From Candidatus Omnitrophota bacterium (GTDB lineage: Bacteria > Omnitrophota > Gorgyraeia > Duberdicusellales > 4484-171): a stretch of DNA of 32,595 bases. The notes under the pieces are model-generated. The model was not told the DNA's origin. It made no database searches and saw nothing but the letters and a program-made list of their open reading frames with translations. Made by a program: the position numbers and the translations under genes. The stretch lies in assembly GCA_028692655.1 (NCBI GenBank), contig JAQUWY010000019.1:1-32595 (forward strand), in the 5' to 3' direction. Each line of letters begins with the position of its first letter. Position 1 is the stretch's first letter. Below are positions 1-32,595 of the stretch, piece by piece.

Positions 1-1
1 T

Positions 2-1873
2 GGTTCCATATCGCGCCCGGCTCATGAGACTTTAGCTTTGGCCATGAACCGGTTAGGAGGAAAGTCTAATACCGGCGAAGGAGGGGAGGATCCGGAAAGG
101 TTTAAACCTTTGCCTAACGGAGATTCCCGCCGCAGTGCCATAAAGCAGGTCGCTTCTGGCCGCTTTGGGGTAACCACTAATTATCTTGTTAATGCTGATG
201 AAATACAGATAAAAATCGCTCAAGGGGCTAAACCCGGGGAAGGGGGGCAGCTCCCGGGGCATAAAGTGAGCGTAACTATAGCTAAAATTAGGTATACTAC
301 TCCGGGTGTTACTCTGATTTCTCCTCCCCCTCATCATGATATTTATTCCATAGAGGATTTAGCGCAGTTGATTTTTGACCTGAGAAATGTTAATCCCGCT
401 GCCAGGATAAGCGTTAAGCTTGTTTCAGAAGTAGGCGTTGGCACCATAGCCGCGGGTGTGTCCAAGGGCCACGCCGATATGATTTTGATTTCCGGTGGTG
501 ATGGCGGCACAGGAGCTTCTCCTATGACTTCTATAAGGCATGCCGGCCTTCCCTGGGAACTGGGGTTGTCCGAGACGCACCAGACCCTGGTTCTTAATAA
601 TTTACGTTCCAGGGTGCGCTTGCAGACAGACGGACAGATGCGTACAGGAAAAGATGTTGCTATTGCCGCAATATTGGGAGCGGAGGAATTTGGTTTTTGC
701 ACGGCAGCTCTAATAGTTATGGGCTGCGTGATGCTCAGGCACTGCCATCTTAATAATTGTTCCTTGGGGGTGGCAACGCAAGATGAAGCATTACAGGAAA
801 GATTTCGGGGTAAGGTCGATGAAGTAACGCGTTATTTTGAATTTGTCGGGCGCCAGTTCCGAGAGCTGATGGCGCAGCTAGGGGTAAGGCGGGTTGAGGA
901 ACTAATTGGACGGACAGACCTTCTCGAAGTTAATAGCCAAGCTTTACCCTGGAAGGCCAAAGGCCTTAATTACCAGAGAATTCTTTATAAACCGAAAGTG
1001 GAGAAAGGAGTATCTGTATATTGTGATAGGCTGCAAGAATACGCCCTGGGAGAGGTTATGGATAAGAAACTTATTTCTTTGGCTTCTCCTGCCTTGGATA
1101 ATGGCAGCCAGGTTAAAGAAGAATTAATTATAAGTAATACCGACAGAACCGTTGGCGCATCTCTTAGCGGAAAGATTTGCCATAAGTTTGGCGAGAAGGG
1201 GCTACTTGAAGATACGGTGCATTTTAAATTCAAAGGTATTGGCGGGATGAGTTTCGGTGCCTGGCTGGCACCGGGGGTGACCTTGGAACTGGAAGGATTA
1301 GCTAATGATTATATAGGTAAAGGCATCTCCGGAGGCAAAATCATAGTCTATCCCTTTAAAGATGTTTCTTATAAGCCTTGTGAAAATATTATTGTAGGCA
1401 ATACCTGTTTTTACGGCGCTATAAACGGACAAGCCTATATCAGGGGACGTGCCGGAGAAAGGTTTTGCGTGAGAAACTCAGGGCTTGAGGCGGTAGTAGA
1501 AGGCGTAGGTGACCATGGATGTGAATATATGACCGGGGGAATTGTGGTTGTATTGGGTGAAACGGGAAGAAATTTCGCTGCCGGGATGAGCGGAGGTATA
1601 GCTTATGTTTATGATAAAAAAGGGGCATTCTCTTCGCACTGCAATATGTCTATGGTAGAGTTAGAGGGATTATCAAAATATGATGAGCTTAACCTATCAA
1701 GGCTACTTAAAAACCATTATAAATATACCGCAAGCTCTTTAGCTAAAGAGATACTGGATAACTACCCGGAATCCCTAGATGGATTCATTAAAATTCTGCC
1801 CATAGAGTATAAAAATATTGTGGAAAAGAAAGCATCGGAGAAAGCTGTTTTAAGTCAAGTTGCCGATGGTTGA
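2..1873 (+). CDS. gltB: Glutamate synthase large subunit, 3' portion (5' end outside window)
   Basis: The reading frame is open from base 2, and the first residues ([17 protein letters not shown]) are mid-domain sequence, so the gene starts upstream; the TTG at 38 is not a real start. About 623 residues are visible: the FMN-binding synthase domain, with its [10 protein letters not shown] loop, then the GXGXG beta-helix domain (from about nt 1200). The amidotransferase domain would lie upstream. The 3Fe-4S cluster cysteines follow the family spacing C-x5-C-x4-C (codons at 725, 743 and 758). The enzyme makes two glutamates from glutamine and 2-oxoglutarate in the cytoplasm, with electrons from GltD, whose gene follows 26 nt downstream. 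Family assignment is very secure; the N-terminal half cannot be judged. Confidence 0.95.
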
Positions 1874-1899
1874 TAAATGTTGTCAGAAGGAAGCGCTGT

Positions 1900-3327
1900 A
1901 TGAAAGGGCTTAAAAATTTTTTAACTACTAAACGCAGTAAATCAGCTTTTCGTCCATCTGCCCAAAGGCTCAAAGATTACAAAGATGTGGTAATTCCCCG
2001 CAATGAGCCGGAGTCTATTGAGCAAGCCGGCCGCTGCATGGATTGCGGGACTCCTTTTTGCCATTGGGCCTGTCCTTTAGCAAACTATATTCCGGAATGG
2101 AACGATTTGGCTGCCGATGGCCATTGGGAAGAAGCTTACAGGCTTCTTGAGGCCTCTAACGAGTTTCCCGAGATAACTTCCCGGGTTTGTCCGTCACTGT
2201 GTGAGTATTCCTGCGTGTTGGGAATAAATGATGAAGCCGTAACCATAAGGGAGAATGAATATTCTGTTATAGAAAAAGCTTTCAGTATGGGGATAGTCAA
2301 GCCGCGCAGGCCATATTCAAGAAATGGAAAATGCGTAGCGGTCATAGGTTCTGGCCCGGCAGGATTATCTACCGCCGCTTATCTTAACCGCCTGGGATAC
2401 AAGGTAGTTGTTTTTGAGCGCGATGAAAAGGTAGGAGGGATCCTGCGTTTTGGTATACCTGACTTTAAGCTTGAGAAGTGGACTTTGGACAGAAGAATCA
2501 AAATATGGGAAGAAGAAGGGATAATTTTTAAAACTAATGTTGATGTGGGACGAAGCTATTCGGCCGGCAGCCTGTTAAAAGAATTTGATGCAGTATGCCT
2601 GGTGATTGGATCCCGTAGGCCCAGAGATTTGGATATTCCTGGCCGTAATTTAAAAGGTATACATTTTGCTATGGATTTTCTTAGCCAAAACAACCGCAGG
2701 CTTAATGGTGATAATATTTCCGAACATGGCCTGATAGAGGTTTCCGGAAAAAGAGTTGTAATCGTAGGCGGAGGGGATACCGGTGCCGATTGTTTGGGGG
2801 TTGCTCTGCGTCAGAAAGCCGAGAGCGTAACTCAAATAGAGATTATGCCTCAGCCGCCGGAGTCACGCCCCCCTGAATCTCCGTGGCCGAAGTACCCATT
2901 ATTACTTAAAGAGACTTCAAGCCACAAAGAAGGCGGTAAAAGGCTTTGGTCGGTTCTTACTAAAGAGTTTGCCGGCTGTGGTAAAGTGGAAAAATTATCT
3001 TGTGTCAAGGTATCGCTTTCCAAAAATTCTAACGGCCGTATCTGCATGGAAGAAATCAAGGCTTCAGAATTTGTGATAGATGCGGACGCAGTGATTATTG
3101 CTGCTGGTTTCTTGGGTCCTGAACCGGACGGAATATTGAAGGCGCTGGGCATAAAGCTTGATTCCCGTGGCAATATAAAGACTGATTCCAAATACATGAC
3201 CTCTCATAAGGGTGTTTTTGCCGCCGGTGATGCCCGCCGGGGCCAATCTCTAGTTGTTTGGGCCTTAGCCGAAGGCCGGCAAGCCGCCCGTGGGATAGAC
3301 CTTTATTTAAGAAAAAAGGCTGATTAA
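1900..3327 (+). CDS. gltD: Glutamate synthase small subunit (NAD(P)H-dependent, beta subunit)
   Basis: 475 aa, full length for GltD. The ATG at 1900 is chosen because AGAAGGA (1885-1891) sits 8 nt upstream; the frame is open back to a TTG at 1870 overlapping gltB, but the extra ten residues are not family-like. N-terminal cysteines at 46, 49, 54, 58 and again at 97, 101, 105 are the 4Fe-4S ligands. A GSGPAG dinucleotide fold near residue 150 binds FAD. A second fold, VGGGDTGAD, binds NAD(P)H. The C-terminal [10 protein letters not shown] motif is the usual FAD-contacting end. The protein passes electrons from NAD(P)H to the large subunit. It forms an operon with gltB. Confidence 0.96.
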
Positions 3328-3397
3328 CAAAAAATAAAAATATTTTTATCTACGAGGTTACCAGAATCAGGCTTTATTTACTTCTCTTATTAGAGAT

Positions 3398-3415
3398 TGC
3401 CTAAAAATTAGGCAA
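3398..3415 (+). repeat. Inverted-repeat element, copy 1 (TGCCTAAAAATTAGGCAA)
   Basis: An 8-bp-arm palindrome around an AAA centre. The identical 18-mer recurs at 3771-3788, directly before the GAF-ANTAR gene. This copy lies just upstream of the sigma54-like element and about 100 nt before the 79-aa gene. It could be a protein operator or an RNA hairpin; the sequence alone does not decide. Confidence 0.75.
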
Positions 3416-3440
3416 TTTGGCACAAAGTTTGTGCTAAATT
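3416..3440 (+). promoter_or_regulatory. Palindrome resembling a sigma54 promoter and/or NtrC-type site
   Basis: TTTGGCACAAAGTTTGTGCT contains a perfect -24 element (TGGCAC, 3418-3423) followed at the right spacing by TTGT rather than the usual TTGC. The same bases form GCAC-N7-GTGC (3420-3434), the half-site arrangement of NtrC-binding sites. With flanking ATTT/AAAT the region is an almost complete 25-nt inverted repeat. If it were a promoter, transcription would start near 3443, immediately before the terminator hairpin. The nitrogen-gene context makes this attractive, but the non-consensus -12 base leaves doubt. Confidence 0.4.
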
Positions 3441-3449
3441 TGGACAATG

Positions 3450-3497
3450 GCGTTCTAAGGCCTTAACGAATAAGGGCCAAAGAACGCTTTTTTATTT
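3450..3497 (+). terminator. Intrinsic terminator / candidate leader attenuator before the 79-aa gene
   Basis: Outer arms GCGTTCT (3450-3456) and AGAACGC (3481-3487) enclose GGCCTTA and TAAGGGCC arms with one bulged G, followed by TTTTTTATTTT. It ends only a few bases before the AGGAGGT ribosome site of the next gene. It therefore either ends gltBD transcription or, because a promoter-like element precedes it, acts as an attenuator. Confidence 0.75.
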
Positions 3498-3510
3498 TCA
3501 GGAGGTAAAG

Positions 3511-3750
3511 ATGAGTGAAGAATCCTTATTAGCGGAGGCCCTTAAAGATACAGAAAGCCAGATGCGGGAGAATAACCTGGAAGGATTTAAGGCAGAAGTA
3601 AAAACTTTGGTTAGAAATGCCCAACATATTCTGGGCGATGTAAAACCGGAAATCGGCAATCACCGTGTGTATCCGGAATTGCTTAAGAAATTATGTCTAC
3701 TCGAATGCTGTCTTAATAATTTAAGAAGAGTCTGCGGCTTGGAATCTTGA
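3511..3750 (+). CDS. Small uncharacterised helical protein (79 aa)
   Basis: ATG start with a strong AGGAGGT site 6-7 nt upstream, so translation is well supported. I do not recognise the family. The protein is charged, predicted mostly helical, with no signal peptide or membrane segment, and carries three cysteines near the C terminus (LCLLECC and RRVCGLES regions). It sits between gltD and a GAF-ANTAR regulator, behind a leader with a terminator, and is flanked by two copies of an 18-nt inverted repeat. The context suggests a regulatory or sensory partner in nitrogen control; no function can be assigned from sequence. Confidence 0.75.
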   Translation: MSEESLLAEALKDTESQMRENNLEGFKAEVKTLVRNAQHILGDVKPEIGNHRVYPELLKKLCLLECCLNNLRRVCGLES

Positions 3751-3770
3751 ATGTATTTTTTGTTATCATC

Positions 3771-3788
3771 TGCCTAAAAATTAGGCAA
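3771..3788 (+). repeat. Inverted-repeat element, copy 2 (TGCCTAAAAATTAGGCAA)
   Basis: Same 18-mer as at 3398-3415. It ends 11 nt before the ATG of the GAF-ANTAR gene and touches its ribosome-binding region (AAGG at 3791-3794). As RNA it would form a stem that could affect initiation; as DNA it could be an operator. Confidence 0.75.
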
Positions 3789-3799
3789 AAAAGGTGTTT

Positions 3800-4510
3800 A
3801 TGGAAAATTCCGCTTATCAGGAACATATAAGGGCGCTTTCAAAAATAAGCAGAGCCATAGCCTCTGATTTGTATTTGGAAGATATACTCCGGCTCATAGT
3901 AACGGTTACCGCCCAGGCTATGGGTTCCAGCATTTGTTCGTTGATGCTGGTGGATGAAAAAACAAAAGAATTGGTTATCCGGGCAACCCAGAGCATAAGC
4001 GAGGAATATAACAAAAAACCTTCCTTGAAGGTGGGAGAAGGCATTGCCGGGAAAGTCGTAAAAGGCAAAAAACCCATAGCTATAAAAGATGTCAAAAAAG
4101 AAAAAGAATATAAATACGGCGATATCGCTAAAAAGGAAGGCCTTTGCTCCCTTCTTTGCATTCCTCTTTCCGTAAAAGGAAAGGCGATAGGAGTACTTAA
4201 TTGTTATACCTCAACCCCCCATGATTTCACAGAAACTGAGATAGAGATTCTTACTTCCATAGCGGACCAGGCTGCGGTAGCAATAGAAAATACCGAGCTT
4301 ATGGTTAAAAGCCGGGTCATACAGGAAGAGCTGGAATTGCGTAAAAGAATGGAGCGTGCAAAAGGTATTCTTATGAAAGAGGAAGGCTTAACCGAAGAAG
4401 AAGCTTACTTGCGTTTACGCAAATATAGTATGGATAACCGCAAGAGTATGCGTGAAGTGGCGGAGGCCATTATTACTGTGGCCGAAATGAAAAAGCCGCA
4501 GAAAAAGTAA
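3800..4510 (+). CDS. GAF-ANTAR domain protein (putative RNA-binding antiterminator)
   Basis: 236 aa from the ATG at 3800; a GTG two codons earlier is possible, but AAGG at 3791-3794 fits the ATG. Residues about 20-165 form a GAF domain (VGEGIAGKVVKGKKP, LCIPLSVKGKAIGVLN). A helical linker follows. Residues about 178-230 form an ANTAR domain (ERAKGILMKEEGLTEEEAY, then the RKSMREVAEAI helix). ANTAR proteins of the AmiR/NasR/EutV type bind nascent RNA hairpins and prevent termination. This one lacks a receiver domain; the GAF domain would sense a small ligand. Its position just after a terminator-containing leader and between two glutamate synthase loci suggests local nitrogen control. The target is inferred. 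Confidence 0.88.
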   Translation: MENSAYQEHIRALSKISRAIASDLYLEDILRLIVTVTAQAMGSSICSLMLVDEKTKELVIRATQSISEEYNKKPSLKVGEGIAGKVVKGKKPIAIKDVKKEKEYKYGDIAKKEGLCSLLCIPLSVKGKAIGVLNCYTSTPHDFTETEIEILTSIADQAAVAIENTELMVKSRVIQEELELRKRMERAKGILMKEEGLTEEEAYLRLRKYSMDNRKSMREVAEAIITVAEMKKPQKK

Positions 4511-4526
4511 TTCGGGAGGTGTAGAG

Positions 4527-4841
4527 TTGAAGCCGCCAAAAGTATACAGATTCTATCACCAGTCAGAAACAGAGCCGGAATCGGCTTCGGGAGTAAATAA
4601 GCTTATAGAAGAATTCGAAACTTTTTTCCTAGGTTCGGGAGAGGGGGATTTCTATGAATTTTTGCTTAAAGCTGTAGAAAGGCCTTTGATTGAGAATATC
4701 TTGCGCCGCACACATGGCAATCAGCTGAAGGCAGCAAAACTATTAGGCATTAATCGTAATACTTTATCGTCCAAGATTAAAAAATTAAAGATAGAGATAG
4801 GTTCTTTTAAAAGCTTCCATGATACCAGAAGGAAAAAATAA
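4527..4841 (+). CDS. Fis-like helix-turn-helix DNA-binding protein
   Basis: 104 aa, TTG start supported by GGGAGGT (4514-4520) 6 nt upstream. Residues 42-90 align by eye with E. coli Fis and with the C-terminal DNA-binding domain of NtrC: a YEFLLKAVERPLIENIL helix, then GNQLKAAKLLGINRNTLSSK as the helix-turn-helix. The length matches Fis (98 aa). There is no AAA+ sigma54-activating domain, so it cannot itself drive sigma54 transcription. It lies 16 nt after the ANTAR gene, in the same likely operon. It could be a nucleoid/architectural factor or a local repressor; an NtrC fragment is the alternative reading. Confidence 0.82.
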   Translation: MKPPKVYRFYHQSETEPESASGVNKLIEEFETFFLGSGEGDFYEFLLKAVERPLIENILRRTHGNQLKAAKLLGINRNTLSSKIKKLKIEIGSFKSFHDTRRKK

Positions 4842-4881
4842 TTTCTTAAAAAATTACCATAAATTGTCCGGTCATATTTAT

Positions 4882-4925
4882 ATTTTCAATATTTAAGTTG
4901 TGGCCCTCAGCTTAAGATTGAAAAT
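4882..4925 (+). repeat. Imperfect inverted repeat upstream of FMN glutamate synthase
   Basis: Arms ATTTTCAAT-(AT)-TTAAG and CTTAA-(G)-ATTGAAAAT pair over 14 bp around a 13-nt loop. No T-run follows, so it is unlikely to be a terminator. It lies 53 nt before the ATG of the next gene and could be an operator or a leader hairpin. Confidence 0.5.
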
Positions 4926-4977
4926 CTAAATAAAAGTTTACTAAAAGGTTAGTGCTATTTTTAAGGAGGTAGGAGGC

Positions 4978-6570
4978 ATGAATTTACAAAGACCAAACGG
5001 AAATGATGCCACCAAAACCTTCAACCGCTCCAAGAGCGTAGTTCCGGGTTCCGGATTATGCTCGCGTTGCGTTGATGGTTGTCGGGGCAACTGTGAAGTG
5101 TTTAAGTCAACGTTCAGGGGCAGAGAAGTTATCTATCCTGGGCCTTTCGGCGATATAACCGCCGGAGGAGACAAAGATTATCCAATTGATTATTCTCACC
5201 TGAACATTCAGGGGTATGCCTTAGGGGCTGAAGGCTTACCAAAAGGGGTAGAAGGTTCTCCGGATACCGCGACTTTTCCCAAGGTGGATACTGAAACTGA
5301 ATACGGCTGGGAAAAAAAGGTAAAAATGAAACTACCTATTTTTACCGGCGCACTTGGTTCTACGGAAATAGCCCGGAAAAATTGGGAGCACTTTGCCGTA
5401 GGCGCGGCCATATCAGGGGTTACTCTTGTTTGCGGTGAAAATGTCTGCGGTATAGATCCTAAGCTTGAGCTGGATAAAAACGGCAAAATCAGCAAAGCTC
5501 CGGACATGGACAGGCGTATCGAATTGTATAAGAGATTCCATGACGGCTATGGAGAGATTCTTGTGCAGATGAATGTGGAAGATACACGCCTGGGGGTTGC
5601 AGAATATTTAAGAAAAAAACACAATCTTGAAACTATCGAATTAAAGTGGGGCCAAGGCGCTAAATGCATTGGCGGAGAAATAAAAGTTAAGAGTTTGGAA
5701 AGAGCGCTGGAGCTTCAAAAAAGAGGATATATAGTTACACCTGACCCTTCCGTGCATGCTAACCAGCAGGCGTTTAAAGACGGAGCGATTAAGGAATTTG
5801 AGCGTCATTCCCGGCTTGGATTTGTTTCCGAAGAAGCATTTATGAACGAAGTAAAACGCCTCAGGGATTTAGGGTTTAAAAGAATAACTTTAAAGACAGG
5901 CGCTTATGCTATGAGAGAGCTGGCTATGGCGATTAAATATTCGTCTATTGCCGGTATAGATTTGCTGACTATAGACGGTGCGCCTGGCGGAACCGGCATG
6001 AGCCCCTGGAGGATGATGGAAGAATGGGGAATTCCTACCTTTTACCTGCAGGCTTTGACGTATGAATTCTGTCAGCGCTTGAGCCAAAAAGGCATGCGTG
6101 TTCCGGACATTGCCATCGCGGGAGGTTTTTCATCCGAGGACCATGTATTTAAAGTTTTGGCCATGGGCGCTCCTTATGTAAAGGCAGTATGCATGGGAAG
6201 GGCATTGATGATCCCGGGAATGGTAGGAAAAAACATCGGCACATGGATCAAGGAAAATAAGCTTCCGCCTAATGTCTCGGAATTTGGCTCAACCGTAAAG
6301 GAAATTTTTGTTTGCTATGAAGAGCTTGCCGACAAGTACGGGAAAGATATCAATGACATGCCTCTGGGAGCAATAGGAATTTATTCCTTTTCCCAGAAGA
6401 TAAAAGTAGGCTTGCAGCAGTTGATGGCTGGGAGCAGAAATTTTTGTTTAAATACGATTTCCCGTAAAGACATAATGAGCCTTACCCAAGAAGCCGCCAA
6501 GGTTTCCGGTATCGCGTATGTAATGGATGCTTATCGCCAGGAGGCAGAGAGCGTTTTAAACGGTAAATAA
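4978..6570 (+). CDS. Stand-alone FMN-binding glutamate synthase family protein
   Basis: 530 aa; strong AGGAGGT (4964-4970) upstream of the ATG. The core is the glutamate synthase FMN/2-oxoglutarate barrel (GAPGGTGMSPW loop, IAGGFSSEDHVFKVLAMGA). It has no glutamine amidotransferase domain and no GXGXG domain, and the C-x5-C-x4-C 3Fe-4S motif seen in gltB of this window is absent at the equivalent place. An N-terminal cysteine cluster (Cys28, 31, 35, 39) may bind iron-sulfur or zinc. Related proteins occur in archaea and anaerobic bacteria. Glutamate synthesis from free ammonia or from a separate amidotransferase, or another amine-transfer role, are possibilities; the actual reaction is not settled by sequence. 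Confidence 0.88.
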   Translation: MNLQRPNGNDATKTFNRSKSVVPGSGLCSRCVDGCRGNCEVFKSTFRGREVIYPGPFGDITAGGDKDYPIDYSHLNIQGYALGAEGLPKGVEGSPDTATFPKVDTETEYGWEKKVKMKLPIFTGALGSTEIARKNWEHFAVGAAISGVTLVCGENVCGIDPKLELDKNGKISKAPDMDRRIELYKRFHDGYGEILVQMNVEDTRLGVAEYLRKKHNLETIELKWGQGAKCIGGEIKVKSLERALELQKRGYIVTPDPSVHANQQAFKDGAIKEFERHSRLGFVSEEAFMNEVKRLRDLGFKRITLKTGAYAMRELAMAIKYSSIAGIDLLTIDGAPGGTGMSPWRMMEEWGIPTFYLQALTYEFCQRLSQKGMRVPDIAIAGGFSSEDHVFKVLAMGAPYVKAVCMGRALMIPGMVGKNIGTWIKENKLPPNVSEFGSTVKEIFVCYEELADKYGKDINDMPLGAIGIYSFSQKIKVGLQQLMAGSRNFCLNTISRKDIMSLTQEAAKVSGIAYVMDAYRQEAESVLNGK

Positions 6571-6608
6571 GCAGCGAAAAGAACTTTTAGTTCTGCAAAA
6601 AGTAGGCT

Positions 6609-6655
6609 CCGGGCTTACGGGTTTTGCCGATTAAAAGCTAAATCCGTGAGTCCGG
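6609..6655 (+). other. Long RNA hairpin with G-U pairs before a small Cys-rich gene
   Basis: Arms 6609-6624 and 6640-6655 pair over 16 positions when G-U wobbles are allowed, around a 15-nt loop. Only a short T-rich tract (GTTTATA) follows, so termination would be weak. The hairpin sits 7 nt before the ribosome site AAAGGAGG. It may be a processing or terminator structure after the glutamate synthase gene, or a leader element for carA. Confidence 0.55.
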
Positions 6656-6676
6656 GTTTATAAAAGGAGGCAAGCT

Positions 6677-6826
6677 ATGAAAGAGAAGGGTTTATGTGTT
6701 AATTGCCGGCAGGAAGAGGGGTGTGCGTTTCCGCGCAAGTTTCCTGTATGGGAATGCAACGAACACTCAACAGAAGAGATAACTCCCAGAGATATTAAAA
6801 AGTCTAAAAAGAAGGCCAAAAAATAA
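6677..6826 (+). CDS. Cys-rich mini-protein (49 aa)
   Basis: A short frame with ATG at 6677 and AAAGGAGG (6663-6670) 6 nt upstream. It begins MKEKGLCVNC, with cysteines at 7, 10, 16 and 27, then His30, and ends in a lysine-rich tail (KKSKKKAKK). The Cys spacing suggests a small metal-binding (zinc or Fe-S) fold. It lies 14 nt before carA and is probably co-transcribed with it. I do not recognise the family. The strong ribosome site and cysteine pattern argue that it is real. Confidence 0.65.
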   Translation: MKEKGLCVNCRQEEGCAFPRKFPVWECNEHSTEEITPRDIKKSKKKAKK

Positions 6827-6840
6827 AAGGAAATCCCGCA

Positions 6841-7935
6841 ATGCACAAAGCAAAAATAGCTTTAGAAGATGGGGCTGTCTTTGAAGGAACAGCTTTTGGA
6901 GCAGGGGGTGAGAGCTTCGGAGAGATAGTTTTTAATACCGGCATGACCGGCTATCAGGAAGTATTAACCGATCCTTCTTATAAAAGCCAGATTGTTGTTA
7001 TGACTTATCCCTTATCGGGCAACTATGGCATTAATCCGGATGATAGCGAGTCGAGAAAAATATTCCTTGAGGGTTTCGTAGTCCGGGAATGCAGCCAGAT
7101 AGCCAGTAACTGGCAGGCTAAAAATACCTTGAGCCGATATCTTGAAGAAAATGGCACCATAGGAATAGAGGGGGTTGATACAAGAGCGCTTACTCTCAGG
7201 ATAAGGTCTAAAGGAGCGATGAAGGCGGTGATCTCTACTGAATGTTTGGATGATGCCGTTTTGATCGAGGCAGCCCGGGCTTCGGCAGGGATTGTGGGCA
7301 GAGATTTGGTAAGTGAAGTAACAAATCCACAAGTAAAATTTTCAGAAAAAGAAGGTAAGTACAAGGTTGTCGTCATTGATTGCGGCCTAAAATACAATAT
7401 ATTGAGAGAGCTAACCAGCAACAATTGCAGTTTTGTCACGGTACCTTCGACAATGGATAGCCGGCAGATACTTGGATATAAACCGCAAGGAGTACTTATT
7501 TCTAACGGTCCGGGAGACCCTCAGGCGTTAGGCGGTGTAATTGATACTGTGCGCCAGTTAATCGGCAGAGTTCCTCTCTTCGGTATTTGCCTGGGCCATC
7601 AAATTCTTGGTTTAGCTTTAGGAGGGAAAACTTACAAGCTTAAATTCGGACATCATGGATGCAATCATCCAGTAGAAGATTTACGCTGCAAAAAAATTTC
7701 CATAACCTCTCAAAATCACGGGTTTTGCCTGGATCCGGAATCCTTGGACAAGAACACTATCGAAATAACGCATAAAAATCTTAACGACAATACGATTGAA
7801 GGTTTTCGGCACACTAAGCAGCCTGTTTTCTCCGTTCAATTCCATCCTGAACGTTGCCCCGGGCCTAATGATGCCGGCTATCTGTTTGGAGAATTCATAC
7901 GGATGATGGAGGAATATAGAGAAGTCCACGCATAG
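6841..7935 (+). CDS. carA: Carbamoyl-phosphate synthase small (glutaminase) subunit
   Basis: 364 aa, normal length. The N-terminal CarA-specific domain (SFGEIVFNTGMTGYQEV) is followed by a class I glutamine amidotransferase domain. Its nucleophile is Cys250 in FGICLGHQ and the His-Glu pair is His335/Glu337 in SVQFHPE. It hydrolyses glutamine and channels ammonia to CarB to make carbamoyl phosphate for pyrimidines and arginine. AAAGGA lies about 9 nt upstream of the ATG. carB follows, but only after a 458-bp repeat-filled gap, so the two may be transcribed separately. Confidence 0.97.
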   Translation: MHKAKIALEDGAVFEGTAFGAGGESFGEIVFNTGMTGYQEVLTDPSYKSQIVVMTYPLSGNYGINPDDSESRKIFLEGFVVRECSQIASNWQAKNTLSRYLEENGTIGIEGVDTRALTLRIRSKGAMKAVISTECLDDAVLIEAARASAGIVGRDLVSEVTNPQVKFSEKEGKYKVVVIDCGLKYNILRELTSNNCSFVTVPSTMDSRQILGYKPQGVLISNGPGDPQALGGVIDTVRQLIGRVPLFGICLGHQILGLALGGKTYKLKFGHHGCNHPVEDLRCKKISITSQNHGFCLDPESLDKNTIEITHKNLNDNTIEGFRHTKQPVFSVQFHPERCPGPNDAGYLFGEFIRMMEEYREVHA

Positions 7936-7970
7936 CCTACAGTCTATAGACCATAGGCTATGCAGATTCA

Positions 7971-8144
7971 GGTTAAGGTTAAGATTAAGGTTGAGGTTGA
8001 GGTTGAGAAAAACTAAAAAACCAAAAGACAAAAAAACAGAAAACTAAAGAACTAAAAACAGAAAGACTGAGGAACTGAAAAACTGAAAGACCAAAAAACC
8101 GAAGAACATAAAAACTAAAAGATTGAAAAACATAAAGAATAGGG
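7971..8144 (+). repeat. Composite hexamer plus octamer array, copy A
   Basis: Six hexamers of the form GGTTAA/GGTTGA (7971-8006) are followed by a single G and then 17 units of the octamer AARRACNN (8008-8141; two units are one base short), ending in GGGAAGTTAAG. The last nine octamers, including their variable dinucleotides, closely match the end of copy B at 32323-32462 in the same order. The two copies therefore share ancestry rather than arising independently. Confidence 0.85.
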
Positions 8145-8156
8145 AAGTTAAGACCT

Positions 8157-8240
8157 TGCCTACCGGTAGGCAGGCGCAACCCTCTAACGATGAATGATAC
8201 GGCTATAGAGTAGGCTGTAAACATAACTTTCGAATAATAC
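8157..8240 (+). repeat. 84-nt dispersed repeat, copy 1
   Basis: Begins with the perfect 16-bp palindrome TGCCTACCGGTAGGCA and continues to AATAATAC. It matches 27041-27124 with two substitutions in 84 positions, about 19 kb away. It contains CTCTA and TAGAG arms that could form a second hairpin. No reading frame is conserved, so it is probably a non-coding mobile or structural repeat. Confidence 0.9.
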
Positions 8241-8317
8241 ACTCTAAGCTTTTGATGAGTTGGGGAAACTGTTGCAAGTCCCAGGTAACAAGTAGCAGGT
8301 TTTTTAAGATAATTTAA

Positions 8318-8352
8318 GACTTGAAACCTGAAACTTGCGACTTGAGACCAGA
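8318..8352 (+). repeat. Heptamer array (GACTTGA-type), five units
   Basis: Five consecutive 7-nt units: GACTTGA, AACCTGA, AACTTGC, GACTTGA, GACCAGA. The preceding bases (CAGGTTTTTTAAGATAA) resemble those before a similar array at 26862-26889, so the two look like relatives. Confidence 0.65.
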
Positions 8353-8393
8353 AGGATTTTATTTAAACAATATCCGAATATACATAATTAAGT

Positions 8394-11300
8394 ATGCCAA
8401 AAAGAACAGACATTAAGAAAATTCTTATTATTGGCTCAGGGCCGATAATCATAAGCCAGGCCTGTGAGTTTGACTATTCCGGGACTCAAGCCTGCAAGGC
8501 CTTAAAGGAAGAAGGCTATGAAGTTGTGCTGGTCAATTCTAATCCAGCAACGATTATGACCGATCCCGAGATTGCCGATGCAACTTATGTTGAGCCCATA
8601 ACCAGTCAGTTTCTGGAAAAAATCATAGCCAAGGAGCGGCCCGATGCTCTTTTACCCACGTTAGGAGGCCAGACAGGATTAAATACCGCTATGGCTTTGT
8701 TTGAAAATGGAACGCTTGAGTCTTATGGCGTAAAGATGATTGGTGCTGACTATCAGACAATAAAAAGGGCTGAAGATAGAGATGAGTTTAAAAAAACAAT
8801 CGAAAAAATAGGTTTAGACTTGCCGAAAAGTTGCCTAGCTTATAACTTTGAGCAGGCATTATCCGCTATGAAGAATTTAGGCCTGCCGGCTATTGTTAGG
8901 GCGAGCTTTACTTTAGGCGGGACCGGCGGGGGAATTGCCAGGACAAAGGAAGAGTTTGAAAAAATCGCCAGCCTGGGATTAAAAAACAGTTTAATCGGAG
9001 AAATCCTTATTGAGGAATCAATAACGGGATGGAAAGAATATGAGCTTGAACTCATGCGGGATAGAAATGATAACGTGGTGGTTATCTGTTCAATCGAAAA
9101 CGTCGATCCCATGGGGGTTCATACAGGAGACTCAATAACCGTAGCTCCGGCGCAAACGCTTACCGATAAAGAATATCAGCGTATGCGTGATGCAGCAATT
9201 GCTATTATACGGGCCATCGGGGTTGAAACCGGAGGCTCTAATATCCAATTCGCGGTTGAGCCGAAAACCGGCAGGATGGTAGTTATAGAAATGAATCCCC
9301 GGGTTTCAAGAAGCTCGGCCCTTGCTTCAAAAGCCACGGGATTTCCTATTGCCAAAATAGCGGCAAAACTTGCTGTCGGATACACGCTTTCCGAGATAAA
9401 TAACGATATTACCCTTAAGACCCCGGCTTGTTTTGAGCCGGCCATAGATTACTGCGTAGTAAAAATTCCCCGTTTTACTTTTGAGAAATTTCCCGAAGCT
9501 CAGGATGTGCTGGGTATATCTATGAAATCGGTAGGTGAGACAATGGCTATCGGCCGGACATTCCCGGAAGCATTGCAGAAGGGTTTAAGGGGCTTGGAGA
9601 TAGGCCACTGCGGATTGGATAATAAGTTAGATTTTAATTTGGTATCAGACGAAAAGATAAAACAGAGGCTTGTTGAACCTAATGCTTCAAGAATATTCTA
9701 TATTAAATACGCTTTGCAAAAAGGCTATCTGCCTGAAGAAATAGTAAAGCTTACAGGCATTGATCCCTGGTTTATATATAATATACAAAGGATAGTTGAA
9801 TTGGAACAGGAAATATCGCAGATAGGAAAAGATACACAGTTACTTCCAGGAAAAAATAATCTTTCAACCGGCCTTTTAAAAAAGGCCAAGCAATACGGTT
9901 TCAGTGATAAGCAAATCGCGGATTTAAGCAACACAAGTGAAGATGACATAAGAGATCTGCGTAAAGATAAAGGCATAGAAGCTACTTTTAAGTTAGTTGA
10001 CACATGTGCCGGAGAATTTGAAGCTTTCACGCCGTATTATTATTCCACTTATGAAACCGAAGACGAAGTAAGGGCTTCGTCCCGTAAGAAAATAATCATT
10101 TTAGGGGGCGGCCCTAACAGAATCGGCCAGGGGATAGAGTTTGATTATTGCTGCTGCCATGCCTCTTTTGCTTTAAGAGAATTAGGTTATGAAACGATAA
10201 TGGTTAATTCTAATCCCGAGACAGTTTCTACCGACTACGATACCTCGGATAAACTTTATTTTGAGCCTTTGACTTTGGAAGATGTCCTTAATATTATTGA
10301 TAAAGAAAAGCCTCAAGGAGTGATAGTCCAGTTTGGCGGCCAGACGCCGCTTAATTTGGCCCGTAAGCTGAAAAATCATGGTGTTCCGATTATAGGGACC
10401 AGTGTTGAATCTATTGAGCGGGCTGAAAACAGAGAGGAATTTGCCCGGCTGCTGAAAGAATTAAATATACCCCAGCCTTTAAACGGTTCAGCCCAGAGTC
10501 CCGCAGAGGCAGCAGACATCGCCGGGAAAATAGGTTTTCCTGTTCTCCTGAGGCCATCCTATGTTTTAGGCGGCCGCTCGATGAGGATTGTCTATGACGC
10601 AAAAGACCTACAGAAATTTGTAGATGATATCGGAGAGATTTCTGCCGACAGCCCGGTGTTGATAGATAAATTTCTGGAGGACGCGGTTGAAGTTGATGTT
10701 GATGCGGTTTCTGACGGCAACAAAACTGTGGTTGCTGGAATAATGGAGCATGTGGAAGAAGCTGGTGTTCATTCCGGAGATTCTGCTTGTGTGCTTCCTC
10801 CGCATACATTGAGCGACGAAATCCTGAAGATAATCAGAGAATATACTGTAACTTTAGCCCGCAAACTGCAGGTCAAGGGCTTGCTGAATATCCAGTTCGC
10901 GGTTAAAAAGAATATTATTTATGTCCTGGAAGCAAATCCCCGGGCTTCTCGCACCGTTCCTTTTGTGAGTAAAGCCACCGGAATTGCTTTGGCTAAAATA
11001 GCGGCTCAGGTTATGGTTGGAAGAAGCCTTGATGATGTAGGGTTTATAAGGGAGCCTTGTGTTGGGCATGTAGCAGTTAAAGAGTCTGTTCTTCCTTTTT
11101 CCCGTTTCTCAGGAGTAGATATAATACTGGGCCCGGAAATGAAATCAACCGGTGAGGTCATGGGAATAGATTCTACTTTCGGTAGGGCATTTTATAAATC
11201 GCAGGAAGCTGCGGGCCAGAAGCTTCCCCGGGAAGGAAAAGTTTTTATAAGCGTAAAAAATGAGGATAAAAGAAACATAATTTTTATTGCTAAAAAGATA

Positions 11301-11642
11301 TTTGACTTGGGCTTTGAAATCATTGCTACTCAAGGCACATATAAGGCTCTTGCTTCGAATAGCATTCCGGCCAAAGCTATAGGCAAAATAGGTTCGGGCG
11401 ATGATAGTATTTTAGAAGGTATAAATTCCGGCGGAATAAAATTGGTTATAAATACCCCTTCGGGTAAACGAAGCCGTCCGGATATGAAATCTATCAGGAC
11501 GGCAGCTATGATGCAGGGTATTCCCTGCATAACTACCATACAAGGGGCCCAGGCCGCTGTTAACGGCATAGAATCAAACCTTACCGAGGATTTAGGAGTA
11601 AGGTCTTTGCAGGAGTATGGCGACAGACAGAAAGGCTGTTAA
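8394..11642 (+). CDS. carB: Carbamoyl-phosphate synthase large subunit
   Basis: 1082 aa, matching the roughly 1070-aa family length. Two homologous ATP-grasp halves are visible: the N-terminal carboxyphosphate half (LGGTGGGIA loop) and the C-terminal carbamate half starting near residue 560 ([17 protein letters not shown]). An oligomerisation domain lies between them and a C-terminal methylglyoxal-synthase-like allosteric domain covers about 940-1060 ([13 protein letters not shown]). It makes carbamoyl phosphate from bicarbonate, two ATP and ammonia from CarA. No Shine-Dalgarno sequence precedes the ATG; CATAAT ends 5 nt before it, so a leaderless transcript is possible. The start fits the family N terminus. 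Confidence 0.97.
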
Positions 11643-11668
11643 GCAAAGTCCGCGCGAGGAGGTGCAAA

Positions 11669-11809
11669 ATGATTAAAACATGCTATCTTTGTGGAAAAGA
11701 ATTAACTGAAAATGTAATTCTTGAATTTTTTCCTGAAGATGATACTTATATCTGCAAGAAGTGTTTGGAATCTGTTCCGGCGGATAGGATTGAGTCAAAA
11801 AACAAGTAG
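11669..11809 (+). CDS. Zinc-ribbon mini-protein (46 aa)
   Basis: A short frame with an excellent GAGGAGGT site (11656-11663) 5 nt before the ATG. It encodes MIKTCYLCGKEL, a spacer, then YICKKCLESVP. The two CxxC knuckles (Cys5/8 and Cys29/32) make a minimal zinc ribbon or rubredoxin-like fold. It lies 26 nt after carB and 15 nt before purF, so it is embedded in the operon. The function is unknown; together with the 49-aa protein before carA it suggests that small Cys-rich proteins accompany these enzymes. Confidence 0.75.
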   Translation: MIKTCYLCGKELTENVILEFFPEDDTYICKKCLESVPADRIESKNK

Positions 11810-11824
11810 AGACGGGAGTAAAGT

Positions 11825-13216
11825 ATGTGCGGAATATTCGGAATGTACGGACACAAGGAAGCGGCCAAATATACTTATTTGGGTTTGTACGCTCTGCAGC
11901 ACCGGGGAGAGGAAAGTTCCGGAATATTGGTCTCCGACGGAAAAAAAATAAAGTACCATAAGGGTATGGGTTTGGTGTCGGATGTTTTTGAAGAAAAGAT
12001 ACTTAAATCTTTGCGTGGTTCAACAGCAATAGGCCATGTCCGTTATTCAACTACCGGTTCAAGTGGTGCCAAGAATATACAGCCTTTCTTTGTAAACCAT
12101 AAGAAAGGCCATATCAGTATTGCTCATAACGGTAATTTGACCAATGCTTTTCTGCTGCGAAATCAAATGGAGGAATCCGGTTCGGTGTTCCAGACGACAA
12201 TGGATTCAGAAATCATAGTACACCTGATAGCCCAGTCTTCCCAGCGTAATGTTGCCGAGAATGTGGCTAAGACTTTAAGCCAGGTCAAGGGAGCCTATTC
12301 TTTGGTTATGATATTAGATGATGTTTTAGTCGGGGCACGCGATCCTTACGGTTGGCGACCGCTCTGTATTGGAAAACTTAAGTCTTCTTTTGTTTTAGCC
12401 AGTGAAACCTGTGCTCTGGATTTAATCGGCGCTGAATACCTACGCGATGTAGAGCCAGGGGAGGTCGTCTGTATCGGTAAAGAAGGGTTTAAATCATTTA
12501 GGATTACTGACAGGCCCCAACCGGCTTTTTGTATTTTTGAATATATTTATTTTTCCCGGCCGGACAGCAATATTTTTGGAAATAACGTGCATATAGCCAG
12601 AAAACGTTTAGGAGTCCAATTGGCAAAGGAATGTCCGGCGAAATGCGACTTTGTTATGCCGATACCCGATTCCGGGACTCACGCCGCGCTGGGGTTTTCT
12701 CAGGAATCTAAAATTCCTTTTGAGATAGGCATGATCCGCAATCATTACATTGGCAGGACCTTCATCCAGCCGTCTCAATGCATACGTGATTTTCGTGTAA
12801 GAGTTAAACTTAATCCTATAAAGGATATGCTGAAAAATAAACGGGTATTAATAGTGGAGGATTCTATTGTCCGGGGAACTACCTCTCGGGGAAGGGTTAG
12901 GGCTTTGAGGGAAGCAGGAGTCAAAGAAGTCCATATGCGCGTGAGCTGTCCGCCATTAAGATTTCCTTGCTATTACGGTATAGATTTCCCTACTAAAAAA
13001 GAGTTGATTGCCGCTAACCATAGTATAGAATGGGTAAAGGATTTTATCGGGCTGGATAGCCTGCAATATTTAAGTTTGGACGGTATGCTTTCAGCCATGT
13101 CTTTGCCGCAGGATAGTTTTTGTACAGCTTGCTTTAACGGAAAGTATCCGGAAAAAATTCCCAGAAGATTTTCAAAAAATATTTTAGAGCGTACCGGAAA
13201 ATCTAAGAAAAAGTAA
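11825..13216 (+). CDS. purF: Amidophosphoribosyltransferase (PRPP amidotransferase)
   Basis: 463 aa. It begins MCGIFGMYG, so Cys2 becomes the N-terminal nucleophile of the class II (Ntn) glutaminase without a propeptide. The phosphoribosyltransferase domain carries the PRPP motif VLIVEDSIVRGTT. Cysteines in CIFEYIYFSRP, SCPPLRFPCYYG and SFCTACFNG match the four 4Fe-4S ligands of the B. subtilis-type enzyme, an oxygen-sensitive form. It catalyses the first committed step of purine synthesis using glutamine and PRPP. It is packed tightly between the zinc-ribbon gene and glmS. Confidence 0.96.
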   Translation: MCGIFGMYGHKEAAKYTYLGLYALQHRGEESSGILVSDGKKIKYHKGMGLVSDVFEEKILKSLRGSTAIGHVRYSTTGSSGAKNIQPFFVNHKKGHISIAHNGNLTNAFLLRNQMEESGSVFQTTMDSEIIVHLIAQSSQRNVAENVAKTLSQVKGAYSLVMILDDVLVGARDPYGWRPLCIGKLKSSFVLASETCALDLIGAEYLRDVEPGEVVCIGKEGFKSFRITDRPQPAFCIFEYIYFSRPDSNIFGNNVHIARKRLGVQLAKECPAKCDFVMPIPDSGTHAALGFSQESKIPFEIGMIRNHYIGRTFIQPSQCIRDFRVRVKLNPIKDMLKNKRVLIVEDSIVRGTTSRGRVRALREAGVKEVHMRVSCPPLRFPCYYGIDFPTKKELIAANHSIEWVKDFIGLDSLQYLSLDGMLSAMSLPQDSFCTACFNGKYPEKIPRRFSKNILERTGKSKKK

Positions 13217-13218
13217 TT

Positions 13219-16688
<3,470 letters not shown>

Positions 16689-16728
16689 GCGGTATAGGCC
16701 GGAAAAAGGGTTAAAGTGTATTTTGCTT

Positions 16729-16757
16729 TTGAATTTTTCCGGGCTTAGGAGTATAAT
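16729..16757 (+). promoter_or_regulatory. Sigma70-type promoter for the small membrane protein gene
   Basis: TTGAAT (16729-16734), a 17-bp spacer and a perfect TATAAT (16752-16757), about 45 nt upstream of the next ATG. The spacer overlaps the right arm of an inverted repeat (CCGGAAAAA at 16699-16707 with TTTTTCCGG at 16734-16742), which could modulate the promoter or belong to the pyrG 3' end. Confidence 0.65.
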
Positions 16758-16802
16758 CTAACTAAGGTTTAATTTTATATTATAAAAAAGAGGAGGGACA
16801 TC

Positions 16803-16997
16803 ATGAAAGCTTTTTTTATCGGTCTGCTATTTGTGATTATGGTGGCTATCTTTGCCGGCCTTGGATTTATGCTTTATCCATTCATAATTGTTCTGGCTCT
16901 CTTCTCAAGAGTTATAATTTCCCTCTTACTCGTTGCCTTTACAATCTGGCTTCTGGGAAAATTTATTATTTTAGTTTGGGAAAAATTAAGAAAATAA
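16803..16997 (+). CDS. Small two-helix membrane protein (64 aa)
   Basis: ATG with a strong GAGGAGG ribosome site. Nearly the whole protein is hydrophobic: a first helix at about 4-34, a second at about 38-58, and a positively charged C-terminal end (KLRK). It has no recognisable catalytic residues or family. It has its own promoter and precedes the moxR operon by 118 nt, so it may be unrelated to it or an accessory membrane component. Confidence 0.7.
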   Translation: MKAFFIGLLFVIMVAIFAGLGFMLYPFIIVLALFSRVIISLLLVAFTIWLLGKFIILVWEKLRK

Positions 16998-17048
16998 ATA
17001 TACGGAACTGTATTTTTTCATCCAGCCATAGTTTCTACGGATAAATAG

Positions 17049-17077
17049 TTTAAAGCCGGGGCTTGTTTTTATATAAT
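17049..17077 (+). promoter_or_regulatory. Sigma70-type promoter for the moxR-bat operon
   Basis: TTTAAA (17049-17054), a 17-bp spacer and TATAAT (17072-17077), 38 nt before the moxR start codon. The -35 element matches four of six consensus bases. Its position right before the long operon supports it. Confidence 0.55.
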
Positions 17078-17115
17078 AAATACTAAGATAAATATTCCGA
17101 GAAAAAGGGGGGGCA

Positions 17116-18108
17116 ATGGATAAAGGTATAACCGCAATTAATGAAAAAGTAAAACAGGAAAGTGTTTTTATCAGGGATATCGTAGGCCAGATACGTAAGG
17201 TTATCGTAGGCCAGGATTATCTTATAGGCAGGCTTCTGGTTGGCTTGCTGGCTAACGGCCATATTTTAGTAGAAGGGGTTCCCGGCCTGGCCAAAACTCT
17301 GGCGATAAAGACTGTTTCTCAAGCGATAGATACAAAATTTCAAAGGATACAATTTACTCCTGACCTTCTTCCGGCCGATCTTCTGGGAACTTTGGTATAT
17401 AACCCCAAAGAAGGAACTTTTACTACTAAAAAAGGCCCTATATTCGCTAATGTTATTCTAGCTGACGAAATCAACCGTGCTCCGGCTAAAGTCCAAAGCG
17501 CGCTTCTGGAGGCTATGCAGGAAAGACAAGTGACTATAGGCGAAAGCACCTTTAAACTTCCCGAACCCTTTCTGGTTATGGCAACCCAAAATCCGATAGA
17601 ACAGGAAGGAACTTACCCTTTGCCTGAGGCTCAGACCGACAGGTTTATGCTCAAGCTCAGCATTACTTATCCGATCATGGGAGAAGAACATAAAATAATT
17701 AAAAAGATGGCTTTTACCAAGACAGACCTCAAAGTCGATCCGGTTATTAAACCCGAGGATATTCTACGGGCAAGGGCTGTGGTAGATGAGGTTTATATGG
17801 ACGAAAAAATAGAGAAATACATTTTAGATATAGTGTTTGCCACCAGGGAACCTAAACGCTATAAGCTTGACGATTTAACCAACCTTATACAATACGGCGC
17901 TTCCCCCCGGGCAAGCATAGCTTTGGTTGTGGCATCCAAGGCCTATGCTTTTGTACAGGGAAGAGGCTATGTCACACCTCAGGACGTTAAATCTATCGGC
18001 ACGGATGTTTTAAGGCACAGGGTTATTGTAAGCTATGAAGCCGAAGCCGAAGAGAAAACTTCAGAAGATATCGTTAAAAGAATATTCGATGAAATCGAAG
18101 TCCCCTAA
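17116..18108 (+). CDS. moxR: MoxR-family AAA+ ATPase
   Basis: 330 aa, standard length. Walker A is GVPGLAKT, Walker B is ILADEINRAP, sensor 1 is MATQNPIEQEGTYPLPEAQ, and the arginine-containing lid domain follows (ASPRASIAL). MoxR ATPases are chaperone-like remodellers that typically act with a von Willebrand A partner on metalloproteins or envelope complexes. Such partners (DUF58, BatA, BatB) are encoded downstream. A G-rich ribosome site lies just before the ATG. The gene is separated from the DUF58 gene by a 314-bp repeat-bearing gap, unusual for this otherwise tight cluster. Confidence 0.95.
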   Translation: MDKGITAINEKVKQESVFIRDIVGQIRKVIVGQDYLIGRLLVGLLANGHILVEGVPGLAKTLAIKTVSQAIDTKFQRIQFTPDLLPADLLGTLVYNPKEGTFTTKKGPIFANVILADEINRAPAKVQSALLEAMQERQVTIGESTFKLPEPFLVMATQNPIEQEGTYPLPEAQTDRFMLKLSITYPIMGEEHKIIKKMAFTKTDLKVDPVIKPEDILRARAVVDEVYMDEKIEKYILDIVFATREPKRYKLDDLTNLIQYGASPRASIALVVASKAYAFVQGRGYVTPQDVKSIGTDVLRHRVIVSYEAEAEEKTSEDIVKRIFDEIEVP

Positions 18109-18422
18109 ACACAGATAATATAAGTATGGGTTGCCTTGCTTAGCTAAAGCTACGAATGGCAGACAAGCTGTAAGTTGTATCAGGTAAAGGTATAGGTTTA
18201 GGTTAAGAAGAACCGAAGAACCCAAAAACATAAAAACGGAAAAACAAAACCAAAAATAACAAACCCGCATCGTCATCAAATACGGGGTCAGCCCTTGTCC
18301 GCTTCGTCCACCAAAGTTATTTAAAAATCTGGTGAGACAGGCGAGACCTCGCCACCGGCGGGAAATGTGAAATGAGTGAGTGATTATGCCTACAGTCTAT
18401 TGACCATTGACTATAAACGGTT
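18109..18422. repeat. Gene-free repeat region between moxR and the DUF58 gene (array copy C)
   Basis: Holds a degenerate hairpin (about 18129-18167, TTAGCTAAAGCTA centre), then four GGTWWA hexamers (18183-18206), a G and five octamers of the AARRACNN type (18208-18247): the same layout as arrays A and B, but shorter and more diverged. After this come a GGCGAG/CTCGCC palindrome (about 18342) and CTACAGTCTATTGACCAT, which resembles the head sequence at 7946. No gene is visible. Confidence 0.7.
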
Positions 18423-19301
18423 ATGATTCCAAAAGAGATTTTAAAAAATATCCGTAGAATTCAGATAACGACATCCCGTATGGTTACGGATGTTTTTGCC
18501 GGCCAGTACCACAGTATTTTTAAAGGCCGGGGGATGGAATTCGATGAGGTAAGAGAATACCAGCCGGGAGATGAGATCCGTTCTATAGACTGGAACGTTA
18601 CTGCCCGTACCGGCCGTCCTTTCGTGAAGAAATTTGTAGAAGAAAGGGAGCTTACGGTCATGATCCTGTTAGATATGTCTCAATCCTCTTACTTTGGTAC
18701 TGTAGATAAATTAAAAAGCCAGCTGGCTGCTGAAATATGTTCTGTTTTGGCTCTTTCAGCTATCAAAAATAACGATAAAGTAGGGCTTATTGCTTTTACC
18801 GATAAGATTGAGAAATTTGTTCCGCCGCATAAGGGCTTGCGGCATGTTTTACGGGTTATTCGGGAGGCTCTTTATTTCCAGCCGCAAGGCAAAAAGACCG
18901 ACATACCTCAAGCTCTTGAATATTTGAATAGAGTTACAAATCATAAAACAGTAACTTTTATCATTTCTGATTTTTACGCCGCGCATTTTAAAAAACCTCT
19001 GGCTATTTGTAATAAGCGGCACGACACCATAGCCATCACCATTACCGACCCCCGAGAAATAAATTTACCTGATATAGGAATAATAAAACTGGATGACCCT
19101 GAAACCGGAAAAAGCTTTCTCTTAGATTCTTCTGATTCCGGCCTGAGAAAAAAGTTCAATAAAAATTCCATGGAAAAGTTTTCCCAGAGAGAAAAAGCAT
19201 TTCGTTCAATCAATGTAGATTACCTGAATATCCGCACAGATGAGCCTTACAACAGGGCTCTTTTTAATTTTTTCAAATTGCGTTCAATGAGAAGAAGATA
19301 A
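18423..19301 (+). CDS. DUF58 domain protein (VWA-like partner of MoxR)
   Basis: 292 aa. It carries the hallmark DUF58 stretch: GRGMEFDEVREYQPGDEIRS, then IDWNVTARTGRPFVKKF. A von Willebrand A-like fold follows (VMILLDMSQSS). There is no membrane segment, so it is cytoplasmic. DUF58 proteins occur next to MoxR and the Bat genes and are taken as part of the same complex. The ATG at 18423 has no ribosome site; a TATAAA lies 5 nt upstream, so the message may be leaderless. The BatD-like gene follows after 4 nt. Confidence 0.92.
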   Translation: MIPKEILKNIRRIQITTSRMVTDVFAGQYHSIFKGRGMEFDEVREYQPGDEIRSIDWNVTARTGRPFVKKFVEERELTVMILLDMSQSSYFGTVDKLKSQLAAEICSVLALSAIKNNDKVGLIAFTDKIEKFVPPHKGLRHVLRVIREALYFQPQGKKTDIPQALEYLNRVTNHKTVTFIISDFYAAHFKKPLAICNKRHDTIAITITDPREINLPDIGIIKLDDPETGKSFLLDSSDSGLRKKFNKNSMEKFSQREKAFRSINVDYLNIRTDEPYNRALFNFFKLRSMRRR

Positions 19302-19305
19302 ATCT

Positions 19306-20244
19306 ATGAAAAAAACAAAAAATAACTGTTTCAGGTTTTGCGCCTGTGTATTTTTATTTTTTTTGTCAGCAAACCTCTCTTTTAGTATTTCTGCTGCCGA
19401 GGTTCAGGTTAAAGCCTATGTTGATAATAATAAGGTCTATATAGGCGATACCGTAAAATACATTCTGGAATGTAAACCCGCAAGAGCTTTAGAGGTTGAG
19501 TTTCCCGAGGCAGGGGACAAGCTTGGAGATTTCTCTGTTCGTGAGCAGTCACTTAAAAGAAAAGGCTTCCAAAAGCAATACCATCTTGTTTCTTACAAGC
19601 CCGGTGTTTTTACTATCCCCGCCCTTAGTGTCAGATACCGTTTCAATAATAATTCCGAATGGCAGGATATCCAGACGGATAAAGTTATCGTTGAAGTTGC
19701 AAGTATCTTGGGAGAAGCAGGGGATATTTCGGATATCCGCGACATAAAAGGCCCTTTTATAGCTTCAACCGGTATGAGTTGGCCCTTAATTATTGTTTTG
19801 ATGATGATAGCGGTGGCTGCTGCCGCCTATTTTATTTTTCAAAACAGGCACCGGGCTCTTCCAAAGGACGAAGTCGTAAAATCTGCTCATGAAATAGCTT
19901 ACGAAGCTCTGGAGGAGCTCAAACGCAGGGATTATCTAAAGCTTGGCAAAATCAAGGAATTTTATGCTGAACTTTCTTTTATTATCAGGGTTTATCTTGA
20001 AAACAGGTTTAACCTCAGGGCTCCGGAAATGACGACTGAGGAGTTTTTGAATACTCTCCGGCAGAATGATTTTTTGAGCGGAAAATACAAAAATCTTCTA
20101 AAGGAATTCCTATCCCACTGTGACCTTGTTAAATTTGCCAAGTACGGGCCCTCAACCGAAGAGACAGCTAAAACTTTTGATAGTGCCATAAAATTTGTGG
20201 ACCAGACAAAAATAGAAAACAAACCCGGGAAATATGATATTTAA
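19306..20244 (+). CDS. BatD-like membrane-anchored protein (short form)
   Basis: 312 aa. An N-terminal signal sequence (residues about 8-30) is followed by a beta-rich periplasmic domain (EVQVKAYVDNNKVYIGDTV), one membrane helix at about 160-177 and a cytoplasmic helical tail. The domain resembles the first repeat of BatD and of the DUF4381-type proteins found between DUF58 and BatA genes. It overlaps batA by 11 nt, indicating coupled translation. The role is inferred from the operon: envelope stress or assembly together with MoxR and the VWA proteins. Confidence 0.8.
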   Translation: MKKTKNNCFRFCACVFLFFLSANLSFSISAAEVQVKAYVDNNKVYIGDTVKYILECKPARALEVEFPEAGDKLGDFSVREQSLKRKGFQKQYHLVSYKPGVFTIPALSVRYRFNNNSEWQDIQTDKVIVEVASILGEAGDISDIRDIKGPFIASTGMSWPLIIVLMMIAVAAAAYFIFQNRHRALPKDEVVKSAHEIAYEALEELKRRDYLKLGKIKEFYAELSFIIRVYLENRFNLRAPEMTTEEFLNTLRQNDFLSGKYKNLLKEFLSHCDLVKFAKYGPSTEETAKTFDSAIKFVDQTKIENKPGKYDI

Positions 20245-21229
20245 TAATCCTTACATTTTGTTCTTATTACCGTTGGCAATCTTTGTTATCTGGTACGCGG
20301 ATAAAAACAGGCAGTCTCCAGGGGTCAGGTTTTCTTCTCAGAATTTTCTGGAAAAGCTGCCTGCAACTTATAAAGTTCGGGTTAGCCGCAATATCGCAGT
20401 TCTGCGGATAGCCGCGGTGTCTTTATTTATTATTGCTCTTGCCCGGCCTCAGGTTCCTTTGGAAGATTCAAAAATAAAAACAGAAGGCATAGATATCGTT
20501 TTAGCCATTGACTGTTCTCCCAGTATGCTTGCTGAAGATTTCGTTTTAAGAAATCAGAGAGTAAACCGGCTCGAAGTTGTTAAAGACGTAGTAAAAGACT
20601 TTATTCACAAGCGCCGCAGTGACCGTATAGGGATTGTTGCTTTTTCCGGGCAGGCTTATACTATCTGCCCGCTTACTCTTGACTATGGATGGCTTCTTTA
20701 TAACCTTGACAGGATTAAAATAGGGATGTTGGAAAATGGCACAGCCATTGGTTTGGGCTTAGCTACCTCTTTGAATCGATTAAAAGATACCAAGGCTAAA
20801 GAAAAAATAGTGGTAATTTTGACGGACGGTATAAATAATACAGGTAAAATTTCTCCTCAGATGGCTACCCAAATCGCTAAGGCTTTGGGAGTAAAAGTTT
20901 ATACGGTAGGCGCCGGAACTAAAGACTTGGCACCTTATCCGACTAAAGATATGTTTGGCAACATCGTTTACCGTAATATAAAGATAGACCTTGATGAAAA
21001 AATGCTTGAGGATATGGCTTCCCAGACTGGAGCTCGTTACTGGAGAGCTACAGATACAGATTCTTTGAAGAAAATTTACAACGAAATAGACCTTCTGGAA
21101 AAGACTCCTTTTGAAGAGAAAGGGTATTCAGATTACAGGGAACTATTTGGAGTTTTTTTAATTCTTGGCCTCATCGCTTTATTGCTGGAGGTTGTTTTGA
21201 ATAATACCTGGCTGAGAAGAATTCCCTGA
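20234..21229 (+). CDS. batA: BatA-like VWA-domain membrane protein
   Basis: 331 aa. Membrane helices lie at about 6-20 and 53-71, then a von Willebrand A domain at 85-285, then a C-terminal helix near 310-326. The MIDAS metal site is intact: DCSPS (Asp93, Ser95, Ser97) and the later LTDGINNTG. The ARPQVP sequence after helix 2 is typical of BatA/BatB. The VWA domain would face the cytoplasm or periplasm next to MoxR partners. BatA was named from Bacteroides aerotolerance genes; the exact substrate is unknown. Confidence 0.92.
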   Translation: MIFNNPYILFLLPLAIFVIWYADKNRQSPGVRFSSQNFLEKLPATYKVRVSRNIAVLRIAAVSLFIIALARPQVPLEDSKIKTEGIDIVLAIDCSPSMLAEDFVLRNQRVNRLEVVKDVVKDFIHKRRSDRIGIVAFSGQAYTICPLTLDYGWLLYNLDRIKIGMLENGTAIGLGLATSLNRLKDTKAKEKIVVILTDGINNTGKISPQMATQIAKALGVKVYTVGAGTKDLAPYPTKDMFGNIVYRNIKIDLDEKMLEDMASQTGARYWRATDTDSLKKIYNEIDLLEKTPFEEKGYSDYRELFGVFLILGLIALLLEVVLNNTWLRRIP

Positions 21230-21262
21230 AAGGCTCAGCGCAGGCAAGGAGATTAGAAAAAA

Positions 21263-22267
21263 ATGAGATTTGCCAATTTAGGTGCAGTTAATTTATTCTG
21301 GTTACTGGCAGGTTTAGTTGTTTTTTACATCTGGGCCGCGGCCTTAAAAAACCGGGCTAAAGAAAAATTTGCCCAGAAGCCTTTGATGGCTGATTTGGAA
21401 AAAGCTCTTGAGCCTAAAAAGCGCCGCCTGAAAGCTTACTTTATACTTGCGGCGATGATTTTTAGCATTTTAGCCCTGATGCGTCCGCAATGGGGATTCC
21501 AATGGCAGGAAGTCCATCGCAGCGGCCTGGATATACTGATAGCAATTGATACTTCCAAAAGTATGCTTGCTGAAGATGTTAAACCGAACCGGTTAGAAAG
21601 GGCAAAATTGGCGGTAAAAGACCTTATCCAAAAGCTTAAAGGAGACCGGGTAGGTTTGATAGCTTTTTCCGGAAAGGCTTTTTTGCAGTGCCCTTTAACC
21701 GTCGATTATGGCGGATTCATGCTAACTCTTGATGACTTAAATGTTGATACTATACCTTTGCCGGGAACTTCTATATCCAGCGCTATTTATGAAGCTCTGC
21801 GCAGTTATGAAGGGGGAGTCAATGAATATAAAATACTGGTTTTGATAACTGACGGAGAGGACCATGAAGGTGACCCTATAGCAGCAGCTAAAGAAGCAAA
21901 AGCTAAAGGGATAAGAATATTTTGTGTGGGCATAGGAACTCCTCAGGGCGAGCTCATACCGGTTATAGATGCTTCCGGTAAGAGAGTATTGCTGAAGGAT
22001 AAGCAGGGAAATGTAGTAAAAACACGTTTAGATGAAAAGACTCTTCAGGAAATAGCTTCCATCACCGAAGGCGGTTATGTACGGGGAGCCGGAGCTGAGT
22101 TAGGCTTAGATTTGATTTATGAAGAAAAACTTTCTAAGATGGAAAAGCATGAATTCCAGGGTAAAATGGCAAAGAAGTATAACGAAAGATTCCAGATATT
22201 CGTATTCTTTGCTATTTTATTTCTAATCGGTGAGCTTTTTATAAACGAAACAAAAAGTAAGGCATGA
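21263..22267 (+). CDS. batB: BatB-like VWA-domain membrane protein
   Basis: 334 aa, paralogous to the preceding gene. Helices at about 9-27 and 57-74, VWA domain with MIDAS DTSKS (Asp96, Ser98, Ser100) and LITDGEDHEGD, and a C-terminal helix at 313-328. The cysteine in FSGKAFLQCPLTVDYGG is also found in the batA product, showing close relationship. AAGGAG lies 11 nt before the ATG. The end overlaps batC by 4 nt (ATGA). Confidence 0.92.
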   Translation: MRFANLGAVNLFWLLAGLVVFYIWAAALKNRAKEKFAQKPLMADLEKALEPKKRRLKAYFILAAMIFSILALMRPQWGFQWQEVHRSGLDILIAIDTSKSMLAEDVKPNRLERAKLAVKDLIQKLKGDRVGLIAFSGKAFLQCPLTVDYGGFMLTLDDLNVDTIPLPGTSISSAIYEALRSYEGGVNEYKILVLITDGEDHEGDPIAAAKEAKAKGIRIFCVGIGTPQGELIPVIDASGKRVLLKDKQGNVVKTRLDEKTLQEIASITEGGYVRGAGAELGLDLIYEEKLSKMEKHEFQGKMAKKYNERFQIFVFFAILFLIGELFINETKSKA

Positions 22268-23100
22268 GAAGAATTGTATACATAGTAATTATTGGTATAA
22301 TAGTTTTATTAATTTCACCGCAGGCAGCTCATTCTGAGTCAGTCACGGGATATATCAAAAAAGGAAATAGGCTCTATAAAGCCCAAAGGTACAAAGACGC
22401 TTTAGGGCAGTATAAGCAGGCACAAGGCATTTCTCCGGCTAACGAAATAGCCAATTTTAATGCCGGAACCGCTTATTATAAGCAAGGCCTTTGGGAAGAG
22501 GCCGCTGCTTCTTTTATGCAGGCCTTAGCTTGTGAGGATAAGAATATAGAAGCAAGCGCTAATTATAATATAGGTAACAGCCGTTACAAACAGGGCGAGG
22601 CAGAAGAAGCAAAAACTGTACAAAAAGCCCTTTCTTTTTACAGGCAGGCTCGAGACTATTACAAAAGAGCAATAGAGCTTAACCAGGATGATTTGGATTC
22701 CAAATTTAACTATGAACTTGTAGTAAAAAAAATTGAACTGTTAGAACAGCAGCAACAGGACCAGCAACAACAGCAACAACAGCAGGACCAGCATAATCAG
22801 GCCCAGGATCAAAACGACCAACAGCAACAGGATGAAAATAATCAGGGCCAGGATGATAAGGATCAGCAAAACCAAGACCAAAACCAAGATCAAAATCAAA
22901 ATGAAGACGAAGATAAAGACAATAATCAGGATCAGGATGATGAGGATCAGCAGCAGCCTCCGGCTTCCGACCCGGACGACGGAGAGATGAGCCAGGATGA
23001 AGCGAAGTCTTTTCTTGAGAGGTATGGCCAGGAAGAAGAAAATGCCAAAGAAAAACGCGGATCCAGGCAGGTGTACCCGGAAGTATTGAAAGATTGGTAA
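22264..23100 (+). CDS. batC: BatC-like TPR protein with a Gln/Asp/Asn-rich tail
   Basis: 278 aa. Signal peptide at residues about 1-24, TPR repeats at about 28-150 (YIKKGNRLYKAQRYKDALGQ, then NFNAGTAYYKQGLWEEAAAS), then an extreme low-complexity stretch of Gln, Asp, Asn and Glu (about 159-235). It ends with a short conserved tail (SQDEAKSFLERYGQEEENAK). BatC proteins bind BatA/BatB partners through TPRs in the periplasm. The acidic/polar tail is likely disordered; its length would vary between relatives. Start overlaps batB by 4 nt. Confidence 0.85.
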   Translation: MRRIVYIVIIGIIVLLISPQAAHSESVTGYIKKGNRLYKAQRYKDALGQYKQAQGISPANEIANFNAGTAYYKQGLWEEAAASFMQALACEDKNIEASANYNIGNSRYKQGEAEEAKTVQKALSFYRQARDYYKRAIELNQDDLDSKFNYELVVKKIELLEQQQQDQQQQQQQQDQHNQAQDQNDQQQQDENNQGQDDKDQQNQDQNQDQNQNEDEDKDNNQDQDDEDQQQPPASDPDDGEMSQDEAKSFLERYGQEEENAKEKRGSRQVYPEVLKDW

Positions 23101-23103
23101 GCT

Positions 23104-24927
23104 ATGTTAATAAAAAAGATTAGATTTATATTTTTATTTCTTTTAATTTTTGGCTTTTTAACTTTGCCGGCGATTTCTCAGGAGATAAGCCTTGAAGTTA
23201 AGGTTGACAAAAGCAAGGTGTCAATGAGCGATAAGCTCAAACTGAGCTTTACTTTTCGTAACGTAAAGACTCCTCCGGCATACAGCCTTTCCGGCATAGA
23301 CGGTTTTAGTTCCCGCTATATAGGCCCTTCAACAGTTGTTTCCGTAGTTAATGGACAGATGCAGAGTTCTGTTACTCAAAATTACCTGCTCACGCCTTTA
23401 GGTAAAGGCGTTTTTACCATCGGACCGTTTTTTGTGAATATCAAAGGAAAAACCTACACCTCAAACTCTTTAAAAGTAGAGGTTACCGAATCTTTGAGCC
23501 AGGATTCGGTGCCGGAGGATATTCCTGCAAATATTCAGGAGAGCCTTCAGGAGAAGATTTTCGCGGTGATGAAGGTAGATAAGATTAAAACATACGTGAA
23601 TGAAATTATTCCGGTTAATATTAAGCTCTATTTAGACAACCGGCTTGATATACAGGATATACAGTATCCGCAAATAAAACATGAAGGGTTTTTCCTGGGA
23701 GAATACCAGCTTCCGAAACAATACGGGATTATCGTGCGCGGCTCTCCTTATAATGTAGTAGAGTTCAATACCACCATAGCGGCCCTTTCGGCAGGGGAAT
23801 TTAATTTTGGCCCGGCAAGAATTCAATGCAATATGTCCGTACGCAGAAAATCCCGTTCAGGGATGTTTGGTTCTTTTGACGAGTTTTTCCAGGATGACGT
23901 TTTTGAGAATTTTTTCGGCCGCCACCAGACTTATCCTATAGCAGTAGAAACAGAGAAAAAAACAATAGGAATCCTGCCGTTGCCTGTTGAAGGCAGGCCC
24001 GAGGGCTTTGAAGGAGCCATAGGCAATTTTACTCTGAAAGTTGATGTAGAACCAAAAGAAGTAAAGGTTGGTGACCCTGTCAATTTAAAGATGATAATAG
24101 AGGGCCAGGGCAATCTTAGCACTGTAACTATGCCGCAGATAGCTTCTCTAAAAGAGTTTAAAACATATGAGCCGCAGTCGGAGACAAAAGATAATTCTAA
24201 AGTTTTTGAGCAGATCCTGATTCCCCGCACCGAAAACATAACAGTTATTCCTGAAATAAAATTCAGTTTTTTTAACCCGGGCAAAGACAGCTACCAGGAG
24301 ATAATAAAGGAGCCCATCGCGATAAAAGTTTTACCGTCTGACTCTAAAAGCAATCCCCTTGTGCTGGAATACGATTCTCCTGACTCGGTTTCTGCCCGAG
24401 AAGTTTTAGGTAAAGATATAGCGTATATCAAGGAACATCCGGGCAAGTTAAAAACCAAGCAAACTTCTCATCTTTATAGCCATAAAGGTTTTTTGCTGCT
24501 TCAACTACTCCCTGTTTGTTTACTTTTGGGAGTCATTGCAGTATATAAAAAATCGGAGAGGTTAAGAACAGACGTTAAATATGCCCGCAGCCTTAGGGCA
24601 TCTCGGCAAGCTCGCAGGCATCTATTTGAAATTCAGGGTTTGCTTAAGCAGGGAAAAACCGGAGATTTTTACGATGCTGTTTTCAAATTTTTGCAGGAAT
24701 ATCTTGGCGATAAATTTCATTTGCCTAAAGGTATCACTGTTGATGTAGTCGATACGGTCTTAAAGCCCAAGGGTATTTCTGACAGTGTTTTAGGCAAAGT
24801 AAAAGATGTTTTTAAAGAATGCGATATGGCTCGTTTTGCTCCTACTGATTTTACAAAAAAACAGATGGAGGAAGCTTTAAAAGGCATTGGAGAAATCGTA
24901 GATTATTTTGAGAGGAATAAGGTATGA
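23104..24927 (+). CDS. batD: BatD-family oxygen-tolerance protein (long form)
   Basis: 607 aa. Signal peptide (about 1-25), repeated beta-sandwich domains in the periplasm (ISLEVKVDKSKVSMSDKLKL; LKVDVEPKEVKVGDPVNLKM), a membrane helix at about 460-478, and a C-terminal cytoplasmic helical domain that resembles the tail of the short BatD-like protein encoded upstream (FLQEYLGDKF region). BatD proteins are the large extracytoplasmic component of the Bat operon. The gene ends with a 4-nt overlap into batE. Confidence 0.9.
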   Translation: MLIKKIRFIFLFLLIFGFLTLPAISQEISLEVKVDKSKVSMSDKLKLSFTFRNVKTPPAYSLSGIDGFSSRYIGPSTVVSVVNGQMQSSVTQNYLLTPLGKGVFTIGPFFVNIKGKTYTSNSLKVEVTESLSQDSVPEDIPANIQESLQEKIFAVMKVDKIKTYVNEIIPVNIKLYLDNRLDIQDIQYPQIKHEGFFLGEYQLPKQYGIIVRGSPYNVVEFNTTIAALSAGEFNFGPARIQCNMSVRRKSRSGMFGSFDEFFQDDVFENFFGRHQTYPIAVETEKKTIGILPLPVEGRPEGFEGAIGNFTLKVDVEPKEVKVGDPVNLKMIIEGQGNLSTVTMPQIASLKEFKTYEPQSETKDNSKVFEQILIPRTENITVIPEIKFSFFNPGKDSYQEIIKEPIAIKVLPSDSKSNPLVLEYDSPDSVSAREVLGKDIAYIKEHPGKLKTKQTSHLYSHKGFLLLQLLPVCLLLGVIAVYKKSERLRTDVKYARSLRASRQARRHLFEIQGLLKQGKTGDFYDAVFKFLQEYLGDKFHLPKGITVDVVDTVLKPKGISDSVLGKVKDVFKECDMARFAPTDFTKKQMEEALKGIGEIVDYFERNKV

Positions 24928-25700
24928 AGTTTATAAGAATAGGCAGAATCGTATTTCTTATAATTGCCATAGGAGGAATTTTAGCCTCCAGCCTTGCGAT
25001 GGCGCAGAACTCTTCAGGGCTTAAGCAGTTATTTTACAAAGGCAACCGTTTTTATAAAGAAGCCAAATATGAAGAGGCGATAACTGCCTATAAAGAAATA
25101 ATTGATAAGGGATATGAAAGCGGCAGCCTGTATTATAATTTAGGAAACTGTTTTTTTAAGAAGGGTGAGTTTGGGCGGGCCATTGCTTATTATGAAAAAG
25201 CAAAGCTTTTAATGCCCCAGGACAGAGACTTAGAGGCCAATTACCGCCATGTCAAATCGTTAGTCCAGCAGCAGGGTTCAGGCTTTGAAAAATACGGTGT
25301 AGCCGGAGCCCTGGAAAGATTTTATTCACGCTTTACCATAAACGGCATGACTGTTTTTTTATTTCTACTTTACTTGACAGCTGTCCTGCTTGCTATAGTT
25401 TTTGTCATCATAAAAATACCCAGGCTTTATTTTGGTATGGGAATTTTTGCACTAACAGCTGTTTTTATCCTTACTTTCTTTATGCTGCGAGAGCGTTCCC
25501 TAAATTTCGGCAGGCAGGCCATAGTTGCTTCCCGCCAAGTTCAGGCTAAATTTGAACCTTTCGAAAGAGCTACTACTTATTTTACGCTTTCTGAAGGCGT
25601 AAAGGTCAAAATTATCTCCCGTAACGACGGTTGGTGTAAAATTAAACGCAATGATGGTAAAATAGGCTGGGTTAGAAAAGAACAGCTTCAATCAATTTAA
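24924..25700 (+). CDS. batE: BatE-like TPR and SH3b membrane protein
   Basis: 258 aa. N-terminal signal/anchor (about 6-27), TPR repeats at about 32-110 (QLFYKGNRFYKEAKYEEAIT), two membrane helices at about 140-165 and 170-188, and a C-terminal bacterial SH3 domain at about 195-256 (VKVKIISRNDGWCKIKRNDG, KIGWV). This is the usual BatE layout. It completes the aerotolerance-type operon; the SH3 domain may bind cell wall or partner proteins. Confidence 0.88.
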   Translation: MKFIRIGRIVFLIIAIGGILASSLAMAQNSSGLKQLFYKGNRFYKEAKYEEAITAYKEIIDKGYESGSLYYNLGNCFFKKGEFGRAIAYYEKAKLLMPQDRDLEANYRHVKSLVQQQGSGFEKYGVAGALERFYSRFTINGMTVFLFLLYLTAVLLAIVFVIIKIPRLYFGMGIFALTAVFILTFFMLRERSLNFGRQAIVASRQVQAKFEPFERATTYFTLSEGVKVKIISRNDGWCKIKRNDGKIGWVRKEQLQSI

Positions 25701-25723
25701 CTCAGATATACAAGGAGAAAGCA

Positions 25724-26125
25724 GTGAAGTGCGCTGCCTGTGGCGGGCCGATGATAGTTTTAGAGCTGGCCGGTATTGAAATCGATAATTGTCCGGCTTG
25801 CAAAGGTATTTGGCTTGATTCCGGAGAGCTCGAGCTTCTCCTGGAGGAAACAGGCTGGGAAGATAAAGTTTTGAATTCATTTTTTCCCGATTCCGGAAAC
25901 CGCGAAAAGAAGAGGCGTTGTCCGATATGTTCAAAAAAAATGGATAAGGTCTTTTACGCAGGAGAGAGCAGAGTCCTGATCGATAAATGCTCCAATGGCT
26001 GCGGACTTTGGTTTGATGAAAACGAACTTCATCAGGTTATTGAAGCAAGCAGTATAGATAAAAATAACAAAATCCTTGTTTTATTAAGAGATATTTTTCA
26101 GGCGAAGCAATCTCCGGGCAAATAG
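25724..26125 (+). CDS. Duplicated TFIIB-type zinc-ribbon protein
   Basis: 133 aa with a GTG start at 25724, supported by AAGGAGA upstream. Two zinc-ribbon copies are visible: Cys3/6 with Cys23/26 (CPACKGIWLDSGELELLL) and Cys66/69 with Cys89/93 (GCGLWFDENELHQVI). Each matches the small zf-TFIIB family found in many bacteria. Its role is unknown; location right after the bat genes suggests co-transcription. The four-residue Cys89-x3-Cys93 spacing of the second copy is slightly unusual. Confidence 0.88.
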   Translation: MKCAACGGPMIVLELAGIEIDNCPACKGIWLDSGELELLLEETGWEDKVLNSFFPDSGNREKKRRCPICSKKMDKVFYAGESRVLIDKCSNGCGLWFDENELHQVIEASSIDKNNKILVLLRDIFQAKQSPGK

Positions 26126-26137
26126 AATATTTTTGCG

Positions 26138-26176
26138 GCCGCTTAAAATTTACGCATAAGTTTATGCATCAGCGGC
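26138..26176 (+). other. Hairpin between the zinc-ribbon gene and lemA
   Basis: Outer arms GCCGCT (26138-26143) and AGCGGC (26171-26176) enclose a second palindrome, GCATAA-GT-TTATGC. Only TTTA follows, so as a terminator it would be weak; a leader structure for lemA is equally possible. Confidence 0.5.
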
Positions 26177-26198
26177 TTTACAAAGAAGGAGGGTTCAC

Positions 26199-26753
26199 AT
26201 GGCTGTATTAGGGATATTGCTGATAATTCTCGTTTTTGCGGGTTTGTTTTTAGTTGGGAATTATAATTCCTTAATTGGATTGCGCAACCAGGTTAAAAAT
26301 GCCTGGTCGCAAATTGATGTTCAGCTTAAGCGGCGGCACGACCTTATTCCCAACTTGATAGAAACAGCTAAGGGCTATATGCAGCATGAACGCCAGACTT
26401 TTGAAAGCGTTACTCAAGCCAGAAGCCAGGCTCTTGGGGCAAAAAGCATAGAGCAGAAAACAAAAGCCGAGGGCAATTTAAGTGAAGCTATGGGGAAATT
26501 TTTTCTGGTTGTTGAAAACTATCCTGACCTCAAGGCAAATCAAAATTTCTTGACCCTTCAGGAAGAATTAACTTCTACAGAAAACAAAATATCCTTTTCG
26601 CGCCAGGCTTACAATGACCAGGTTTTGTTCTTCAATAATAAAATTCAGATGTTTCCTTCAAGTATCATCGCCGGGATGTTTAATTTTACTCAAGAAGAGT
26701 TCTTCCAGCTTGAGGACAAAAAAGAAAGAGAAGTTCCGAAAGTGAAGTTCTAA
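26199..26753 (+). CDS. lemA: LemA-family protein
   Basis: 184 aa. A single N-terminal membrane helix (about 3-21) is followed by the LemA helical bundle: YNSLIGLRNQVKNAWSQIDV, then QLKRRHDLIPNLIETAKGYM, QARSQALGA and VENYPDLKANQNF. LemA proteins are commonly paired with M48 metalloproteases, and one is encoded next downstream, although 663 bp of repeats intervene. The strong AAGGAGG site supports the ATG. The molecular role is not established for the family. Confidence 0.95.
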   Translation: MAVLGILLIILVFAGLFLVGNYNSLIGLRNQVKNAWSQIDVQLKRRHDLIPNLIETAKGYMQHERQTFESVTQARSQALGAKSIEQKTKAEGNLSEAMGKFFLVVENYPDLKANQNFLTLQEELTSTENKISFSRQAYNDQVLFFNNKIQMFPSSIIAGMFNFTQEEFFQLEDKKEREVPKVKF

Positions 26754-26760
26754 ATTTGTG

Positions 26761-26802
26761 AACACGGATACGCACGGATTAAAGAACGGATAAACACGGA
26801 GA
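26761..26802 (+). repeat. Eleven-nucleotide array (GAACACGGATA-type)
   Basis: Units GAACACGGATA, CGCACGGATTA, AAGAACGGATA and a partial AACACGGAG follow one another in register, starting 8 nt after the lemA stop codon. Confidence 0.65.
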
Positions 26803-26861
26803 TTGAAACTTATAACTTTTTGTTTTGTATCAGATGTCAAGTTACAGGTTTCTTAAAAATA

Positions 26862-26889
26862 ACCTGAGACTTAAAACTTGCGACCCGAA
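26862..26889 (+). repeat. Heptamer array, related to the one before carB
   Basis: Units ACCTGAG, ACTTAAA, ACTTGCG, ACCCGAA. The upstream CAGGTTTCTTAAAAATAA matches the stretch before the 8318-8352 array, supporting common origin. Confidence 0.55.
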
Positions 26890-27040
26890 TGTATAATCCT
26901 GGAGATGTGTTTACATATTTTGTGTAAAGGCGAACGGTATACGGTTGCGTAACTCGTAAAGTTATTCGTTTGCCGGCTGCGTTAATAAAATCTTATGAAT
27001 AGAGATGATTAACGTTCAACGACAGCCGTTTGCAGCTGCC

Positions 27041-27124
27041 TGCCTACCGGTAGGCAGGCACAACCCTCTAACGATGAATGATACGGCTATAGAGCAGGCT
27101 GTAAACATAACTTTCGAATAATAC
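27041..27124 (+). repeat. 84-nt dispersed repeat, copy 2
   Basis: 82 of 84 positions equal copy 1 at 8157-8240, including the TGCCTACCGGTAGGCA palindrome. The flanks differ after AATAATAC, which fixes the 3' boundary of the repeat. Confidence 0.9.
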
Positions 27125-27183
27125 AACCCGAACTTATAACTTATCTTGTTCGGGGTTTGGTAGTATCTGGGCTTATTCAGAAC

Positions 27184-27251
27184 CAGCCCTAAACCAGAAC
27201 ACAGTTCGGCATAGGGCTGCCAAAAACCGAATTTATTCTGGTTCTTGGCAG
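27184..27251 (+). other. Two overlapping hairpins upstream of the M48 gene
   Basis: CAGCCCTA (27184-27191) pairs with TAGGGCTG (27212-27219). CTGCCAA-A-AACC-GAAT (27217-27232) pairs with ATTC-T-GGTT-C-TTGGCAG (27235-27251). They share three bases, so both can form only partly. They may be repeat remnants or a leader structure. Confidence 0.4.
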
Positions 27252-27338
27252 AATTTACTTCTTTTATTCTGGGCAGTCCCGAATCGAACTTTGCTTTGGT
27301 GCTAGGCTGCTCTGGTTCGTGAGTTGGATTTTTTTTAT

Positions 27339-27394
27339 TTGTTTAGAGTTTAGTATTTCGGATTTAGGATTTTTCCTCAACCTTTGCCTTAGCC
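27339..27394 (-). repeat. Inverted array copy D: hexamer head plus heptamers
   Basis: On the minus strand, GGCTAA, GGCAAA, GGTTGA (27394-27377) are followed by heptamers AAAATCC, TAAATCC, GAAATAC, TAAACTC, TAAACAA (27373-27339). The head matches arrays A and B, but the following unit is 7 rather than 8 nt. Confidence 0.55.
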
Positions 27395-27416
27395 TTATTT
27401 TTATTGCGAAATTGCT

Positions 27417-28844
27417 ATGTGGGAATTGATTAGAGAAAATACAAGAAGGTCCTGGATACTTTTTATTTCTATGGGGGCCTGCTTGATTATTTTGGGATAT
27501 TTTCTCGGGGCCGCCTGGTTTGGCTTCCAGGGTGGAGCGCTTGGAGTCTTTATCGCTCTATGTGTCTGGGGCATAATGTCAATAATCAGTTTTTTTTCCG
27601 GCGATTCGATTCTTCTCGCAGCCGGCCGGGCAAAAGAAATTACTCATGATATTCATCCCCAGCTGTTTAATGTTGTCGAAGAGATGAAATTAGCCGCAAA
27701 CCTTCCGGTAATGCCCAAGGTTTATATTATTCCAAGTTCTGCTCTCAATGCCTTTGCTGTAGGAAGAAGCCCCCAGAAAAGTTCAATTGCTGTTACTTCA
27801 GGGTTACTTGCCGAGCTAAACCGCGATGAGCTGCAGGGAGTAATAGCTCATGAAATGTCGCACATTACCAACAGGGATGTCTTATATATGACTTTTGCCG
27901 GAGTTATGCTGGGCAGTATCGTTATACTGTCGGAAGTGTTTTTGAGGAGCATGTGGTTCTCTCGCGGGTCATCTCGGCGGTATAGCTCTTCTTCCGGGGG
28001 TTCCGGACAAGCCCAGTTAATAGTTTTAGTTATATCCCTGGTTTTTGCTATACTCACTCCAATACTTGCAAGGCTTTTTTATTTTTCGCTTTCCCGCCGC
28101 CGGGAATATTTAGCTGATGCTTCAGGCGTCAGGCTGACTCGTTATCCTCCGGGATTAGCCTCGGCATTGGAGAAAATATCAGCTTCGGGAATTAAGCTTG
28201 ATTCCGCTAACAAAATCACGGCTTCTATGTATATAGAAAATCCTTTCATAAAGAAAAGTATGGCCACACAGAGTTTATTCAGCACGCATCCTCCCATAAC
28301 CGAAAGAATAAAAATTTTGAGGAGTATGTCTGGAGGCGTTAACTATTTCGAATATCAGAAAGCTTTTTCTAATGTTAAAGGCCCAGCTTCAAAAGTTATG
28401 CCGGAATCCGCCTTAAAAAATACCGAAAGGATTTCTTTGCGCGCGGGGCTCGGGAAAGACGGTGCTAAAAACATTAAGGAAAAAACCCGAGAGGCCGGCG
28501 ATCTTATCAGGGCTTTAAATAAATACGTTTTTTTATATTGTGCTTGCGGGCTTAAGATAAAAATTCCTCCTGATTTCAAAAACAAGCATTTGCAGTGCCC
28601 GCGCTGCAGCCGGAAACTCGAAATTCCTAAAGTCGATTTAAAAATAGCCGGAGCTTTACTCGAAGGCATAAAAAAAGATATTCCCCAGCAGCAGGGCCAT
28701 CAGGAATATATCCGTCAGCATAAGGGTTGGGAAACTTTTCTCTGTTCCTGCAAAAAACCCATACAGTTATCTCCTGCCTACATAGCTCCTTTTATCCGAT
28801 GTGAGAACTGCGGTAGAAAGATAAATATCGTGGATAAATCTTGA
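27417..28844 (+). CDS. M48-family membrane metalloprotease with two C-terminal zinc-ribbon modules
   Basis: 475 aa. Membrane helices at about 12-32, 38-60, 158-178 and 200-222. The protease site is HEMSH (His145, Glu146, His149), with third ligand Glu230 in SRRREYLADASG. This core is HtpX-like membrane quality control, usually about 290 aa. The extra 160 residues hold two similar CxC...CxxC modules: Cys375/377 with 394/397, and Cys443/445 with 462/465. They probably bind zinc and could recognise substrates. The ATG start fits the HtpX N terminus (MWELIREN) but has no ribosome site. It pairs functionally with lemA upstream. Confidence 0.92.
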   Translation: MWELIRENTRRSWILFISMGACLIILGYFLGAAWFGFQGGALGVFIALCVWGIMSIISFFSGDSILLAAGRAKEITHDIHPQLFNVVEEMKLAANLPVMPKVYIIPSSALNAFAVGRSPQKSSIAVTSGLLAELNRDELQGVIAHEMSHITNRDVLYMTFAGVMLGSIVILSEVFLRSMWFSRGSSRRYSSSSGGSGQAQLIVLVISLVFAILTPILARLFYFSLSRRREYLADASGVRLTRYPPGLASALEKISASGIKLDSANKITASMYIENPFIKKSMATQSLFSTHPPITERIKILRSMSGGVNYFEYQKAFSNVKGPASKVMPESALKNTERISLRAGLGKDGAKNIKEKTREAGDLIRALNKYVFLYCACGLKIKIPPDFKNKHLQCPRCSRKLEIPKVDLKIAGALLEGIKKDIPQQQGHQEYIRQHKGWETFLCSCKKPIQLSPAYIAPFIRCENCGRKINIVDKS

Positions 28845-28897
28845 AAAAACAAAGAGGGTTTTATATAATATCAGGCCTGTCCCTAGAGTTGCTTTAG

Positions 28898-28927
28898 AAT
28901 AACAATTTTTATATAAAAATTGTTATT
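28898..28927 (+). promoter_or_regulatory. Perfect 30-bp palindrome, candidate operator of the PerR-like regulator
   Basis: AATAACAATTTTTAT is followed immediately by its exact reverse complement. The last two bases are the first two of a TTGACA -35 element (28926-28931), so a bound repressor would block the promoter. It differs from the classical 7-1-7 Fur and PerR boxes, having an even centre. Autoregulation by the gene just downstream is the natural inference. Confidence 0.7.
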
Positions 28928-28953
28928 GACAAAGCAAAAAAATGTTTTATATT
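28926..28953 (+). promoter_or_regulatory. Sigma70-type promoter for the perR-suf operon
   Basis: TTGACA (28926-28931), 16-bp spacer, TATATT (28948-28953). Transcription would begin about 5 nt before the ATG at 28965, consistent with the absence of a ribosome site there (near-leaderless message). Confidence 0.65.
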
Positions 28954-28964
28954 TAGATACAAAT

Positions 28965-29375
28965 ATGAATAACATTATAGAAAGATTAAAAGCTTCTGAT
29001 ATCAGGATTACTCCTCAAAGGGTCATGGTGTATCAGGTTCTTGCGGCTGGAAAGAAGCATTTGACTGTCGAGGAGATTTATGAAAGAATTAAACCCAAAG
29101 CTCCGGCTATATCTTTAGCAACGATATACACTATTCTTGAAGCGTTTAAAGAAAAGAACCTAATCTCAGAAATAAGAATCAAATTTGATAAATCCTGCTT
29201 TGAGGCAAGAGTTGACTTTCATCATCATTTTTATTGCCAAAGCTGCGGAAAGATTTTTGATATCGATATCACGCCTTGCGCTGTTTTAGAAAAAAAAGAA
29301 GTTAATGGCCATTCGATAGAGAGCCTTCAGGGATATTTTTACGGGATATGCAGAGATTGTAAGACGGGAGTTTAA
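28965..29375 (+). CDS. PerR/Fur-family metal-dependent repressor
   Basis: 136 aa from the ATG at 28965; a TTG frame extension to 28920 would run into the operator and promoter, so it is rejected. Winged helix RITPQRVMVYQVL and ISLATIYTILEAF. Structural zinc cysteines 91/94 and 129/132. Aligning to B. subtilis PerR, the regulatory ligands are His32, His86, His88 and Asp99, with Glu80 in place of PerR Asp85. The Asp99 position (PerR Asp104) favours a PerR-like peroxide sensor over classical Fur. It precedes Fe-S assembly genes in one operon and probably controls them and itself. Whether the metal is iron, manganese or peroxide-linked is inferred. Confidence 0.88.
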   Translation: MNNIIERLKASDIRITPQRVMVYQVLAAGKKHLTVEEIYERIKPKAPAISLATIYTILEAFKEKNLISEIRIKFDKSCFEARVDFHHHFYCQSCGKIFDIDITPCAVLEKKEVNGHSIESLQGYFYGICRDCKTGV

Positions 29376-29376
29376 A

Positions 29377-30099
29377 ATGTTATTGGAAATAAAAAATTTA
29401 AGCGTTCAAGCTTCCGGAAAAACTATATTAAAAGATATTAACCTTTCGATGGAAAAGGAGCAGGTCCTTATTCTTTTCGGGCCAAATGGCAGCGGTAAGT
29501 CGACGTTGATAAAGACCATAATGGGTTTTAGTGGGTATGAAATATCTCAAGGAGAAATCTTTGTCAACGGAGAAAAAATCAACGATTTACCGATTGAAGA
29601 AAGAGTCAAATTAGGCTTAGGAATAATGTACCAGCATCCCCCGGCGATAAGAGGAGTTAAGCTTGCAAGTCTGGCCAGTTTTCTTTGTAAGAACGAGAAT
29701 GTGATTAACGAATTGTCTTCCAAATTGTCACTTGAAAACCATCTTAAAAGAGACGTCAATCTTTCTTTTTCCGGCGGAGAGATGAAACGTTCGGAATTGT
29801 TTCAGCTCATATTACAGGGTTCGGACTTTCTATTGCTTGATGAGCCCGAATCAGGAGTGGATATAGAAAACATTTCGATTATGGGCAAAGCCTTAAATTC
29901 ATACTTAGAACAAAAGGGAAAATCAGCCCTGATTATTACCCACACCGGTTATATTCTTGACTATATTAAAGCCAAGAGCGGCTGTGTTATGATGGATGGA
30001 AGATTTTGGTGTGTAGGCGAACCTAAGGAGATGTTTGAGAGTATTAAAAAGTCGGGTTATCAGACATGCAAGGAGTGCCAATGTCCCCAGAAAAAATAG
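29377..30099 (+). CDS. sufC: SufC-type Fe-S assembly ATPase
   Basis: 240 aa. ABC ATPase with Walker A GPNGSGKST (35-43), Q-loop YQHPPAI, signature FSGGEMKR, Walker B FLLLDEPESGVD and the His switch ITHTG. SufC powers the SufB/SufD scaffold, here encoded next with a 19-nt overlap. The C terminus has an unusual cysteine cluster (YQTCKECQCPQKK), absent from most SufC proteins as far as I recall. The ATG lies 1 nt after the regulator's stop. Confidence 0.93.
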   Translation: MLLEIKNLSVQASGKTILKDINLSMEKEQVLILFGPNGSGKSTLIKTIMGFSGYEISQGEIFVNGEKINDLPIEERVKLGLGIMYQHPPAIRGVKLASLASFLCKNENVINELSSKLSLENHLKRDVNLSFSGGEMKRSELFQLILQGSDFLLLDEPESGVDIENISIMGKALNSYLEQKGKSALIITHTGYILDYIKAKSGCVMMDGRFWCVGEPKEMFESIKKSGYQTCKECQCPQKK

Positions 30100-31181
30100 A
30101 AGGCCATTTTAATCAGCAGGATAAGGATAAGATCTCTTCGTCAGGAATGGATTTTAGCGAAAAAACCCGCTCGGCAAGCTTTCTCCAGGAAGACGCTAAA
30201 GTTCTTCTTGCCCGTGCATTGCAGGATTCGGTGGAAATAATCGGAACGCAAAGTGCTTTAAAAAATCCGCGGTTCAAGGAATATTTTGGAAAGGCTTTCA
30301 AGGCTTTGGACAGAGAATATCCTGCTGAAACTGAAGGCGGATATTGTATAAGGGTAAAAAAGGGAAAAACCGTTCAATTACCTATACAGGCCTGCCTTTT
30401 CTTAAAGGCCCAGGGGTTCAAGCAAAAGGTTCATAATTTAGTCATTATAGAAGAAGGAGCAAAAGTTTATTTAATTACCGGATGTTCCGCTTCCAAAGCC
30501 GCTCACGAAGGGTTTCATCTGGGAGTTTCGGAATTTTTTATTCAACGGGGAGGATATCTTAATTTTACCATGATACACTCCTGGAGTGAAGATGTGTCAG
30601 TCAAGCCTATGAGCATCGCTATGGTTGAAGACGAAGGAACATTTGTTTCCAATTATATATGCCTTAAACCGGTTAGAGAAGTAGTTATGTATCCAACAGC
30701 AGTTTTAAAAGGAAAAAATTCCCGGGCAAGTTTTAATTCGCTGATCCTTTCTCATCCCGGTTCTTTTCAGGATATCGGTTCACGGGTTATTTTAAAAGGC
30801 GATGGTTCCCAGGCAGAAATAGTTTCCCGGGCAGTGAGCTTGGGCGGCAAAGTTATGGCTCGAGGCCATCTTAAAGCTCAAAGCCCAAATGTAAAGGGCC
30901 ATCTTGAGTGTCGCGGCCTGGTTTTGTCAGAAAAGGGGACGATATACGCGGTACCGGAACTTGAAACAGAATTAAGGGATGTTGATTTATCTCATGAAGC
31001 GGCGATAGGAAAAATTAATAAAGAAGAAATAGAATATCTATGTTCCCGGGGCCTATCTGCTTCCCAGGCACAAGCAGTTATTGTCAGAGGGTTTATGGAT
31101 GTAGACATCCTGGCCCTTCCGGAACTCCTGAAGAAGGAAATCAAAGAATTAGAAGATAAAATATTAGGCGGAGCTTTTTAA
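30081..31181 (+). CDS. sufB: SufB/SufD-family Fe-S scaffold protein
   Basis: 366 aa. The ATG at 30081 is chosen over 30066 because AAGGAG (30070-30075) sits 5 nt before it. The beta-helix SufBD core is visible, with the LECRGLVL cysteine, DVDLSHEAAIGKI, and the terminal GLSASQAQAVIVRGFMDVDI motif. It is shorter than E. coli SufB (495 aa) and lacks a long N-terminal extension, as in the minimal SmsCB systems of anaerobes and archaea. A single scaffold gene with sufC, and no sufD, sufS or sufU in the window, fits such a minimal system. Confidence 0.9.
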   Translation: MSPEKIEGHFNQQDKDKISSSGMDFSEKTRSASFLQEDAKVLLARALQDSVEIIGTQSALKNPRFKEYFGKAFKALDREYPAETEGGYCIRVKKGKTVQLPIQACLFLKAQGFKQKVHNLVIIEEGAKVYLITGCSASKAAHEGFHLGVSEFFIQRGGYLNFTMIHSWSEDVSVKPMSIAMVEDEGTFVSNYICLKPVREVVMYPTAVLKGKNSRASFNSLILSHPGSFQDIGSRVILKGDGSQAEIVSRAVSLGGKVMARGHLKAQSPNVKGHLECRGLVLSEKGTIYAVPELETELRDVDLSHEAAIGKINKEEIEYLCSRGLSASQAQAVIVRGFMDVDILALPELLKKEIKELEDKILGGAF

Positions 31182-31182
31182 A

Positions 31183-31893
31183 ATGGATTTATTTCGCGGG
31201 GAGTTTATCGAAACGATAGAACGAACCGAAAATGTGAGAAGCTTCCGGTTCATTACCGATAAAAAAATAGATTTTTTACCCGGCCAATTTGCTCAGGTAA
31301 TTTTCGACCACAGTGATTTAGGGGACCAACAGTTAAATAAATATCTTTCCTTTTCTTCTTCGCCGGATAAAAATTACATTGAATTTACTAAACGTTTAAG
31401 CTCAAGCTCTTTCTGTGAAAAGTTAAGGAATTTAAAGCGAGCTGATAAAGTTTTATTTAAGGCCCCTTTGGGAAAATGTGTCTTAAAGGAGGAATATAAG
31501 AAAATAGCTTTTTTAATCGGTGGGATAGGCATAACCCCGGTAGTTTCTATTCTTGAATATATAGCAGATAGAAAGCTTGATACGGATGCTGTCTTATTTT
31601 ACTCAAACCGCAGTGAATCAGATACGGCTTTTAAGAAAGAACTGGATGATTTCAGCTATCTAAGGGGCAATATAAAAATATTTTATACTGTTACCAAATG
31701 CCGCCCGCTTGATAAAAATTGTTTTTTTGGAAGGATAAGTAAAGAGCTTATTGCGAATAAGCTCAAAGATATAGAAAAAAGAATGTTTTATATATTCGGG
31801 CCGCCCAAAATGGTTGAAGCTATGGAAAAAGTTTGTTTTGAATTGGAATGTTCTCAGGGCCAGATAAAAACTGAGAATTTTATTGGTTATTAA
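31183..31893 (+). CDS. Ferredoxin-reductase-type flavin/NAD(P)H oxidoreductase
   Basis: 236 aa. N-terminal FAD-binding barrel (LPGQFAQVIFD, then KYLSFSSSP in place of the usual RxYS) and C-terminal NAD(P)-binding fold (LIGGIGITPVVSILEYI; YIFGPPKMVEAM). No C-terminal 2Fe-2S cluster like PyrK is present. It starts 1 nt after sufB and precedes nfu, so it may supply electrons for Fe-S assembly; this link is inferred from position. No ribosome site stronger than AGGCGGAG is seen. Confidence 0.85.
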   Translation: MDLFRGEFIETIERTENVRSFRFITDKKIDFLPGQFAQVIFDHSDLGDQQLNKYLSFSSSPDKNYIEFTKRLSSSSFCEKLRNLKRADKVLFKAPLGKCVLKEEYKKIAFLIGGIGITPVVSILEYIADRKLDTDAVLFYSNRSESDTAFKKELDDFSYLRGNIKIFYTVTKCRPLDKNCFFGRISKELIANKLKDIEKRMFYIFGPPKMVEAMEKVCFELECSQGQIKTENFIGY

Positions 31894-31917
31894 AATAGTC
31901 CGGCTGCCTATATGCAG

Positions 31918-31957
31918 GGTTAAATTTTACTGTGCTTGATTTTGTAACTTTTAACCC
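31918..31957 (+). other. Hairpin between the oxidoreductase gene and nfu
   Basis: GGGTTAAA (31918-31925) pairs with TTTAACCC (31950-31957) over a 24-nt loop. A second small hairpin, GGCAC-CGCAAGA-GTGCC, lies at about 31984-32000. No T-run follows either; possible leader structure. Confidence 0.4.
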
Positions 31958-32021
31958 GAAACAGCTCGGACATAGTTCGCTTTGGCACCGCAAGAGTGCC
32001 GGGCTCATTAAGGAGGTATGA

Positions 32022-32246
32022 ATGCTTAAAGAAAAGGTAGAAAAAGTCTTAAATCAGGTTCGTCCAATGCTTCAAGCTGACGGTGGCAATGTTGAGTTAG
32101 TGGAGGTTACCGAAGGCGGCATAGTCAAGGTCCGTTTGACCGGGGCCTGCGGAAGCTGCCCTATGAGCACTTATACTCTTAAACTCGGAATTGAACAAAA
32201 ACTAAAAGAGGAAGTCCCTGAAGTTAAAAGTGTAGAACAAGTATAA
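32022..32246 (+). CDS. Nfu/NifU-type Fe-S scaffold domain protein
   Basis: 74 aa, the bare NifU C-terminal domain: [16 protein letters not shown] and [10 protein letters not shown] with the cluster-binding Cys43 and Cys46. Such proteins carry or deliver Fe-S clusters. The AGGAGGT site (32011-32017) fits the ATG at 32022. An in-frame ATG before it is not available: the one at 32018 hits a stop after three codons. It closes the Fe-S operon. Confidence 0.95.
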
Positions 32247-32256
32247 TATTAGTCCA

Positions 32257-32293
32257 CCCTTCGACTACGTTTATCCTGAGTGAAATCGAAGGG
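32257..32293 (+). repeat. REP-like inverted repeat (CCCTTCGA ... TCGAAGGG)
   Basis: Eight-bp arms enclose ACTACGTTTATCCTGAGTGAA... The CTGAG(T/C)GAA(A/G)TCGAAGGG style of palindrome is common as a dispersed extragenic repeat in environmental bacteria. Confidence 0.6.
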
Positions 32294-32322
32294 CTCAGAG
32301 CAAGCAGTCCATAGGATATGCA

Positions 32323-32462
32323 GGTTAAGGTTAAGGCTAAGGTTGAGAAAGACAGAAAAACCGAAAAACCAAAGAACCGAAAAACGGAAGAACTGAAAAA
32401 CAGAAAGACCAAAAAACCGAAGAACATAAAAACTAAAAGACTGAAAAACAGAAAGAATAGGG
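32323..32462 (+). repeat. Composite hexamer plus octamer array, copy B
   Basis: Four hexamers (GGTTAA, GGTTAA, GGCTAA, GGTTGA) are followed by a G and 14 perfectly phased octamers AARRACNN (32348-32459), then GGG and GAAGTTAAG. The 3' nine octamers match copy A in order with few changes. Because 8 and 3 share no factor, one frame stays open and shows a period of eight residues. Confidence 0.88.
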
Positions 32463-32503
32463 AAGTTAAGGCGCTAACCGAAAACCGAAAGAACATTTCT
32501 TTA

Positions 32504-32544
32504 GTAGAAATACGGTAGAAATATGTGGAAATACATAGAAATAG
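32504..32544 (+). repeat. Ten-nucleotide array (GTAGAAATAC-type)
   Basis: Units GTAGAAATACG, GTAGAAATAT, GTGGAAATAC, ATAGAAATAG run in series. Confidence 0.6.
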
Positions 32545-32561
32545 ATTGTTTAGATAAAATT

Positions 32562-32595
32562 CCAATAATCCCAATACTACCAATACTACCAAATA
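32562..32595 (+). repeat. Nine-nucleotide array (CCAATACTA-type), cut by window end
   Basis: CCAATAATC, CCAATACTA, CCAATACTA and a partial CCAAATA are in register and run to the last base of the window. Confidence 0.6.

Follow-up and report, generated by a model that had tools for sequence, protein, structure and literature searches.

At positions 7971-8144 of the window (the whole stretch of DNA analysed here, 32,595 nt long, which is one entire contig of a 62-contig, 1.65 Mb draft genome of a Candidatus Omnitrophota bacterium) lies a run of short units that the original prediction described as a degenerate octamer array AARRACNN with a hexamer head. What kind of element is such an array, where did its units come from, and how did it spread?

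Architecture of the array and its two counterparts in the window

The array was confirmed as real, and four strict units in a row were found in none of 2000 mononucleotide shuffles of 7936-8393. Its details are less regular than first described: six hexamers do stand at 7971-8006, but not all of them are GGTTRA (GGTTAA twice, GATTAA once, GGTTGA three times), and seventeen units do follow a single G, but two of these are heptamers rather than octamers, with 12 of the 17 units in the 8008-8141 array fitting AARRACNN strictly. The view that each unit joins a fixed part to a free dinucleotide was borne out by the AARRACNN units, as was the view that it does not resemble a plain microsatellite or a CRISPR, there being no constant repeat with unique spacers; a CRISPR repeat would be constant over about 20-50 nt, whereas the units here are 8 nt long and their order is common to different loci. 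No Rfam family matched anywhere in the window above the gathering threshold.

The order of hexamers, G and octamers was read at each of the three places named in the original prediction (7971, 18183 and 32323), with four looser hexamers and about five octamers at the second, and four hexamers and 14 octamers, 13 of them strict AARRACNN, at the third. The copies at 8.0 and 32.3 kb end alike, both finishing with GAATAGGGAAGTTAAG, and the shared order of free dinucleotides claimed for their last nine units held in seven units and failed in two. The flanking genes in the window we take to be carA/carB and MoxR-type ATPase/DUF58. In addition to what had been predicted, we found heptamers upstream of the array, a palindrome, half of a MITE-like repeat and a ladder hairpin (8271-8341) downstream; in related genomes, moreover, the same units make up the arms of hairpins. 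The features in the window are as follows:

7940..7968, + strand: degenerate heptamer-like run (AGTCTAT AGACCAT AGGCTAT), beginning about 4 nt past the carA stop codon (sequence, module regular expression)
7971..8006, + strand: six hexamers GGTTRA, one of them GATTAA (sequence)
8007..8007, + strand: single G at the hexamer-octamer joint (sequence)
8008..8141, + strand: 17-unit octamer array AARRACNN, with two 7-mers (sequence, TRF)
8142..8157, + strand: linker GGGAAGTTAAGACCTT, common to many copies (copy comparison and alignment)
8158..8171, no strand: palindrome GCCTACCGGTAGGC at the junction of octamer cassette and MITE-like repeat (sequence, copy comparison)
8157..8241, + strand: right half of the MITE-like repeat, 98% identical to the 26890-27125 element (copy comparison)
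about 8271..8341, + strand: heptamer ladder hairpin of 5-bp CARGT/ACYTG helices and 2x2 internal loops, upstream of carB (folding, pattern search)
18183..18206, + strand: four looser hexamers heading the second array (sequence)
18208..18247, + strand: second octamer array, 5 units (sequence)
26890..27125, + strand: complete copy of the MITE-like repeat; the palindrome lies in the middle (copy comparison)
32323..32346, + strand: four hexamers before the third array (sequence)
32348..32459, + strand: third octamer array, 14 units (sequence)

Two other repeats were seen near the third array. A dispersed inverted repeat of CCTTCGACTACG...CGAAGGGCTC type occupies 32255-32300, its CCTTCGACTWCGT motif matching four times in 401 kb of the genome, and the contig end at 32595, about 140 bases past the array, carries a CCAATACTA repeat common to two other intergenic regions.

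A dispersed intergenic family

Further copies, whose absence would have spoken against the original prediction, were found across the genome, with 50 matches by BLAST with 7960-8145. The five-unit pattern matched 47 and 18 times on the two strands of the whole genome, and its reversed form once and not at all. Merging the octamer runs in 23 match-bearing stretches and the window (401,536 bases) gave 36 arrays, and the arrays at 7971, 18183 and 32323 are members of this dispersed family. None of the 36 arrays lies inside a retained open reading frame of at least 90 codons, so all are intergenic by the gene-calling rule used, under which frames shorter than 700 nt that overlapped an array had been dropped beforehand as spurious. 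Between co-directional genes, 20 arrays lie in sense and 5 in antisense orientation (p 0.004, an optimistic value because the copies are related and not independent), and such non-random orientation could reflect selection for the A-rich strand; the remaining arrays are placed between diverging genes (5), between converging genes (2) or where one neighbour is missing (4).

The modules have a fixed order: heptamers, hexamers, G, octamers, palindrome. Hexamers occur within 60 nt upstream of 27 of the 36 arrays, at least two AGTC-type heptamers within 160 nt upstream of 24, and the palindrome within 60 nt downstream of 19, and in no case was any of these modules found on the other side. The first module begins 0-26 nt past the stop codon in 12 of the 17 same-sense upstream genes, and in the other five at 35, 40, 55, 64 and 284 nt, the last value belonging to the array at 18208 because its loose hexamers escaped the pattern. 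TAAYTGA runs, of which there are five in 401 kb, are separate neighbours of some arrays.

As to the mode of spread, which had been called unknown, comparison of the copies narrows it to whole-unit gain and loss, ends that are not fixed, and junctions at a palindrome common to a second repeat. Multiple alignment of 22 cassettes from the hexamer-octamer joint, with unreliable tails left out of use, showed that they differ mainly by whole-unit gaps and a few transitions, and that some combine two octamer subfamilies as chimaeras. Among 182 copy-to-copy matches both left and right ends scatter, with recurring right ends at module joints, and the octamer cassette has neither the fixed termini nor the constant length of a MITE or transposon. 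The second repeat measures about 236 bp, is present across the genome in about a dozen nearly complete copies and carries the same palindrome in the middle of the element; three of its copies end on the right side at this palindrome, two of these three left halves (C15 and C45) likewise adjoin octamer arrays, and the sequence at 8157-8241 is the right half of this repeat, joined to the octamer cassette at the palindrome. Judged from these sequences, spread by copying, with recombination at blocks that the copies share, would be a better fit than transposition. The termini of the MITE-like repeat at 26890-27125 resemble imperfect inverted repeats, by eye only, and this repeat looks closer to a MITE or transposon than the octamer cassette does. 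In another genus, octamers AAGGACAC adjoin the same CCTGCCTACCGGCAGGCAG palindrome (L158, G246:C10).

Phage-derived sequences were also considered. The five-unit octamer pattern has matches in 19 IMG/VR stretches, in none of which this cassette was seen by eye, and a phage origin was rejected; the palindrome is present in nine IMG/VR stretches. One 36.5 kb contig (L142 and L155, IMGVR_UViG_3300001533_002010) holds 11 matches of AAGAAC-type octamer arrays; most of these are AAGAACNC, where each unit has a single free letter.

Facing hairpin arms in related genomes and a proposed origin of the units

A scan of 285 genomes from the phylum gave octamer arrays of five units in 5 of them and hexamer arrays of four units in 15; both counts include this genome, and several of the hexamer arrays are coding by eye. 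Hairpins with the units as facing arms were found for hexamers in 18 genomes (reversed control 2), for octamers in 6 (control 0) and for heptamers in 15, this genome included (control 3). The control genomes (2/285 and 3/285) show that some palindromes arise by other routes, and the 20+20 matches of the reversed heptamer control in one genome (G072) are probably another repeat family. Of 18 hexamer loci inspected, 16 are intergenic by the stricter rule, with L198 inside a frame and L186 in a frame by a looser rule, under which L185 and L189, counted among the 16, are also in an open frame; the octamer hairpins lie between genes at 7 of 10 places and in a long open frame at 3. GGYTRA matches at several loci in relatives (L163, L168, L169 and L174) are Lys-rich frames by eye, and these coding repeats were excluded as hairpin evidence. 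An identical 55-base heptamer array was found at G055:C128:3807-3861 and G017:C3:29049-29103, in genomes of different families, one of the same family as the window and the other only of the same phylum, and may represent either transfer or bin contamination.

The folds of eight octamer and five hexamer hairpins have z scores from -1.25 to -9.46. The cores of the octamer hairpins pair, whereas pairing between the free dinucleotides does not exceed chance: of the 56 free positions in 28 aligned unit pairs, 17 are complementary, against a mean of 16.3 after shuffling. The core pairing is partly imposed, since only unit pairs with a fit in both cores were retained. On the sense strand of the octamer hairpins G.U wobble exceeds A.C mismatch (35 vs 15), in 7 of 9 hairpins and the opposite in none, whereas in the hexamer hairpins wobble is not favoured (55 vs 65); we do not rely on the excess, because cytosine deamination on the sense strand would give the same bias.

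In this genome the octamer arrays are without a second arm. The array in the window is predicted to be unstructured (MFE -0.7, z 0.22), and in 28 array-bearing regions, which leave out eight of the 36 arrays, the paired fraction of array bases is 0.03-0.62 against 0.42-0.66 for the rest, a reverse hexamer arm being present in 3 of the 28. Beside the array, 8258-8355 is predicted to fold into 5-bp CARGT/ACYTG helices with 2x2 loops between them (MFE -28.9, z -2.93). The strict hairpin patterns matched once for heptamers in 401 kb of the genome, and for hexamers and octamers not at all in this genome.

Taken together, we propose, with a probability of roughly 0.55, that the array is a single member of a family of composite, non-coding cassettes between genes, which are amplified, one-armed offshoots of repeat-unit hairpins and are tolerated where they stand. 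A hairpin origin of the units is proposed because the same words are facing hairpin arms in relatives and lone arrays here, and the descent is drawn from shared units rather than from intermediates, because strict hexamer and octamer hairpins are absent from this genome. The fixed-plus-free unit would correspond to a paired block and an internal-loop position of a ladder hairpin whose arms turn over one unit at a time, and this lineage would have amplified one arm together with adjoining modules, the octamer arrays being the expanded, one-armed descendants. Slippage or unequal exchange would then lengthen and shorten the arrays, copies would spread through copying and recombination at shared blocks, and the arrays, putatively transcribed as an A-rich unstructured spacer starting mostly a few nucleotides past stop codons, may be tolerated there rather than having a dedicated function.

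A dedicated function has to be weighed against this. The arrays might be RNA or DNA landing sites where an RNA-binding protein (S1, Csp or Csr type) attaches to the core and regulates the translation or decay of transcripts from the neighbouring genes, and the sense-strand bias, a core that is conserved while the free letters are free (by position entropies, with the core positions pre-selected), the predicted A-rich single-stranded RNA and the wobble of the octamer hairpins, though not of the hexamer hairpins, would all be consistent with it. However, the conservation may be inheritance, because copies share their order by descent, and the flanking genes in the window (carA/carB; putative MoxR-type ATPase/DUF58) have no common theme. 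MacGregor proposes such a role for TAACTGA repeats in the available text of PMC4679880, but the arrays begin at stop codons and not just before start codons, unlike those of BOGUAY, and we regard a landing site as unlikely. Mobilisation by a transposase in trans, such as a Y1 (RAYT-like) enzyme encoded in this genome and acting on the palindrome, appears more doubtful again: while the genome has four Y1_Tnp (PF01797) matches, the dispersed copies are near-identical and the palindrome follows 19 of the 36 copies within 60 nt, it is missing from that range in the other 17, the cassette lacks fixed ends and constant length, and RAYT-driven spread was rejected on the absence of the palindrome from the flanks of all four Y1 transposase loci.

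A terminator reading, in which the hexamers are what is left of an intrinsic terminator or one half of it that still works, is suggested by the hexamer hairpins of relatives, which follow stop codons and in some cases run into U tracts (L180 and L177). Nothing terminator-like, with a GC-rich stem-loop and a U run, was found in 7900-8420, however, and with an octamer array predicted to be unstructured and so few regions carrying the reverse hexamer arm we hold this to be very improbable. An assembly artefact of short-read binning is barely credible, since arrays of differing length lie inside contigs between different genes and related hairpins are present in unrelated assemblies, even though the genome is a draft, the third array lies close to a contig end and repeats of this sort may cause contigs to break.

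Going on from the preferred reading of a one-armed, tolerated cassette, a wider and quite tentative possibility is that the phylum builds intercistronic RNA hairpins from a few degenerate words, each a short helix plus two letters left deliberately unpaired (5+2, 6+2), giving ladder stems with regular 2x2 loops that might be read by a protein or by the transcription machinery, one arm of which would here have been amplified into a mobile-like A-rich cassette.

Relation to known repeats

Degenerate intergenic repeats are known in cyanobacteria and giant sulfur bacteria, and there is no agreement on their origin. The facing arms in relatives, with paired cores and unpaired free letters, offer a concrete and testable structural account of fixed-plus-free units, and if only drift and recombination act, the family would be a clear case of a compact bacterial genome filling its 3' intergenic space.

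The STRR sequences of cyanobacteria are degenerate heptamer arrays between genes and in this resemble the present family, although to our knowledge this unit, the composite order and the facing-arm use are not described there. REP/RAYT systems combine a short GC-rich palindrome in many copies with Y1 transposases, all of which this genome also has; here, in contrast, the palindrome is absent around the four transposase loci tested and the octamer arrays are not palindromic. Searches of open-licence PMC papers yielded no account of this octamer, of its composite order with the other modules or of units serving as facing arms. Satellites with hexamer, heptamer and octamer units are likewise short and dispersed in prokaryote genomes, and transposition is suspected ('Satellites in the prokaryote world', PMC6749651), but the available text of that paper reports neither composite order nor free positions.

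The closest described kind is that of short degenerate intergenic repeats represented by the TAACTGA heptamers, direct repeats present in Beggiatoaceae, Cyanobacteria and Bacteroidetes, with 7-nt indels, other heptamers mixed in, a patchy distribution across phyla and a suggested part in translational control (MacGregor 2015, PMC4679880). As far as the available text of that paper goes, the two share short direct repeats between genes, many sets, mixed units, whole-unit indels, patchy taxa and a putative function; intergenic location (with frames shorter than 700 nt that overlap arrays dropped) and whole-unit length changes are found here too. The TAACTGA unit is an exact heptamer that in BOGUAY stands mostly just before start codons (PMC4679880, available text), whereas the array unit here is AARRACNN and not the exact TAACTGA, an octamer with two free letters, combined with hexamers and heptamers in a set order and placed mostly past stop codons.
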